From Acidithiobacillus caldus ATCC 51756 (GTDB lineage: Bacteria > Pseudomonadota > Gammaproteobacteria > Acidithiobacillales > Acidithiobacillaceae): a stretch of 64,000 bases of DNA. A program made the translations under genes and the position numbers. Of this stretch, positions 1 to 64,000 are shown piece by piece. The first letter of the stretch is position 1. Each line of letters opens with the position of its first letter. The stretch is taken from positions 2,056,615-2,120,614 of the forward strand of contig NZ_CP005986.1 in assembly GCF_000175575.2 (NCBI RefSeq), read 5' to 3'. Below the pieces are notes generated by a model. The model saw nothing but the letters and a program-made list of their open reading frames with translations. It made no database searches and had not been told where the DNA came from.

Positions 1-480
1 CTGATAGGTGGCCACCACGACCCGCTCGATGCCCACGGCGTCGTCAATGGGTTTGAGGGCAAGCAACATCTGGATGGTGGAGCAGTTGGGGTTGGCGATG
101 ATGCCACGCTGCCGATAATCGGCAATGCGCTGGGGATTCACCTCGGGCACCACCAGGGGGATGTCGTCGTCGTAGCGAAAGCGTGAGGTGTTGTCGATGA
201 CCACCGCACCCGCCGCCACCGCCCGGGGCGCGAAGATCTCACTGGCGCGGGCACCGGCGGAAAAGAGCCCGATATCCACGCCCGTCCAGTCGAAGTACTC
301 GGCGTCCTGGACGCGCACGGACTTACCCCGAAAGCGGAAGGCCTGCCCAGCGGAGCGTTCACTGGCGAGCAGGACCAGTTCCTCCACCGGAAAATCCCGT
401 TCCTCCAAGATTTCCCGCATGACCTCACCCACGGCACCCGTGGCACCCAGGATGGCGACGCGATAACCTTCTTTTTTCAT
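1..480 (-). CDS. asd: Aspartate-semialdehyde dehydrogenase, C-terminus beyond the window
   Basis: It reduces aspartyl phosphate to aspartate semialdehyde with NADPH, at the branch to lysine, threonine and methionine. Only the first 160 residues lie in the window; the frame stays open to base 1. The N-terminus has the Rossmann glycine motif ([11 protein letters not shown], about residues 8-18) and, near residue 132, NPNCST with the catalytic cysteine that forms the acyl-enzyme. The ATG (478-480 on the complement) overlaps the leuB stop in an ATGA, so the two are probably translationally coupled. The leuB-asd order is common in proteobacteria. dapA, the next lysine-pathway enzyme family, lies elsewhere in this window (47.2 kb). 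The identification is secure; only the 3' end is missing. Confidence 0.96.
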
Positions 481-1559
481 GATGTCGCCTGCTCCCGCAG
501 AGCTGCGGCGACGGCTTCACCCATGGCCTGGGTCCCCACCACGGGCTCGCCCACGGCGGCGATGTCGGCCGTGCGCAGACCCTGATCCAATACCCGCAAC
601 ACCGCCGCCTCGATACGCTCCGCTAGCGGCGCCTGATCCAGGGAGTGGCGCAGCATCATGGCGACGGAGAGTATGGTGGCCAGGGGATTGGCGCGGTCCT
701 GCCCGGCAATGTCCGGTGCCGAACCGTGGATGGGTTCGTACATGCCCCGCCCCTGCCCCAGGGAGGCGGAGGCCAGCATGCCGATGGATCCCGTCAACTG
801 GCTGGCCTCGTCCGAGAGGATGTCCCCGAACATGTTGCCCGTCAGGATCACGTCGAATTGCGCCGGCGCCCGCACCAGCTGCATGGCCGCGTTGTCCACA
901 TACAGGTGCTGCAGTTCCACGTCGGGATAATCGCGCCCCACCTCCGTCACCACTTCCCGCCATAGGCGAGTGGTTTCCAGCACGTTGGCCTTGTCCACGG
1001 AGCAGAGCCGGCGGCGGCGGTCGCGGGCGGCGCGGAAGGCCACCTCGGCAATGCGGCGAATCTCATCCTCGTCGTAGACCATGGTGTTCCAGGCCCGACG
1101 CTTGCCCTGCACCACCTCGGCTCCGCGCGGCTCGCCAAAATAGATGTCGCCGGTCAATTCACGCACCACCAGGATGTCTACGCCTTCGATGAGTTCCGGG
1201 CGCAGCGGGGAGGCCGCGCGCAACTGCGGAAAGATCTGCGCCGGACGCAGATTGGCAAAAAGCTCCAGTTCCTTGCGCAAACGCAACAAACCCTGCTCCG
1301 GACGCTTCGCTGGCGGCAGGCCGTCCCATTTCGGCCCCCCCACCGCTCCCAGCAGGACGGCATCGGCGCGGCGTGCCAGCTCCAGGGACTCCGGCGGCAA
1401 GGGATCGTCGTGGGCATCCAGGGCAGCGCCGCCCACCAGACCCTCCACCACCGTCAAAGGCAGCTCGGCCTGTTCCTGCACCGTCTCGAGGACGCGGCGG
1501 GCGGCGGCACAGATTTCCGGGCCGATCCCGTCACCCGGAAAAAAGACTACGGTCGTCAT
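477..1559 (-). CDS. leuB: 3-isopropylmalate dehydrogenase
   Basis: It oxidises and decarboxylates (2R,3S)-3-isopropylmalate with NAD in leucine synthesis. The 360-residue protein has the usual length and begins [16 protein letters not shown], the family N-terminus. It carries the [11 protein letters not shown] nucleotide-site loop, the substrate-site arginines in [13 protein letters not shown], the YVDNAAMQL metal/substrate segment and the GSAPDIAGQ adenine-site motif near the C-terminus. The frame is open upstream to 1829, but those residues have no family similarity, so I chose the ATG at 1559. The stop overlaps the asd start by 4 bases, and the start overlaps the stop of the upstream unknown gene in another ATGA, which suggests a three-gene coupled unit. 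Confidence 0.96.
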
Positions 1560-2113
1560 TGGCTTAGATCCTTTTTGGTGACTATCTGGATGATGAATGG
1601 ATGCTCTCGGCCCGGTTCGGGATTCTCGGGTACGGCGTTCAAGGGATAGATACCCGGACCAAGGCCATGGGCATCGTCGCTCACCAGCGCCTGGGCCGCA
1701 CTGCCCGCCGTGGCCGGGTCGCGCAGACGCAAACGTATGCCCACCACCCCCTCGCGATGGCGAGCTCCTTCCAGATACATGCGCCGCGTGATTTCCGAAT
1801 GCAGCACCTTGAAGAAGGCCGTCAGGCACTGCTCCTCGACACTCCCGGCAGCGCCCTGCGCACGCGCCAGAAAGCGTCGCGCACTCTGACGCGGCAGGTC
1901 ACGGAGAAAGTCCGGCGAGCGTGCCCAGGCCAGCAGCGCAGACATCAGTTCCGGATCGTCCGGAAGATCCGCAAAGGCGTGATAATGACGGGCGAAGAGG
2001 ATCTCCGGCAACGGCAACCGATCCACCCGTTCCTGCGGTGGAACGCCAGCCTCCACCACCACCCCGCGCGGCGGTTCCTGCGGCCCAGCCGTCTTCTGCC
2101 AAAACCACTTCAA
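1556..2113 (-). CDS. Uncharacterised 185-residue protein upstream of leuB
   Basis: I do not recognise a family. The frame ends at 1556 in an ATGA overlap with leuB, which argues that it is a real coupled gene. No ATG gives a convincing start: upstream ATGs run deep into mobA on the other strand. A TTG at 2113 gives a protein starting with an aromatic/basic stretch (KWFWQK) and a purine-rich stretch just upstream. The product looks soluble, is rich in Arg, Leu and Ala, and has a central acidic helix-like stretch ([17 protein letters not shown]) with no signal peptide or membrane segment. The 5' end is uncertain, and it lies close to the divergent mobA start at 2175. Confidence 0.55.
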
Positions 2114-2174
2114 ACCACTGCGCTCCGTGCCCCGGAAATTGCCATGGGCGAGAATGATACGCGACAATGCCCGT

Positions 2175-2744
2175 ATGCCGAAAGAGTCCGTCCCCCTTCC
2201 CCTCAGCGCCCTCATCCTCGCCGGCGGCGCGGGTCGGCGCATGGGCGGACTGGACAAGGGCTGGCAGCGGCATCGCGGCCAGCCGCTCATCGCCCACGCC
2301 CTGGCCACGGTGCAGGACCGAGCCCAGGAAGTATTCATCAGCGCTAACCGCTCCCTGGACGCCTATGGCCGCCTGGGATATCCGGTGCTGGTGGATGCCG
2401 AGCCGGGCTTCGCCGGACCGCTGCAGGGCATCCGCGCGGGTTTTGCCGCCATGCAGACGGATTGGTTGGCCTGTATCCCCGTGGATTGTCCAGACCTACC
2501 CAGGGATCTCCTCGACCGCCTCTGGCGCAGTCGCGGTACCGAACCCCTGGTGGTAGCCGGTGACGCCCACGGCATCACCCCCGTAGTCGCACTCATGCAC
2601 CGCTCCCTGAGCGATAGCCTGGCCACTTACCTCGAAACCGGCGACGCCAGTGTGCGCGGCTGGATGCGGAAAATTCCGCAGCGCCTGTTGCCCCTGGATG
2701 CCGCTGCACTGCGCAACATCAACCGACCCGAGGACCTGGAATGA
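2175..2744 (+). CDS. mobA: Molybdenum cofactor guanylyltransferase MobA
   Basis: It transfers GMP from GTP to molybdopterin-Mo to make the MGD cofactor. The 189-residue protein begins with the nucleotidyltransferase loop LAGGAGRRMGG (about residues 15-25) followed by DKGW, where the lysine contacts GTP. Further on are the VLVDAEPGFAGPLQGI segment, CIPVDCPDLP with the metal-binding aspartate, and a C-terminal NINRPEDL. An open frame extends upstream to 2127, but the MPKES start fits the family. The stop overlaps the mobB start (ATGA at 2741), so mobA-mobB are coupled, and moeA follows. The set would serve MGD enzymes of the DMSO-reductase class, none of which is in this window. Confidence 0.93.
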   Translation: MPKESVPLPLSALILAGGAGRRMGGLDKGWQRHRGQPLIAHALATVQDRAQEVFISANRSLDAYGRLGYPVLVDAEPGFAGPLQGIRAGFAAMQTDWLACIPVDCPDLPRDLLDRLWRSRGTEPLVVAGDAHGITPVVALMHRSLSDSLATYLETGDASVRGWMRKIPQRLLPLDAAALRNINRPEDLE

Positions 2745-3241
2745 AAGCTTTCGGTATCGTAGGATATAGCGGCAGCGGAAAAACGACCTTGCTCTGCGCC
2801 CTGATTCCGTGGTTTCGCGCCAACGGCTTGCGGGTGGCGGCCGTCAAGGCCACCCACCACGACATCGAGTGGGATCGGCCCGGCAAGGACAGTTACCGCC
2901 TGCGCGAGGCCGGAGCCGAGGCAGTCCTCTTGCAGGGCCCAAAACGCTCCTTCCTTACTCGACAAAGTTCCAGTGACTGGCGGGTAAGCCTGGATTGGCT
3001 CGGGTCGGGGCTGGATCTCGTGCTGGTGGAGGGCAAGAAAGACTGGCCCATCCCCAAGATCGAGGTGTACCGGCCAGAGCTGGGGCATCGGCTCTGGGCA
3101 GAGCAAGACCCTGGGGTTGTTGCCATCGCCAGCGACCAGCCGCTGACGGGCCCGCTGGCTCGCCTCGACCTGAACGACCCGCCAGCCATCGGCCGGTATA
3201 TACTGGCCAGCAGTGGCTGGAAAATCTACGAGGAAACCTGA
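2741..3241 (+). CDS. mobB: MobB, molybdopterin-guanine dinucleotide adaptor GTPase
   Basis: A 166-residue P-loop GTP-binding protein that assists MobA in MGD synthesis. The Walker A GYSGSGKT lies at residues 8-15, followed by the family's VKATHHD segment with the conserved His residues and a DSYRLREAG stretch. Near residue 100, LVLVEGKKDWPIPKIEVYR is the typical MobB middle motif. The length is normal. The start overlaps mobA by 4 bases and moeA begins 3 bases after the stop, so this is a compact mobA-mobB-moeA operon. Confidence 0.93.
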   Translation: MKAFGIVGYSGSGKTTLLCALIPWFRANGLRVAAVKATHHDIEWDRPGKDSYRLREAGAEAVLLQGPKRSFLTRQSSSDWRVSLDWLGSGLDLVLVEGKKDWPIPKIEVYRPELGHRLWAEQDPGVVAIASDQPLTGPLARLDLNDPPAIGRYILASSGWKIYEET

Positions 3242-3243
3242 TC

Positions 3244-4482
3244 ATGGCAAGCTGTTGCGACGACAACGAACACGATCCCGCGGCCAAGTCCGTCGCCGAG
3301 GCCCTGGAGATCATCCTGGCTGCAGCGACCCCGCCCGACCGCCGTGAAGTCTTGGCCCTTGCCGACGCGGGCGATCGGGTGCTTGCCGAGGACCTCAGAG
3401 CCGTGCAACCCATCCCCGCCTGGCCCAATTCCGCCATGGACGGCTACGGCCTGCGCAGCGCCGACGGTGCGCAGCGCCGCCATTGCGTGGGCGCCGCCTT
3501 TGCCGGGCACCCCTTCCACGGCACCCTGGGACCCGGGGAGTGCATCCGCATCATGACCGGAGCACCGGTGCCGGAGAGCGTCGACTGCGTCGTCCCCCAG
3601 GAACAGTGCGAAACCCAGGGCGACTGGGTGGAGATTCACACAAGCCCCCGACCCGGTGCCAATATCCGAAGAACGGGCGAGGATCTCGCCGCCGGTGCCA
3701 CCGCCCTGGCCCGGGGGACTCTCCTCCGTCCCGCCGCCCTCGGCCTTGCCGCCAGCCTGGGCAGGACGGAACTGTCCGTCTACCCTGCCCTGCGCGTGGC
3801 GTTCTTTTCCACGGGAGATGAACTCCAAGGACTTGGCGCGCCACTGGCGGCAGGACAGATCTACGACAGCAATCGCCACACCCTGCGCGCCCTTTTGCAG
3901 CGGCTCGGTTGCATACCCGTGGATCTTGGGCGCATCGCCGATGAACCGGCGGATATTCGCGCGGCCCTGATCGCCGCGGCAGACATGGCCGACGTCGTCC
4001 TGACGAGCGGCGGGGTGTCCGTGGGCGAGGCGGACTACATCAGCGCTCTACTGCAGGAGCTAGGCCAGGTCAGCTTCTGGAAAATGAACATGAAACCCGG
4101 GCGGCCCCTCGCCTTCGGTCGCATCGGCACCGCCCACTTCTTTGGCCTGCCTGGCAACCCCGTCTCCACCATCGTCACCTTCTACGAATTCGTTCGCCCC
4201 TTCCTACTCAAGCGTATGGGTCACAGCGGACCCTGGACCGTGCCCACCCTGCGCCTGCCCTGCGCCACCACCCTCAAAAAGAAACCGGGCCGTATGGACT
4301 TTCAGCGCGGACAACTGCAGGCCGGCCCGGATGGCTTGGAGGTGGCGCCGGTGGGTGCCCAATCCTCCCATATCTTGAGCGGCATGGCCCAGGCCCAGTG
4401 CCTCATGGTGCTCCCCGCCGAAGCCGGCGATATTCCCGCCGGCAGCCTGGTGGAGGTCCAGATCCTGGAAGGCCTCGTTTAG
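3244..4482 (+). CDS. moeA: Molybdopterin molybdenumtransferase MoeA
   Basis: It inserts molybdate into adenylated molybdopterin. The 412-residue protein matches the family length. Diagnostic stretches are PIPAWPNSAMDGYGLR (domain I/II), GECIRIMTGAPVPE, the MoeA/MogA-fold motif TSGGVSVGEADY with the catalytic aspartate, and FGLPGNPVST. The N-terminus is a short Cys/Asp-rich leader (ASCCDDNEHD), which is unusual; I keep the ATG at 3244 because it lies 3 bases after the mobB stop. The frame is open upstream, but only through mobB. It converges on the PLD-like gene with only 5 bases between the stops. Confidence 0.94.
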   Translation: MASCCDDNEHDPAAKSVAEALEIILAAATPPDRREVLALADAGDRVLAEDLRAVQPIPAWPNSAMDGYGLRSADGAQRRHCVGAAFAGHPFHGTLGPGECIRIMTGAPVPESVDCVVPQEQCETQGDWVEIHTSPRPGANIRRTGEDLAAGATALARGTLLRPAALGLAASLGRTELSVYPALRVAFFSTGDELQGLGAPLAAGQIYDSNRHTLRALLQRLGCIPVDLGRIADEPADIRAALIAAADMADVVLTSGGVSVGEADYISALLQELGQVSFWKMNMKPGRPLAFGRIGTAHFFGLPGNPVSTIVTFYEFVRPFLLKRMGHSGPWTVPTLRLPCATTLKKKPGRMDFQRGQLQAGPDGLEVAPVGAQSSHILSGMAQAQCLMVLPAEAGDIPAGSLVEVQILEGLV

Positions 4483-4487
4483 CTTGT

Positions 4488-5123
4488 TCAGTCCAGACCG
4501 TGGCGGGCCGCATAGGGCTCCGAGTGCGACCAATGGAAACGGAAGTTCTCGGCGTAGAGCCGATTGAGAGCCGGATTGCCGCGCAGGATCAACAGATTCT
4601 CGGCATTGGACTGCTCCGCTGCCTTGCTGAAATTGAAACTGCCGGTGATGACGGTGGCATCGTCGATGACCATGACCTTGTTGTGGGCGATGGCGTGCTG
4701 ATCGTCGATGCGGGTCTCCACCCCCTGATTGGCCAGGAAATCGGCGGAGGAATATTTCTGGGTGCGCTGGCTCTTGTCCAGCAGTACCTGCACGGCCACG
4801 CCGCGTTTCTTGGCGTCGATCACGGCTTTGGCAATGGGCGCGCTGGTAAAACTGTAGGCCTGGATCCAGAGCCTGTGCTGCGCCTCACCCATGGCCTTGA
4901 CGATGGCGTCCGTAGTCCCGGGCGGGGGTGAGAAGGCCACCTCGATGGTCCCCTCCGCCGGAATCGTCACCGGCGACTGGGGCATGCGGGCCGTTGCCTC
5001 CGACCACTCGCTGCCCGCCTGCTCCAGGGCCACCGCCAAGAGGCGCTGTCCCGTGGCCGTAGCCAGGAAAAAAATCCCACCCACCAGCAACGCGATGGCC
5101 CATGCCCACCGTTTTTTCGTCAT
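4488..5123 (-). CDS. Phospholipase D-like nuclease family protein, secreted or anchored
   Basis: A 211-residue single-HKD protein like the Nuc endonuclease or PLDc_2 families. An N-terminal hydrophobic segment after basic residues (TKKRWAWAIALLVGG) would serve as signal anchor, placing it in the periplasm. The catalytic motif HNKVMVIDDATVITGSFNFS (His-x-Lys-x4-Asp, then the GSFN turn) lies near residue 150. One HKD copy implies action as a dimer. The open frame extends to 5159, but the ATG at 5123 gives a cleaner signal sequence. Substrate cannot be told: DNA in Nuc, phospholipid in others. It is the last of three small envelope genes on this strand. Confidence 0.85.
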   Translation of the reverse strand: MTKKRWAWAIALLVGGIFFLATATGQRLLAVALEQAGSEWSEATARMPQSPVTIPAEGTIEVAFSPPPGTTDAIVKAMGEAQHRLWIQAYSFTSAPIAKAVIDAKKRGVAVQVLLDKSQRTQKYSSADFLANQGVETRIDDQHAIAHNKVMVIDDATVITGSFNFSKAAEQSNAENLLILRGNPALNRLYAENFRFHWSHSEPYAARHGLD

Positions 5124-5175
5124 ACGCTCCACTCCCGCTCGACGGATACCATGCCGCAATCCTCAGGACCGCAGT

Positions 5176-5685
5176 TCAGTCACGACGCCCCGAACCCGTC
5201 GTCCGCCCCACCTGCGCCACGAGGGCATCGTGGAGTTGCTGGGGCAGCAGCAGACGCCGCTCACCCAAAAGCGGGACGATCTGGCGCGGAATAGCGGCCG
5301 GCGCCAGCGGCACGAATCCCCAGGCCCGCGCCAAGACCTCACAGATGACGGTCGTGCAGTAGAAACGCTGGCCAGACTCCTGCCAATCGCAATAATCGTC
5401 GGCAAAGGCAAGGCCACGCGCCGCCATATCCTCGCAAACCGACCGCAGCCGATTTTCTCCCGGGCGTGAGCAGGGCAGGATCACACGCCCCAGATCACGA
5501 CTCCGATCACCGAGAAAGTCCGGCCAAAGCTCGCCACAGACGCCGCGCCTGGCATCGCAGTGGAAGACCCAGCCATCGCGAAACACCATACCCACATGGG
5601 TCCAACGTCCAGCCTTGGGGCGTTGCCGCAGCAGTCGGGCTTCGACGCCATAACTGGCCCGAAAGAGCACGTCCACCGCCACCAC
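5176..5685 (-). CDS. YiiX/YebB-like permuted NlpC/P60 cysteine hydrolase
   Basis: A 169-residue protein that looks like the circularly permuted papain-like group (YiiX, YaeF). The catalytic His appears first, in RWTHVGMVF near residue 30, and the nucleophile Cys later, in RFYCTTVICEV near residue 110, the order expected in this group. Relatives are lipid- or peptide-directed amidases or acyltransferases at the envelope; this copy shows no clear signal peptide. The start is a GTG at 5685, 11 bases after the lipoprotein stop, so the two genes are probably co-transcribed. The function assignment is at fold level only. Confidence 0.65.
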   Translation of the reverse strand: MVAVDVLFRASYGVEARLLRQRPKAGRWTHVGMVFRDGWVFHCDARRGVCGELWPDFLGDRSRDLGRVILPCSRPGENRLRSVCEDMAARGLAFADDYCDWQESGQRFYCTTVICEVLARAWGFVPLAPAAIPRQIVPLLGERRLLLPQQLHDALVAQVGRTTGSGRRD

Positions 5686-5695
5686 AGGACCACCC

Positions 5696-6127
5696 TCAGG
5701 AGGCCATGGGATTGACCTTCCAGCCTTCCTTGGTGTGGATGGTCACCAGGGTGGAGGGCACATCCACCTGCTTGCCGTCCTTGCCGATGAGGACGAAGGT
5801 CACCCGCGCGACTTCCTGATCATCCTGTTTTTCCTTCTGTACATTCAGGATCTTCACCCGCTCCAGCCCGCCGTGGGCCGCGACCTTGGCCGCCAGTCCA
5901 CGGGAGAAGGCCTCGAGCTTCTGGTCCATGCTCTGGTAATCGGCAGCGCTATACTCCGACTTTGGGCCGAGGTAGAGCACCCGATTGAGGCCCTTGTAAT
6001 CTTGGGCAATGAGGTCCTGCACATAGGCCTGAACAGAGGCGTCTGGGCTAGCGTTGGGGCTCACGGAACAGCCACCCAGAGCAAGGACGACGGCTGCCGC
6101 CGCGACGGTTTTCCCGGCAGATTTCAC
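5696..6127 (-). CDS. Small lipoprotein, unknown function
   Basis: A 143-residue protein with a lipoprotein signal: a basic N-terminus, an alanine/valine core and the lipobox LGGC, so Cys20 would be the lipidated residue. The mature part resembles the NTF2-like/DUF4878 type of small envelope protein, a helix-rich start then alternating strands ending in TKEGWKVN, but this is shape recognition only. It starts the operon that continues into the YiiX-like hydrolase and perhaps the PLD-like gene. The divergent HAD gene starts 130 bases away. Confidence 0.75.
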   Translation of the reverse strand: MKSAGKTVAAAAVVLALGGCSVSPNASPDASVQAYVQDLIAQDYKGLNRVLYLGPKSEYSAADYQSMDQKLEAFSRGLAAKVAAHGGLERVKILNVQKEKQDDQEVARVTFVLIGKDGKQVDVPSTLVTIHTKEGWKVNPMAS

Positions 6128-6257
6128 GTTGTTTCCTCCGTGGTGTGGGTCACCGCATCATAAGGGATGGGCCGTGGGGAACCAAGGGCAGGGCGCCCCC
6201 TCCACCCCGCCTGGATGTTCTACACTAAAAGGCACAAACCCGCTGTGGAGCACGACT

Positions 6258-6929
6258 GTGACGAACCCAGTTTTTCTCTTCGACCTCGACGGCACCCTCA
6301 TCGACAGCGTGTACCAGCACGTCCTTGCCTGGAAATCGGCCCTGGATGCCGAAGGCATCGAGCTATCGGTGTGGCGGATCCACCGTAAGATCGGCATGAG
6401 CGGAGGCCTCTTTACCCACCAGCTCCTGCGCGAGACGGGCCTCGAGATCAGCGAGGAGCGCATCGCCCGCATGAATCGCAACCACGCCGCGGCGTTCACC
6501 CGCCTTGCCGAGTCCGTGCGCCCCCTGCCTGGGTCGCGGGAGCTCTTGCAGTGGCTGCGGGAAGCGGGTATCCCCTGGGCCATCGCCACCAGCGGGCGGA
6601 TGGAAACGGCTTCCCTCAACCTGCGGGCGCTGGGCGTCGATCACGCGCGGGACGTGGTCGTCACCCGCGATCAGGTGCGCTATGCCAAGCCCGATCCCGA
6701 TCTCTTCGTCACCGCCGCCGCCCGTTTGGGGGCTCCCATCGAGACGGCCATGGTGGTGGGCGACAGTATCTGGGACATGCTGGCGGCGGTGCGTTGCCGT
6801 GCCCTCGGAATCGGTGTGCAAAGCGGTGGCTACGGGGCCGACGAACTACGCCAGTCGGGCGCGATCCGCGTCTACGCCGACCCTGCCGACCTTCTGGCCC
6901 ACATCGACGAAATCGGCGGACGACGCTAG
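6258..6929 (+). CDS. HAD-family phosphatase, phosphoglycolate phosphatase/beta-phosphoglucomutase type
   Basis: A 223-residue haloacid dehalogenase-type hydrolase. Motif I is FLFDLDGTLIDS, with nucleophile Asp9 and acid Asp11; motif II is ATSGR; motif III/IV are KPDPDLF and VGDSIWDM. The helical cap between motifs I and II marks subclass I, as in Gph or PgmB. I chose the GTG at 6258 because a GGAG lies 7 bases upstream and the upstream frame has no similarity. In an autotroph a phosphoglycolate phosphatase would serve photorespiratory salvage, but the exact substrate cannot be read from the sequence. The photolyase gene follows 63 bases later. Confidence 0.85.
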   Translation: MTNPVFLFDLDGTLIDSVYQHVLAWKSALDAEGIELSVWRIHRKIGMSGGLFTHQLLRETGLEISEERIARMNRNHAAAFTRLAESVRPLPGSRELLQWLREAGIPWAIATSGRMETASLNLRALGVDHARDVVVTRDQVRYAKPDPDLFVTAAARLGAPIETAMVVGDSIWDMLAAVRCRALGIGVQSGGYGADELRQSGAIRVYADPADLLAHIDEIGGRR

Positions 6930-6992
6930 GCTCCGGTCCTGAAACTATCCGTCCTGGGTTACACTGAGCGGAACCCGTCCGCGGAGTCCGTC

Positions 6993-8423
6993 ATGTCCCA
7001 GCCCACGACCATCGTCCTTTTCCGCAACGATTTGCGCCTGGCCGATCACCCGGCCCTGTGGTACGCAGCCCAGAGGGGGCCCGTCCTGCCCGTCTACCTG
7101 CGCCATGCCGCAGACAGCTACGGCAGCGCCTGGCGCTGGTGGCACGGAGAAAGCCTGCTGAAGCTCCAAGCGGCTCTCGCCCAGCGCGGCCTGCCCCTCC
7201 TCCTGCGTAGCGGCACGGCCAAAGCGGTCCTACCCGAAATCGTCCGCGCAAGCGGCGCCGACGCCGTCTACTGGAACCGTCGCTACGACCGCGACGGCAT
7301 CGCCGAAGACCAAGAACTCAAAAGCCTCTTCAAAGAACTGGGCGTCGAGGCACGTTCTTTCCCCGGCAATCTGCTCGTGGAGCCCTGGGAACACTTGCGC
7401 GAGGGCCAGCCCTATCGCGTCTTCACCCCCTTCTGGAAGGCCATGCTCGCCCGCCACCGCTTCCCCCAGCCCTTGGCCGAACCCGAGAGCTACCGCGCGC
7501 CGACTGCGATACCGGCCAGTGAGGACCTTGCCCGGTGGGGCTGGCATCCCCACCACCCCGATTGGTCCATCGGCCTCGCCCGGCACTGGGAGGTTGGAGA
7601 AGAGGCCGCCTGGCGGCGCCTACGCGACTTCGTGGATGAAGGCCTCGCCCACTACGCCGAAGGCCGCAATCTGCCGGGCAAACCCTTTGTCTCGCGCCTG
7701 TCGCCCTACCTGGCCCACGGCGAAATCAGCCCACGTCAGATCTGGTGGCACCTTAGCCGGCTTGCCGAGGAGCAAGGGGCGTGGCGGCGCAACGTCGACG
7801 CCTTTCTGCGGGAATTGGGCTGGCGCGAGTTCTCCTGGCACCTCCTCTACCATTTTCCGGATCTACCTCGGGAACCCCTCCGGCCCGAGTTTCAGCGCTT
7901 TCCCTGGCGGCAGGATCCGGCCGCCCTACGCGCCTGGACGCGCGCCCGCACCGGCTATCCCATCATCGACGCCGGCATGCGCGAACTCTGGGAGAGCGGC
8001 TGGATGCACAACCGTGTGCGCATGATCGTCGCGAGCTTCCTCGTCAAGGATCTGCGCATTCCCTGGCAAGAAGGGGAGGCTTGGTTCTGGGATACCCTGG
8101 TGGATGCGGATCTCGCCAACAACAGTGCGTCCTGGCAGTGGGTGGCGGGCTGTGGCGCCGATGCTGCCCCATATTTTCGGGTCTTCAATCCCGTCCTGCA
8201 GGCCCAGAAGTTCGATCCCCAAGGCGATTATGTCCGCCGCTGGCTACCGCAACTGCAGCGTCTACCCGCAGACCACATCCATGCGCCCTGGCAGGCGCCT
8301 GCGGTTGTCCTGGAACAGGCGGGCATTGCCCTGGGCAAGGAGTACCCCCGACCGCTGGTGGATCACCACGAGGCAAGGGAGGCCGCCCTCGCCGCTTGGG
8401 AGGCCATTCGTCGAGAAAACTGA
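6993..8423 (+). CDS. phr: Deoxyribodipyrimidine photolyase (class I cryptochrome/photolyase family)
   Basis: It repairs UV-induced cyclobutane pyrimidine dimers using FADH and light. The 476-residue protein has the N-terminal alpha/beta antenna domain (LFRNDLRLADHPAL) and the C-terminal helical FAD domain with GWREFSWHLLYHFP, GYPIIDAGMRELWESGWMHN, and WQWVAGCGADAAPYFRVFNP, the signature region, including the Trp residues used for electron transfer. The length is normal for CPD photolyases. It stands alone or with the HAD gene and converges with the small gene at 8478. Confidence 0.93.
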   Translation: MSQPTTIVLFRNDLRLADHPALWYAAQRGPVLPVYLRHAADSYGSAWRWWHGESLLKLQAALAQRGLPLLLRSGTAKAVLPEIVRASGADAVYWNRRYDRDGIAEDQELKSLFKELGVEARSFPGNLLVEPWEHLREGQPYRVFTPFWKAMLARHRFPQPLAEPESYRAPTAIPASEDLARWGWHPHHPDWSIGLARHWEVGEEAAWRRLRDFVDEGLAHYAEGRNLPGKPFVSRLSPYLAHGEISPRQIWWHLSRLAEEQGAWRRNVDAFLRELGWREFSWHLLYHFPDLPREPLRPEFQRFPWRQDPAALRAWTRARTGYPIIDAGMRELWESGWMHNRVRMIVASFLVKDLRIPWQEGEAWFWDTLVDADLANNSASWQWVAGCGADAAPYFRVFNPVLQAQKFDPQGDYVRRWLPQLQRLPADHIHAPWQAPAVVLEQAGIALGKEYPRPLVDHHEAREAALAAWEAIRREN

Positions 8424-8477
8424 GCGCGACCGCAGCGAAGACAGCGGCTTAGAGGAAGGGTCCGGCTTGGTGTTGCC

Positions 8478-8762
8478 TCAGCAGGTCCCACCGCTGAGAC
8501 GCTGACCATCGGCCCCCTGGAGCAGGTGACTTTTGAGGATCGAGAAAAAGCGTCGGTACTTACGCATTTCCTTGTCCACCGCCAACACCCGGTCCAAGAG
8601 TTCGTCGGGGTGGGCAGCGTCCATGTGGCGAAGCAGATCCTGAAGCTGACCGTTCACCACTTCGTGCTTCTCTTCCAATGCGTCTAGCACCTCCTCTACC
8701 GTATTGCTGGCAATGACGGTATCGGGAGTGTCGCGGCTCGGTATCCATCTTTTTAACTGCAT
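8478..8762 (-). CDS. 94-residue protein downstream of cydB, unknown function
   Basis: A small, charged, helix-rich protein (EEVLDALEEKHEVVNGQLQD) with no signal or membrane segment. The ATG at 8762 is preceded at good spacing by TTGGAG, 62 bases after the cydB stop, so it is likely transcribed with cydAB. The frame is open further upstream through cydB, but that is a shadow. It is not CydX, which is a short membrane peptide. The VLAVDKEMRKYRRFFSILKS stretch could form an amphipathic coiled helix. I do not recognise a family. Confidence 0.6.
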   Translation of the reverse strand: MQLKRWIPSRDTPDTVIASNTVEEVLDALEEKHEVVNGQLQDLLRHMDAAHPDELLDRVLAVDKEMRKYRRFFSILKSHLLQGADGQRLSGGTC

Positions 8763-8824
8763 GATAATCACTCCAAGGACTGGATCCTGCCCCCAGCCGT
8801 TCGCAAGAGGCAGGATGCGCGGAC

Positions 8825-9910
8825 TCAGTGCCCCGCGTACATCGCCTTTTTGGTGTAGCGACCGCGGAAGACCCAGATCTGATACCAGTTGTACATGATC
8901 ATGACGGGCACGAAACCGGTCATGAAGAGCGTGAAGACCGCCAGCGAGTCTGCGGGATTGGCCGCTGCCTGAATGGTCCAGGTATTGGGCACGATGTAGG
9001 GGAACATGGTCGCCCACATCGCGAACCACATCAGTGCCACTACACCCTCACCCCAGAGCAAGGCCACGAAATCCCGCTGATTGGCATGCGCCATCATGGA
9101 CTTGTAGGCAAAGCCGAGGATCACCACAAACCAGATCAGCCAGACCCACCAGTCCGGGCCGGTCCATTTGGCTGCCGCCCAGGGGAAGATGGCATAGGAC
9201 CAGATCAGGGTCACGACGATGCCCGCCAAAGCCAGCAGGGAAAAGGCGTTGGTCCACTTCTTGGCGCGCTCGTGGATGACATCCCCGGGAACGAAGCGAG
9301 CGCAGAGGTAGAGCCCGCCCGCAAGGCTTGCGGCAATGACCGCACCGAAGCCCGTCCAGATGCTGAAGGGCGTCAAGAAGGTCAGCGCTGCACCCGAATA
9401 GTGCGGGACCAGGTCAAAGGCCAAGGCATGGGCACCCGCAACGTTTTCCGCAGCGATACCATGCTTCATGGGGAAACCTTGCAAGACCGCCCCCAAGGCC
9501 ACACCGGCACCAAAGGGAGCCAGCAGACTACCTAGGGCAAACATCCAACCCCAGAAACGCTTGGAGCCGATGGCGTGGACATGAAACTCGAAGGCGACGG
9601 CGCGGGAAATGACGCCCCAGAGTGCAAACATCAAGGGGATCATGAGGTAGTTGAAGGCCGATCCATACACCAGAGGAAAGGCACCGAAAAGGACCCCGCC
9701 GGCTACCACGAGCCAGGTCTCGTTACCGTCCCAAAAGCCGGCCATGGAGGCCATGATGGCGCCCCGCTCTTCCTCATCTTTGGAGAAGAGCGCGAAAATC
9801 CCGGCGCCCAGATCGGCTCCATCGAGACCGATGTACAGCAGGAACATGAGGCACAAAATAAGCCACCACCAGGTGGACAAAGAACTCGAAATTCTGGCGA
9901 TATCAAACAT
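8825..9910 (-). CDS. cydB: Cytochrome bd-type quinol oxidase subunit II
   Basis: A 361-residue membrane protein with about nine hydrophobic segments, the structural subunit of the bd/CIO quinol oxidase. The first helix region reads WWWLILCLMFLLYIGLDGADLGAG, the family hallmark with GFDLG-like GADLG, followed by FWDGNETWLV, the strongly conserved CydB loop. The start at 9910 has AGGAG 8 bases upstream; the upstream in-frame extension is untranslatable leader. It follows cydA by 64 bases. The pair provides a proton-translocating but non-pumping O2 reductase that draws on the quinol pool. Confidence 0.95.
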   Translation of the reverse strand: MFDIARISSSLSTWWWLILCLMFLLYIGLDGADLGAGIFALFSKDEEERGAIMASMAGFWDGNETWLVVAGGVLFGAFPLVYGSAFNYLMIPLMFALWGVISRAVAFEFHVHAIGSKRFWGWMFALGSLLAPFGAGVALGAVLQGFPMKHGIAAENVAGAHALAFDLVPHYSGAALTFLTPFSIWTGFGAVIAASLAGGLYLCARFVPGDVIHERAKKWTNAFSLLALAGIVVTLIWSYAIFPWAAAKWTGPDWWVWLIWFVVILGFAYKSMMAHANQRDFVALLWGEGVVALMWFAMWATMFPYIVPNTWTIQAAANPADSLAVFTLFMTGFVPVMIMYNWYQIWVFRGRYTKKAMYAGH

Positions 9911-9974
9911 GCGTTTTTCTCCTGTCAGAGGGGGCGGCCTGCGCCGCCCCAATCTGGCACCGTTGCGTTACTGC

Positions 9975-11441
9975 TTAGAGGCTCTTATCCATCGTGGGCT
10001 TGGCAAACGTGGGCTTGGCAAAGCCGCCTCCCGCCCGACCGGTATCGGCCTCTCCCGCATCCGGATGGTGGAACAGGGTATCCGAGGGAGCGATATCGTC
10101 CACACCCTTGGCAATGACGCGGCTGAAGAAGTACCAGGCGCCACTCCACACGACGAGCTCAAAGACGATATAGCCCGCGAACCAGAAGATCTCCTGCCCC
10201 ACGGACATGTGGCTCACGCCCTGATAGGTGCGCATGAGGTTGTAGACGACCCAGGGCTGCCGACCGATTTCACGCGTCCACCAACCGCACCAGATGGCAA
10301 GATAGGGCAGGAAGCCAGAGAACACTACGGAACGCAAGAACCAGGGATGCTTGCGCAGGGCCTGGGCGTTGAACTGCCCACGCAGGCGCAGCCAGTTGCC
10401 CCACAGGGCCACGAAGAACAGGAAGAAGCCAATGGCCACCATGGCCCGGAAGGCATAGAAGGGTACCCAGACATCGGGGCGATCCTTGGCCGGGAAGCTG
10501 TCCATGCCCGTCACCTTGCCGTTCCAGGTGTGGGTCTCCAGCAGGCTCAGGACGTGGGGAATGGTGATGGCGAAGCTGTTGCCATCGTTCTTGGCGTTGG
10601 GGAAAGCGATGAGGTGCCAGCCCGTATTGACCTTACCGTTGGGCAGGTAGGTATGGTAGTGCCCCTCCATGGCCGCCAAAGAGGTCGGCTGCGTCATGGC
10701 CACATCGCGCCCTAGGGTGTCACCGATGAAGATCTGGATGGGGGCGACAATGAGCAGCGCCAGGAGCGTGGGCTTCAGCAACTTGGTGAAGAGGTCGGCG
10801 TTGCGGTTTTTCAGGATGAACCAGGAAGAGACCGCGGCGAAGACGAACAGCGCCAGTTCCACCGTTGCCACCCACATGTGCGGAAAGCCCCAGGTGAAGT
10901 TCTCGTTGAGAATGGCGTTCCACCAGTTGGTCACCTGAAACAGGCCATTCTTCAGGACGACACCGTTGGGACTCTGCATCCAGGAGTTGGCCACCAGGAT
11001 CCACATGGCCGACAGGGTCGAGGACAGGCCCACGTTGAAGGTCGCAAAGGCGTGCATGCCCTTGCTCACCTTGCCCCAGCCGAAGACCATGAGGCCGATG
11101 AAGCCCGCTTCGTACATGAAGGCGGTGATGGTCTCAAAGCCCAAGATGTTGCCGAAGAAGGGCCCCACGGCTTGGGAGAAGGGACCGTAGAGGATGCCGA
11201 AGGCCATCTCCATGGTCACACCGGTGGCCACACCGGCGCCGAAGTTGATGATGAAGATCTTTTCGAAAAAGCGGTTGAGCTTGTACCAGCGCTCGTCACC
11301 GGTCTTGAGCCAGGCTATCTCCAAAGCGAAGAGCAGCCAGGACATACCGATGGTCATCGGCGTCCAGAGGATATGCATGGACGTGATCCAAGCAAAGTCC
11401 AGACGACTGAGGAGCACTGGCATGGTGTTTTCCAGTAACAT
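9975..11441 (-). CDS. cydA: Cytochrome bd-type (cyanide-insensitive type) quinol oxidase subunit I
   Basis: The haem-bearing subunit, 488 residues. The N-terminal LDFAWITSMHILWTPMTIGMSW carries the proximal His for a b haem; QPTSLAAMEGHYHT corresponds to the family quinol-site segment, and FYAFRAMVAIG and WWTREIGRQPWVVY are further CydA signatures. The periplasmic Q-loop is short, pointing to the CIO-type group. The C-terminus is odd, with a repeated FAKPTFAKPT before the end. The ATG at 11441 has AAGGAG at good spacing. The oxidase would accept electrons from sulfur oxidation entering the quinone pool. Confidence 0.95.
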   Translation of the reverse strand: MLLENTMPVLLSRLDFAWITSMHILWTPMTIGMSWLLFALEIAWLKTGDERWYKLNRFFEKIFIINFGAGVATGVTMEMAFGILYGPFSQAVGPFFGNILGFETITAFMYEAGFIGLMVFGWGKVSKGMHAFATFNVGLSSTLSAMWILVANSWMQSPNGVVLKNGLFQVTNWWNAILNENFTWGFPHMWVATVELALFVFAAVSSWFILKNRNADLFTKLLKPTLLALLIVAPIQIFIGDTLGRDVAMTQPTSLAAMEGHYHTYLPNGKVNTGWHLIAFPNAKNDGNSFAITIPHVLSLLETHTWNGKVTGMDSFPAKDRPDVWVPFYAFRAMVAIGFFLFFVALWGNWLRLRGQFNAQALRKHPWFLRSVVFSGFLPYLAIWCGWWTREIGRQPWVVYNLMRTYQGVSHMSVGQEIFWFAGYIVFELVVWSGAWYFFSRVIAKGVDDIAPSDTLFHHPDAGEADTGRAGGGFAKPTFAKPTMDKSL

Positions 11442-11755
11442 GAGTCACTCCTTGTTTGTCGTTTGCGGAATTACAGTACACATCAAGGTGCACAAGACTA
11501 TAAGCAACTACTGTTCCACTGCGGAATCGCCCCTAAGCTGCTGATTCTTCCCTGCTCACCGATGAAGACGGGCAGAAATTCGGGTAAATGCACCACCCAT
11601 GCGGGGAAATAACCCAATATCAGAATATCCTGTAATCTTTTTATCGATCGACAACTGGGTGCTCAGGCGTAGCTGGGCAGACGATGATGGGTCCCGGTAT
11701 CCGGCGGCGCCGGTGGGCGTGGGAAAAGTCCAGGGATCGTGCAGACCAGGGACCA
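11442..11755. other. Intergenic region between cydA and tRNA-Glu
   Basis: About 310 bases between the divergently read cydA and the tRNA gene. It should contain the cydA promoter on the minus strand, but I could not find a good -35/-10 pair. A small inverted pair GAATC...GATTC lies around 11525-11546, and an AT-rich patch at about 11610-11650. No reading frame there looks like a gene. Confidence 0.5.
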
Positions 11756-11784
11756 TTGCAGACCACGCCTTTTATTTGTATAGT
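11756..11784 (+). promoter_or_regulatory. Sigma-70-type promoter of tRNA-Glu
   Basis: TTGCAG (11756-11761) and TATAGT (11779-11784) are separated by exactly 17 bases and lie 17 bases upstream of the mature tRNA 5' end, as expected for a tRNA promoter. The sequence then runs through a GC-rich discriminator, typical of stable RNA genes. Confidence 0.7.
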
Positions 11785-11800
11785 CGTGCGCTCGTGTCCG

Positions 11801-11876
11801 GTCCCCATCGTCTAGCGGCCTAGGACACCGCCCTTTCACGGCGGTAACGGGGGTTCGAACCCCCCTGGGGACGCCA
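11801..11876 (+). tRNA. tRNA-Glu(UUC), attachment site of the genomic island
   Basis: A 76-nucleotide cloverleaf with acceptor GTCCCCA/TGGGGAC, D-loop, anticodon stem CCGCC/GGCGG, anticodon TTC at 11835-11837, T-arm GGGGGTTCGAACCCCC and encoded CCA. It closely matches bacterial tRNA-Glu. Its 3' 47 bases are repeated at 29687-29733 with three mismatches, so the gene is the integration target of the island that follows; the intact copy is on the left, as usual. Confidence 0.97.
11830..11876 (+). repeat. Left attachment repeat (tRNA-Glu 3' half)
   Basis: The 47 bases from the anticodon stem to CCA match 29687-29733 except at three positions: C/T in the anticodon, G/A in the T-arm and A/G in the acceptor stem. 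It is the left direct repeat bounding the island. Confidence 0.8.
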
Positions 11877-11884
11877 AAAAAATC

Positions 11885-11923
11885 AAGGCTCTAGCTGAAT
11901 TTCTAGGGCTTCTTTGTTTATTC
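11885..11923 (+). terminator. Probable terminator of tRNA-Glu
   Basis: AAGGCTCTAG and CTAGGGCTT can pair with one bulge around an 8-base loop, followed by CTTTGTTT. The stem is of moderate strength, so this is a weak to moderate Rho-independent terminator. Confidence 0.4.
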
Positions 11924-11986
11924 TTGAAGTTCCGCGACACTGGCGCGACACTGCGCGGGGAGTAGGCCGCTTTTTGGAGTTCGCGC

Positions 11987-12331
11987 ATGGTAACGATTTC
12001 CCCTCGCTACGATGACTAGGGCGTCCGCATTGGCTGGCAGGTCCGTATCCGCAAACGCGGCTATCCTCAACAGGTCAGGACGTTTCGCACCAAAGCCGAG
12101 GCCGAGGCCTGGGCGCGTGTCGTTGAAGCTGAGATGGTGCGCGGGTCGTGGCGAGATCGCAGCGAAGCCGAAGCTACCACGCTCGGGGACCTGATAGAGC
12201 GGTATTTGCGAGAAATCACGACCAGCAAGAAAGGGGCTGCACAAGAGTCATCCCATTGCCGCACCATTCTCCAGCACCCGATTTGCCAACGTAGCATTGC
12301 TACGCTTTACTCTAAGGAAGATCTGATCTAG
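11987..12331 (+). pseudogene. Tyrosine-recombinase (phage/island integrase) N-terminal remnant
   Basis: The frame reads VTISPRYDD, then an amber TAG at 12017-12019, then GVRIGWQVRIRKRGYPQQ, RTFRTKAEAEAWARVVEAEM, RSEAEATTLGDLIERYLREI. This is the arm-binding and SAM-like N-terminus of island integrases, in which the stop position normally holds a residue before GVRIGW, so CAG to TAG is the simplest explanation. The frame stops at 12329-12331, and no catalytic domain with the R..H.R..Y tetrad follows: an IS5-type element lies next. It is 110 bases from the tRNA-Glu 3' end and is a dead integrase. Confidence 0.75.
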
Positions 12332-12445
12332 CCGAAGAAGGCATTGCCGTTGATCCAGAATCTCAAAAAAAACGCCATGAGGCCCATTGCTGATCGAAAT
12401 ACCACTATTTTCTGGGAGATTCCCAGAATCTGGACGCACCACTCC

Positions 12446-13411
12446 CTATGCAGCCAGCAGGTATCTCCTCAGCATGTACAAATTGGCCAAGGCAAAGAGC
12501 GTGGTCAGTTGAGCACCGTTCTTGGCCAGACCCCGATATCTGGTTCGCTGATAACCGAATTGGCACTTCAGTACCCGGAAGGCGTGTTCTCCCCGGGCAC
12601 GGATCCGGGCAATGGCGCGGTTGTAGCGTTTGAGTGCCGCCAATCCGGTTTTCTGCCCAGGATAGCGTCGCCGCGCTACCGCGTTCCGTATGCCTCGGGC
12701 CGCCAGCGTGTCATGCGCCTGGGGATAGTCGTAGCCCCGGTCAGCGAGGACCACCGACTCCTCTCCGGTAAGGAGCCCATCCAGCATCCGATGATCCGGT
12801 ACCTTGGCCGCGGTGAAGTCCACGGCCTGCACGATGCCCTGGAGATCCGTTGCCACATGCGCCTTCATCCCGAAATACCATTGATTTCCTTTCTTGGTGG
12901 AGCTCATCTCCGGATCCCGCTTGCGGTCTCGGTTCTTGGTGGAGCTCGGGGCGTGAATCAAGGTGGCATCCACGGTCTTACCTTCCTGCAGCAAGAGCCC
13001 TTTCTCCCGCAACACCGCCTGCACCTCGGCAAAGATGGCCTGAGCAAGCGCATGGCGCTCCAGTAAGCGGCGGAACTTCAGGATCGTGGTCTCATCGGGA
13101 ACGAAGTCCCGGCCCAGGTCGATACCGACGAATCGCCGGAGCAGAGGGACCTCGTACAGGGCCTCTTCCATCCCTGGATCGGAGTAGCCGAACCATTGCT
13201 GGAGAAAGTGGATCCGCAGCATCCGCTCCAAGGGCATAGGCTTGCGGCCACTGCCACCCTTGGGATAGTGCGGCTCGATCAAGGCCACAAGCCTGGCCCA
13301 GGGAACCACGGCATCCATCTCGGCCAGAAAGCGTTCTCGCTTGGTCTGCTTGCGGCGTCGCGACAGGCTGGGCCCTTCGGCAAAGGTCATCTGTCCGGTC
13401 ATGGATGACAT
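12446..13411 (-). CDS. IS5-family transposase (copy 1, intact)
   Basis: A 321-residue DDE transposase. It has the N-terminal DUF772-type region (LVALIEPHYPKGGSGRKPMP, RIHFLQQWFGYSDPGMEEAL) and the IS4/IS5 catalytic core: Asp in KTVDATLIHAPSSTK, Asp in VVLADRGYDYP, and Glu in RARGEHAFRVLKCQFGY with the YREK-like spacing. A near-identical copy lies at 28321-29286 in the same orientation. The element probably spans about 12.4-13.44 kb; I could not define its terminal inverted repeats. It follows the integrase remnant and may have truncated it. Confidence 0.92.
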   Translation of the reverse strand: MSSMTGQMTFAEGPSLSRRRKQTKRERFLAEMDAVVPWARLVALIEPHYPKGGSGRKPMPLERMLRIHFLQQWFGYSDPGMEEALYEVPLLRRFVGIDLGRDFVPDETTILKFRRLLERHALAQAIFAEVQAVLREKGLLLQEGKTVDATLIHAPSSTKNRDRKRDPEMSSTKKGNQWYFGMKAHVATDLQGIVQAVDFTAAKVPDHRMLDGLLTGEESVVLADRGYDYPQAHDTLAARGIRNAVARRRYPGQKTGLAALKRYNRAIARIRARGEHAFRVLKCQFGYQRTRYRGLAKNGAQLTTLFALANLYMLRRYLLAA

Positions 13412-13454
13412 CTCCTAGCTACTCGGTCAACCCATTGTATCAGAGGGTCCCTAG

Positions 13455-14714
13455 GAGGTCGCTGAAAAAATATTGAAAAATCTCTTTTGATTGGGATATT
13501 CGGTCACAAAACCCCGGGAAACAGGCGCGGGCGCAGCTGTTTTGTTGTTTTTCTGAGCTTTTGGTAGCCCTTGGACGGATTCCGGACGCACGAATCCCAT
13601 CAAGCCACTGCCAGTCGCGCCATCCGCACGAGGTTGTACGCGGTGGCCGCCAAGGAGAAGTGCAGACCGACCCGTTCCAAACCACGGAATCGGGTTTTCC
13701 GCATCCCTCCCACAGTCTTCATCCAGCCGAAGATGGATTCTATCCGCCGCCGGACGTGGATGCTCATGGCATAGCCCCGGTGGCGAGTAGTCCGGGCATC
13801 GATGGCCGAGCCTTTCCGCTTGCGGGCTACATGAGGGGTCACATTCCGGTCCCGGAGATCCTGAACAAAGCCGTGACGGTCATAGCCCTTGTCGGCACCG
13901 AGGGTGATGCGCTGGTTCCCGCCCAGATCATCCACCAATTGGGTAGCGGCATCCACTTCTGCCGTGCCATCGGCGGTGGTCACCTGTTCCCCGGCAATCA
14001 ATCCATGCCGATTATCCATTAGCACATGACCCAGGTAGGCCAGACGGGACGCCTCTCCGGGAGCCTTCTTGTACAGCCGGGCATCGGGGTCCGTCACCGA
14101 TGCGTGGGTCTCATTGCTGCGCTCCTGGCCCCGGAAGTCGGAGCCATCACCGCTACGATCTTCGGGATCCTTGGGCTGAAAGGATTTCTGCGAGGCCCAG
14201 GCCTCCAACAGCGTACCATCGACGGAGAAATGCTCTTCGGAGAGCAGATTCTGGCCGCGAGCCTGTTCCAGTACGGATCGGAAGAATTCCCGTACCGTCC
14301 CGTGATCCAGCAACCGATCGCGATTCTTAGTAAAGACCGTGGGCACCCAGACCTCGTCGTCCATTCCCAAACCGACAAACCAGCGGAACAGCAGGTTGTA
14401 GTTGAGTTGCTCCATCAGCTGCCGTTCCGAGCGGATGCTGTAGAAGACCTGCAGGAGCAGTGCGCGCAGGAGAAACTCCGGGGGAATGGAGGGGCGACCG
14501 TAGCTCGAGTACATCGTGCTGAAGTGGCTATCCATCTCCGCTAGGGACCGCTCCACGATAGCCCGGATCGCTCTCAGCGGATGGTCCTGGGGCACCCGTT
14601 GCTCCGGGGAAACGTAGCTGAATAACCCTTGAGTCTCTACCTTGGCTCCACGCATCTTTCCACCCCCCGCTGCACCATTTTGCCCAGTATACCACCGACT
14701 TTTTCAGCAGCTTC
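13455..14714 (-). mobile_element. IS5-type insertion sequence with CTAG target duplication
   Basis: A 1260-bp element bounded by imperfect inverted repeats: GAGGTCGCTGAAAAA at the left end and, reading inward from the right end, GAAGCTGCTGAAAAA. A 4-bp CTAG flanks both ends (13451-13454 and 14715-14718), the target-site duplication expected of IS5-family (IS427-like) elements. Its transposase gene fills most of the element and is intact, so this may be a recent, active insertion. Confidence 0.85.
13600..14655 (-). CDS. IS5-type DDE transposase
   Basis: A 351-residue transposase with N-terminal DUF772-like region (PQDHPLRAIRAIVERSL, PPEFLLRALLLQVFYSIRSER) and DDE core: Asp in HFSVDGTLLEAWAS, Asp in ITLGADKGYDRHGF, Glu in VRRRIESIFGWMKTVGGM. 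The middle is longer than in the 12.4-kb element, and the two are only distantly related. The gene has no frameshift and sits inside defined inverted repeats. Confidence 0.92.
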   Translation of the reverse strand: MRGAKVETQGLFSYVSPEQRVPQDHPLRAIRAIVERSLAEMDSHFSTMYSSYGRPSIPPEFLLRALLLQVFYSIRSERQLMEQLNYNLLFRWFVGLGMDDEVWVPTVFTKNRDRLLDHGTVREFFRSVLEQARGQNLLSEEHFSVDGTLLEAWASQKSFQPKDPEDRSGDGSDFRGQERSNETHASVTDPDARLYKKAPGEASRLAYLGHVLMDNRHGLIAGEQVTTADGTAEVDAATQLVDDLGGNQRITLGADKGYDRHGFVQDLRDRNVTPHVARKRKGSAIDARTTRHRGYAMSIHVRRRIESIFGWMKTVGGMRKTRFRGLERVGLHFSLAATAYNLVRMARLAVA

Positions 14715-14718
14715 CTAG

Positions 14719-15082
14719 GCATTACACGCACTGTAAAAGAAAATGACCGTAAGTCGGTCCGGAGGGCCGGCTAGCTGTTTGGATGATTATCGAGATGGTG
14801 ATCGTACAGGCTAGGCTGGTCGTCTGCCGACTAGGCATACGCCACCTTAGGCCCGTACGATCAAAGAAATGCGATGTGCTCTAGATAAAGATGAGGCCTG
14901 GATGCGATTCAAGCGGCTGTCGGGTTAGTCCTCCAGGCCCATGCGATACGCGTCATGCACCAACCTATGCAGCATGCCAGAAATAAATGAAACGAATTTC
15001 ATGAATCCATATTCGTCATTGGCCTGTAGTATTGCAAGTGTCTATGCTCCATCCAGTCCTTCGTTAAGGGAGTGCTGCATCC
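14719..15082. other. Structured intergenic region upstream of the TDT exporter
   Basis: About 360 bases without a gene. Two long-range inverted repeats follow each other: GATCGTAC (14810-14817) with GTACGATC (14855-14862), enclosing an inner GTCG/CGAC hairpin, and GGCCTGGA (14895-14902) with TCCAGGCC (14932-14939). The stretch could be a structured RNA, a protein-binding region or the end of a lost mobile element. No T-tract follows either stem, so terminators are unlikely. I see no clear promoter. Confidence 0.55.
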
Positions 15083-16243
15083 ATGCGATTGCTGTCCGCC
15101 GCCCCCGGTCGGGATCCTCGGGAAATCGTTCGTCACTTCACCCCCAATTGGTTTGCCGCCAACATGGGCACAGGTATCCTTGCGTTGATGCTGGCGGCCT
15201 TTCCCTATGGCCACTGGGGCCAGCTGGAGATCGCCCGCGGGCTCTGGATCGTCAACGTCTTTTTCTTCGCCCTGTTCGCTGCTCTGTTCGCGGGGCGGGC
15301 GCTGTTTTACCCCCGCAGTTTTGCCAAGCTTTTCGACCATCCGGTGCAGTCGCTCTTCATCGGCGCCATTCCCATGGGATTTGCAACCATCATCAACGGC
15401 TTGCTGGATTTTTGGCCGGCCACACCGCAGACCCTCGCCATTGCCCAGGGCCTGTGGTGGGTCGATGTCCTGCTGGCCTTGATCTCCGCCTTGCTCATTC
15501 CCTTTTTCATGTTTACGGCCCACGAGCACAGTATCGAGCGGATGACCGCCGCGTGGCTGCTTCCCATCGTTCCGCCGGAGGTGAGTGCGGCCAGCGGCGG
15601 CCTTTTGGCCCAGCACCTGTCTCCCGCCCTTGCGCGACCCGTGGTCTATGTGAGTTACGTGCTGTGGAGCATCTCCGTGCTCCTGGCCCTGGCGGTGCTG
15701 GCCATCCTCCTGCTTCGCCTGACCCTGCACAAGCTTCCCCACCGCGACATGGCCGTGTCCACCTGGCTACCCCTGGGTCCCCTGGGGACTGGCGCCTTCG
15801 CCATGCTTACCCTGGGCAAGGCCGATGTCCTGGCTTTTGCAGGGACTCCGCTGGCCTCCATGGCGAACTTCGGCCAGCTGGCGGGTATTCTGGTCGCCCT
15901 CGTGCTCTGGGGCTTTGGCCTGTGGTGGATGGTCATGGCCGTCGCCTTCACCCTGCGTTATCTGCGCGAGGGTCTGCCCTTCAACATGGGCTGGTGGGGC
16001 TTCACCTTTCCCTTGGGGGTGTTCGACGCTGCCACCTACGGCCTGGGCGAGGTGACGGATTTTGGCCCGCTGACCGTGCTCGGTGCCGTTTTCACGGTGC
16101 TGCTGGCGGGGTTCTGGATCGTCGTCACGCAGCGTAGCTTTGTGGGGATGTGGACCGGCGCGCTGTTCCGAGCCCCCGCCTCTCCGAGGAGACGGGAATG
16201 GTCCGTGACTGCTCCGAAGATGTCCACGGCACTACCATGGTGA
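15083..16243 (+). CDS. TDT-family transporter (TehA/Mae1/Ssu1/SLAC1-like anion or sulfite exporter)
   Basis: A 386-residue inner-membrane protein with about ten hydrophobic helices, the TDT/SLAC1 fold. Recognisable are HFTPNWFAANMGTGILALML (helix 1 with the conserved FTP.WF...MGTG), GAIPMGFATIINGL, and FNMGWWGFTFPLGVF near the end. Family members export tellurite, malate or sulfite; fungal Ssu1 exports sulfite. In a sulfur oxidiser a sulfite exporter would be reasonable, but that is inference. The OprD-like porin gene follows 78 bases later, and the two probably form an operon giving an inner- and outer-membrane route. The C-terminal 30 residues are basic and unrelated to the fold. Confidence 0.85.
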   Translation: MRLLSAAPGRDPREIVRHFTPNWFAANMGTGILALMLAAFPYGHWGQLEIARGLWIVNVFFFALFAALFAGRALFYPRSFAKLFDHPVQSLFIGAIPMGFATIINGLLDFWPATPQTLAIAQGLWWVDVLLALISALLIPFFMFTAHEHSIERMTAAWLLPIVPPEVSAASGGLLAQHLSPALARPVVYVSYVLWSISVLLALAVLAILLLRLTLHKLPHRDMAVSTWLPLGPLGTGAFAMLTLGKADVLAFAGTPLASMANFGQLAGILVALVLWGFGLWWMVMAVAFTLRYLREGLPFNMGWWGFTFPLGVFDAATYGLGEVTDFGPLTVLGAVFTVLLAGFWIVVTQRSFVGMWTGALFRAPASPRRREWSVTAPKMSTALPW

Positions 16244-16321
16244 AGACGATGTTATAACTTCCCAGCCTTACGCTGGTGAGCTTAAACAATACTTCTACAA
16301 CAGACGTTCGAGGAGGTCGTA

Positions 16322-17614
16322 ATGAAGCATCTATACGGGTTAACGATGGCGACGTTGATGTTGGCGGCGCCCTTGGTCTACGGAGGAACTCCCACTTCAG
16401 AGGCGGCTCGGGCCAATAGTATTCAGCAGTTTTTGCTGAATTCTACAGTAACCGGGGATATTCGGAACTACTATTTCAATCAAATATTTTCTGGTTCTTC
16501 GGTTCCCAACCGCTGGGCCTACTCGCTTGGCGGCATGCTCAAAGTTCAGACGGCATCCCTTTATGGCTTCAACGCGGGGGTAGCGTTTTATACCGCCAAT
16601 GGCCTGGGCGCAAACGATCTCAACGGCTTGCATCTCGATGCATTGCTTATGGGCAATCGTAACAGTTTGAATGTACTCGGACAGGCTTATTTGCAGTATC
16701 GCAACCCGTGGTTGCGGGTAAAGGCTGGGGATATGCTCCTGCGTACCCCTTGGATGGGAACGGCAGACGCCTTTATGATTCCCAACACCTACCAGGCGGC
16801 TCTCGTACAGATCACACCGATTCGCGATCTACGGTTCACTGCTCTGCGAGAGTTCCGCTACAAGAACCGCATACAGGAAAACTATTATCGGCAGACCCTG
16901 TTGAATGAGAATCCACTCTATCCCCGTATGCCAGACCATCTCAACGGAACCCTGGCCTTTGGACTGTCTGGTCATTGGCATGGGCTGCACTCCAGTGCTT
17001 GGTTCTATCATTTCTATGATCTTGCCAACCTGTTTTATGGAACAGTGCACTATGGGGCTCCCACCCTTTCCTGGGATGTGAAACCCTTTGCCGATTTTCA
17101 GTACGCTCGGGAGTGGGCGGACGGTGCTCAATACGCGGGACCAGTGGATGCCACGATCTTTGGCGGGATGCTGGGACTACATAGTCCAATTGGCACCATC
17201 TTTGCGGCTTACAATGCGATCCCTGCCCGCTCGCCGTTCTCTGCCGGCGGTGCAGAGTTGTACAACGGTGGATTCGTCTCTCCATTTACCCAGCAGTACA
17301 GCGCTGATCCCCTGTATACCAGTATTATGGATTACGGTCTGGTGTCGGCATCCCAACCGGGGCATGCCTGGAAATTTGGCTTCTTGATCCATCCACTGCC
17401 GCAACTGCGTGTCAAGTACAGTTACAGCATGTATATCACTGCCCCTTATGCGCCCAATGTCGATGCCAACTACCTCGACGTGACCTACAGTCCGGGAGGA
17501 TTCTGGAAGGGACTTTCCCTACGTAATCGTCTGGCGGTGGATCATAGTAATCCCTATGCAGACTATCACGGTACCTTCATCGACGATCGTTTGATGCTGC
17601 AATATGCTTTCTGA
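16322..17614 (+). CDS. OprD-like outer-membrane porin
   Basis: A 430-residue protein with a cleavable signal (KHLYGLTMATLMLAAPLVYG) and a mature sequence of alternating aromatic/hydrophobic strands ending in Phe, the outer-membrane beta-barrel signature. The early TSEAARANSIQQFLLNSTVTGDIRNYYFN, with the residues PNRWAYSLGGMLKVQTASLYGF further on, match the OprD family pattern, which takes up acidic or amino acid-like solutes. RBS GAGGAGG lies 5 bases before the ATG. A short CCAGC/GCTGG hairpin lies between it and the TDT gene. The GC content and codon use look lower than in the neighbouring core genes. Confidence 0.8.
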   Translation: MKHLYGLTMATLMLAAPLVYGGTPTSEAARANSIQQFLLNSTVTGDIRNYYFNQIFSGSSVPNRWAYSLGGMLKVQTASLYGFNAGVAFYTANGLGANDLNGLHLDALLMGNRNSLNVLGQAYLQYRNPWLRVKAGDMLLRTPWMGTADAFMIPNTYQAALVQITPIRDLRFTALREFRYKNRIQENYYRQTLLNENPLYPRMPDHLNGTLAFGLSGHWHGLHSSAWFYHFYDLANLFYGTVHYGAPTLSWDVKPFADFQYAREWADGAQYAGPVDATIFGGMLGLHSPIGTIFAAYNAIPARSPFSAGGAELYNGGFVSPFTQQYSADPLYTSIMDYGLVSASQPGHAWKFGFLIHPLPQLRVKYSYSMYITAPYAPNVDANYLDVTYSPGGFWKGLSLRNRLAVDHSNPYADYHGTFIDDRLMLQYAF

Positions 17615-18034
17615 CCATGAATCCGTAGCCCAGAAATTGCCTTGCTGATGATTGGATGGAGGGCGTGATTTGCACAGCTGCTGGTTCCTGTGGCCATCCA
17701 CCACCGGATGACTGCGGTTACAGCAAAAATGGACCATGCGATCCGACGATCCATCCTTTCTCCATGTGTTGCTTCCTTCATCGCTCCCCCACCTGCGGTC
17801 GCTACCATCCGGGCCGGCTGCCGGCCTCTACTGCGGCTCGATTCACCCACACCCGCAACGTCCTGGGGGTGCAACCAATCTTCGGCGCAATCGACTGCAG
17901 GGCAGCCGCAAGGGAGGGATAGAGCTATGCTCGAATCTGGTGTACGGGAGGTCTACAACTAGCTTGAGGAGGGTGGCGCACTGTTGCTAGAAAAGGGTTT
18001 CTGGATCCGATTCGCAACGAATGAGGAGTGCGCC
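17615..18034. other. Non-coding gap before the IS256 transposase
   Basis: About 420 bases between the porin and the transposase. A hydrophobic 48-residue minus-strand frame (17566-17760 region) has no support. The last 60 bases probably contain the left end of the IS256 element, but I could not define the terminal repeats. I see no other feature. Confidence 0.4.
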
Positions 18035-19297
18035 ATGCAAGAGAGTACTGGTTTCGACGGAGGAATGGGAGAGTTGGGCCTGAACATCGAGGGCTTATTG
18101 CGGCGGTCCGCGCGCCAGCTGATCCAACAGGCCATCGAGGGCGAGGTGCAGGTGCTGCTGGAGGAGTATGCCGCGGTACGCATGGTCGATGGTCGCCGGG
18201 CCGTCGTGCGGAATGGATATCTGCCGGAGCGGGAGATCCTGACAGCGGTCGGCCCCGTGCCTGTACAGGTCCCCAAGGTGCGAGACCGCTCCGGTTCGGG
18301 CGTGGTCTTCCGTTCTTCCCTGGTACCGCCCTACGTGCGCAAGTCGCGGACCGTGGCCGCAGCGCTCCCCTGGTTGTACCTGCACGGGGTATCGTCGGGA
18401 CGGATGCACGAGGCGCTGTCTGTTCTCCTGGGCGAGGAGGCCAAGGGGCTTTCTCCGGCCGTGCTGGGACGCTTGAAAGTCGAATGGGCGCAAGAGCATG
18501 CCCAATGGCAGCGCCGGTCTCTACAGGGAAAACGCTACGCCTATTGGTGGGCCGACGGGGTCTATACCCAGCTGCGGGCGGAGGACGATCCCCGGATGTG
18601 TCTCTTGGTCATTATTGGCGTGACGGCCGAGGGCAAGAAGGAGGTCGTGGCGGTCACCGACGGTTTACGGGAGTCCAAAGCCTCCTGGCTAGAGATCCTG
18701 CGGGACTTGCGCGACCGCGGGCTGCAGGAGGCGCCACTACTGGCCATAGGAGATGGGGCGATGGGTTTCTGGGCCGCCCTGGACGAGATTTACCCACAAA
18801 CCCGTCATCAGCGCTGTTGGGTGCACAAGACGGCCAACATCCTCAACGAGCTACCGAAGCGCCTTCAGGGGAAAGCCAAGGCCGCCCTGCAGGCGATCTG
18901 GATGGCCGACACCCGTGAAGCTGCGGAGAAAGCCTGGCAAGCCTTCGTGCGGGACTACCAGGCCAAATATCCCAGAGCGGTCGCAAAGCTCGAGAAGGAC
19001 CGGGACGTGCTGCTGACCTTCTTCGACTTCCCGGCAGAGCACTGGCGGCATATCCGCAGCAGCAACGCCATCGAATCGACCTTCGCCACCGTACGGCAAC
19101 GCAGCAGCCGCACTAAAAACTGTGTCTCTCGAGCCACTTTCCTTGGCCTGAGCTACAAGCTCATCCAGCAGGCAGAGAGACACTGGCGCGGGATTCAGCA
19201 TCCGGAAAGACTGCGCGAGCTCTTTGCCGGGGTGACATTTGTCGATGGGATGCCTGCCAACGAAACCCGGCTGGATCCTCAACAGGACGCCGCCTGA
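18035..19297 (+). CDS. IS256-family (Mutator-type) transposase
   Basis: A 420-residue transposase. The family traits are an N-terminal LGLNIEGLLRRSARQLIQQAIEGEVQ, an IPKVR-like VPVQVPKVRDRSG, DDE residues in YWWADGVYTQLR, LLAIGDGAMGFWAAL and SSNAIESTFATVR, and HQRCWVHKTANIL. I chose the ATG at 18035, which has GAGGAG about 10 bases upstream. The frame seems intact. Its right end abuts an IS3-family remnant, and then the truncated moaA, so this insertion is probably one cause of the loss of their other parts. Confidence 0.92.
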   Translation: MQESTGFDGGMGELGLNIEGLLRRSARQLIQQAIEGEVQVLLEEYAAVRMVDGRRAVVRNGYLPEREILTAVGPVPVQVPKVRDRSGSGVVFRSSLVPPYVRKSRTVAAALPWLYLHGVSSGRMHEALSVLLGEEAKGLSPAVLGRLKVEWAQEHAQWQRRSLQGKRYAYWWADGVYTQLRAEDDPRMCLLVIIGVTAEGKKEVVAVTDGLRESKASWLEILRDLRDRGLQEAPLLAIGDGAMGFWAALDEIYPQTRHQRCWVHKTANILNELPKRLQGKAKAALQAIWMADTREAAEKAWQAFVRDYQAKYPRAVAKLEKDRDVLLTFFDFPAEHWRHIRSSNAIESTFATVRQRSSRTKNCVSRATFLGLSYKLIQQAERHWRGIQHPERLRELFAGVTFVDGMPANETRLDPQQDAA

Positions 19298-19334
19298 ATC
19301 GTGTTAGCAAATGCTCATACACCAATCTTGACCA

Positions 19335-19433
19335 TAGCTCGGAGGGATACTCCTCTTGATGCTCCTCCACCAATCGCACTGCGCGAGAACGTACTTCTTG
19401 CGAAAACTTTTGACTCGATTGCATGGTATCCAT
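19335..19433 (-). pseudogene. IS3-family OrfA N-terminal remnant
   Basis: On the minus strand the frame begins MDTMQSSQKFSQEVRSRAVR and continues LVEEHQEEYPSELW, the start of the IS3 OrfA helix-turn-helix (the usual form is ..RERAVRMV.EHQGEYPS.WAAI). It breaks at about 19335, where the right end of the IS256 element begins. No OrfB is present. It is a fragment. Confidence 0.55.
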
Positions 19434-19463
19434 GGCTCCATTTTTTCACACTTCAGAGCCTCC

Positions 19464-19776
19464 ACGAAAACCGGGGGGATTCACGTTCTATCGTTTGCGC
19501 CAGTGGCCTGGGATGGTGGGCTTCATCGCTCCGTGGAGCGCCGTGTTTTGCGATACCTGTAATCGCGTGCGGCTGACTGCCTCGGGACGCTTGCACTACT
19601 GTCTGGGGCAGGAGCGGGGTTTGGACCTGCGCGCCTTGCTGCGGTCCGGTGCCCAAGACGCGACCATCGCTCATGCGATTGCGGTGGGAATCGCCGCGGA
19701 CAAACCGCAGCGGCACCACTTCCACGAAGACCTTCGACCCTCGCGCGCCGTGTACATGATGCAGCTTGGTGGCTGA
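19464..19776 (+). pseudogene. moaA: MoaA C-terminal fragment (GTP 3',8-cyclase remnant)
   Basis: The frame encodes GFIAPWSAVFCDTCNRVRLT followed by ASGRLHYCLGQERGLDLRALLR and ends KPQRHHFHE...MMQLGG. This is the C-terminal region of MoaA with the second [4Fe-4S] ligands as CxxC plus a third Cys 13 residues on. The radical-SAM N-terminal half is missing; the upstream sequence turns into IS3/IS256 debris. The fragment would not make an active enzyme. A good terminator follows at 19799-19829. Intact mobAB-moeA are in the core at 2.2-4.5 kb, so a functional moaA must lie elsewhere if the cofactor is made. Confidence 0.8.
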
Positions 19777-19798
19777 AATCCATGGTGTTGGGCCTATT

Positions 19799-19829
19799 GA
19801 GGACGTGGTATCTCGCGTCCTCTTTTTTT
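19799..19829 (+). terminator. Rho-independent terminator after the moaA remnant
   Basis: GAGGACG (19799-19805) pairs perfectly with CGTCCTC (19816-19822) around a 10-base loop, followed directly by seven T. It is a classic intrinsic terminator, retained after the gene lost its 5' part. Confidence 0.8.
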
Positions 19830-19873
19830 AGCGGGGACGCTGCGTTGACGGCGATACGGAAAGGGTACAGCAC

Positions 19874-20083
19874 ATGAGCGTCGATTGGCCCTTGATCCTG
19901 GTGGTCATGGGGATCGCCAGCATCATCCTCATCGGTTTTGTGGTCTTCCTGCGGGTGGAGGCGCGCGGCCACCGCGGGCGGGAGAAGGCCCTGCTGATCT
20001 GGATCGCGGGGATTAGCGCTGGCCTATTTTGGGGGTTGATCGGGCTGTCCATTTGGGTGCTCGGTCATACCGCCTTGCGGTGA
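19874..20083 (+). CDS. Small two-helix membrane protein
   Basis: A 69-residue protein with two hydrophobic segments (WPLILVVMGIASIILIGFVV and ALLIWIAGISAGLFWGLIGL) joined by a basic loop (RVEARGHRGREK), a positive-inside hairpin. An AAAGGG lies 9 bases before the ATG. It is followed 23 bases later by a LysR regulator gene, and the two may be co-transcribed. I do not recognise a family. Confidence 0.6.
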   Translation: MSVDWPLILVVMGIASIILIGFVVFLRVEARGHRGREKALLIWIAGISAGLFWGLIGLSIWVLGHTALR

Positions 20084-20105
20084 TTGGAACGACAGGATAA
20101 TACGA

Positions 20106-21008
20106 ATGGAACACTTGGATCCCGAACTGCTGCTTACGTGGGCCAAGGTGGCGCGAGCCGGAAACCTCAAAGCCGTCAGTCAGCAACTCTTCATCTCCCA
20201 ACCCGCGTTGTCGCACCAGATGCGCAAGCTGCAGGACTGGTTTGAGGAGCCCTTATATCAGCGCACGACCCATGGGATCGAGCCGACCGTCATTGGACGA
20301 AGACTGCAACGGATCGGTGAACAGATCGAAGCCCTGATCCAGGAGGCGCGCCTGCTGCGTCAGCATACCCACGATCTGATCCTGGGAAATCTCAAGATCC
20401 TCGCAAGCCAAACGAACGCCGAGTTCATTCTGCCTCGCCTCATCAGCGCGTTTCATGAGGCCTATCCTGCCGTGAACGTCGAGTTGACGACGGTCAATAG
20501 CCGCGAAGCATGGGCGAACCGGACCGAAGCCGATCTGGTGTTCTTAGAAAACTCGCAGAACGTCTTGAAGCCACCGGCCGAGTGGCAACAAGACCATCTG
20601 ATCGAGACCGAGATCGTCCTGATCGCGCGACCGGATCATCCCCTCGCGCAGCAGGATGTGGTGGCATTGGACGTTCTGCGCGAAGAGACGATTGTTTGGA
20701 GAGAGGAGGGGTCGGGTATACGCGAACACGCCCTGAATGCTCTGCACCAGCGAGGGATCTTCCCCGAGGTGCGCTACGCATTCAGCGGCCTGTCCGCAGT
20801 TCGCGATGCCGTACGGTACGGTTTGGGGGTCGCCTTTGCGTCGGCATTGGTTTCGCCCCATCAACAGCACGACCTTGCGGTGATTCGCCTTTGTCCAGCT
20901 ATCCCCCATACGCTGAGTATGGTCTACAGAGTGCAGGGGAGCGTGGCACTACAGGCCTTCGTACGTATAGCCCACGCACTGTTGATCAGCGATAACATTC
21001 CGGAGTAG
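20106..21008 (+). CDS. LysR-family transcriptional regulator
   Basis: A 300-residue regulator with an N-terminal winged HTH (LLTWAKVARAGNLKAVSQQL, FISQPALSHQMRKLQDWFEE) and a C-terminal periplasmic-binding-like effector domain with the dimer patch GLSAVRDAVRYGLGVAF. The length is normal. It follows the small membrane protein and the moaA remnant; the target genes and effector cannot be told. It is intact although its surroundings are decayed. Confidence 0.9.
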   Translation: MEHLDPELLLTWAKVARAGNLKAVSQQLFISQPALSHQMRKLQDWFEEPLYQRTTHGIEPTVIGRRLQRIGEQIEALIQEARLLRQHTHDLILGNLKILASQTNAEFILPRLISAFHEAYPAVNVELTTVNSREAWANRTEADLVFLENSQNVLKPPAEWQQDHLIETEIVLIARPDHPLAQQDVVALDVLREETIVWREEGSGIREHALNALHQRGIFPEVRYAFSGLSAVRDAVRYGLGVAFASALVSPHQQHDLAVIRLCPAIPHTLSMVYRVQGSVALQAFVRIAHALLISDNIPE

Positions 21009-21163
21009 CAGAAAATATTTTATTGTCTTTTTGCTTGCCACGGAAACACAGATATTCGCGCAACGAATCTGGGCTTTCAAAATGAGCATTTGCTGCTCTC
21101 ATGGTGCCACCTTACACTGTACCCAGTTGGTTAAATACAGTGATCGTTGAGAGGAGGTGTACC

Positions 21164-21394
21164 ATGAAAAGCCTAATCGTTATTGCTAGCCTGCTTGCTC
21201 TGAGTTCGATGGCTTACGGAGACGACACGACTAATCCCGTCGAGCCGTTTGATTTTTGCGCCCAGGAGTACGCGGCGGGTTATTCGTCCTGCAGCACTCA
21301 AGCGCAGAATGCAGAGAGTACAATCGAGACACGGAATGTCCGTCATGAAGAGCAAAAAACCGATGGTCAACCAGCCGCCACGCAAAGCAAGTAG
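21164..21394 (+). CDS. Small secreted protein, 76 residues
   Basis: A clear signal peptide (KSLIVIASLLALSSMAYG) precedes a short, polar mature part with two cysteines (FDFCAQEYAAGYSSCST) that could form one disulfide. A strong ribosome site, GAGAGGAGGTG, is placed just before the ATG. Family unknown. It is followed at once by IS21 debris, so the original 3' context is lost. Confidence 0.6.
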   Translation: MKSLIVIASLLALSSMAYGDDTTNPVEPFDFCAQEYAAGYSSCSTQAQNAESTIETRNVRHEEQKTDGQPAATQSK

Positions 21395-21441
21395 GCGGTG
21401 AATTGCGGGGGTGTTGCTCACGTGCGTATTCCGCGCAAAAC

Positions 21442-21502
21442 GGCCACCCAGTCCAGCTGAAACCTGCCACCCAGTCCACGGGAATCCGGCCACCCGGAGC
21501 GC
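21442..21502. repeat. IS21-type terminal tandem repeats
   Basis: Three copies with a 23-base period, each beginning GCCACCCAGTCCA or GCCACCCGGAGC (units at 21442, 21465 and 21488, the last partial). Multiple terminal repeats are typical of IS21-family ends. They lie just outside the 3' end of the minus-strand istB remnant and probably mark the end of the outer, older element. Confidence 0.6.
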
Positions 21503-21526
21503 AGCGACGCGGGGGGTGATTGATGT

Positions 21527-21806
21527 TTACTCCGACTCTTCCTCCTGCGTCAATTTCGGCTTGTGTTTACGTAGCGATTCTCCTTTCAAATGGATCTGAT
21601 GGGCGTGGTGGACGACCCGATCGAGGATGGCGTCGGCCAGGGTGGGGTCGCCAAGAGAGTCATGCCAGTGCGCTACTGGTAGCTGGCTGGTGATGATCGT
21701 TGAGCGTGTCTGGTACCGGTCATCCAGAAGCTCCAGGAGATCTCGTCGGCGATCATCATCCAGTAGTGCCAGTCCCCAATCATCCAGCAGCAGAACATCG
21801 ACCTTT
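21527..21806 (-). pseudogene. istB: IS21 IstB C-terminal remnant (outer element)
   Basis: On the minus strand the frame reads [20 protein letters not shown], then [50 protein letters not shown]. This is the AAA+ Walker B (LLLDDWG) and C-terminal half of IstB. It has no start: at about 21806 it meets the opposite-strand istB. It is part of an IS21 element of a different subgroup from its neighbour. Confidence 0.75.
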
Positions 21807-22536
21807 GTCCACTGACCTGCTGCAATCCCTGCGCGCCCTGCACCTCTATGGCATGGCCCTGGCGGTGGAGGATTGGATGGACCAGCGCCTACCTCAGGAT
21901 CCCGAGACGTGGTTGGGGCAACTCATCGCCGCCGAGCGCCAGGAGCGTGCCCATCGTAGCCTCCTCTACCAGATGCGTACCGCACGTTTCCCCGCCCAAC
22001 GCGGCCTGGAAGACTTCGACTTTACCGAGAGTCCTGTGGACCAGAAGGCGCTACAGCAACTTGCTGAGGGCCACTATCTGGGCGCTGCCCACAATCTCAT
22101 CTTCGTCGGTGGTACGGGGACCGGGAAAACCCATCTCGCACTGGCTCTCGGACACGCTGCCATCTACCAAGGCCATCGGGTGCGCTGGTTCAACGTCGTC
22201 GATCTGGTCAATCAATTGGAGCAGGAAAAGACCCGTGGCCAGAGTGGCCGCCTGGTCAAAACCCTACTGAACATGAACCTCGTCGTTCTCGATGAGCTGG
22301 GCTACTTACCCTTCTCTGAGTCCGGTGGCGCCTTGCTCTTTCACCTGATCAGCAAGCTCTACGAGCACACCGCGCTGATCGTCACCACGAACCTCTCCTT
22401 CGGGGAATGGGTCCAGGTCTTCGGCGACGCCAAGATGACCACCGCCATGCTCGATCGCCTCACACACCACTGCGACATCATCGAGACAGGGAACGACTCC
22501 TACCGCTACAAACAGCGCCGTTCTCTCCCCCTCTGA
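21805..22536 (+). CDS. istB: IS21-family IstB helper ATPase (inner element), probable TTG start
   Basis: A 243-residue AAA+ protein. The N-terminus [20 protein letters not shown] matches IstB, then the Walker [11 protein letters not shown] and Walker [11 protein letters not shown], with sensor [16 protein letters not shown] and the C-terminal [17 protein letters not shown]. An upstream frame is open to 21700, but those codons belong to the reverse-strand istB remnant, so I take the TTG at 21805. The partner transposase istA is missing upstream, so this gene has lost its element context. Confidence 0.75.
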
Positions 22537-22539
22537 AAC

Positions 22540-22583
22540 TGTTCAAAATTGGACGCTGACACCTGTTCAAATTTCGACGCTGA
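22540..22583. repeat. IS21-type terminal tandem repeats (inner element)
   Basis: Two 20-base copies, TGTTCAAAATTGGACGCTGA (22540-22559) and TGTTCAAATTTCGACGCTGA (22564-22583), differ at two positions with a 24-base period. They lie at the 3' side of the plus-strand istB and mark the right end of that IS21 element. Confidence 0.6.
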
Positions 22584-22587
22584 TTGA

Positions 22588-22720
22588 CAGCAGTGGCCAA
22601 CCAAGACCCGCCGCCTGTGCCCCCCGAAGGTATTCACTGACCGTGGACCGACTGATCCCAATGGCGTGCGCTATCTCTCTCTTGGAGAGACGACCGTTAC
22701 CGTGTAACCGCTGTTTGACA
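22588..22720 (-). pseudogene. istA: IS21 IstA N-terminal HTH remnant (outer element)
   Basis: Minus-strand frame with GRLSKREIAHAIGISRSTVS followed by EYLRGAQAAGLGWPLL, the helix-turn-helix N-terminus of IstA. It is cut off at the terminal repeats of the inner IS21 element. With the minus-strand istB remnant at 21527-21806, it forms the two ends of one older IS21 element whose middle is gone. Its 5' side abuts the stop codon of the LysR gene of the efflux operon. Confidence 0.65.
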
Positions 22721-22723
22721 CCA

Positions 22724-23704
22724 TTATGTTCGTTCTGCAGCCCAGCGCGTGGTGATGGCGATGAATTGAGCCAGTATCGGCTCATGGATCTCGTTGCCAG
22801 CACGCCATGCCAGATGCAGCTCACTCTCGGCCTGTACATCGGCGAGGGGCCGAAAGGCGATGCCGGGCCGCTCCAGAGCCGTCAGACTGGAAAATACCAA
22901 TCCCAGGCCAAGGCCCGCTGCTACGGCACTGAATATTCCATTGGAGTCCGCCAGTTCCATGCGGATACAGGTATCCAGATGCCGCACGCGCAGCTGAGAC
23001 AAGAGGCGATCGTAGGCTCCCGGTGCGAGTTCTCTACGCAATACAATCAAGGTTTCCTGAGCGAGGATATCGGGTGTTATCCGTTGGTTTCGAAGCAGGG
23101 CGTGCTGCTCTGGAAGAACAAGGCACCACGTCTCCGTGCTCAGGTGGCACTGTTGCAGCTCGGGAACTGTACCGAGATCCCGGAGCAGTCCCACATCGAT
23201 CTGTCCGGCAAGCAGCGCCTGACGCTGAGCGTCTGTCGTCATCTCCTGCAACGCAACGCTGACATCCTCGGTCTGTGCGCTAAAGCGGCGTAGCAGTTCT
23301 GGCAGTATGCTGATGGTTGTGGATGGAAGGAAAGCAATGCGTAGCACGCCGTTACGACCTTTTTTCAGGTCATCCATCAGGGCTTCGGTGCGGCGGGCCT
23401 GCTCCAGAAGCGATAGTGCCTGAGGATAGAGTGCCCGGCCTGCCGCACTTAGCTCGACTTTTTTGGCCTGCCGCCGAAAAAGCTGTATTCCAAGATCGCT
23501 TTCAAGGCTCTGAATACTGCGGCTCAGGCTGGATTGGGTGAGGAAACAGCGCTCGGCAGCACGATGAAAGTTTCCGGTTTCGGCTAGGGCAACAAAGTGG
23601 CGAAGGTGGCGCAGATCCAACGGGCGACTTCCCATGGTGAGTCTGGGCGTCTTATAGCCAGCGTCCATAAACTTTGCAAGGGGCGGCCCAGAGTCCGGCG
23701 TCAT
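22724..23704 (-). CDS. LysR-family regulator at the end of the efflux operon
   Basis: A LysR protein of 326 residues if it starts at 23704, where ATGA overlaps the HlyD-type gene stop, or 303 if it starts at the ATG at 23635 (GSRPLDLRHLRHFVALAETG), which fits the family length better. The HTH is NFHRAAERCFLTQSSLSRSI; the effector domain follows. The gene is the last of the emrB/nodT/emrA-like operon and is a candidate local regulator of it. Its stop lies at the edge of the IS21 debris. Confidence 0.88.
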   Translation of the reverse strand: MTPDSGPPLAKFMDAGYKTPRLTMGSRPLDLRHLRHFVALAETGNFHRAAERCFLTQSSLSRSIQSLESDLGIQLFRRQAKKVELSAAGRALYPQALSLLEQARRTEALMDDLKKGRNGVLRIAFLPSTTISILPELLRRFSAQTEDVSVALQEMTTDAQRQALLAGQIDVGLLRDLGTVPELQQCHLSTETWCLVLPEQHALLRNQRITPDILAQETLIVLRRELAPGAYDRLLSQLRVRHLDTCIRMELADSNGIFSAVAAGLGLGLVFSSLTALERPGIAFRPLADVQAESELHLAWRAGNEIHEPILAQFIAITTRWAAERT

Positions 23705-24822
23705 GGTGTCGAACCCGTTCCGCCAACAGCAAGACCGCGTTGAGTATACCAGGGTGGTAGGTCCAGGGGCTGCCGCGGACCATGACGGCGGATATCGGCA
23801 TGCATGGTCAGACCAGGTCGCAGCGGATGGGCTCCCAGATCCCGGGTATCCACAAGTATCCGCACCGGTACCCGCTGGGTGAATTTGATCCAGTTGCCGC
23901 TGGCGTTTTCCGGTGGCAGCACGGCAAATTCTGCTCCAGTGGCAGCGCCAATCCCCACCACGCGACCGCGATACCGTACCCCACCACCATACAGGTCAGA
24001 GCGCAGTTGTACCTCCGACCCCAGCTCGACACCGGCCAAGCGCGTCTCTTTGACATAGGCGTCCACCCATATCTGGTTCAATGGGATCAGAGTGAAAAGC
24101 CGCTGTCCAGGCTGAATGTGCTCGCCCGGCTGTACCGCTTCTTGGGCCAAAATACCGGCCACTGGCGCGCGAATACTGCGCCGCTGCCAATCGATGCGTG
24201 CCAGGGTCAACTCAGCTTGTGCCTGGCGCAGTGGCGGGTAAGCTGCCGGTCCGTGTTCGCCCAGCTGTTTTTTCAGGGCGACAAGCTCCGCCTCGGCCTC
24301 CCGCCGCTGCGATTGCAGTTCCTGCACCCTTTGCTGTGCAACGATGGCGTCCAGCTCAGCGGAAGCACCGGACCGAGCCGCCAGTCCGAGGCGTTGCGAG
24401 CGTGCCCGGGCGGCGACGAGCTGTGCGGACAGGGCCTGAACTCTGGCCTGGGCAGCGTCGATTTGTGCCAGCAGTGCCTCGGCCTCATCGCGTTCCCGCG
24501 CCACTTTGGCTTTCGCCGCCTGCAATGTTGCCACCAATCGCCGGGCGCGCAATCGTACCAACACCTGCCCGGCACGTACGGCCTCCGTGTCGTAGGCCAA
24601 AACTTGGTCTACCTGGCCGCTGACCTGAGCCGTAATGGGATATTTGTTGCCCTGGACATAGGCATCGTCTACGGAGACCCATTTGCGGCCATACAGGTAC
24701 CACCAGCCAGCGAGGACGAAAGCCATCGTCACCACCGCGATGGCGAGGATCAAAAGATTGCGACGGCCTCGCCAGGGTGGATTGCCCGCTCTGTGGCTAC
24801 TATTTCCCAGATCACTGGCCAT
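23701..24822 (-). CDS. HlyD/EmrA-family membrane fusion protein
   Basis: A 373-residue periplasmic adaptor with one N-terminal membrane helix (NLLILAIAVVTMAFVLAGWW), then VSVDDAYVQGNKYPITAQVSGQV, the EmrA-type lipoyl half-motif, a long alpha-hairpin (AKAKVARERDEAEALLAQID) and the second lipoyl half with RRSIRAPVAGILAQEAVQPG. It bridges the inner-membrane MFS pump to the outer-membrane factor encoded upstream. Its start overlaps the NodT-type gene by 11 bases, and its stop overlaps the LysR gene. The substrate is unknown. Confidence 0.9.
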   Translation of the reverse strand: MASDLGNSSHRAGNPPWRGRRNLLILAIAVVTMAFVLAGWWYLYGRKWVSVDDAYVQGNKYPITAQVSGQVDQVLAYDTEAVRAGQVLVRLRARRLVATLQAAKAKVARERDEAEALLAQIDAAQARVQALSAQLVAARARSQRLGLAARSGASAELDAIVAQQRVQELQSQRREAEAELVALKKQLGEHGPAAYPPLRQAQAELTLARIDWQRRSIRAPVAGILAQEAVQPGEHIQPGQRLFTLIPLNQIWVDAYVKETRLAGVELGSEVQLRSDLYGGGVRYRGRVVGIGAATGAEFAVLPPENASGNWIKFTQRVPVRILVDTRDLGAHPLRPGLTMHADIRRHGPRQPLDLPPWYTQRGLAVGGTGSTP

Positions 24823-26248
24823 ATCCGCCCCCCAGAGCCGTCTGCCAGGCCGACCAAGCTTTCCAGGCAGAGAGTTCAGCCTGCGTCCTTTGGATACTGC
24901 GCTGCAACTGGGCGGACTCCTCCGCGATGTATGGGGAACGACCCTCGAGCCCCAACCCCACGCGCACGGATGTGAGCTTTAGGCTGGTGTGTCCGGAATT
25001 CCAGGCGATATTCGCGGACGCGAGGGCCTGCTGGCTTTTGTCAAGATCATTTAGGGCTTCCAATGCCTGCCGCACGGCAGCGAGCAGGGTCTGCTCATAC
25101 AGAGCAACGGCATCCTTCTGTTGGGCTTCGGCACCGTGCAGATGAGCATGGAGAGCGCCCGATTGAAATAGCGGCAGGTGGACTGCCGGGCCAAATTGCC
25201 AGGCAATGCTTCCTGGTGTGAAAAGCGTGGCCAGATGGGCGCTATCCAGGTCAAGGAGCGCGGAAAAGGAAATGTTCGGATAGAAGGCAGCCTGCGCAGC
25301 TTTGGTCTGGGCCTCGCTTGCCTTGGCGAGCTCCAGGGCTGCTTGGACGTCAGGACGATGCGCAAAGAGATCCAGATGGATCTGCGCCGGGACGATCACC
25401 GGGGTTTCCCGGGACGGCAGGGGAGCGTGTATGGGCAGTTGATCCGGCCCAAGGCCGGCACTTTGTGCCAGTGCCAGTCGGCTGTCCGTGGCCATTTTCT
25501 GCCACTGGATACGGCGCTCGATAATTCCTTGCAGCTGTCGCTCCAATCGTTGCGGCGGCAACTGAGAATCGAGACCTAAGGAACGACGCTGCCGAGCCAA
25601 GCGAAGCTGCTCTTGCGCAAGCCTTTCCTGCTGGTGCAGGAGGGCGGCGATCTTTTCCGCGCCGCCCCAATCCAGATATTCGTTTACCAAGGTGGCCGCC
25701 AGCAGGCGGCGGGTATCCGCTTCCCGAGCCTGACTGGCCGCCGCCTCGCCCAAGGCTGCTTGGACGAGATCGTGGTGGTAACCCCAGAAATCCAGAGCCT
25801 GCCGCAACCCAATCCCAGTCGTACCGGAATCGTAGAATCGATGGCCCAGACCCAGGGCTCCGAAGGCACCATGCTTGCTGAATTCCAGAGGAGCCATCTG
25901 CCCAGAGAGTCCAAGCTGGGGACCCAATGCCGAGCGGCGCAATTGGACCATGGCCGAAGTCCACTGGCGTTGCGCCTTGGCTGCCAGGAGGACTGGATTA
26001 TCTGGGCGCAGACCCATGGTCATTACACGATCCAGCGCCGGATCCTTCAGGACACGCCACCAAAGATCATTGGGCCAGGGACTGTTGGGCGTTACCGAAC
26101 CGGACTCCAGGGCCGTCAGTGTCTTTTCGAACTGGGGCGGCTGGATGTTGTCGGGAGAGGGAGCGTGGATGATCGGCGCGCATCCGCTAAGTAGCCCCAC
26201 CATCGAAAGGATGATCCTGGAGCCCGCGTTACCTCTGATAATGAACAT
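24812..26248 (-). CDS. NodT-type outer-membrane efflux lipoprotein
   Basis: A 478-residue TolC-family outer-membrane factor with a lipobox (MVGLLSGC) after the signal, then the typical W.N..WWR start (PWPNDLWWRVLKDPALDRV), repeated long helices and VRVGLGLEGRSPYIAE near the C-terminus. The ATG at 26248 lies 2 bases after the MFS stop; the frame is open upstream, but only through the MFS gene. It completes a tripartite efflux pump. Confidence 0.9.
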   Translation of the reverse strand: MFIIRGNAGSRIILSMVGLLSGCAPIIHAPSPDNIQPPQFEKTLTALESGSVTPNSPWPNDLWWRVLKDPALDRVMTMGLRPDNPVLLAAKAQRQWTSAMVQLRRSALGPQLGLSGQMAPLEFSKHGAFGALGLGHRFYDSGTTGIGLRQALDFWGYHHDLVQAALGEAAASQAREADTRRLLAATLVNEYLDWGGAEKIAALLHQQERLAQEQLRLARQRRSLGLDSQLPPQRLERQLQGIIERRIQWQKMATDSRLALAQSAGLGPDQLPIHAPLPSRETPVIVPAQIHLDLFAHRPDVQAALELAKASEAQTKAAQAAFYPNISFSALLDLDSAHLATLFTPGSIAWQFGPAVHLPLFQSGALHAHLHGAEAQQKDAVALYEQTLLAAVRQALEALNDLDKSQQALASANIAWNSGHTSLKLTSVRVGLGLEGRSPYIAEESAQLQRSIQRTQAELSAWKAWSAWQTALGGGYGQ

Positions 26249-26250
26249 AT

Positions 26251-27897
26251 TCAAGCATGTACCGATGACGTGTCGGCGTCTGTGACGGAGGACGAGGTCG
26301 TCGTGGCAGCCTTGCGGATGGGGATAAGATCGGCGCTTTCCACGATCTCCTGTTCTATGGTGACCCGCCGTTTTTGTCCTGGACGACGACGGAATGGCGC
26401 CTTGGTGAACCACAGCAGGGCCAGGACCAACAAGGCCATGAGTCCCCACAGGGCGAGCATGCTCTGCATGGAAAGGGCGAGACTTTGCATGACCAGCAGA
26501 TGCACATCGACGGCGGCTTTCTCGGTCGAGTTGATCTCAGGTAGATTTTGCGCCAGCTCTGCCAGGGGTGCGGCGGGAGACTGCCACGCGAGATGAGCCC
26601 GAAAATAGCTGCCGTGGCGTAGCCAGAGTGCAGAAAAAATACTGGAAAGGTAGGCGCCACCCAAAATCCGAACGAAATTCTGCAGGGTTGCCGCCGCCGG
26701 TAGGCGGTTACTGGGCAAACGCGAGAACATGATCAGACTTAAGGGAACAAGATAGAACCCCAGGGCAGCGCCCTCGATGAGATGTGCCAGAAGAAGGCTG
26801 TCCAGGCTGCTGGAGCGGTTGATCTGCGTCGAAAAGCCGTACAGAGCAACCAAAAGAAAGCAAACCGAAGCCAGTATGCGCGGTCCTATGGAGTGGGATA
26901 TGCGAGACATCATGGCGATGAGTGGTACACCCGTCAGTGCCATGGGGAAGAGGACGAGCCCTGCCAGATAGGCCGTATAACCTGCTTGCGTGATAAGGGC
27001 CGAGACAAAGAGGCTATTGCCTCCCAGCAGCAGACCCCAGCCGAAGATCAATGCCGGGATGGGTAGAACAAAATTACGTCTGCGCAGAAGGCTGAGATCC
27101 AGACAGGGTTGCGGGTGGTGCCGCTCCCAGACAAAGAAAGCGATGCTGAATATGGCGCCAAGGGCGGTGAGTCCCTGAAAGCGCTGGGAATCCCACCAGT
27201 TCCAGTCCTCGCCGCGATTCAGCAGTATTTGCACAGAGCCCGCAGCCAGAGCGAGGAGGGCGAGGCCGATCCAATCAAAGGGGGCTTTGTGACGCTCGGA
27301 ATCGCGCGCCGGTATCAGGGCAGAACACACTCCTAAGGCAAGCATGCCTACTGGAAACGTCAACAAGGGCGCCGCCCGCCAGTCCCAGTTGTAGGCAATC
27401 CATCCCGCTAGCGATGGGCCAGCCAACAGCGGCAAAACTAGGTTGACGATGCTTAGATCGGCGGCAAAGCCCTGCCACTTGGGCGGGGCGTACTGGATCA
27501 GCAGACGGCGGATCAGAGGGGTTAGGAAACCCGCCGCAAGGCCCTGAAAAAAGCGTCCTACCAAGAACAGTGAGTAGTTGTTGCTGAGTACATCGGGTAG
27601 CGTGGCCAGCAGTAGCAGTGCAATGGAAAGCTGAAAACTGCGCAGCTCGCCGATGCGTCGATACAGCCAAGTGGCGGGGACGACACCCAGAGCCCATGCC
27701 ATCAGGTAAAAAGTCAGGGACCAGACTGCATGATCTAGGCTCGTGCTGTAGGCACCAGCCAGATACGGCAGCATCGGAATGGACCAGGCCAGACTCCAGG
27801 AAGCGACGACCATCCCACCGCTTAGACCCAAGCCCAAAAGCAGGGCGGGAAGGTCTGGCAGAGCAGAAGATAATGAAGTCTGAGTAGATGCAGTCAT
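26251..27897 (-). CDS. DHA2-family (EmrB/QacA-type) MFS efflux transporter
   Basis: A 548-residue membrane protein with about 14 helices, the DHA2 drug/H+ antiporter type. The N-terminal half shows GGMVVASWSLAWSIPMLPYL and the motif-A-like loop TWLYRRIGELRSFQLSI, with FLVGRFFQGLAAGFLTPLI after it. The residues around helix 1 deviate from classical EmrB (no DxT motif), so its specificity may differ. It is the first gene of the operon; candidate operators lie in the 100 bases upstream. Confidence 0.88.
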   Translation of the reverse strand: MTASTQTSLSSALPDLPALLLGLGLSGGMVVASWSLAWSIPMLPYLAGAYSTSLDHAVWSLTFYLMAWALGVVPATWLYRRIGELRSFQLSIALLLLATLPDVLSNNYSLFLVGRFFQGLAAGFLTPLIRRLLIQYAPPKWQGFAADLSIVNLVLPLLAGPSLAGWIAYNWDWRAAPLLTFPVGMLALGVCSALIPARDSERHKAPFDWIGLALLALAAGSVQILLNRGEDWNWWDSQRFQGLTALGAIFSIAFFVWERHHPQPCLDLSLLRRRNFVLPIPALIFGWGLLLGGNSLFVSALITQAGYTAYLAGLVLFPMALTGVPLIAMMSRISHSIGPRILASVCFLLVALYGFSTQINRSSSLDSLLLAHLIEGAALGFYLVPLSLIMFSRLPSNRLPAAATLQNFVRILGGAYLSSIFSALWLRHGSYFRAHLAWQSPAAPLAELAQNLPEINSTEKAAVDVHLLVMQSLALSMQSMLALWGLMALLVLALLWFTKAPFRRRPGQKRRVTIEQEIVESADLIPIRKAATTTSSSVTDADTSSVHA

Positions 27898-27932
27898 GGC
27901 ACAGATCTAGCGGTTCCTTAAAGCGAAAGTCT

Positions 27933-27999
27933 ATGCCGGCGCGATAGGCATGGGAATTGAGTTTATTGCATCGATTTGATGTTCTGATGGAATCGATGC
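27933..27999. promoter_or_regulatory. Two inverted repeats upstream of the efflux operon
   Basis: GCATCGATT (27968-27976) and AATCGATGC (27991-27999) form a perfect 9-bp inverted repeat with a 14-base spacer, centred about 87 bases upstream of the MFS start. Closer to the gene, ATGCC (27933-27937) and GGCAT (27947-27951) form a second one. The spacing suits a LysR-type tetramer, and the operon encodes a LysR regulator, but binding is inference. Confidence 0.45.
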
Positions 28000-28320
28000 C
28001 TAGCGACGAAGTAAGACCCCGGTTTCCGACGTGCTGCGTATTCCTTTCTGCCAGGATCTTGAGACCTTGATACAGACCGTCAAGGATCTGAGCCATTACC
28101 GCAAGAAAATGAGCAATCGGAATCCCAGTTGCGAACCTGCGTAACCGGTAACTGAGCGTCGTTGAATGCCTCATTTTCCATGGTGTTGGGGAAACTCTGA
28201 CCTAGCATAAAAAGGTGCGTCTTGTCCCCAATATTGACCCAAGCACGTTGCTATCAGGTCACTTATCCCTCAAATTCCCCCATTTTCTGGAGAATTATTG
28301 GATATTGGGCACACCACTCC
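28000..28320. other. Gap between the efflux operon promoter and the second IS5 copy
   Basis: About 320 bases without a supported gene. A minus-strand frame starting at 28174 (about 60 residues with hydrophobic stretch PIAHFLAVMAQILDGLYQGL) is possible debris but recognisable as nothing. The last 40 bases probably include the left end of the IS5-type element. Confidence 0.35.
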
Positions 28321-29286
28321 CTACGCGGCCAGGAGATATCTCCTCAGCATGTACAGATTGGCCAAGGCAAAGAGCGTGGTCAGCTGAGCACCGTTTTTGG
28401 CCAGTCCACGATAGCGGGTGCGTCGGTAGCCGAACTAGCACTTCAGCACTCGAAAGACGTGCTCTCCCCGAGCACGGATCCGGGCAATGGCGCGGTTATA
28501 GCGCTTGAGGGCCGCCAAGCCGGTTTTCTGCCCAGGATAGCGTCGCCGCGCTACCGCGTTCCGTATGCCTCGGGCCACCAGCGTGTCATGCACCTGGGGA
28601 TAGTCATAGCCCCGGTCCGCGAGGACCACCGACTCCTCTCCAGTAAGGAGCCCATCCAGCATCCGATGATCCGGTACCTTGGCCGCGGTGAAGTCCACCG
28701 CCTGTACGATACCTTGGAGATCCGTTGCCACATGCGCCTTCATCCCGAAATACCACTGATTCCCTTTCTTGGTGGAGCTCATCTCTGGATCCCGCTTTCG
28801 ATCTCGGTTCTTGGTGGAACTCGGGGCGTGAATCCAGGTGGCGTCCACGGTCTTGCCTTCCTGCAGCAAGAGTCCTTTCTCCTGCAACACCGCCTGCACC
28901 TCGGCAAAGACGGCCGGAGCCAGTGCGTGGCGTTCCAACAGGCGGCGGAACTTCAGGATCGTGGTCTCGTCAGGAACGAAGTCCCGGCCCAGGTCGATGC
29001 CCACGAATTGGCGCAGCAAAGGAATCTCATAGAGGGCCTCTTCCATCCCTGGATCGGAGTAGCCGAACCATTGCTGGAGAAAGTGGATCCGCAGCATCCG
29101 CTCCAAGGGCATGGGCTTACGGCCACTGCCACCCTTGGGATAGTGCGGCTCGATCAAGGCCACGAGCCTGGCCCAGGGAACCACGGCATCCATCTCGGCC
29201 AGAAAGCGTTCTCGCTTGGTCTGCTTGCGACGCCGCGACAGGCTGGGCTCTTCGGCAAAGGTCATCTGTCCGGTCATGGATGGCAT
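28321..29286 (-). pseudogene. IS5-family transposase (copy 2, with premature amber)
   Basis: Near-identical to the transposase at 12446-13411 and in the same orientation, but codon 284 is TAG (28435-28437): the protein stops after HVFRVLKC, where copy 1 continues with QFGYQRTRYRGLAKNG. The lost tail of about 37 residues is still readable to 28321. The catalytic Glu in ARGEHVFRVL is retained, but loss of the C-terminus probably inactivates it. It has interrupted a small gene whose start is at 29374. Confidence 0.88.
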
Positions 29287-29314
29287 CTCCTAGCTGCTCG
29301 GTCAGCCCATTGTA

Positions 29315-29374
29315 TCAGATGGCTAAATCAGAGACTCCCTCATAAATAGCACGGACTTCCGATGCTGTTGTCAT
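29315..29374 (-). pseudogene. 5' end of a gene interrupted by the IS5 copy
   Basis: A good ribosome site (AAGGAGA) is followed by an ATG at 29374 and 18 more codons (MTTASEVRAIYEGVSDLAI) before a stop at the IS junction. The junction lies within the last codons, so this appears to be the start of an interrupted small island gene. The product is unknown. Confidence 0.4.
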
Positions 29375-29398
29375 GCGAGTCTCCTTCAAGCTAAAGAC

Positions 29399-29446
29399 AG
29401 CGGGGCGGCTTGAAGTCCGCCATGCCTGGCGGCACCCCGCTACTAT
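29399..29446. other. GC-rich hairpin region near the island right end
   Basis: AGCGGGG pairs with CCCCGCT, and inside it CCGCC pairs with GGCGG around a short loop. There is no T-tract. It could be a regulatory or replication/excision-related structure; no function is assigned. Confidence 0.4.
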
Positions 29447-29543
29447 CTACGGTAGCGCCTTTCTATCGATTGGCAAGTTTCAGGTGTCGTGCAGTTGGCA
29501 GACTAGCTGGAACGCCATATTCTAAGAGGCCTGCGGGCGTTTT

Positions 29544-29610
29544 TGGCGCGACAGTGCGAAAGTGTTGGTTAGGGATATATAGGGGATATATAGGGATAGA
29601 TAGGGACATG
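29544..29610. repeat. Possible integrase arm-site copy and AT-rich tandem repeats
   Basis: TGGCGCGACAGTGCG (29544-29558) matches TGGCGCGACACTGCG beside the integrase remnant (11941-11955) at 14 of 15 positions. It is followed at 29570-29610 by tandem units of about 11 bases resembling AGGGATATATA. Paired short repeats inside both island ends are what arm-type integrase or excisionase sites look like, but this is inference. Confidence 0.45.
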
Positions 29611-29686
29611 ACGTTTTTAATTGACTGTTCTATCTAGTTGTTGTGGAAGCGGGGAATGGCATGGTTTTGCGAAAAATGTCCGTTTT

Positions 29687-29733
29687 GCCCTTTTACGGCG
29701 GTAACGGGGATTCGAACCCCCCTGGGGGCGCCA
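29687..29733 (+). repeat. Right attachment repeat, partial tRNA-Glu copy
   Basis: A 47-bp copy of the tRNA-Glu 3' half with three mismatches, including C to T in the anticodon position. No 5' half of a tRNA precedes it, so it is not a tRNA gene. It marks the right boundary of the island. Confidence 0.8.
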
Positions 29734-29861
29734 TTTCTGGTTTTTTGACTGCGAACGCCACCACCCCAGTTCGTGCAGGAGAGGCTGCATTCCTAAACCC
29801 ATGGGTTAGGCTGGCATCCCTCCGACGCTAGCGGTTTTCCCGCGCACCGGGGGAGGCATAC

Positions 29862-30389
29862 ATGCATTCTCAGAAAAAGTATCTAGGCGTTTTGCTCGTC
29901 GTGTCCCTAGCCATGGCTCTTGGCGCTTGTTCTGCCCTCACGCCGGTGGCTGGCACCTATCCTGCTGTCACGCCACGACAAGCACAATCTGGAGTCGCCG
30001 AGGGTGAGGTCCTGCGCTGGGGCGGGACGGTAGTCGAAGGGAGCAGAAGCGCGGGTGAGACCTGTCTCACGGTGCTGAGTCATCCGCTCGATGCCCTCGG
30101 CAAGCCGCAAATCGGTGGCGATACCAGCGACAGCGGGCGCTTCCTTGCCTGTACCCAAAGACGCGTCGATCTGGCCCGCTACCACGCGGGGCGAGAGATC
30201 ACGGTGATCGGCGATTTTCGTGGCATACGCATCCAGGCCATTGGCGGTCACCCCTATCGCTACCCAATCTTGCAGATCTCCACCCTCTATCTGTGGCCCA
30301 AACGGGAGCGCGGTGCCATGGACCACACCTTCATCCAGAATGGCTGCAACCCACTGTTCACCAGCATCGGCTGCAGTAGTCCTCAGTAG
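29862..30389 (+). CDS. Slp-family outer-membrane lipoprotein
   Basis: A 175-residue lipoprotein with a signal ending in a lipobox (LGAC at about residue 20). The mature part shows the Slp pattern: V..GEVLRWGGTVV, ETCLTVLSHPLDALGKPQ, SGRFLACTQRRVDLARYHAG and REITVIGDFRG. Slp in E. coli is a starvation- and acid-induced outer-membrane lipoprotein. The C-terminus has extra cysteines (GCNPLFTSIGCSS) not usual in the family. It is the first gene outside the island and stands alone. Confidence 0.75.
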   Translation: MHSQKKYLGVLLVVSLAMALGACSALTPVAGTYPAVTPRQAQSGVAEGEVLRWGGTVVEGSRSAGETCLTVLSHPLDALGKPQIGGDTSDSGRFLACTQRRVDLARYHAGREITVIGDFRGIRIQAIGGHPYRYPILQISTLYLWPKRERGAMDHTFIQNGCNPLFTSIGCSSPQ

Positions 30390-30493
30390 GGGCGTACGCC
30401 AAGGGGTCAATCTGGCGTTATTGGGTAGGGCAGATGGGGTTCACAGGGCTGTCGGCAACCATGCTTGGTTGAGCTGTGGGCCCGCAACCGACT

Positions 30494-31606
30494 TCACTGC
30501 ATGCGGTGGCGAAAAAGCCATGCCGCACAGAGCATCGACATAGCGGCTATTATGGCCATGGGCAAGTACTGACTCCAGAGATCGGACAGGGTGTCCCCCT
30601 GCAGAAACACCCCGCGCACAACTACCAGAAAATAGCGCATGGGATTGGCGAGGGTGAGATCCTGCACGAACTCGGGCATATTGGCGATGGGTGTCGCAAA
30701 ACCCGACAATATAATGGCAGGAACTAGGAACAGAAATGCTCCCAGCAAACCTTGCTGTTGGGTTACGGCAAGGGAGGAGATCATCAGGCCGATACCCACG
30801 GCCGCTAGAAGGAACAGCAACATACCAAGCGCGAGCGCCAGGATACTGCCGACGAAAGGTACGCCAAACCAGAATACGGCCACCAGCGCGATGAAGCCGC
30901 CCTCCGATGCACCGATAAGGATCCCCGGCAAGGCCTTACCCAGAAGGATCTCTGCGGGAGTCATGGGCGTTACCAGCAATTGATCAAAGGTACCCTGCTC
31001 GCGTTCTCGAGCTACCGACAAACCCGTCACCAGCAGGGTCACCACCAGCATCAGAAGCGCAACGATACCGGGGACGATAAACCAGCGCGACAGAAGATTG
31101 GGGTTGAACCAGGCGCGTACCAGCAATTGCGCCGGCGGGCTGCCCCAATGGTAATCGTCGGCCCAGCGCTGATCAAAACGCAACAGCACAGTATTTACGT
31201 AATTTAAGGCCAGGGTCGCGGTATTGGAATTACGACCGTCGATGAGTATCTGCACCGGTGCCGGACGGTGACGGAGCAGATCCTCCGTAAAGCGCGGCCC
31301 GATCTGAATGACCAGAAGCACTTTCTCATTGTCGATGAGTGGCGCTATCTGCTCCTCACGCGTAATCGTCGCCACCTGCCGAAAGGCAGGCGATCCCTGG
31401 AAGTATCCCAATAACTCTCGCGAGGCAAAGCCGCTGTCCTGGTTATACACGGCATAGGGAATGTGATTGAGATCAAAGGTGGCGGCATACCCAAAAACCA
31501 GAAGCTGTATGAGCGGTGGTCCAACGAGCACAAAGCGGCTCTTCTTATCCCGCAATATGGCTAGGAATTCCTTGATAACCAGAGCCCACACCCGCGCCAG
31601 CATCAA
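30494..31606 (-). CDS. ABC-2 type exporter permease (YhhJ/YbhR-like), second permease
   Basis: A 370-residue permease with one N-terminal helix, a large periplasmic domain (GPRFTEDLLRHRPAPVQILI) and five C-terminal helices with the ABC-2 signature EREQGTFDQLLVTPMTPAEILLGK. Its start overlaps the upstream permease by 4 bases (ATGA). It and the adjacent permease would form the membrane heterodimer driven by the double ABC ATPase, with the HlyD protein as periplasmic adaptor. Substrates of the family include drugs and lipophilic compounds. Confidence 0.9.
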   Translation of the reverse strand: MMLARVWALVIKEFLAILRDKKSRFVLVGPPLIQLLVFGYAATFDLNHIPYAVYNQDSGFASRELLGYFQGSPAFRQVATITREEQIAPLIDNEKVLLVIQIGPRFTEDLLRHRPAPVQILIDGRNSNTATLALNYVNTVLLRFDQRWADDYHWGSPPAQLLVRAWFNPNLLSRWFIVPGIVALLMLVVTLLVTGLSVAREREQGTFDQLLVTPMTPAEILLGKALPGILIGASEGGFIALVAVFWFGVPFVGSILALALGMLLFLLAAVGIGLMISSLAVTQQQGLLGAFLFLVPAIILSGFATPIANMPEFVQDLTLANPMRYFLVVVRGVFLQGDTLSDLWSQYLPMAIIAAMSMLCAAWLFRHRMQ

Positions 31607-32718
31607 TCCAGCCTTCTATGCGATCGACGCAAGGTAATTCCCAGAAAAAACAGTGCCATGAGCGTCAGTGCCAGGCTATTCCATAAAACGATGGGCCAGA
31701 CATCTCCCGCCAGAAACACGGTCTGCAAAATACGGACATAATAGCGTGCAGCAATGAGGTGGGTGATGACGCGGATGGCGGCAGGCATCGACTGGATATC
31801 GAAGATGAAGCCCGACAATATGAAAGCGGGCAGAAAGGTCACGATGATGGCGATTTGCCCCGCCACAAACTGATTACGGGCAACACTGGAGATGAGCAGC
31901 CCCATACCCAGCGCCACCAACAGAAAAAGTGCCGAGGTGAGCAACAGTACCCAAAAGCTCCCGCGCAGAGGTACCGCAAAAAGCCAGACCGCCAGGGCCA
32001 CGGACAGGAGCATCCCGCCGAGCCCCAGGACGAAGTACGGGATGAGCTTACCGAGGAGGACCTCCACCATCTGCACGGGTGTGGCCATGAGCGCCTCCAT
32101 GGTGCCGCGCTCCCACTCTCGTGCCACCACCAAGGCCGTGAGCAAGGCTCCGATGAGGGTCATGATGACGGCGATGAGTCCGGGCACTAGATAATCCCGA
32201 CTACGCAGGGCCGGGTTGAACCAGATCCGATCCTTGGCGTCCACGGGCACGACGAGCGGCGTACCCGCCGCGAGCGCGCGCTGTTGCAGCCAGTTCTGCC
32301 ATACTCCCTGGAGATAACCCTCGACGATGCGGGCGTTATTGGCATCGACGCCGTTGACGAAAACGCCGATGTCGGGACTCTGTTCGCGTAGAAGGCGCCG
32401 GCTGAAATCCCCACGCAGCCAGACGATGCCGTCCACCTGCCGCTGCAGAAGCGCTGCCCGGGCGTCCTGGATGCTTCCATAAGGATGCGGGCGAAAATAA
32501 GGGGAATGCTCTAGACCTGCGACAAAAGTGCTGGTCTGGGGCGTCGTCTGGCCGACGACAACCGCCAGTGGTACTCGCCGCGCATCCAAAGAAACGCCGT
32601 AGCCAAAAAGAAAGAGCAGAAATACCGGCATGAAAAAAGCAATGGCAATGGCCGAGGGATCACGCCGTATCTGGATGAACTCCTTGCGGATCAGTCCGCG
32701 CAGGCGGCGAAGCTTCAT
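31603..32718 (-). CDS. ABC-2 type exporter permease (YbhS-like), first permease
   Basis: A 371-residue ABC-2 permease: IRKEFIQIRRDPSAIAIAFF N-terminus, periplasmic domain with VNGVDANNARIVEGYLQGVW, and the AREWERGTMEALMATPVQMVE coupling segment before the C-terminal helices. Both ends overlap neighbours in ATGA junctions, so stoichiometric coupled expression is likely. Confidence 0.9.
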   Translation of the reverse strand: MKLRRLRGLIRKEFIQIRRDPSAIAIAFFMPVFLLFLFGYGVSLDARRVPLAVVVGQTTPQTSTFVAGLEHSPYFRPHPYGSIQDARAALLQRQVDGIVWLRGDFSRRLLREQSPDIGVFVNGVDANNARIVEGYLQGVWQNWLQQRALAAGTPLVVPVDAKDRIWFNPALRSRDYLVPGLIAVIMTLIGALLTALVVAREWERGTMEALMATPVQMVEVLLGKLIPYFVLGLGGMLLSVALAVWLFAVPLRGSFWVLLLTSALFLLVALGMGLLISSVARNQFVAGQIAIIVTFLPAFILSGFIFDIQSMPAAIRVITHLIAARYYVRILQTVFLAGDVWPIVLWNSLALTLMALFFLGITLRRSHRRLD

Positions 32719-34493
32719 GAGGCTCTCCGGATCTGGCGTTCGTGCTCCTCGATGAGCCGGATGAAGGCCTCCTCCATGGTAGGCTCCGGCTGCTCAGCCG
32801 TACGCGCCTGCTGACGCAGATCGGCAGGGCTTCCCTTGGCCAGGATTTCCCCCAGGGACATGAGTACCAACTGGTCGCAATATTCCGCCTCGTCCATGAA
32901 ATGGGTGGTGATCAGAACAGTCACCCCCTGCGCCGCCAGGGCATTGATGCGCTGCCAGAACTCCCGCCTAGCCAAAGGATCGACGCCCGAGGTGGGTTCG
33001 TCCAAAAAGAGTATGGGTGGCTCGTGCAGGAGCGCACAGGCCAGCGCCAAGCGTTGCTTGATGCCCAGCGGTAGACCATCGGCGTTGACCTTACCATAGT
33101 CCGTCAACTGAAAGGCCTGGCGGGCTTCCTCGATCTTTTGTCGCCGGACCGCGCCGCGCAGTCCATAGGCAGCGGCAAAGAAAACGAGATTCTGGTCGAC
33201 GCTGAGGTTGCCATACAACGCAAACCTTTGCGCCACATAACCGATACGCGCACGCGCGGCACTCGTGGCACGACGCATGTCCACGCCTGCCACGGTCAGG
33301 GTACCGCTGGTGGCCGGCAAGAGACCGCAGAGCATACGGAAAGTGGTGGTCTTGCCAGCGCCATTGGCTCCCAGTAGTCCAAAGATCTCACCCCGGCGCA
33401 CCGTGAAACTGCATTTTTTTACCGCCTCGAAACTCCCAAAACATTTATGCAGATCGCGCACCTCCACCACCACGTCATCCTTCTCGACCGCGCTAACGGC
33501 GGCCGGCTCCGCGGGTACCGCCATCACCCGACCACGAATGCTTGCTTCGCTTGCGGCAGCGCGATCCTCGGCTTCTCCCAGGAGGGCAACAAAGGCATCC
33601 TCAAAGCCTGCGTCTACGCTTTGCCACGCCTCCCCGGGCGCCGCCGCAGGCGGCTGCATATTACGACTGAGAACCCGAATCCCAGCCGCCGTAATCCGCG
33701 CGTCCGCGACCCCCGTGCGGCGCTGCAGGGCCTCACGCAGGGCACGACGACGGACCGACGGATTGCGTACCAGAAAACAGCGGCCGCGCAACGGCTCGGT
33801 AAAGCTCGCCAAAGGACCCTGCCGCAGGAGCTTGCCAGCGTGCAGGAGGAGGATCTCATCGCAGCGTTCCGCCTCATCGAAATAGGATGTGCTCATGAGC
33901 ACGGTCGTGCCCTGCCGGCGCAACCCGTCGACGATCTGCCAGAGCTCACGACGGGCGATGGGATCGACTCCTACCGTGGGTTCATCCAGAAGCAGCAACT
34001 GCGGCGCACGTAGCAATGCGCAGGCTAAGCCAAGTTTCTGCTTCATGCCCCCGGACAGGTCACCGGCGCGGCGTTTGCCGAAGGGACCGAGCGCCGTGAG
34101 TTTCAACAATGCTTCCTGCCTTTGGCGAGCAGCTCCGGGGTCTAGCCCCTGTAGATCACTATAGAGATCCAGGTTTTCCTGCACGCTGAGATCTTCATAA
34201 AGACCAAAGCGTTGCGGCATATAGCCAATATCTTGCTGAAGCGAGCCAGCGTCTTTGCCGCGCTCCCGACCCAGTACCGTCAGCATGCCCGAGTCCGGTC
34301 GCAACAGGCCGGCGGCCAAGCGCAGCAGAGTGGTCTTTCCGGCGCCATCGGGACCCAAAAGCCCAGTGATCTTTCCCGCCTTGATCTCGACATCCACGGC
34401 GTCCAGAGCGCGCACGACATCCCTGCCGCGGGCAAAGGTCTTGACTACGGCGTGCAACCGCAAGGGGCTGGAGGCTTCAGTGGTCGTGGTCAC
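32715..34493 (-). CDS. Double-domain ABC transporter ATPase (YbhF-like)
   Basis: A 592-residue protein with two fused nucleotide-binding domains. Domain 1: Walker A GPDGAGKTT, signature LSGGMKQKLGLA, Walker B LLLLDEPTVGVDP. Domain 2: Walker A GANGAGKTT, signature LPLGIKQRLALA (the degenerate form usual for YbhF second domains), Walker B ILFLDEPTSGVDP. The domains are joined by a linker around residues 270-330. The start overlaps the HlyD-type gene by 17 bases. Confidence 0.93.
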   Translation of the reverse strand: MTTTTEASSPLRLHAVVKTFARGRDVVRALDAVDVEIKAGKITGLLGPDGAGKTTLLRLAAGLLRPDSGMLTVLGRERGKDAGSLQQDIGYMPQRFGLYEDLSVQENLDLYSDLQGLDPGAARQRQEALLKLTALGPFGKRRAGDLSGGMKQKLGLACALLRAPQLLLLDEPTVGVDPIARRELWQIVDGLRRQGTTVLMSTSYFDEAERCDEILLLHAGKLLRQGPLASFTEPLRGRCFLVRNPSVRRRALREALQRRTGVADARITAAGIRVLSRNMQPPAAAPGEAWQSVDAGFEDAFVALLGEAEDRAAASEASIRGRVMAVPAEPAAVSAVEKDDVVVEVRDLHKCFGSFEAVKKCSFTVRRGEIFGLLGANGAGKTTTFRMLCGLLPATSGTLTVAGVDMRRATSAARARIGYVAQRFALYGNLSVDQNLVFFAAAYGLRGAVRRQKIEEARQAFQLTDYGKVNADGLPLGIKQRLALACALLHEPPILFLDEPTSGVDPLARREFWQRINALAAQGVTVLITTHFMDEAEYCDQLVLMSLGEILAKGSPADLRQQARTAEQPEPTMEEAFIRLIEEHERQIRRAS

Positions 34494-35517
34494 AAGGATG
34501 CTCGCCCAGGGATTCCGGCGAATTGTTCGTAAGTGGAATCTGCACCGTTACCGGCATCCCCAGGCGTAGGCGATGCTGAGAGTTACAGGCGTAGACGCGC
34601 ACCCGATATACGAGCTCCGTACGCAATTCCGGTGTCTGCACGGTCTTTGGCGTAAATTCCGCCGTGGGAGATATGAAACCCACCCAACCGCGGAAAGACT
34701 GACCCGGAAAAGAGTCACTCTGGATCTCCGCGCGCATGCCAAGACGTACCTTGCCCAGGGCCTTTTCCGGCAAATAGGCCCGCACCCAGACCGGGTTGTC
34801 CAGAGCCAGACTGAATACCGGTGTGTTTGGCGAAACCATATCGCCCATTTCGACGATGCGGTCCTGAACAACGGCATCGGCGGGGGCACGGAGCTTGGTA
34901 TCTTGCAGTTGCCGTTGGGCCAGGGACAGAGCAGCACGATCGGCGGCAAGCTGCGCCCGGGCGGCGGCGATGTCCTCCTTGCGCGGTCCGCGGACGGCCA
35001 GGGTCAGCGCCTGGCGGCTGCGCTCATAGTTGGCACGGGCACTCTTCAAGGCGGCCGCCGCGTTGTCGAGGCTTTGTCTCGGTACGTAGTGGTCCGCCGC
35101 CAGCGCCTTCTGCCGTTGCCAGACGAGCTCGGCGTTATGCAGGCTTGCTGCGGCAGCGGCCAGTTCAGCGCGTGCCTCAGCAATCTCCTCCGGTCGCGTA
35201 CCGGCCAGGAGCTTGGCAACGACCTGCTCCTGCGCTGCCACCGCCGCCTCGTCCCGCGCCACGGCGTCGGCAAAGCGCACGGGGTCGATCTCGGCCAAAA
35301 GCTGCCCCGCTCTTACCCGATCACCCTCCTGCACCAGCAAGCGCTGCACGCGCCCGTTATCGTCGAAAGCCGTCTGCACCTGGCGAATATCGATGTTGCC
35401 GTAAATGGTCAGGCGGTTGCTGGGTGCAGTCGTTCGCTGCGTGAGCCAGAAGATGAGCGCCCCCACGAGCACGGCAGCGAGCAGCAACCCCGCGATGGTT
35501 TTTTTCCGACTGGCCAT
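34477..35517 (-). CDS. HlyD/YbhG-family membrane fusion protein
   Basis: A 346-residue adaptor with an N-terminal helix (KTIAGLLLAAVLVGALIFWL), RLTIYGNIDIRQVQTAFDD as the first strand region, the lipoyl half VLVQEGDRVRAGQLLAEID-like segment (as RVQRLLVQEGDRVRAGQLLA), a coiled hairpin, and LRAPADAVVQDRIVEMGDMV. The protein ends in a His/Asp-rich tail (EHPCDHDH), which is unusual. It links the ABC-2 permeases to an outer-membrane factor, none of which is encoded nearby on this strand. Confidence 0.9.
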   Translation of the reverse strand: MASRKKTIAGLLLAAVLVGALIFWLTQRTTAPSNRLTIYGNIDIRQVQTAFDDNGRVQRLLVQEGDRVRAGQLLAEIDPVRFADAVARDEAAVAAQEQVVAKLLAGTRPEEIAEARAELAAAAASLHNAELVWQRQKALAADHYVPRQSLDNAAAALKSARANYERSRQALTLAVRGPRKEDIAAARAQLAADRAALSLAQRQLQDTKLRAPADAVVQDRIVEMGDMVSPNTPVFSLALDNPVWVRAYLPEKALGKVRLGMRAEIQSDSFPGQSFRGWVGFISPTAEFTPKTVQTPELRTELVYRVRVYACNSQHRLRLGMPVTVQIPLTNNSPESLGEHPCDHDH

Positions 35518-35678
35518 GTATTGATACTCCTTTTCTGCAACTGAACCGAGCCACTATCCCAACCCGCCGAGAACAACGACCTCGATCCACGCGCTCCGGT
35601 ATCTCCGGATATTGTAGTCCACGGATGCGGACGGGGGCCACCGCAATCGTCGCTCCACTCTTGGCGGCATCGCCGGAA

Positions 35679-37238
35679 TCAAAGCGGCGGGCTTTTCCCG
35701 GGGCCAGGATCGGTACTGGGCATGAAGAGCGCGATGAGCAAAACCGCCAGAAAACTGACCAACAAAAACGCAAAAGCGTCGAGAATACCGCGCATGGCCG
35801 CATGACGTTCCAGTTCCATGCCCAGGAGGTGCCAGGCTAAAGGCCCTTGAACCAGGCCCACCGCATCGAGGTAGTGGCGAACAGCGGGAGCGAATGCAGA
35901 AATATGCCCACCCATCTGGTTCCACGCTACCTGGGCTTGCTCCGTAAGGATGGTAGAGACGATGGCGATGCCTACCGAGCCTCCCAGATTACGCATCAAA
36001 TTGAAAATACCCGAGCCCGCTGGCGTATTCGCCTTGCTCAAAGTAGTAAAAGCCAGGGTGAACAGCGGGATGGAGATTAGACCCAAGCCCAGACCACGAA
36101 TGACCCCAGGCCAGACGATCCAGGCGGGGCTGATGTCGAGGTTGTAGTGCAGGCTCAACCAGGTGCCAAGGCTGCCCAGGAATACTCCGGCGATGATCAT
36201 CAGACGCGGACTGGCACCGCGGTTCAGCAAGCGTCCTGCAGCCCACATGGAGATCCACGACCCAATACCCTGGGGCGCCATGACGAGTCCGGCAGTCTGC
36301 GGCTCGTAGCCCATGTAATTCTGCAAATAAATGGGCAACACCACCATGGTACCGTAGAGGGCAAGCCCGAAAAGCCCGATGCCGATGCTGCCCATGGTGA
36401 GGGAGCGATCGGCCAGGAGGCGCAGGTCCACGACGGGGCTACGCACGGAGAGGCTGTGCACGACAAAGAGCAGAGAACCGAGGGCCGCAACCACTGCCGT
36501 TGCGACGATGAAGCGGGAGCTGAACCAGTCGTCTTGATCGCCCAGGCTCAGGATCAACTGCAAGCTACCCAGTCCCAGGGTCAGCCACAACAGTCCCTGC
36601 CAGTCCAAGGGCCGCGGGTGCTCGCTGTGGCCAAAATCCGGAGCATAAAAAAACAGCAGGATCAGGGCGATGGCCCCAATGGGAAGATTGACGTAGAAGC
36701 ACCAGCGCCAGGACAGGTCTTCTGTGATATAGCCTCCCAGCACCGGCCCGAGAATGGGGCCGAGCATGGTTCCCATGCCCAGAGTGGCCATGGCGATGCC
36801 CCTTTGGGAACGCGGATAGCTCTCCACCAAAATGGCCTGCCCCACAGGCACCAGAGACGCGCCAAAAACCCCCTGAAAAAAGCGCCACAGGACGATCTCC
36901 GGGAGACTGTGGGACTGCCCGCTCAAGGCCGAACATACGAGAAAACCGGCAACACTCGCCAGGATCAGCCGCCTCTGCCCGAAGCGCTCCACCAACAGCC
37001 CCGTCAGCGGCGTGACGATGACCATAGCCAGCATGTAGGTCGTCAACGCCCAGGTTATCTGGTTGCTGTTGGCGCGCAGGGAACCTTCCATGTGCGGCAA
37101 GGCCACATTGACGATGGTAATGTCCAGGACATTCATGATGATGGCGGTCATAACCGCCACCGTGATGGCCAGGCGGTGCGGAACGGGTGCGTTCTGGTCC
37201 CGATCATCCGGGAGGACACCCGCCTCGGCCGCACTCAT
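35679..37238 (-). CDS. DHA2-family (EmrB-type) MFS multidrug transporter
   Basis: A 519-residue, 14-helix transporter with the EmrB hallmarks: IIMNVLDITIVNVALPHMEG in helix 1 (the D.TIVNVALP motif), the motif A loop GLLVERFGQRRLIL, and GSWISMWAAGRLLNRGASPR later. It is intact and canonical, unlike the island MFS. Its ATG overlaps the UspA stop, and 161 bases separate it from the HlyD-type gene, so it may belong to the same transcription unit; it would then share the periplasmic adaptor. Confidence 0.93.
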   Translation of the reverse strand: MSAAEAGVLPDDRDQNAPVPHRLAITVAVMTAIIMNVLDITIVNVALPHMEGSLRANSNQITWALTTYMLAMVIVTPLTGLLVERFGQRRLILASVAGFLVCSALSGQSHSLPEIVLWRFFQGVFGASLVPVGQAILVESYPRSQRGIAMATLGMGTMLGPILGPVLGGYITEDLSWRWCFYVNLPIGAIALILLFFYAPDFGHSEHPRPLDWQGLLWLTLGLGSLQLILSLGDQDDWFSSRFIVATAVVAALGSLLFVVHSLSVRSPVVDLRLLADRSLTMGSIGIGLFGLALYGTMVVLPIYLQNYMGYEPQTAGLVMAPQGIGSWISMWAAGRLLNRGASPRLMIIAGVFLGSLGTWLSLHYNLDISPAWIVWPGVIRGLGLGLISIPLFTLAFTTLSKANTPAGSGIFNLMRNLGGSVGIAIVSTILTEQAQVAWNQMGGHISAFAPAVRHYLDAVGLVQGPLAWHLLGMELERHAAMRGILDAFAFLLVSFLAVLLIALFMPSTDPGPGKSPPL

Positions 37239-37663
37239 GAGCGGGCAACGAGTACGGAACAGTGCGCCTGCTGACAGACCGCCTGGGCGACACTACCGAT
37301 GAGCAGCTTGCGCATGCCCCGCCAACCATGACTTCCGACAACGATGAGCTGGGCCTGGACGCGTTCAGCTTCGGCGAGGAGGATATCGCTGATGTGCTTG
37401 CCACCGACGTCCGTTTCCAGCAGGCGCGTCTGCACGGAGATACCCTTGGACTGGGCGCGCGTTTGCAGATCTTGCAAAAGCTTGTGCCCTTCAGCTTGCA
37501 GAAACCGTATGGATTCGGGTGTGGCATAATAGGCACCATAGACATCGACGACGGTGACGATATGCAGTGCTTCGGAGGAATGCTGTGCCAGCTGAAAGGC
37601 CTCGTGTACCGCTGCCTCGGAGGCAGCGCTACCGTCCGCGGCCAAAAGGATTCTATGGAACAT
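37235..37663 (-). CDS. Universal stress protein, UspA family
   Basis: A 142-residue Usp domain. The N-terminus FHRILLAADGSAASEAAVHE has the conserved Asp, and the ATP-binding loop GSHGWRGMRKLLIGSVAQ (G-x2-G-x9-G-S) is intact, so this copy probably binds ATP. It is the first gene of the export cluster, overlapping the MFS start in ATGA, suggesting stress-linked expression of the exporters. Confidence 0.92.
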   Translation of the reverse strand: MFHRILLAADGSAASEAAVHEAFQLAQHSSEALHIVTVVDVYGAYYATPESIRFLQAEGHKLLQDLQTRAQSKGISVQTRLLETDVGGKHISDILLAEAERVQAQLIVVGSHGWRGMRKLLIGSVAQAVCQQAHCSVLVARS

Positions 37664-37798
37664 CGCTGATCCTTCGTTGAGTGGAATGACTTAGAACAGC
37701 ATAGCAGAGCTTTTTATGCTCGCCGTCCCGGACCGTACGGGCTTCTCTGCCAACGGACCGGTATCCGGCAAGCGGAACACCACTGTCGAGGAGATCAC

Positions 37799-39181
37799 TT
37801 GGTCACGCAACAACACAACATTCACGCCGTCAGCAGTCGCGAGGTCTGGGGACACGCGGTCGCCAACATCACTCCCTCGGCCATGGCAGCGGTCACCGTC
37901 GCTCTGGTGGCCATTCACGGCGGCGCTTTCACCTGGCTTGCCTACCTGGTCACTGGCCTCTTGATGCTTGGTGTGGCGTGGCAGATGGGCATCCTTGCCC
38001 GTCATTTCCCCTCGGGAGCCTCACTTTTCTCCTATCTTGCCCACGGTCTGCATCCCGTGGCCGGGCTCGTGGCCGGTTTCAGCATGATCCTTGGCTACGG
38101 CGGCGCGTTGCTGGCGGCCCCCCTTTTGGGCGGTCTCTTTTTTGCCGAGGCCTTGCGGCTGGTCATTCCCGCACCCCTTTTCGCTACGGAGATACTGGTC
38201 GCACTGGCCCTTGCCGGGATTTCCTGGCATCTGGCGCGTCGGGGTGCGGAGCTCTCCACCCGCTGGGGATTGTGGATCGAGCTGTTTTCCCTGGCCTGCA
38301 TCCTGCTCCTGGCCTTCTGGGTATTGTGGCGCTTCGGTCTTCGCGACCCGGCGCAGACGGACTGGGGACAATGGCAGATGAAGCCCTTTCTGCAAGCCCT
38401 GGTCCTCTCCCTGCTGGCGTATGGCGGCTTCGAGACCGCCGGCAACCTGGTCGGGGACGCCCGCCGACCGCAGAGTATCCCCCGGATCATGCTCAGCAGC
38501 GTGTTCCTGGTGGGCGGTTTCTTTGTCTTCATGGCTTACGTGGAAACGCTGGCCTTCGCCCATCTGGGTCAGACCCTGGCATACAGCAACGCACCCTTAT
38601 CCCACATCGCCCGCGATCTGGGTCTGCCGGAACTCGCCATCGCCAGCGACCTAGCCATGTTCGCCGCTGCTTTTTCCGCCAGCATCGCCACTTTCAACAG
38701 CATTTCCCGGATCTTCGCCGGCATGGCCGAACGCGGCGTCCTGCCCAGGCCACTGGCACGGCGGCATCCCCGCCATGCCACACCCAGCGTCGCCCTGGCC
38801 TTCCTCGCCGCAATCGTGCTCGCGGGTATCACCACGGTTGCCCTGACCCACATCCGGGTACTGAGCCTCGTGGATGTCTTTGGTACCTTCACCGGCCTCA
38901 GTTTCGTGCTGCTCTACAGCCTCGCCAACCTGGCCGCGACCCGATACCTCTTTCGCAGCGGCAACCCCTGGAGCTGGCTGAGCCTGGGTCTTGCGTTGAT
39001 CACCATTCCCTTCCTGCTCGCTGTCCTCTGGGGAACCGTCTCGCCCTGGCCCGGTGGCGGCGTTGGCCTGGCGGTGCTGGCCTTTGCCGCCACCGTCGCC
39101 GGCAGCCTGACGGTGGGCATCGTCTGGGCGCGCAAGGCACCGCAGCGTTTGCGCCGGGTGCTGGCAATGGAACCTTCCTGA
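37799..39181 (+). CDS. APC-superfamily amino acid/polyamine permease
   Basis: A 460-residue, roughly 12-helix permease. Recognisable are EVWGHAVANITPSAMAAVTV (helix 1 region), the YGGFETAGNLVGDARRP segment (the consensus G-F-E/E motif in helix 6), and SASIATFNSISRIFAGMAERGVLP. The start is a TTG at 37799 with a GAGGAG a few bases upstream; no ATG fits. It is divergent from the UspA operon and convergent with purL. The substrate is unknown. Confidence 0.85.
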   Translation: MVTQQHNIHAVSSREVWGHAVANITPSAMAAVTVALVAIHGGAFTWLAYLVTGLLMLGVAWQMGILARHFPSGASLFSYLAHGLHPVAGLVAGFSMILGYGGALLAAPLLGGLFFAEALRLVIPAPLFATEILVALALAGISWHLARRGAELSTRWGLWIELFSLACILLLAFWVLWRFGLRDPAQTDWGQWQMKPFLQALVLSLLAYGGFETAGNLVGDARRPQSIPRIMLSSVFLVGGFFVFMAYVETLAFAHLGQTLAYSNAPLSHIARDLGLPELAIASDLAMFAAAFSASIATFNSISRIFAGMAERGVLPRPLARRHPRHATPSVALAFLAAIVLAGITTVALTHIRVLSLVDVFGTFTGLSFVLLYSLANLAATRYLFRSGNPWSWLSLGLALITIPFLLAVLWGTVSPWPGGGVGLAVLAFAATVAGSLTVGIVWARKAPQRLRRVLAMEPS

Positions 39182-39253
39182 ATCGGCACGGGATTCACTG
39201 CCCCAGGCAGAAGGGAGACCGTCCCTGTCCTGCGCCGCTCTAGCTTGCTCAGG

Positions 39254-42200
39254 CTAACGCAGCGCCCGGTGTGCGTTGTGGAAAAGCTCCATCCACGGGG
39301 TCTCACGGGGCCACTCGTCCGGACACCAGCTCATGTTGAGGCGACGCTGAGTACGCTCCGGATGCGGCATGAGGATGGTCACTCGTCCATCGGCATTGCA
39401 GAGGCCCGTGACGGCACCGTCTGAACCGTTGGGATTGGCAGGATAGTGCTGGGCAGGACGACCATGGGCGTCGACGTAGCGCAGTACGATCTGCTCTTCC
39501 GGCCGCGCCCCCGGCGCAAACTCGGCCCGTCCCTCGCCGTGGGAGACGACGATGGGTGCCTGCATGCCCGCAAGACCGGCAAAGAAGGGCGAGGGCGAAT
39601 CCAGCACCTCCACCATGGCAAGACGGGCCTCGAACTGCTCCGAACGATTACGCCGAAACACGGGCCAATGCTCGGCGCCGGGAATGAGGTCGCGCAGCTG
39701 CGCGAGCATCTGGCAGCCGTTGCACACCCCCAGGGCGAGGCGCCCGGAGTCGGCAAAGAAGTCGGCAAACTGGCGACGCAATTCCGGGTGAAAACGGATG
39801 GACTTGGCCCAGCCTGCCCCAGCCCCGAGCACGTCTCCGTAGGAGAACCCGCCACAGGCGGCAAAAAGCGGGAAGTCCGTGATGCGCGCCCTTCCGGCGA
39901 GGAGATCGCTCATGTGCACGTCGACGGCCTCGAAACCGGCGCGGTGGAAGGCCGCCGCCATCTCCAAATGGCCGTTGACGCCTTCCTCCCGCAGGATGGC
40001 CACCCGTGGCCGCGTGCCGATTCGTAGGTCCGGGGCCCGCTGGCCACTGCGCACTCCAGTGGAAAAAAGCGGCGGCTGGATGGTCGCCACTTCCGCAAAG
40101 GCCTCAGCAGCACAATCGGGATCGTCACGCAGGGCCTGCATACGATAGCTGGGTTCGGCCCAAAGCTTCAGCAAATCCGCTGCCGATTCGCGAAGCACGG
40201 GCGTGTTCGCGGCCAGGATCTGCAACTCCCAGGACTCGCGCAGTACCGCACCGATATGCTGAAGTTGACGCCCGAGGCCAAGTTCCTCGGCAATGGCACG
40301 CAGACGCTGTCCATCGCGTTGACGCACCTGCACCACAAAGCCGGGCTCTTCGGCAAAAAGCCAGGCCCAGGCGTCGGCATGCTCCGGAAGATGGGCACGT
40401 ATACCCAGGCGACTGGCGAAGGACATCTCGCAGAGGGTCGCCCAGAGTCCGCCGTCGCTCCGGTCGTGATAGGCCAGGACCAGTCCCTCGGCACGCCAGC
40501 GGCGCAGGCAATCAAAGGCCCCTCGCAGCTTTCGCGGATCGTCCAGGTCGGCGGGCTCACGCCCCACCTCGCCCAGGATCTCGGCGAGAATGCTGGCCCC
40601 CAGGCGCCCGCGTCCCAGTTCCATGAGCCAGAGTTCCGTATCCGCCTCGGCCTGCAGTTCCGGGGTCCAGGTCGCCTCGACGTCCCCCACCGGCGCGAAG
40701 GCGGTGACCACCAGACTCAGGGGGGCCACCACCTTCTTGTCTTGCCCGCCCTCCGTCCAGCTCGTCTGCATGGACAGGGAGTCCTTGCCCACGGGAATGC
40801 TGAGATTCAGCTGCGGGCAGAGTTCCAGAGCCACGGCACGTACGGTGTCAAAGAGCTTGGCATCCTCTCCCGGCTCGTTCACCGCCGCCATCCAGTTGGC
40901 CGAGAGCTTCACATCCCCAAGCTCGCGAACATCGGCGGCAAAAAGGTTGGTGAGGGCCTCGGCCACCGCCAGACGGCCGCTGGCCGGACCATCCAGCAGG
41001 GCAACGGGCGCCCGCTCCCCCACGGCCATGGCCTCGCCAAACCGGGAGCGAAAATCGGCGACGGAGACCGCGCAGTCGGCCACCGGTACCTGCCATGGCC
41101 CCACCATGGGATCACGGACGATAAGCCCACCGACACTGCGATCAGCAATGGTGATGAGAAACTCCTTGCTTGCCACCGTCGGATGCGCCAGCACCGCACG
41201 CGCGGCGGCACTCAGGGTCAGGCCGTACAGGCTGAGTTCGCTTCCCTCGCGCGCACATCGTGCGGTCTCGCGGCGCATGCGCGGGGGGCAGGCCAGCAAG
41301 GCGCCCAGATCCATGCGGATGGGCGTGTTGGCAAAAAAATGGTCGTCCACCCGCAGTTCCTGGGCCTTGGTGGCCTCACCCAGCACCGCCACCGGGCAGC
41401 GCTCGCGCGCGCAGAGGTCGAGAAACGTGGGCAAGTGCTTCGGCGCCACGGCCAGAACGTAGCGTTCCTGGGCCTCATTACACCAGATTTCCATGGGCGA
41501 CATGGCGGGGTCCTCGTTGGGCACCAGTCGCAACTGCAGGTAACCGCCGCGCCCGCCATCGTGCAGCAGCTCCGGAATGGCATTGGCAAGGCCGCCAGCA
41601 CCGACATCGTGGATGGACAGAATGGGGGAATCCTTGCCCATGGCAATGCAACGCTCGATGACCTCCTGGGCACGCCGCTGCATTTCCGGGTTTCCCCGCT
41701 GTACCGAGGCAAAGTCCAGGGCCTCGGAACTGCTGCCACTGGCCTGACTGGAAGCGGCACCGCCACCCAGACCGATGAGCATGGCCGGTCCACCGATGAC
41801 CAGGATCTTGGCGCCAATGGGCAAGGATTCCTTGTGGATCAGGCTGGGACGGATCTGTCCAAGACCCCCGGCGAGCATGATGGGTTTGTGATAACCCCAG
41901 TGCAGGCCGCCGAAATCCGCCTCGAACACGCGCAGATATCCGGCCGTGGCGGCGCGGCCGAATTCGTTGTTGAAGGCGGCGGCGCCAATGGGGCCTTCCA
42001 GCAGGATATCCAGGCTGGAGCGAATCCGCGCCGGTCGCCCGTAGTCTCTTTCCCAGTGGTGTGTGAAACCCGGGATGCGTAGATGCGATACGGAAAAACC
42101 CGAGAGCCCCATCTTGGGCTTGCCCCCACGCCCGGTGGCTCCCTCGTCGCGGATCTCGCCGCCGCTGCCCGTGGCGGCACCGGGAAAAGGCGAAATGGCC

Positions 42201-43129
42201 GTGGGGTGGTTGTGGGTTTCGACCTTCATCAGGATGGCACCGGCCTCGCTCCGTTCCGTGTAGACCCCATCGGTACCGGCGTGAAAGTAGGTGCCAGCGG
42301 CGGCCGCTTCCATCACCGCGGCATTGTCCTTGTAGGCCGACAAGGTTCCCTTGGGGTGTAGGCGGTGGGTCTCCCGGATCATGGCGAAGAGACTTTGCTC
42401 AGCAGCGACCCCATCGATGACGAATTCGGCATTGAAGATCTTGTGGCGGCAATGCTCGGAATTCGCCTGGGCAAACATCATGATCTCGGCGTCGCTGGGG
42501 TCCTCCGCACGCCCGGCAAAGATCTGCGCCAGGTACTCCATCTCCGCCGTATTGAGGGCCAGGCCGAGGCGCGCATTGGCCGCCTGCAACGCCGCCATGC
42601 CGTCGCGGTGCAGTGGAATGCGCTGCAAGGGCCTCGGCGCCGGATGCTGGAAGATCTGTTCAGGCTGGTTCCAGTCGGGCAAAACCGATTCGGTCATGGG
42701 GTCATGCAGCAGGACCAGCGCTGCATCCAACGCCATTGGCGCGTGGGCATCCCCTTCCATCTGCAGGAACCAGGCGCGGCCACGCTCGATGCGCACGACA
42801 CTCAACAGGCCACAGGAATGGGCAATTTCCGTCGCCTTCGTGGACCAGGGGGAAATGGTTCCGAGACGGGGTACGACGCAGACCTCGCGGGCAGCGGCAT
42901 CGGGCAGGGCCGGGAACTCCTCGTCGTAGACCAGCAAGGCCTCGAGTCGTTCCTGCTCCTCCGCAGTCAGGGGGCCCAGGCTCTGCACGAGGTGGACAAA
43001 CTGAGCCGAGATCCCGGCGACGGGTAGACCTGCCGCGCGCAGGCGCCGCAGGACCGCTGCGCAGCGGAAGGCCGACAGCGCGCGGGGCCCCCGTAAGACC
43101 TGGTAGCGGTGCAAGGATTCCGAGGCCAT
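39254..43129 (-). CDS. purL: Phosphoribosylformylglycinamidine synthase, large single-chain form
   Basis: It converts FGAR, glutamine and ATP to FGAM in purine synthesis. The 1291-residue protein is the fused proteobacterial form: N-terminal PurS-like domain, two AIRS-like synthetase halves (ANSEHCRHKIFNAEF, KVETHNHPTAISPFPGAATG, DVGAGGLANAIPELLHD, LSIPVGKDSLSMQTSW), and a C-terminal class I glutaminase with nucleophile Cys in LALGVCNGCQML and His/Glu in MPHPERTQRR. It lies 6 bases after purC. Confidence 0.97.
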   Translation of the reverse strand: MASESLHRYQVLRGPRALSAFRCAAVLRRLRAAGLPVAGISAQFVHLVQSLGPLTAEEQERLEALLVYDEEFPALPDAAAREVCVVPRLGTISPWSTKATEIAHSCGLLSVVRIERGRAWFLQMEGDAHAPMALDAALVLLHDPMTESVLPDWNQPEQIFQHPAPRPLQRIPLHRDGMAALQAANARLGLALNTAEMEYLAQIFAGRAEDPSDAEIMMFAQANSEHCRHKIFNAEFVIDGVAAEQSLFAMIRETHRLHPKGTLSAYKDNAAVMEAAAAGTYFHAGTDGVYTERSEAGAILMKVETHNHPTAISPFPGAATGSGGEIRDEGATGRGGKPKMGLSGFSVSHLRIPGFTHHWERDYGRPARIRSSLDILLEGPIGAAAFNNEFGRAATAGYLRVFEADFGGLHWGYHKPIMLAGGLGQIRPSLIHKESLPIGAKILVIGGPAMLIGLGGGAASSQASGSSSEALDFASVQRGNPEMQRRAQEVIERCIAMGKDSPILSIHDVGAGGLANAIPELLHDGGRGGYLQLRLVPNEDPAMSPMEIWCNEAQERYVLAVAPKHLPTFLDLCARERCPVAVLGEATKAQELRVDDHFFANTPIRMDLGALLACPPRMRRETARCAREGSELSLYGLTLSAAARAVLAHPTVASKEFLITIADRSVGGLIVRDPMVGPWQVPVADCAVSVADFRSRFGEAMAVGERAPVALLDGPASGRLAVAEALTNLFAADVRELGDVKLSANWMAAVNEPGEDAKLFDTVRAVALELCPQLNLSIPVGKDSLSMQTSWTEGGQDKKVVAPLSLVVTAFAPVGDVEATWTPELQAEADTELWLMELGRGRLGASILAEILGEVGREPADLDDPRKLRGAFDCLRRWRAEGLVLAYHDRSDGGLWATLCEMSFASRLGIRAHLPEHADAWAWLFAEEPGFVVQVRQRDGQRLRAIAEELGLGRQLQHIGAVLRESWELQILAANTPVLRESAADLLKLWAEPSYRMQALRDDPDCAAEAFAEVATIQPPLFSTGVRSGQRAPDLRIGTRPRVAILREEGVNGHLEMAAAFHRAGFEAVDVHMSDLLAGRARITDFPLFAACGGFSYGDVLGAGAGWAKSIRFHPELRRQFADFFADSGRLALGVCNGCQMLAQLRDLIPGAEHWPVFRRNRSEQFEARLAMVEVLDSPSPFFAGLAGMQAPIVVSHGEGRAEFAPGARPEEQIVLRYVDAHGRPAQHYPANPNGSDGAVTGLCNADGRVTILMPHPERTQRRLNMSWCPDEWPRETPWMELFHNAHRALR

Positions 43130-43135
43130 GGGCGG

Positions 43136-43855
43136 CTAGGCGTCCGTGGCAATACCGAGCCGGCGCGCCACCTCGATGTAGGCCTCGACCACACCGCCGA
43201 GACCACGGCGGAAACGATCCTTGTCCATTTTTTCCTGGCTTTGCACGTCCCATAGCCGACAGCCGTCTGGGCTAAATTCATCGCCCAGGAAAATCTCACC
43301 AGCGAAGCGACCAAACTCCAGCTTGAAATCCACCAGGATGAGGCCAACCTGGGCGAATCGTTCGCGCAAGAGCGCGTTGACCCGCAATGTCCAATACTCC
43401 ATGCGCTCCACTTCCTCGGCGTGGGCATAGCCGAAGGTACGTATGTGCGAGCGATTGATCATGGGATCGTGCAGGGCATCGTTCTTGAGGAAAAACTCCA
43501 GCACTGGCGGCTCCAGCAACCGCCCCTCCTCGACGCCCAGACGACGGCAGAGGGACCCGGCGGCGCGATTGCGCAGCACCGATTCCACCGGAATCATGTC
43601 GAGACGGCGCACCAGGCTGCGTCGCGCGTCCAGTCGCCGCAGGAAATGGGTAGGAACTCCATGCTCCTGCAGATAGGTCTGGATATAGGCGTTGAACGCA
43701 TTGTTGATCTCGCCCTTGCGCGCCAGCTGCTCGCGTTTTTCGCCGTCGAAGGCCGAGGTGTCGTCCTTGAAAAAAAGCACCAGGGTATCGGCATCCTCGC
43801 CCGGATAAACGATCTTGGCCTTACCTTCGTAGAGGGCCGCGGGAACGTCACTCAT
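43136..43855 (-). CDS. purC: SAICAR synthetase
   Basis: It joins CAIR and aspartate with ATP to give SAICAR. The 239-residue protein begins with [20 protein letters not shown], then [19 protein letters not shown], and carries [11 protein letters not shown] and [14 protein letters not shown], the metal and ATP site. The ATG at 43855 overlaps the purB stop (ATGA); the frame is open upstream only through purB. Confidence 0.96.
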
Positions 43856-45159
43856 TGGGGACGCCCTTCGGGAAATACCCGGGCAAAGATGGTATCGACG
43901 GACTTGCGGTGGTAGTCGAGGTCGAAAAGCCCGGCCAGTTCCTCGGGATCCAGGTGGCGCCGAAGCTCTGGATCCTGAGCGAGCAGGTCCTGAAACTCCT
44001 GGCCCGACTCCCACACCCGCATGGCGTTTTTCTGCACCAAGCGGTAGGCGTCCTCGCGCAGCATGCCCTTTTCCGTCAAGGCCAGCAGCACCCGCTGGGA
44101 AAAGATCAGACCGTGGGTGCGCCCCAGGTTTTCCAGCATCCGCTGCGGGTAGACCACCAGGCCCTCCAGCAGGCCGCTGGCACGATGCAGCATGAAGTCC
44201 AGGACGATACAGGCATCGGGACCGATGACGCGCTCCACACTGGAGTGGGAGATATCGCGCTCATGCCATAGGGCGATGTCTTCCAGGGCCATGCCGGCGT
44301 ATCCGCGCATGAGCCGTGCCAGCCCCGTCAGGTTCTCCGAAAGGATGGGATTGCGCTTGTGCGGCATGGCCGAGCTGCCCTTCTGGCCCACGCTGAAGGG
44401 TTCCTCAGCCTCCAGCACCTCGGTGCGCTGCAGGTGACGGATCTCCACCGCGATTTTTTCTATGGAGCCGGCAATCACCGCCAGCGTCGAGAAGAATTGC
44501 GCGTGTCGGTCGCGTGAGATGACCTGGGTGCTGGCCGCCTCCACCTGCAGACCGAGTTCGGCGCAAACGCTGGCCTCGATGGCCGGGTCGATATGGGCGA
44601 AGGTCCCCACGGCGCCGGAGAGCATGCCCACGGAGATCGTGGCTATGGCATCGCGCAGCCGTGCCAGATTGCGCTGTGCCTCCGCCCGCCATACCGCCAC
44701 CTTCAGGCCAAAGGTGATGGGTTCGGCGTGAATGCCGTGGGAGCGGCCAATCATGATGCTGTCCTTGTATTCCCAGGCGAGGCGCACCAAGGCTTGGTCC
44801 AGACGCTGCAGACCTTTCTCCAGCAGTTGTCCGGCGCGGCGCAGCTGTAGAGCGAAACCCGTATCCACCACATCGGAAGAGGTCAGACCCTTGTGGATGA
44901 AACGGCTGGCCGGCCCCACATGTTCGGCCACCGAGGTGAGGAAGGCGATGACGTCGTGCTTTACCTCTCCTTCTATCTCGGCAATGCGCTGGGCATCGAA
45001 GTCGGCCTTGGCCTCGATCTCGGTGAGCGCATCGGCCGGAATCTCCCCGCGCGCGGCCATGGCCCGGCAGGCCGCCAACTCTACTTCCAGCCAGGCCCGA
45101 TACTTGGCGTTCTGATCCCAGAGGGCCCCCATTTCGGGGCGGGTGTAGCGCTCGATCAT
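43852..45159 (-). CDS. purB: Adenylosuccinate lyase
   Basis: It cleaves SAICAR and adenylosuccinate, releasing fumarate. The 435-residue protein matches the short bacterial type: [32 protein letters not shown] with the catalytic His, and the fumarase-superfamily signature [16 protein letters not shown]. Start and stop overlap bamC and purC in ATGA junctions. Confidence 0.97.
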
Positions 45160-46313
45160 CCCTGGCCCTGATCCTTCGGGCTCAAGGCACTCTGCAGCCG
45201 GTCGAGAATATCGACGGCGGCCTTCTGTCCAGCCTTGCCCTCATCGCTGGGCGCCACGGTCTCCAGCACACTGCCCTCGTTATCCTTCATGCGCAACAGC
45301 TTGACGGTGACGTCCAGAGGCTTTTCCTTGCGTGGTCCACTGAAAATGTGGGTGATCTTGTACCAGGCCTGGCTGAACATGTTGCCCACCATGCCGCCGG
45401 AGTGCTGCGCCTCACCGCCGCCGGCACGCACCTGCACGGACCACACGCCGATAGCCTCGTGGGTGACCGGATGGTCCAGACCGCGCAGCGCCATTTCCAC
45501 GGCGGGCTCCGCTTTTTCCGGCACCTGGTTCAGCACCAGATAGGGACCGAGATCGTCACGATAACGGGTGACCTTGATCACCGGCATCTCGGCCATGATC
45601 ACCGAATGTTCCAACTGCTGGCGCACCGCCTCCAGGAGATCCCGGTTACGGCTGGCTTCCGCCGTCTGCTTGCGCCAGTTTATGGTGTCGCCGTCCGGGT
45701 TGTTGAGATAGCGCTCCTGCTCGAGATGCAGTTCCTTGGAACCGTCCGCGGCACTGCTCAGGCGAAAGCGATAGCGCATCTTGTGGCTCGGCGCCAGTGC
45801 CGTACCAAAGATGCGGCTGATCCCGGATCGGGTGTACTGCCACCCCGTCTCCAAGGTACCCGCTTTGGCGGAAAATTTTTCCACGGGGATCTTGTCCCTG
45901 GCGAGCACCTCCCGGACCGCCTTCCAGATCTGGTCGTCACTGGCCGAGGTCACGAGATAGAGGTCTGCACCCTGACCAGCCAGCGATGCCGAGACCCCCG
46001 GCAAGGTCTTCTCTTCGATGGGTTTCTCACCCGGCGCCACCCTGGGTACGAAAAGACCATAACCGCCGGAGCTGCGGGCCCCGGAAACCTCCCTGGCGAC
46101 CTCACTGGCACTCACGGGCCCACCGGGCACGGTCACCCCCGGCGCCGGTGCCTGCGCCAGTAGATCGGGCGGCACCTCCAAGGGCTTCATGAGTTTGGCG
46201 TCCTGATAGTTGGGACCGGTGTTGCTCTTGAAGAAAGGCAGATAGGAACAGCCGCTCAACGCGACCGTGGCGAGGGTGGCTACAGCAAGACTTCGGCCCA
46301 GCGTACGGCCCAT
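45156..46313 (-). CDS. bamC: BamC/NlpB-like outer-membrane assembly lipoprotein
   Basis: A 385-residue lipoprotein with a signal and lipobox (VALSGC), then PNYQDAKLMKPLEVPPDLLA, the N-terminal BamC motif that contacts BamD, followed by two helix-grip-type domains (QIWKAVREVLARDKIPVEKF; GSKELHLEQERYLN). BamC is part of the beta-barrel assembly complex. The TTG at 46319 overlaps the dapA stop, but the ATG at 46313 is the more likely start. As in many gammaproteobacteria it follows dapA. Confidence 0.88.
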   Translation of the reverse strand: MGRTLGRSLAVATLATVALSGCSYLPFFKSNTGPNYQDAKLMKPLEVPPDLLAQAPAPGVTVPGGPVSASEVAREVSGARSSGGYGLFVPRVAPGEKPIEEKTLPGVSASLAGQGADLYLVTSASDDQIWKAVREVLARDKIPVEKFSAKAGTLETGWQYTRSGISRIFGTALAPSHKMRYRFRLSSAADGSKELHLEQERYLNNPDGDTINWRKQTAEASRNRDLLEAVRQQLEHSVIMAEMPVIKVTRYRDDLGPYLVLNQVPEKAEPAVEMALRGLDHPVTHEAIGVWSVQVRAGGGEAQHSGGMVGNMFSQAWYKITHIFSGPRKEKPLDVTVKLLRMKDNEGSVLETVAPSDEGKAGQKAAVDILDRLQSALSPKDQGQG

Positions 46314-46315
46314 GA

Positions 46316-47230
46316 TCAATGCGCTCCTTGAGGGGCGGATGTGGAAACGAGGCAGTGCGCCTGCCCGAGACTACGGCGCAGACGCTCGCGAAATGCTTCG
46401 GCCAGGGGCAGCAGCGGCAGCCGGATCCCGGCCTGGATCCGGCCCATTTCCTGCAAAGCCCACTTCACCGGAATGGGATTGGATTCCAGGAACAAATCCC
46501 GATGCAGGGGAACCAGCCGCGCATTGATCGCGCGCGCCGCGGCAAAGTCCCCCGCCAGCGCCGCCGTCATCAGATCCGCCATGGCCTTGGGCGCGACATT
46601 GGCCGTCACCGAGATGACGCCGTGGGCACCAAGGGCCATGGCCGCCAGGGCCTCACCATCGTTGCCACTAAAGACCCGTATGGACGCCGAGCGTTCCTCG
46701 CAGAGTGCCAGGATCTCTGCCACTCGGTCCACGTGGCCGCTCGCCTCCTTGATACCCACGATGCAGGGGCGCTCCGCGAGTCTGGCCACCGTCTCCGGCA
46801 GGATATCCCCAGCGGTCCGACCCGGCACGTTGTAGAGAATCATGGGAAAGTGGCAGGCATCGGCAATGGCCAGATAATGCCGATAGAGGCCCTCTTGCGT
46901 GGGCTTATTGTAGTAAGGGCTGACCAACAGCGCGGCATCCGCTTGTACTTCCATAGCCGCCTTGGTGAGTTCAATGGCCTCTGCCGTGGAATTGGCGCCG
47001 GTACCGGCGATGACGGGTATCCGCCCCCGACATTGCTCGACCACGGTCCGGATGACCGCCACGTGTTCCCGGACGTCCAGAGTGGCCGACTCCCCCGTGG
47101 TGCCCACTGCCACGATGGCATGCGTACCCTCGCTCACATGCCACTCCACGAGATCCCTCAAGGCATTGAAATCTATGGATCCAGACGGATCCATGGGGGT
47201 GACGAGCGCCACCATACTGCCGTGAAACAT
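46316..47230 (-). CDS. dapA: 4-Hydroxy-tetrahydrodipicolinate synthase
   Basis: It condenses pyruvate with aspartate semialdehyde in the lysine/meso-diaminopimelate branch, downstream of Asd. The 304-residue protein has GTTGESATL near residue 45, ILYNVPGRTAGD with the catalytic Tyr, and the Schiff-base Lys in CIVGIKEASG. It starts the dapA-bamC-purB-purC-purL string; its promoter must lie in the non-coding region upstream, and a GGGAG sits before the ATG. Confidence 0.96.
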   Translation of the reverse strand: MFHGSMVALVTPMDPSGSIDFNALRDLVEWHVSEGTHAIVAVGTTGESATLDVREHVAVIRTVVEQCRGRIPVIAGTGANSTAEAIELTKAAMEVQADAALLVSPYYNKPTQEGLYRHYLAIADACHFPMILYNVPGRTAGDILPETVARLAERPCIVGIKEASGHVDRVAEILALCEERSASIRVFSGNDGEALAAMALGAHGVISVTANVAPKAMADLMTAALAGDFAAARAINARLVPLHRDLFLESNPIPVKWALQEMGRIQAGIRLPLLPLAEAFRERLRRSLGQAHCLVSTSAPQGAH

Positions 47231-47865
47231 CGAAGCTCCCGCGCATGCCTGCTCTGCAGTTTAAAGGCAGATGGTACTTGCCGCGCCACGATCTTGGCAA
47301 GGTCGCAGGGACGCCGGGGAGCCCCGCCGAACCGCGGCCCACCGGCCCCATGGCCGTGAGAGGCCGCTCCGCGAGTGAGCGCAAACGCCATAGCACCGCC
47401 CCAGGCTTACCAGCACATCGCGTACCTGACCAAGCGGAGTATGGTTCCGTAGACGACTAAATGCTTGCAATTACCCTATTTAGCGGTGGATATAAATCAA
47501 ACAACCATCCGGTTACACCGCAATTACATTTTTTACAGTCTATTGTAATTATTTGGAAAAGTTGATCCTATTTTCTGCTTATGTTTTCCTGATAACGGGA
47601 CGCTTATTGCCACATTGCATCCTATGTCCGGGAATCGACGGCCCATCCTGGTAGCCATGGCTCGGGTAGCTGCGACCCAGACCGTGGGCTATGCGCTTGC
47701 CTCCTGAATGCCGACCTACTTTTTTACCGAAGAACCGAGTCGCGGCGGTAACCAGAGCCCACCACCTTGCCCCTTACGGTCAAGGTGGTGGGCTGGAGAT
47801 TCGTTCGCACGGCATCTACGGCGCAGATGGAACTTTGCCACGACGTCCCACTCTAAGATCGTGCA
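47231..47865. other. Long non-coding region upstream of dapA with stable hairpins
   Basis: More than 600 bases without a gene. 47460-47600 is AT-rich and likely contains the dapA promoter on the minus strand. At 47652-47691, TAGCC/GGCTA encloses GGGT/ACCC, a nested stem followed by GCCTCCTG and a TTTTTT run at 47719-47725. At 47756-47794 a perfect 14-bp inverted repeat (AGCCCACCACCTTG with its complement, 11-base loop) stands without a T-tract. The region may encode further structured RNAs. Confidence 0.55.
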
Positions 47866-47945
47866 AGCAGCTGTGATGGTTGCGAGCGCATGTTTCTTCC
47901 TCCTTTGGTGGTTTTGGGCGAGGCTCAGGTCTCGCCCTTCTTTTA
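47866..47945 (+). ncRNA. Candidate small RNA 1 with anti-Shine-Dalgarno motif
   Basis: The unit TGGTTGCGAGCGCATGTTTC, then TTCCTCCTTT and a TGGTTTT stretch, ends in the terminator GGGCGAG (47916-47922)/CTCGCCC (47931-47937) with TTCTTTT. CCTCCTTT at 47899-47906 equals the 3'-terminal anti-SD of 16S rRNA. It is repeated, about 90% identical in a 45-base core, in the unit at 48004-48081. A possible -10 TAAGAT (47854-47859) has only a weak -35. There is no coding potential. The 5' end is estimated. Confidence 0.6.
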
Positions 47946-47968
47946 TTTTCCGACCGGTCAGGATGTAG

Positions 47969-47997
47969 TTGCATGCTGCCTAGACCTTTGCTAATAT
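47969..47997 (+). promoter_or_regulatory. Sigma-70-type promoter of candidate small RNA 2
   Basis: TTGCAT (47969-47974) and TAATAT (47992-47997) are exactly 17 bases apart and lie 18 bases before the repeated small-RNA core. This gives the downstream unit its own start near 48004. Confidence 0.65.
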
Positions 47998-48003
47998 TGT
48001 CTG

Positions 48004-48081
48004 GCAGCCAAATGCTGGTTGCGAGCGCATGTTTCTTTCCTCCTTTGTGGTTTTAGGGGCGTCCTTGACGCCCCTTTTTTC
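48004..48081 (+). ncRNA. Candidate small RNA 2 with anti-Shine-Dalgarno motif
   Basis: A roughly 78-nt unit bounded by a good promoter and a strong terminator. It has a short 5' hairpin (CAGC/GCTG), the core TGGTTGCGAGCGCATGTTTC shared with unit 1, CCTCCTTT at 48039-48046 in an unpaired linker, and GGGGCGTC (48056-48063)/GACGCCCC (48067-48074) with six T. Conservation of the linker and of the terminator position but not of the terminator sequence suggests a functional RNA family. An alpha/beta hydrolase gene starts 19 bases later, so the terminator could alternatively act as a leader attenuator. Confidence 0.7.
48056..48080 (+). terminator. Terminator of candidate small RNA 2
   Basis: An 8-bp perfect GC-rich stem with a 3-base loop is followed directly by TTTTTT, the strongest intrinsic terminator in this half of the window. 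Confidence 0.85.
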
Positions 48082-48099
48082 TGGCCGCAAGCTGATGGC

Positions 48100-48870
48100 A
48101 TGCATCCAGCAGAGATTCCCTTCACCCTGCGCCACCCGAGCACAGAATGCGTCCGTGGTCGCTGGCAGGATGGCGGCTCGGGGCCCGTTGGCGTGTTCCT
48201 CCCGGGATTCGCCTCGACCATGGCTGGCAGTAAGTCCACCCTCCTCGCCCGCTTTGCCCGACAGCAGGGCTGGCCCTGGTGCCGTTTCGATTATCGTGGC
48301 GTGGGCGAGTCCGATGGCAACTTCGCCGAGCTTACCCTCTCCCGCTACCTAGAAGATCTCGCCCTCGTGCTCGACTTCATCGGTGACCGCCCGGTCCTGC
48401 TGGTGGGATCCAGTCTGGGCGGCTGGGTGGCGGCACTGGCGGGACAGCGCTGGCCGCAGCGCATCAGCGCTCTCTTGCTCATCGCTCCCGCCTTCAACTT
48501 CATCCCTTTGCTTTTTGCTGCACTGCCCGGCAACGAACAAGAAGACTGGCGCAAGACCGGTCTGCGCCGCTGGCGCGATTCCTACGGTCTTGGGGAGTTG
48601 GAGATGCGCTTTGACCTCGTGGCCGACAGCGCGCAATACGATCTTTTTCGCGAACCACCCGCCTATCCTTTTCCCGTCCACATCCTGCACGGCAGCGCCG
48701 ACACGGCAGTGCCCCTGCAGCGCAGCTTCGATTTTGCTGCCGTGGCGCGTGCGCGGCCCTTGTGTGTCGAGCCGCTTTCCGGGATCGACCACCGTCTGCG
48801 TGGGGCAGACACGGCACTGTTGCGCTCCACCTTCCATCTCTACTGCAGCGTCAGCCCCCAACGGCCTTGA
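48100..48870 (+). CDS. Alpha/beta hydrolase
   Basis: A 256-residue alpha/beta hydrolase: oxyanion/early loop PGFASTMAGSKSTLLA, CRFDYRGVGESDG, the nucleophile elbow VGSSLGGW (Ser), a late Asp in ILHGSADTAVPLQ, and His in GIDHRLRG. It resembles the small peptidase/thioesterase-like group (BAAT/YqiA-like). I start at the ATG at 48100 because the open frame upstream runs through the RNA terminator. Substrate unknown. It precedes groESL but has its own context. Confidence 0.85.
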   Translation: MHPAEIPFTLRHPSTECVRGRWQDGGSGPVGVFLPGFASTMAGSKSTLLARFARQQGWPWCRFDYRGVGESDGNFAELTLSRYLEDLALVLDFIGDRPVLLVGSSLGGWVAALAGQRWPQRISALLLIAPAFNFIPLLFAALPGNEQEDWRKTGLRRWRDSYGLGELEMRFDLVADSAQYDLFREPPAYPFPVHILHGSADTAVPLQRSFDFAAVARARPLCVEPLSGIDHRLRGADTALLRSTFHLYCSVSPQRP

Positions 48871-48894
48871 CAGGCCATACACAAGCTTTATCAT
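48867..48894 (+). promoter_or_regulatory. Promoter of groESL
   Basis: TTGACA (48867-48872) and TATCAT (48889-48894) are 16 bases apart, a vegetative-type promoter just before the CIRCE operator. It overlaps the last codons of the hydrolase gene. Confidence 0.6.
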
Positions 48895-48920
48895 TAGCAC
48901 TCGATGGCGGCGGCTGCTAA
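48894..48920. promoter_or_regulatory. CIRCE operator, right arm degenerate
   Basis: TTAGCACTC, nine bases, then GGCTGCTAA. The left arm is the exact consensus of the HrcA binding site; the right arm matches 7 of 9 (consensus GAGTGCTAA). It sits at the expected start of transcription of groESL, so HrcA repression of the operon is very likely. Confidence 0.8.
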
Positions 48921-48975
48921 CACGCTGCCAGTGAGGATCTGTCCCAAACAATCCAGTCACACGAGGAAATGTTCT

Positions 48976-49266
48976 ATGAAACTGCGTCCTTTGCACGATC
49001 GCGTCGTCATTCGCCGTCTGGAAGAAGAACAGAAAACCGCCGGTGGCATCATCATTCCCGATACCGCCAAGGAAAAGCCTGTCCAGGGTGAGGTGGTGGC
49101 CGTAGGCAACGGCAAGATCCTGGAAGATGGCAAGGTGCGCGCTCTGGATCTGAAGCCCGGCGATCGGGTGCTCTTTGCCAAGTACGCCGGTACCGAAATC
49201 AAGGTCGAGGGTGAGGAGCTGCTGGTCATGCGCGAAGACGACGTCATGGCCGTGATCGACAAGTAA
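48976..49266 (+). CDS. groES: Co-chaperonin GroES
   Basis: A 96-residue Hsp10. The N-terminus [20 protein letters not shown], the mobile loop [16 protein letters not shown] and [20 protein letters not shown] are all family standard. I start at the ATG at 48976; ACACGAGGAAATG upstream holds its ribosome site. groEL follows after 49 bases. Confidence 0.98.
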
Positions 49267-49306
49267 GCCTCAGCGCCGTTCCCGTAAACTCCTAATGCAT
49301 TGATGA

Positions 49307-50965
<1,659 letters not shown>

Positions 50966-50988
50966 CTCCCGCGCAGCCTCCGCAGACC

Positions 50989-51014
50989 GCAACGGCCCCT
51001 TCGGGGGCCGTTGC
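50989..51014 (+). terminator. Terminator-like hairpin after groEL
   Basis: GCAACGGCCCC pairs with GGGGCCGTTGC around a TTC(G) loop, a very stable 11-bp stem. The following TGTTTG is a weak T-tract, so it may terminate partially or stabilise the groESL mRNA 3' end. Confidence 0.65.
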
Positions 51015-51094
51015 TGTTTGCATTCCTGCACAGATTCATCCATGCGCCGCCGGCACGGCTGTGGCAGAATGCGTGGCCTAAAGGAGAATTCGAC

Positions 51095-51697
51095 ATGGTC
51101 CAGAACCCGAACCGCCTTACTACCCACCGCATTCACATCCAGGGTGTGGTACGCGATCTTCCCCTGTTTCCCGTGGCACCGGAACTCGCCATTGCCGTGC
51201 TCAACATTCTCGGCGATGTGGAGCTGTGCGAGGCGGCGGCCGCGGGCCTCACGCAAGCACTGCAGGGCATCGACTACCATTGTCTGATCACCGCCGAAGC
51301 CAAAAGCATACCACTGGCCTATGCCATGGCCCGTCAGAGCGGCAAACCCTACGTCGTTTTGCGCAAGCACTACAAAACCTACATGGGCGCCGCTCTGGAA
51401 AGCAGCAGCCACTCCATCACCACCGGTCACGCCCAGAAGTTGTATCTGGACGCCAAGGATCGCGCCACGGTGGCCGGACGGCGCGTCGTCCTGGTAGACG
51501 ACGTCATCAGCACGGGCTCGACCCTGACGGCCATGGAGAACCTCATGCACGAGGCCGGCGCCGTCGTTGCCGCTCGCGCCGCCATCTGCACCGAGGGCGA
51601 TCCAGATCGCTGGCGGGATGTCGTGGCCCTGGCGCACCTGCCCCTTTTTCCCTGGCCTGCCGCAGAGCACCCCGAGGGCGATCATGGCCACTCCTGA
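51095..51697 (+). CDS. Phosphoribosyltransferase (Apt/Xpt-like)
   Basis: A 200-residue type I PRTase with the PRPP-binding signature VVLVDDVISTGSTL and a flexible hood region. TAEAKSIPLAYAMARQSGKP and YVVLRKHYKTYMG place it near adenine/xanthine phosphoribosyltransferases. It may salvage a purine base. AAGGAG lies about 9 bases before the ATG at 51095. Its end overlaps the sat-cysC start by 14 bases, so they are probably co-transcribed; what links a PRTase to sulfate activation is unclear. Confidence 0.82.
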   Translation: MVQNPNRLTTHRIHIQGVVRDLPLFPVAPELAIAVLNILGDVELCEAAAAGLTQALQGIDYHCLITAEAKSIPLAYAMARQSGKPYVVLRKHYKTYMGAALESSSHSITTGHAQKLYLDAKDRATVAGRRVVLVDDVISTGSTLTAMENLMHEAGAVVAARAAICTEGDPDRWRDVVALAHLPLFPWPAAEHPEGDHGHS

Positions 51698-53381
51698 TTC
51701 CGGCCGCGCTGCACTTCCCACGGCCGATGCCGTGCACGTACTGAGCGAGCGCCAGCGCTGCGACCTGGAGCTCCTGCTCAGTGGCGCCTTTGCACCGGTG
51801 ACGGAGTTCATGGACGAGCCGACCTGGGAGTCGGTCTGCGCGCACCAGCGCTTGCCCGACGGCAGACTCTGGCCCATGCCCCTGACCCTGGAAGTGGATG
51901 AGGCAACGGCGGCGCACCTGGGCGCGGGTGCGGTACTGCGCCTGGAACGTAACGACGGCACGCCGCTGGCGCGCATGACCGTGGCGAGTCTCTACCGTCC
52001 CGATCGCCTGTGGGAAGTACAGCACATCTACGGCAGCAGCGACCGCCGCCACCCCGGCGTAGCGGAGACCCTCGAGCGTCTGCCCGTCAACATCGCTGGG
52101 AGTGTCGTCCCCTGGGAAGACGGTGCCCTGGAACGCGCTGCCGCCGTGGATTTCCCACCGGAATATCGGGCTCCGGCACAGGTCCGCACTGCCCTCGCCG
52201 GCGCCCCAGCCCTCGCCTTTCAGACCCGTAATCCACTGCACAACGCCCACATCGCCATTACCCGGGCGGCCCTGGAGCGTCTTGGATCGCAGGCGCGGCT
52301 CCTGTTGCATCCGGCCATCGGCCCAACGCGTCCGGGTGATGTGGAGGCTTCTTGGCGTATGCGAGCCTACCGGGCGGTCCTGGACCACTATCCACGGGAC
52401 CGGGTACTGCTATCGCCGTTGCCCCTGGCCATGCGCATGGCCGGGCCACGGGAAGCGCTCTGGCACGCGCTGATCCGCCGCAATTTTGGCGCCAGCCACT
52501 TCCTGATCGGTCGCGGCCACGCCGATCCGGGGCACTGGGATGGCGGGCTGTTCTATCCGCCCTTCGCCGCCCAGGAGTGGGTTGCCGCACACCGTGAAGA
52601 ACTCGGCATCGAACCCGTTTTCATGCCGGAATACGCCTATTCCCGCGCTCGGCAAAGCTACGTACCCGCCGCCGAGGCCAATGGCGAGCGGCTCGAAGGG
52701 ATCTCTGGCTCGGAATTACGCCGGCGCCTTGCCGCCAACGAAGACATTCCCTCGTGGTTTTCCCCGCCGGAGGTCATTCGCATCCTGCGTCAGGCCTACC
52801 GCGGCGCCGACCGCCGCGGTCTCGTCCTCTGGTTTACGGGCTTGTCCGCCAGCGGCAAAAGTACCCTGGCCGGCATGCTCGCACGGCAACTGGAAATTCA
52901 CGATGAACGGGCGGTGACCTTGCTCGACGGCGATGTCGTTCGCCGCTTCCTCTCCAAGGGGCTGGGTTTCGGTCGCGAGGACCGGGACGAGAATATCCGC
53001 CGCATAGGTTTCGTCGCCAGCCTCGTGGCGCGCCACGGCGGAATCGCCATCGTGGCGGCCATTTCCCCCTACCGCGACGCCCGTGCCGAGGCACGCAGAC
53101 TGGTGGAAGAGGCCGGCGGCGCCTTCGTGGAAATTCACGTGGCAACGCCCCTGTCGGTCTGTGCAGCCCGCGATCCCAAGGGCCTCTACGCCCGCGCCCT
53201 GGCTGGAGAGATCGCTTCCTTCACCGGAGTCGACGACCCCTACGAGGCACCGGAGCATCCGGATATCGCCATCGATACCAGCCACCTTCCGGGTCAGGCG
53301 GCTCTGCGGCTTCTCCTCGACAAGCTGACCGACCTGGGTATTCTCGGTCAGGGCGGTGACCATCGTGAGCCCGGTCCGTGA
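51684..53381 (+). CDS. Bifunctional sulfate adenylyltransferase/APS kinase
   Basis: A 565-residue fusion. Residues 1-380 are ATP sulfurylase: N-terminal LLSGAFAPVTEFM, active-site QTRNPLHNAHI, and MRMAGPREALWHALIRRNFG. The motif usually written GRDHAG reads GRGHADPG here. Residues about 385-565 are APS kinase: P-loop GLSASGKST, DGDVVRRFLSKGLGF, and KGLYARALAGEIASFTGVDDPYE. The enzyme can make PAPS from sulfate for assimilation; the sulfurylase half could also recover ATP from APS made in sulfite oxidation, which is inference in this organism. Confidence 0.92.
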   Translation: MATPDSGRAALPTADAVHVLSERQRCDLELLLSGAFAPVTEFMDEPTWESVCAHQRLPDGRLWPMPLTLEVDEATAAHLGAGAVLRLERNDGTPLARMTVASLYRPDRLWEVQHIYGSSDRRHPGVAETLERLPVNIAGSVVPWEDGALERAAAVDFPPEYRAPAQVRTALAGAPALAFQTRNPLHNAHIAITRAALERLGSQARLLLHPAIGPTRPGDVEASWRMRAYRAVLDHYPRDRVLLSPLPLAMRMAGPREALWHALIRRNFGASHFLIGRGHADPGHWDGGLFYPPFAAQEWVAAHREELGIEPVFMPEYAYSRARQSYVPAAEANGERLEGISGSELRRRLAANEDIPSWFSPPEVIRILRQAYRGADRRGLVLWFTGLSASGKSTLAGMLARQLEIHDERAVTLLDGDVVRRFLSKGLGFGREDRDENIRRIGFVASLVARHGGIAIVAAISPYRDARAEARRLVEEAGGAFVEIHVATPLSVCAARDPKGLYARALAGEIASFTGVDDPYEAPEHPDIAIDTSHLPGQAALRLLLDKLTDLGILGQGGDHREPGP

Positions 53382-53394
53382 TCCAGTCTTGTCC

Positions 53395-54915
53395 ATGGAT
53401 GCACTGCAACTATGGACCGCTGCCTCTTGTATCGCGCCCTTGGTGGAGGGAGCCGCACTGCGGGAAGCCAAGCTCGGCGCCGGCTGGCTGCGCCTTTGCT
53501 TCGGTACTCGAACCTCTCTGGTCATTGCCCAGCAACGGGCACCTCTGGGGCTCTGGCTTGCCGACCCCTGTCCGCAGTCGCGGGTCGGGCATCCGGTCGC
53601 GCTGGGGCAGCTCCTGCGCGGCTTTTTGCTGCAACGGATCGACGTACCCTGGGGCGATCGCATCCTGCGTCTGAGCTGGGAGCGCGTTACCATCACCAAG
53701 GAAAGGCAGCATCGCCACCTCATTGCCGAATGTTTCGGCGGTCGGGGTAACCTCGCCGTCACCGACGCGGACGACAGCATTCTCTGGGCGTGGCGCTGGG
53801 ATCGTCTGGATAGCCGGGAAATGCGCTTTTTGCCTGGGCATCGCTACGCCTCGCCGGCGCGAGGCCGGGCTGCAACACGACCCTTTGCCGATACCCTGAG
53901 CGAACCGCTACAGCTACTCGGCCCGCGCGCGCGCAGCGAGGCTGAGGACGGATGTCTCGAGCCCGCCCGCCTCGATCAGGCCTTGGTTGACCGTTGGGCA
54001 AAACCGAGCGGCGACTGGTACCAGTGGCGCTCCCAAGACGGCTCCCGGATTCGCTATCCCCTGCGCCTTCGTGGGTCCGCCACCACGATCCCCGCTCTGC
54101 AAGCCCTGCGGCTCGAGGCGCCGCCGTGGGAACAGGATGCCGAGAACCGCCCCGATCCAAACGCCCTGCAACGACAGAGGCTGGATCGTCTGAAACAGCG
54201 GATGGCCAGGGTCCGGGAAGATCTGATCCGCTGGCAGCGTGTCCCGGATACGGTACAGCGGGATGCAGAGGCACTTTTTCAGATGCCCGACGCCGTCCAT
54301 CCTGGCGGCGCCTTGGAGGTACCCGACTATCGCAGTTACGGTATTGGACGCAGAACCGTATCCGTACCAGCCGGATACCGTTTGCACGACTACGCCCGCC
54401 ACCTCATCAAACAACGCCAGCGCGCGCAACGCGGTCGAGAGGCTTGTAGTGAACGGCTTCGCCAGTTGGAGGAGGAGCATGCCCGCCTACTGCAAGCATC
54501 TTTGACCGACGTGCCGGCCACACCGGAAAAGCCAGGAAGGCGTCGCCAGCCGCAGGGCTTGGCTCCCGCCATCGAGTCCCGGGAGATCGACGGTTTTCAG
54601 ATTCTCTGGGGACGCAATGCCAAGGCCAATGACCACCTCACCTTTCGCTTGGCCCAGCCCTGGGATCTCTGGTTCCACGTACAGGATCAGCCAGGCAGCC
54701 ACGTCCTGCTCCGTCGTCCCCGCGACCGCCCCGTACCCGAAAAGGTACTGGATGCCGCCGCCCAGTTGGCCTTGCAGTTCAGCAGCGTTCAAACCAAAAG
54801 TGCCGATGTCGACTGGACCGAGGCACGCCACATCAAGCGACACCCCAATGGCGCACCAGGTCGCGTCCTGTACCGGCACTTTCACACGCGCCGGGTCCGG
54901 CGTGTCGGCTCCTGA
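53395..54915 (+). CDS. NFACT-family protein (RqcH/Fibronectin-binding-like)
   Basis: A 506-residue protein with the NFACT-N domain (DALQLWTAASCIAPLVEGAA; SWERVTITKERQHRHLIAECF), a central helical/coiled region (AHLIKQRQRAQRGREA-like) and a C-terminal NFACT-R (DUF814) domain reading GRNAKANDHLTFRLAQPWDL and WFHVQDQPGSHVLLR. RqcH acts on stalled 50S subunits in ribosome quality control, adding Ala tails. A start at 53356 would overlap cysC; the ATG at 53395 gives a cleaner N-terminus. It is co-directional with sat-cysC. Confidence 0.87.
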   Translation: MDALQLWTAASCIAPLVEGAALREAKLGAGWLRLCFGTRTSLVIAQQRAPLGLWLADPCPQSRVGHPVALGQLLRGFLLQRIDVPWGDRILRLSWERVTITKERQHRHLIAECFGGRGNLAVTDADDSILWAWRWDRLDSREMRFLPGHRYASPARGRAATRPFADTLSEPLQLLGPRARSEAEDGCLEPARLDQALVDRWAKPSGDWYQWRSQDGSRIRYPLRLRGSATTIPALQALRLEAPPWEQDAENRPDPNALQRQRLDRLKQRMARVREDLIRWQRVPDTVQRDAEALFQMPDAVHPGGALEVPDYRSYGIGRRTVSVPAGYRLHDYARHLIKQRQRAQRGREACSERLRQLEEEHARLLQASLTDVPATPEKPGRRRQPQGLAPAIESREIDGFQILWGRNAKANDHLTFRLAQPWDLWFHVQDQPGSHVLLRRPRDRPVPEKVLDAAAQLALQFSSVQTKSADVDWTEARHIKRHPNGAPGRVLYRHFHTRRVRRVGS

Positions 54916-54936
54916 TCTGCCGGCGCCCTTTACTGC

Positions 54937-56118
54937 CTAGAGTTTGGCATAGGAATGCAGGCCACCCAAGAATAAATCCACACCGATGAAGCAGAAGGTG
55001 ACCGTGACCAAGCTGATCACCGACCACCAGGCCAGGGTATGCCCCGTTGGTCGCGCCGAACCCTTACGCGAGCGCAGATGCAGGAATGCCGCGTAGTTCA
55101 GCCAGACGATAAGGGCCCAGGTCTCCTTGGGATCCCAGGACCAGAAACCACCCCAGGCCTTGGCCGCCCAGACGGCACCAAGGATCGTGCCCACCGTAAA
55201 AAACAAAAAGCCAAACATGATCATCGAGCTCATGATGCGTTCGAGGCGTTTGCCGTCGGGCAAGCGCTCTGCCAGGACAGTGCCCAGTCGCCCGGCTCTT
55301 TCACGCAGAAGGTAAGCGAGACCCACCATGGCCGCCAGATAGAAGTTGGCGTAGGCTATGAATTCGCAGGGTACGTGAATCTTGATCCAGAAACTTTGCA
55401 ATGCCGGGATGACCGGTTGAATCTGGTTCTGATGATAGGCCACGCCCACCCACACCAAAAAAATATCGGCTATCAGGATCATCGGCATGGCAAAGGCGCC
55501 CAGCCCTCGCTTTTTCTCTTGCGCTTCATAATAGAGATAAAACAACGCCGTGGTCGTACACAGAAGCACCATGGCATCGTACATGTTGGTTACCGGAATG
55601 TGTCCCCAGCTGGGATGACCAACATAGGTCTGCTTCCAACGAATGGCCAAGCCTGCATAGCCCAGGACCACGGCCACCCAGGCAAAACGATGGCCCCAGT
55701 CACCACTGGCCTGATGCCCAGCGTAAAGATAACGATAATAACCCACCGCACTCAGCGCAATGGCGAGACTCATCCAGTAGAACATGGAGGTACTCTGAAA
55801 GATCCAATACAACAAGGCACTGGTCTTTGCCGTGTAGCCCAGATCGTAGAGCGCCACACCAGGTGCCGCCACCGCCAGAACCACCAGAAATAGTCGGCGA
55901 AATGCGGGCCAGCGCAAACCGAACCACATCAATCCGGCATACCATATACCAAGAATGATGTATTGCCAGAGCCAGAAGTCCGCACGAAATAAAAACCAAA
56001 CGAACAAAGAGCCGACGCTAAGGAACGCTATCCATGCACGTCTTTGCCATTTTTCCTGTGCTGCGTAAGTGCCGACGCTTTCTAACCGATGACCTATCTC
56101 CGCAGTATCCAAAGCCAT
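54937..56118 (-). CDS. resC: Cytochrome c biogenesis protein ResC/CcsA
   Basis: A 393-residue membrane protein with about eight to ten helices. The haem-handling WWD motif is in WAAKAWGGFWSWDPKETWAL, flanked by conserved His residues (SFWIKIHVPCEFIAYAN). With ResB it forms the system II cytochrome c synthase that moves haem out and attaches it to CxxCH. It ends the sox operon, so the cluster carries its own maturation machinery for SoxA, SoxX and the membrane cytochrome. Confidence 0.93.
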   Translation of the reverse strand: MALDTAEIGHRLESVGTYAAQEKWQRRAWIAFLSVGSLFVWFLFRADFWLWQYIILGIWYAGLMWFGLRWPAFRRLFLVVLAVAAPGVALYDLGYTAKTSALLYWIFQSTSMFYWMSLAIALSAVGYYRYLYAGHQASGDWGHRFAWVAVVLGYAGLAIRWKQTYVGHPSWGHIPVTNMYDAMVLLCTTTALFYLYYEAQEKKRGLGAFAMPMILIADIFLVWVGVAYHQNQIQPVIPALQSFWIKIHVPCEFIAYANFYLAAMVGLAYLLRERAGRLGTVLAERLPDGKRLERIMSSMIMFGFLFFTVGTILGAVWAAKAWGGFWSWDPKETWALIVWLNYAAFLHLRSRKGSARPTGHTLAWWSVISLVTVTFCFIGVDLFLGGLHSYAKL

Positions 56119-56187
56119 AGCTGTCTCCTCTTGCAGTCCCGAGCACCCCGCGCTTGACGCGGCACCCCGGGACCGACGGACGCGCCA

Positions 56188-57054
56188 TCAGGGGCGATAA
56201 CCCGGCACGTTGATCTTGATGCCATTACTGATGTAACTCATAAAGTAGTCGAGGTTGCGATAATCCGCGCTTTGCAGTTTTTCCGGTTTGGCACCCACCT
56301 TCTTGTCGCAGCCAATAAAGCGCTTCTGGAAGGTATTCACCGCACCCCAGGCGGCACGATAGGTAGGATAATGTGCGCTCTGCCCCAAAAGTGGAGAGAT
56401 GATCTGTGCCCGAAGATATTTGCCCGCGTAGGCCACGTGACAGGTAGCACAGCTGAAATTCAGCTGCCCCCGCCGCATGAAATAGTAGGCTTTTCCCTCC
56501 TCGAAGGCCTTGACCGCACCTGGCCCCTGTACCTTCACATCCACCGGCATCCCGTTGGACAGACTGGTGAAGTAGGTTTGCAAGGCGATCATGCTGGAGC
56601 TACCGTAACGCAGGGGTTTCAGGTGATTCTCGACCCTGCAGGCATTGATGCTCATGGCCGCCGTCGTCACCTGATGGGTCTTGGCGTTGTAGTACGGATA
56701 GCCTGCGGCAACGCCCTTACCGCCGTGCGGAAAGCAGGACGCATAGGTCTTGCCGTCGGGAAACTTGCTATCCCACAGTTTCTTGCCCTCGCTCAAGGTA
56801 AGATCGCCAGGATTGAATTGGATTGCCTCTTGATACTGCTGATAGAGTCCCTTATTGAATGCATAACTACCCAGAGCATATTGCTGGAGGCTCATCTTTG
56901 GAAACTGCTCCTTGAAGTACTCGTGAAACTCCTTCAAGGTACGCCGCGGGCCGACCTTGGTGTTGCCAAGATCCCACCAGTTGATGTCGTCTGCCTGCAC
57001 GCCAAGGGCCACAGCCCCAAGCGCCAGCATCGCGATTGCTGCGATTTTTTTCAT
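56188..57054 (-). CDS. soxA: SoxA, c-type cytochrome subunit of the SoxXA complex
   Basis: A 288-residue secreted protein with signal KKIAAIAMLALGAVALGVQA. One haem site is present, FSCATCHVAYAGKYLR; the N-terminal haem of dihaem SoxA is replaced by YASCFPHGG, so this is the monohaem type. FIGCDKKVG holds the cysteine that ligates haem as a persulfide in the active site. SoxXA links thiosulfate to the SoxY cysteine. It lies 31 bases after soxX. Confidence 0.94.
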   Translation of the reverse strand: MKKIAAIAMLALGAVALGVQADDINWWDLGNTKVGPRRTLKEFHEYFKEQFPKMSLQQYALGSYAFNKGLYQQYQEAIQFNPGDLTLSEGKKLWDSKFPDGKTYASCFPHGGKGVAAGYPYYNAKTHQVTTAAMSINACRVENHLKPLRYGSSSMIALQTYFTSLSNGMPVDVKVQGPGAVKAFEEGKAYYFMRRGQLNFSCATCHVAYAGKYLRAQIISPLLGQSAHYPTYRAAWGAVNTFQKRFIGCDKKVGAKPEKLQSADYRNLDYFMSYISNGIKINVPGYRP

Positions 57055-57085
57055 GATAAATCCTCCTGGATACAACGCCCACAGA

Positions 57086-57475
57086 TCACTTTAGCGACCA
57101 AAGATAATCGGTCACCAAGCCAATCTGGTGATCCGTCAAGACCTTATCCTTACCAAATCTCGGCATATTGATATGGGGAATGACTTTTTCCGGGTCGTAA
57201 ATAAACTGCACCAGCTTCTCCCGATTCTTAAATATCACGTGAATGGGCAGCTCACTGAGATTTGGACCAACATTGCCCGCCTGTACTCCACCTGGCAAGA
57301 CATGGCACGCCAGGCAATTTCCCTGTGCCTTGTTAAAGGCAATGGCCCTACCCGCGGCGATATTGGCCGCGTTGATGGGTGGAATACTGCCGGCGACGGC
57401 AACGCCAGTACCTAGCAATGTCAAGCAACCCAGGGCCAATATCTGACCCTTTCGAACCGCTCCAAACCTAGTCAT
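57086..57475 (-). CDS. soxX: SoxX, monohaem c-type cytochrome
   Basis: A 129-residue secreted protein with a signal sequence and a haem motif CLACH (about residues 54-58) and a distal Met ligand in NMPRFGKDK. GNCLACHVLPGGVQAGNVGP matches SoxX. The ATG at 57475 overlaps the resB stop (ATGA), so translation is coupled. It partners SoxA. Confidence 0.93.
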   Translation of the reverse strand: MTRFGAVRKGQILALGCLTLLGTGVAVAGSIPPINAANIAAGRAIAFNKAQGNCLACHVLPGGVQAGNVGPNLSELPIHVIFKNREKLVQFIYDPEKVIPHINMPRFGKDKVLTDHQIGLVTDYLWSLK

Positions 57476-59322
57476 GACCTTCTCCTTTCTTGCGTCCGAT
57501 CCTGCTCCCCTCCAGCCAGTTTCTCGAGGATTTCACCAAACTGTTGTGAAAAATCTTCAATATCGCGAGACGTATCGCCACCTGCGATAATTTTGGTTCT
57601 CCCAAAGGGCTCTTTACCAACGGCCAGCCAGATCCGTTTCCTGGGTACATAAAACAGCACAAAAATACCACCTACCAGTAAGGCACAGGCAAAATAGACG
57701 ATGGACATGCCAGGGTACTTGGTCATCTCCAAACCGGCCGCCCAATGCAGCGATAGACCACGCATGAGCACCAGAAAAGGCAGGGGATAGGTATGCAGGG
57801 ATTGCAGAGCCACCAGACTTGCCCGCAAAAACATCCGATTTTGCTCCCCTGGCAGATACACACCGCGACGTTGCTCCAAACGTGTCAGTGTTCGCTGAAA
57901 CACCGTAGAACTCGCAACTGCGCCGTGGCGCGCTGCATTTTCCAGAGCTCCAAGATAATGCACAAACAGGCTCACGCCTCCCTTGGCCCCAACGGGTAAG
58001 GCAAGAAAATGGAAACCATCGGCATCTTCAGGGCGATAAGCGACCAACTCATAGGCTAAGCCACCGTGGTGCAAAGGGTGCAGAAAGGTTTTCAACACGA
58101 TCGGTGGCCGCCCGTGCTGCGCTACGGTGTAGCGCGCCATCGGACCCAGGTTCACCATTTCATGACCGGGTCGTGCGGCGAGCCCGACAGACTTGCGCGG
58201 CACCACGTTATCCACCTTGAGGGCAACCACCTTGAGATCATAGGCTCCGGCGCCGGTAACGAAGCTCTGACCGACACGTGCCCGTATACGGACACCAGAC
58301 GCAGCGGGTGCGAGCAACGAGTAACTCATGAGGTGCAAAGTAGACGGTCCCGCATTGTAACTAGACTGATAGATGTTTACGCCATCCACCGTGAGCGGAT
58401 GATTGACGCGAACATCGTGCGTTACCAGCACCCGGCCATCGGGCTTAAGCACCGTAACTTTGGAAACATAATCTTTGGCGAGACCGTCACGATAGTGGGT
58501 AACCCGAAAACTATCGAGGCGGACGACGAAAGGCAGGCGCTGCACCAGAAATCCATCGCCCACCAATTCGAACATCGCATTGACGCTCTGGCCCACGGGG
58601 ATCGTAATGATACCACGAAAGGAGAGCTGATTTGGCGAAAGCCAGCGATCCTTTGGCACCTTGGACAAAGGCAAGGCGAAATCTTGCTCCGGTTTCACCG
58701 CACCCGTCCATTGCGCTATTTTCAAGGGTATATTGGCGTTGTACAGCGCTCCGGCACAAAAAAGAATGATGGCAACGTGCGTAAAAATATAACCAAAACG
58801 ATAGTAACGACCTTTTTGGGCCGCCAACAACAACGTATCATCCAGCGCTGGCACACGTTTGACCCTGTAGCCTTCGTCCTTCAACAGGACCACGGCCTTC
58901 TCATACACGATGGCTGCGGACCCGGCTACAGAGACTTCGTGGTGAACCGGTCTGCTATCGATAGTCCGCGCGTTGAATCCTGTATCCCGCCGAAACATAT
59001 CGCGCAACATGTGCGGTGTATTGCGCGCTACACAGGAGGTCGTCGACAGCACCAGGAAAGCAACGATACCCATGTACCAACCACATCGGTACACATCGTA
59101 AAGATCCAGATTGCCAAAGACCTGGTACCAGAACGGTCCAAATTGCTGCAGGTAATTACCCACAGATTCCTGCTGCGGGAGAATCGTACCGACAATGGAC
59201 GCGATGGCCACAAAGAGCAATAAATGCACCGCCAGGCGCATGGAAATGAGGACGTTCCACAAAACGCGGCCAAGCGGTCGCCGGTATGGAGCGACATAGA
59301 CCGCGTTACCCGTGCTAGCCAT
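57472..59322 (-). CDS. resB: Cytochrome c biogenesis protein ResB
   Basis: A 616-residue ResB-family protein: N-terminal membrane helices (RLAVHLLLFVAIASIVGTIL followed by PQQESVGNYLQQFGPFW), a large periplasmic domain with HDVRVNHPLTVDGVNIYQSS and a C-terminal helix (MSIVYFACALLVGGIFVLFY). The ATG at 59322 overlaps the upstream membrane cytochrome gene by 8 bases. It works with ResC in haem ligation. Confidence 0.92.
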   Translation of the reverse strand: MASTGNAVYVAPYRRPLGRVLWNVLISMRLAVHLLLFVAIASIVGTILPQQESVGNYLQQFGPFWYQVFGNLDLYDVYRCGWYMGIVAFLVLSTTSCVARNTPHMLRDMFRRDTGFNARTIDSRPVHHEVSVAGSAAIVYEKAVVLLKDEGYRVKRVPALDDTLLLAAQKGRYYRFGYIFTHVAIILFCAGALYNANIPLKIAQWTGAVKPEQDFALPLSKVPKDRWLSPNQLSFRGIITIPVGQSVNAMFELVGDGFLVQRLPFVVRLDSFRVTHYRDGLAKDYVSKVTVLKPDGRVLVTHDVRVNHPLTVDGVNIYQSSYNAGPSTLHLMSYSLLAPAASGVRIRARVGQSFVTGAGAYDLKVVALKVDNVVPRKSVGLAARPGHEMVNLGPMARYTVAQHGRPPIVLKTFLHPLHHGGLAYELVAYRPEDADGFHFLALPVGAKGGVSLFVHYLGALENAARHGAVASSTVFQRTLTRLEQRRGVYLPGEQNRMFLRASLVALQSLHTYPLPFLVLMRGLSLHWAAGLEMTKYPGMSIVYFACALLVGGIFVLFYVPRKRIWLAVGKEPFGRTKIIAGGDTSRDIEDFSQQFGEILEKLAGGEQDRTQERRRS

Positions 59323-60073
59323 TCTGGGGAAGCTCCCCAGCCGCCGGCATGGTCCCTTCATCCCTCGACTTGAGGAACCACATCTGAATCAAACTCAAAG
59401 CCATTCCCAGCAGGGCAACAGGACAGGACAGAATTCCTCCCACCAGAACCAGCCAGACGAAGTCTGGATTCTGCTTGGTCAGAAACCAGCCTGTGAAGTC
59501 CAGGAAAAATGCCAGGAAGGGTAGGCCCACCACCACGATCTTCAGCCATCCCGGTGTGCGCGTACGGACAAATATCCAGCCCGCCAAGAAGAAAATGACG
59601 CCGAGTGTGGTTAGATGAATCATCCCGTTCATGAGCATGGCAGAATAGGGCATTCCCATGTCCACGTGTGCCTGGCTTTTGAGCAGCGAGAAGGTTCCGA
59701 TGTTCGGCATGCCAATGGCGTGACACTTTAGGCAATTACCATTGATCAACGGGCGTACCTGCTGCTGGTAATAGCTTTTGCTTTCGCCACCCTTGACCCA
59801 GGTGTTGACCACCGCCTGCATTTTGCTGCGCTCGTTGACCGGAACGTGTGCCATGACCATCATGCTGGGCAACATGGTCTGTAGCTTACTGGCACTGCGA
59901 TTACCGTAATAATGAATGACGAGGTCCTGCATCTGGACGCCGGGCTTACCATTCAGCCCGGCGATGGTGATGTAGGTATACGCCTCGGCCGAGAGCAATC
60001 CCAGACCCACCAAAAAGATGAAACCAGAGAAAAGAATCTTTTCTACCAAAGATAGGTCGGGCAGGCTTTTCAT
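59315..60073 (-). CDS. Membrane-anchored monohaem c-type cytochrome in the sox operon
   Basis: A 252-residue protein: an N-terminal helix (ILFSGFIFLVGLGLLSAEAY), a periplasmic domain of about 100 residues with one CxxCH (GNCLKCHAIGMP, about residue 114), and three or four C-terminal helices (MNGMIHLTTLGVIFFLAGWI and others). It is not a known Sox component by its sequence. Its site between soxB and resB, with 10 bases to soxB, suggests a membrane electron acceptor between SoxXA/SoxB and the quinone pool or oxidases. That role is inference. Confidence 0.8.
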   Translation of the reverse strand: MKSLPDLSLVEKILFSGFIFLVGLGLLSAEAYTYITIAGLNGKPGVQMQDLVIHYYGNRSASKLQTMLPSMMVMAHVPVNERSKMQAVVNTWVKGGESKSYYQQQVRPLINGNCLKCHAIGMPNIGTFSLLKSQAHVDMGMPYSAMLMNGMIHLTTLGVIFFLAGWIFVRTRTPGWLKIVVVGLPFLAFFLDFTGWFLTKQNPDFVWLVLVGGILSCPVALLGMALSLIQMWFLKSRDEGTMPAAGELPQNG

Positions 60074-60083
60074 GACGGGCTTC

Positions 60084-61817
60084 TCACAAGTCGTATTCTT
60101 TGGGATAGGCTATCCCCGGATTACCTTTCATATTCTTGGTCAGAACCGGATTATCTCGGTGGTCGACACGTACGGTCTTCTTGTCCTTCAACCACTTGGA
60201 GAAAATATCCCAGACCGGCGTACCCTCTACTTTCTGCATGGCTGCCCAGCCCGCAACCTTGTACTTCTTGCTTGGGTGCACCATCTTGCCGCCGACACGC
60301 AGGTCTGTGATACGCTTGTTGATAGTCTCCGCAGGATTGAAAGTGTACTGGATGTTTCCGACGCGAATCATATCGCCGCCCTGAATGTAGTAGGGATCGG
60401 GATTGAAAAGATTATCCGCCACCTGCTCCATGACATTCTTCAGTTCGGCGCCCGTGTACTCCGTAACCGTAACCTCCGGATACGTGATGGCCGTCTGCCC
60501 CATGACGTCTTCCATGGTGATGGTCTCACCCGGGAGCTTGGTATAGCCCCAACGGAAGCCGGGCGAGAACGCCACTTCACAGTCCATCTCTTCACGCAAG
60601 GCGTTACAGATGAGCTGATCAAAGGTGCCGTTGAAGTTATCCCGGCGATACAGCAGACTCTCCGTAACGGCAAGAGGCTCGGCCAATTTCTCCGCATAAG
60701 GAGCGCGTACCTTCTCGATATACGCAGACATTTCCGGATCGGCCGGGATCATATTGGAGAGGATGGGCAGGTAGTAGAAGCGGAATCCCTTCAGGCGTCC
60801 TTTACCGACATCCAGATCGAAGCGTGCCAGAAATTTACCATTGGTACTGGTATTGATGATGAGTGTCTTGTTGATCAGTACCGGCTTCGGCCCCATGATT
60901 TCGTGGGTGTGTCCACCGAGGATGATATCGATGCCATGCACCTGTGACGCCATCTTCTTATCCACATCCGCGCCATTGTGGGACAAGACGACTACGACAT
61001 CGGCGTGGTGTTTTTCGCGGCACTCGTCCACCATTTTCTGCATGTGCTGCGGATGGATGCCAAACGACCATTTGGGAATGAAGTAGGCCGGGTTGGCAAT
61101 GGGCGTGAACGGGAAAGACTGGCCGATGATGGCCACCTTGCGGCCGTTGATCTCACGAATGTCGTAGGGATCGAAGACCGGCTCATCCCAGGGGATAGTA
61201 AAGACATTCTGGGACAAAAACTTCGCGTTGAGCTTGTGCTTGAGCAGATACTCAACCCGGTCGGCACCGTAGGTGAATTCCCAATGACCGACAAAATAAT
61301 CCTCCTTGAGCAAATTCTGCGCCCCGACCATGTCCTCGGCCTTGGTCCACAGACTCGTGGCGGAACCCTGCCACGCATCGCCGCCATCCAGCAGGATCGC
61401 ACGGTTACCCAACTGTTCACGATAGCGTTTGACCAGGGTCGCGATATGCGCATATCCGCCGATCTTGCCGTACTTGTGCGCCATGGCGTCGAAGTCCAGG
61501 CAAGACAGCGCATAACCCTCTGGGGTATCTGCTTTGATGCCGTAGTAATCCAGCTTCCATTTGCCCACCAAGTGGGGCGTCACGCCCCACTCGTGCTGCT
61601 GCCGGGTACCGATGTTGGTACCGGGCTCGCGCCACCAGACCGGCAGCAACTGCGCGTGGGTATCGGTGATGTGCAATAGGGTTACGTTACCGTAGGGTTT
61701 TATCTCGTAGGGATCCTTACCCGATCCCCAGGATGCGGCCACAGCGCCGGGTGCCAGAAACCCGCTGGCACCAGCTACGCCCAGGATGGCCATAAAATCT
61801 CTTCGTGATAAGTTCAT
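60084..61817 (-). CDS. soxB: SoxB, sulfate thiol esterase
   Basis: A 577-residue Tat substrate (twin-arginine SRRDFMAILG) of the 5'-nucleotidase family. Dinuclear Mn site motifs are ITDTHAQLLPVW, LDGGDAWQGSA, VGHWEFTYGAD, LSHNGADVDKKM and GGHTHEIMGP. It hydrolyses SoxY-S-sulfonate to release sulfate. The open frame extends upstream, but the Tat motif fixes the start at 61817. A gap of 31 bases separates it from soxZ. Confidence 0.96.
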   Translation of the reverse strand: MNLSRRDFMAILGVAGASGFLAPGAVAASWGSGKDPYEIKPYGNVTLLHITDTHAQLLPVWWREPGTNIGTRQQHEWGVTPHLVGKWKLDYYGIKADTPEGYALSCLDFDAMAHKYGKIGGYAHIATLVKRYREQLGNRAILLDGGDAWQGSATSLWTKAEDMVGAQNLLKEDYFVGHWEFTYGADRVEYLLKHKLNAKFLSQNVFTIPWDEPVFDPYDIREINGRKVAIIGQSFPFTPIANPAYFIPKWSFGIHPQHMQKMVDECREKHHADVVVVLSHNGADVDKKMASQVHGIDIILGGHTHEIMGPKPVLINKTLIINTSTNGKFLARFDLDVGKGRLKGFRFYYLPILSNMIPADPEMSAYIEKVRAPYAEKLAEPLAVTESLLYRRDNFNGTFDQLICNALREEMDCEVAFSPGFRWGYTKLPGETITMEDVMGQTAITYPEVTVTEYTGAELKNVMEQVADNLFNPDPYYIQGGDMIRVGNIQYTFNPAETINKRITDLRVGGKMVHPSKKYKVAGWAAMQKVEGTPVWDIFSKWLKDKKTVRVDHRDNPVLTKNMKGNPGIAYPKEYDL

Positions 61818-61848
61818 GCGGCTACACTCCTGTTCTAAAACGCGCGAT

Positions 61849-62178
61849 TCAGGCGACGGTGATCTTTGCCTCCGCCGTCCACGAGCCACCCTGATTGTCC
61901 TTCCAAGTCATCGCCAAGGTACCACTGCGCTCAGCGCGCATCTTGAAGGCAAGGTACGGATTGGCGCTGATAGCGGTGCTCCAGTCCAGATGGCACAGGG
62001 GTTTGCCTGCAAAGGTCACCGTCACCGTCTGAATGAAGTGGGCAGGAATGAGCTTGCCTTGCTTGTTCTTTTGTAAACCCGTGGTCATCGGGTTCATGAT
62101 CAACGAACGGACCTCTACCACCTCCCCCTTCTTGGCGTGGGCGGGCATACGAATCATCGGGTTACCTAAATCAGCCAT
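61849..62178 (-). CDS. soxZ: SoxZ, sulfur carrier complex subunit
   Basis: A 109-residue protein without a signal: it is exported in complex with SoxY through Tat. EVVEVRSLIMNPMTTGLQKN and AHFIQTVTVTFAGKPLCHLD match SoxZ, and WTAEAKITVA ends the domain. It partners SoxY, encoded 49 bases upstream. Confidence 0.95.
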   Translation of the reverse strand: MADLGNPMIRMPAHAKKGEVVEVRSLIMNPMTTGLQKNKQGKLIPAHFIQTVTVTFAGKPLCHLDWSTAISANPYLAFKMRAERSGTLAMTWKDNQGGSWTAEAKITVA

Positions 62179-62227
62179 GAATCAATCTCCAAAGAAACAG
62201 AATGCGGGAATTCGGTGCGTAGAAAGG

Positions 62228-62722
62228 TCAGCCTCCGCAACCACCAATGGTCACTTTCACCTCCTGCGGCTTCGAGGACATCAACTCACCCTTGTTCGTC
62301 CGCGCAACAGCCCGCACCATGTCGGTCTTGGCCATCTTGATTCGCTCCTGGAAATATGCGCGACCGTTTTCCGGACTAAAGAAAAATGCGCTCGCCAGAG
62401 GCGTCGGATTGTGATCCACGTAAAGAAACACGGCGTCGATGTAGTTGTCTGCGGTCATTGGGTGATCGACATCCACGGTAACCGGAACCGCAGCTCCATT
62501 TTCAGCAATGGTGGGCGCTGTCAGATGCACGGCCGGCGATACCGGGACGGAGGTCTTGCCAATGCTGTCCTGCATCGCCTGATCCAGAACCTTGGCATCG
62601 AACTCCTTGGCTGGCCATCCGGGAACATTTGCGGCGCGAGCCAGACTCGGTAGCAAGGCGCCACCGGCGGATACCATGGCCGATACCACAAGAGACTGCT
62701 TCAAGAACTTCCTTCTTTCCAT
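62228..62722 (-). CDS. soxY: SoxY, sulfur-carrier protein
   Basis: A 164-residue protein with a Tat-type signal (ERRKFLKQSLVVSAMVSAGG) and the C-terminal GGCGG swinging arm whose cysteine carries the sulfur chain. An alternative ATG 15 bases upstream exists; I chose 62722 because it begins the twin-Arg segment. The mature domain has the expected Ig-like strands. With SoxZ it presents the substrate to SoxXA, SoxB and other partners. Confidence 0.95.
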   Translation of the reverse strand: MERRKFLKQSLVVSAMVSAGGALLPSLARAANVPGWPAKEFDAKVLDQAMQDSIGKTSVPVSPAVHLTAPTIAENGAAVPVTVDVDHPMTADNYIDAVFLYVDHNPTPLASAFFFSPENGRAYFQERIKMAKTDMVRAVARTNKGELMSSKPQEVKVTIGGCGG

Positions 62723-62771
62723 GATTTTTCCTTCCATATCCGTAGGGAACCACTCACTCCTGCAACTCACA

Positions 62772-63284
62772 CTACTTTTTGGCAATATTGGGTACGCCCT
62801 TCTCCACCCGCGACATGGGTATCCCCTGCAACACCTTGATTACCGACGTATCGAGACTTTCCGCAATTTGGCGACTTTTTGGAGTAAGCGCGTAGTCGGC
62901 ACGTAAGCCATACACGACATAACTGGTCTGCCCTTTTGAAAAGATGTCCAGCGTCAGGGGACATCCTGCAGCCACCGGCCAAGAGCTGTTGATGAGCTTG
63001 CTGAAATCGAAAGGATTACAGAAAACGATGGCCCGTATGTCGCTGAAGTGCCGCGTATTGAAGTCGGGAATCTTCAGAGTTTTCTGTTGGGCACCGATAA
63101 GTTTCAGTATGTTGAGCTTCAACACGATCTTGTAACCACCATCGTGTAGCACACTTTCTACTTCGTGAGCTGCGGCAGCCATGGGCATATCGATCTTCTC
63201 GATGTACACCGGGCTTGCCTGTGCGCAGGCCAAGCCCGGCAGCAAACACAATCCAGCTGCGAGCAGGACAGATTTTACGGTCAT
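62772..63284 (-). CDS. Secreted DUF302-like protein, first gene of the sox operon
   Basis: A 170-residue protein with a signal peptide (KSVLLAAGLCLLPGLACA). The mature part resembles DUF302: a helix followed by VLHDGGYKIVLKLNIL, then FCNPFDFSKLINSSWPVA and a C-terminal VVYGLRADYALTP. Function unknown. It has a good AAGGAG at 8 bases, and a sigma-54 promoter lies about 35-50 bases upstream. It is 49 bases before soxY, so it probably acts in thiosulfate or tetrathionate handling in the periplasm. Confidence 0.65.
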   Translation of the reverse strand: MTVKSVLLAAGLCLLPGLACAQASPVYIEKIDMPMAAAAHEVESVLHDGGYKIVLKLNILKLIGAQQKTLKIPDFNTRHFSDIRAIVFCNPFDFSKLINSSWPVAAGCPLTLDIFSKGQTSYVVYGLRADYALTPKSRQIAESLDTSVIKVLQGIPMSRVEKGVPNIAKK

Positions 63285-63549
63285 TGTGATCTCCTTGGTC
63301 GTGCTATAGAGTGTAAAGCAAACTGTATGCCACAGGTTTAGCCTGCGACGCGCATGGTCTAATGAGACAACACAAGACTGTAATATTTGGTTTTTTCCCC
63401 TCTACCCTCGAGATGTTGCGTGGCTGACACCATCTCATGACCGTGCCGATGCGCCGGTCTGGACGGTTGAGCTGTACCAGATGGCACAGTTCCTCCAGTT
63501 CGTCATCCATCGCATCGCTTTGGGGCGAGGCCCCGCTGCGTGCACTCAC
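63285..63549. other. Promoter region of the sox operon
   Basis: Between the cyoD terminator and the DUF302 gene. It holds the sigma-54 promoter at 63318-63332. Short inverted pairs lie in the upstream part, for example GTCTAATGAGAC (63357-63368 region) and ACCGT/ACGGT further up; one may be an enhancer-protein site, but none is clear. A 68-codon frame (63304-63510, minus) is not convincing as a gene. Confidence 0.5.
63318..63332 (-). promoter_or_regulatory. Sigma-54 (-24/-12) promoter of the sox operon
   Basis: On the minus strand TGGCATACAGTTTGC contains TGGCAY, five bases, then TTGC: GG and GC are exactly 10 bases apart, the invariant RpoN geometry. Transcription would start about 12 bases downstream, leaving a short leader to the DUF302 start at 63284. 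Sigma-54 control of sox by a two-component system has been reported for At. caldus, to my knowledge, which agrees. Confidence 0.7.
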
Positions 63550-63586
63550 AAAAAAAAAAGGCAAGGAGGGGAACACCCCCCTTGCC
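63550..63586 (-). terminator. Rho-independent terminator after cyoD
   Basis: On the minus strand GGCAAGGGGGG and CCCCTCCTTGCC pair around a short loop (63560-63586), followed by ten T (63550-63559). It ends the cyo operon before the sox promoter. Confidence 0.9.
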
Positions 63587-63632
63587 CCTCCCGGACTCTG
63601 AGATACGCTGGGCGACAGAGCCCAAGTGCTGC

Positions 63633-63998
63633 TCAGTGCATCCCCGGCATACCGGGAATCGAGGGCATGGTGCGTAGGTACAGCTGGGAGAACATCCACC
63701 AGGTGAGCCCTATGGTGATGACAAACAAAGGAACGAATGCTACCAAGGCCACGGTGTTCCAGATGTTATGCTCGGAAATATCGATGTGTAGCAGGAAGTA
63801 CACCTGGGCAATGACCGCAAAACCCGCACAGGCCATAATGGCCAGAAGCAGGGCGAAGGGCGGCAGCGCGTGACTGGACACCAAGAAGGTGGCCAAAGCC
63901 ATCAATACGGACGCGAGAATGAATCCGGTAAGATAGCCACGACGACTGGCCATCTGGACCTCAGGATGCTCTATGGGATTGGCGTGACCATGCGTCAT
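63633..63998 (-). CDS. cyoD: Cytochrome o ubiquinol oxidase subunit IV
   Basis: A 121-residue, three-helix protein: a His-rich N-terminus (THGHANPIEHPE), RRGYLTGFILASVLMALATF, and FAVIAQVYFLLHIDISEHN, the CyoD pattern. The Met/Pro-rich tail (RTMPSIPGMPGMH) is unusual. It is the last gene of a cyo-type oxidase operon continuing beyond the window. The linkage to sox suggests that the oxidase receives electrons from thiosulfate oxidation. Confidence 0.85.
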   Translation of the reverse strand: MTHGHANPIEHPEVQMASRRGYLTGFILASVLMALATFLVSSHALPPFALLLAIMACAGFAVIAQVYFLLHIDISEHNIWNTVALVAFVPLFVITIGLTWWMFSQLYLRTMPSIPGMPGMH

Positions 63999-64000
63999 GA

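Follow-up and report, generated by a model that had tools for sequence, protein, structure and literature searches.

The locus analysed here raises the question of whether two short neighbouring units, each with a segment complementary to ribosome-binding sites, are genes for small regulatory RNAs (sRNAs), and if so how they are controlled and on what they act. We analyzed them in a window comprising the whole 64,000-nucleotide stretch of Acidithiobacillus caldus ATCC 51756 DNA, and in related genomes. Two small RNA genes, U1 and U2, were found at the locus, both on the forward strand and at approximately the positions given in Table 1, in agreement with the original prediction of two adjacent units with a common core. 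Each unit begins with a 5′ hairpin, continues with the single-stranded segment CAUGUUUCUU(U)CCUCCUUUG(G)UGGUUUU and closes with a Rho-independent terminator. The sequence common to both consists of GGTTGCGAGCGCATGTTTCTT, followed by (T)CCTCCTTTG(G) and then TGGTTTT, the two versions being distinguished by an inserted T and an absent G. Within this core lies CCTCCTTT, which we take to be the 3′ end of 16S rRNA, the anti-Shine–Dalgarno (anti-SD) sequence. At up to three mismatches, these two are the only copies of the shared stretch in the genome, and the core pattern had no match in 100 shuffles of the window. Folded from their predicted starts, U1 and U2 gave z-scores of about −3.5 and −3.4, respectively, relative to shuffled sequences. 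An independent terminator search retrieved stems at 47916–47937 (U1) and 48055–48075 (U2), and each unit does, as had been claimed, end in its own intrinsic terminator of differing sequence.

Table 1. Features of the U1–U2 locus, in window positions
Feature	Position	Strand	Basis and remarks
U1 promoter, sigma-E (RpoE) type	47829–47856	+	GGAACTT 47829–47835, 16-nt spacer, TCTAA 47852–47856
U1 small RNA gene	47861–47945	+	start placed by promoter distance; end at T-run; fold z-score
U1 5′ hairpin	47861–47889	+	inner stem 47867–47872 with 47878–47883; covariation
U1 single-stranded core	47890–47914	+	anti-SD CCTCCTTT at 47899–47906; unpaired or weakly paired in fold
U1 intrinsic terminator	47916–47945	+	stem kept in relatives, sequences differ
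Palindrome CCGACCGGTC(A/G)G (CCGACCGGTCGG)	47950–47961		identity 0.95 over 19 genomes; upstream of U2 promoter
U2 promoter	47969–47997	+	TTGCAT 47969–47974, 17 nt, TAATAT 47992–47997, extended −10 TGC
U2 small RNA gene	48002–48080	+	predicted start; end at T-run; fold z-score
U2 5′ hairpin	48002–48025	+	stem 48004–48010 with 48016–48022; fold and covariation
U2 single-stranded core	48028–48053	+	anti-SD CCTCCTTT at 48039–48046; identity 0.99 (19 genomes)
U2 intrinsic terminator	48055–48080	+	terminator search; stem kept in relatives
Alpha/beta hydrolase gene	48103–48870	+	start approximate; Pfam Hydrolase_4, E 2e-17; syntenic with the pair

The units are conserved throughout the order. A DNA search matched the region in 23 of 40 relatives, and a covariance model of the 5′ hairpin and core (R1) matched 24 of the 25 near-complete genomes of Acidithiobacillales, in almost every case with the units as a pair. 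Copy number was two in every positive genome of the window's family except G008, in which U2 has decayed, and three in both genomes of the sister family (n=2). Only one R1 match outside the order (30.8 bits) was retrieved from 370 genomes sampled across the class; it lies inside a sensor-kinase coding sequence and was rejected as chance. When a species-level genome collection was scanned with a pattern, the matches were Acidithiobacillus and related records plus three unrelated, chance-like ones, none of these three being accepted as a member: two in Clostridia resemble ribosome sites read backwards, and one in Diapherotrites has no recognisable unit around it. A search for plasmid relatives gave no match.

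Conservation within the locus follows the proposed elements, as seen in a footprint of mean pairwise identity over 19 family sequences, in which the DNA just upstream scored 0.35. For U1 the values were 1.00 for GGAACTT, 0.43 for the spacer, 0.91 for TCTAA, 0.90 for the hairpin, 1.00 for the core and 0.65 for the terminator. The part upstream of U2 gave 0.95 for the palindrome, 0.95 for TTGC, 0.40 for the spacer and 0.99 for TGCTAATAT, and the RNA itself 0.38 for the 5′ arm and loop, 0.85 for the 3′ arm, 0.99 for the core and 0.59 for the terminator. The cores are thus 0.99–1.00 identical, and the claim of tandem small RNAs with an anti-SD sequence is upheld by a segment both exposed and conserved in related genomes. 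The terminator stems of relatives keep their structure while their sequence changes. In the stem of the 5′ hairpin, changes on both sides were seen in five of six pairs (30 sequences), 92.8% of cells pair, a share that does not exceed 55.5% once the partner is slid, and the covariation score was reached in none of 500 shuffles, a control weakened by the relatedness of the sequences. In the U2 core, three genomes have TCTCCTTT and one has CCTCTTTT. With few exceptions each paralogue retains its own core form, TTCCTCCTTTGG in U1 and TTTCCTCCTTTG in U2, and U1 and U2 are therefore long-standing paralogues, not recent duplicates.

The two genes also have separate promoters, both conserved. Ahead of U1, all 21 family loci carry GGAACTT-N16-TC(T/C)AA, the spacing being exactly 16 nt in each, and GAAC...TC-type boxes precede all four syntenic units of the sister family. 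The published sigma-E consensus is GGAACTTTT/GTCAAA (PMC1804206), and one RpoE encoded here exceeds the curated cut-off (341 bits versus 236). With conserved boxes, correct spacing and RpoE in the genome, U1 has the features of the sigma-E sRNA class, and we infer that it is transcribed by sigma-E. A search upstream of rpoE itself did not turn up the motif, which leaves the local sigma-E consensus without independent confirmation; nor does the genome hold further exact copies, a count that is about the chance expectation and hence uninformative.

Within the family to which the window belongs, the conserved elements of the U2 promoter are TTGC and the extended −10 TGCTAATAT, the latter present in 19 of 20 loci. 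This promoter had been described as perfect with a 17-base spacing; the spacing is indeed 17, but the hexamers TTGCAT and TAATAT are weak and went unreported by a consensus scan. The palindrome, about 50 nt before the predicted U2 start, is probably an operator for U2; across the genome it had 16 matches compared with 22 in control orientation, an absence of enrichment that gives no sign of a regulon. The separate promoters place these sibling RNAs under separate controls. The original prediction was incomplete: it did not include the sigma-E promoter ahead of U1, and it missed both that U2 is controlled separately and that each paralogue has its own form of the core. At the locus in G008 (L021), U1 is kept, a recognisable U2 has been lost and the palindrome upstream of it has decayed as well.

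A third, weaker CCTCCT unit, proposed at 47700–47725, was rejected: it has no stem and no fixed place, its distance from U1 being about 630 bp greater in the nearest relative. It falls in an 83-bp stretch (47639–47721) which is about 80% conserved in that relative (L002, L089) and has neither an Rfam match nor unusual fold stability. A long and almost perfect hairpin without a T-run, GCCCACCACCTTG...CAAGGTGGTGGGC, lies shortly before the U1 promoter at 47753–47802 (−32 kcal/mol, z −6), and a similar one, GCCCACCA...TGGTGGGC, is found upstream of U1 in the nearest relative (L089).

How might the two RNAs act? We consider it likely that they are two sibling trans-acting sRNAs, U1 made via sigma-E, which mask the ribosome sites of a limited set of mRNAs with the help of Hfq. 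U1 would be transcribed by RpoE (sigma-E) RNA polymerase during envelope stress, and U2 from a housekeeping-type promoter probably controlled by a factor at the palindrome. Each RNA would present an exposed U/C-rich seed with CCUCCUUU and a terminator U-tail suited to Hfq and, together with Hfq, would pair with the Shine–Dalgarno or start region of a limited set of mRNAs, so that 30S binding would be blocked and expression lowered. Hfq is encoded in the genome, and the A. caldus protein reportedly complements an E. coli strain deleted for hfq (PMC13029372). The units have what is expected of genes for Hfq-dependent sRNAs, namely a promoter, an exposed seed, a U-tailed Rho-independent terminator and Hfq in the same genome, and from sequence we infer Hfq binding, base-pairing and repression by both. 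Envelope or exported proteins would be a natural guess for the targets of U1.

We looked for targets by pattern searches and in a sample of 18 stretches plus the window, comprising 312 ORFs or about 14% of the genome. Start regions with at least seven contiguous complementary bases numbered 17 of 312 for U1 and 22 of 312 for U2, compared with 18 and 23 for the reversed cores, counts that are rough in that start sites were chosen by a simple rule. Target prediction against Shine–Dalgarno regions thus gave no excess over the controls, and the idea that the RNAs bind the sites of many mRNAs found no support. Even with up to three mismatches allowed, the locus itself is the only place in the genome that matches the 18-base complement of the U1 core. 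Genome-wide, 13 genes have AAGGAGGA-N-ATG, without a common theme, and only one porin-like gene was found, just below the family cut-off. No target common to several genera was found, the recurrent strong sites being confined to single genera. In one genus (L144, L172 and L174), the leader of a gene for a predicted secreted protein reads GTTGCGA(G/A)(C/G)GCATGCAAAGGAGGAATATCCATG, in which the sRNA's own GGTTGCGAGCGCATG, in sense orientation, stands beside a perfect complement of the sRNA anti-SD; this may be a target or chance.

Other readings of the pair have to be weighed against trans-acting repression of a limited set of mRNAs, which the RNAs probably effect. As CCUCCUUU is the anti-SD sequence, they might instead be general dampeners of translation, occupying Shine–Dalgarno sites or competing with 16S rRNA across most mRNAs under stress in the manner of the betaproteobacterial 'toxic' sRNAs; there is weak similarity (20.7 bits) to one of these, RF02278, whose overexpression slows growth. 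This we judge quite unlikely, given that at least seven contiguous pairs are available in just 5–7% or so of the sampled start regions, not above controls, that AAGGAGGA precedes ATG in so few genes, and that the invariant core reaches well past the anti-SD, which points to longer, specific pairing. In reverse complement, the core can also be read as a full, ideal ribosome-binding site, AAAGGAGG-AAGAAAC-ATG for U1 and AAAGGAGG-AAAGAAAC-ATG for U2. As antisense to such a site, the siblings would be stress-controlled start-site blockers for SD-to-start spacings of 7 and 8 bases. The two Clostridia MAG matches outside the order, themselves apparent ribosome sites read backwards, fit this idea, which is nevertheless highly improbable, as the genome holds no such extended target within three mismatches and the ATG is lost in the U1-type copies of the sister family. 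An ATG in the core could open a conserved short peptide, MFLPPLVVLG or MFLSSFVVLG, with similar residues in both units, where the single-base insertion and the single-base deletion that distinguish U1 from U2 compensate each other. We rejected this reading as barely credible: the frame runs to the end of the transcript without a stop in most genomes, it is shifted in the U1 of L003, no ribosome site lies ahead of the ATG, and sister-family U1-type copies do without it.

The main rival for U2 is a role in cis, since the hydrolase gene begins about 20 nt past its terminator. The hydrolase lies directly downstream of the pair in all informative relatives, the sister family included, with the U1–U2–hydrolase order constant throughout; groESL usually comes next, and is not adjacent in one genus. 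U2, perhaps together with U1, might therefore be a leader of the hydrolase (often groESL) unit, a terminator or attenuator within its 5′ UTR, with the short RNAs arising by premature termination. We regard this as unlikely. U1 is bounded by a promoter and a terminator of its own, a second promoter comes after it, the predicted folds contain no alternative anti-terminator pairing, the conserved core is a single-stranded anti-SD and not a ligand pocket, and no riboswitch family matched. Furthermore, U1-type single copies are present at other loci in the sister family, which argues that the RNA can act alone.

These extra copies, one each in L155 (~2919) and L156 (~3174), have in common a promoter-like ATAAGAATATTA of a different type and the core GCTTGTTCCTTCCTCCTTTGGTGGTTT. 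Between the hydrolase and groES (48867–48920), a promoter-like TTGACA-N16-TATCAT is followed by TTAGCACTC-N9-GGCTGCTAA, a CIRCE-like (HrcA) inverted repeat with 7/9 matches in its second arm, so groESL seems to be under its own heat-shock control.

The pair are real, conserved and apparently undescribed small RNAs. No description was found in the searchable literature, which is not the whole literature, and a 2026 study of A. caldus remarks that Csr-type regulatory sRNAs have not been found there (PMC13029372). The Acidithiobacillales thereby gain a well-supported sRNA family that combines a sigma-E promoter with an anti-SD seed, features known separately, and post-transcriptional control under envelope stress can now be tested directly in extreme acidophiles. 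The locus also offers a clean natural case of nearly one seed under two different controls, with RNAs that probably act on a limited set of mRNAs.

Anti-SD sRNAs had been described to us as known in alphaproteobacteria, which is correct, but they are also known in Neisseria, Bordetella and Burkholderia. An Rfam search returned nothing above curated cut-offs, and the families that the units weakly resemble (SorY, MmgR, RF02278, NmsRb and AniS) all scored far below theirs; the U1/U2 pair may work like these families but belongs to none. Closest in architecture, not descent, are NmsRA/NmsRB (RcoF) of Neisseria, likewise tandem similar sRNAs, each with a promoter, a 5′ hairpin, anti-SD segments, through which mRNA repression is reported to run, and a terminator. 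The match to NmsRb (RF02877) reached 18.6 bits (E 0.89) against a cut-off of 52, and the NmsRs differ in being tied to the stringent response and TCA-cycle genes and in having sigma-70-like rather than sigma-E promoters. RF02278 (betaproteobacteria toxic small RNA), Bordetella S17 and Burkholderia ncS27 share a single-stranded, CU-rich stretch that is complementary to ribosome sites, with hairpins and a terminator downstream of it. The RF02278 score (E 0.04) compares with a cut-off of 50 bits, and in that model there is an additional stem and part of the CCUCCU belongs to a hairpin. S17 depends on Hfq, and its repression via a ribosome-site match was shown by compensatory mutation, but it has a sigma-A promoter and is processed. 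SorY (RF02651, 27.2 versus 111 bits) and MmgR (suhB, RF00519, 21.9 versus 41 bits) likewise run from a 5′ hairpin through a CCUCC segment to a terminator, but come from another class of bacteria, the alphaproteobacteria. A weak RybB match at 47756–47794 was discarded as an unrelated hairpin outside the units. The enterobacterial RybB and MicA have omp targets and no sequence similarity to U1/U2, yet they too are short, Hfq-dependent sRNA genes with strongly conserved sigma-E boxes directly upstream (PMC1804206).
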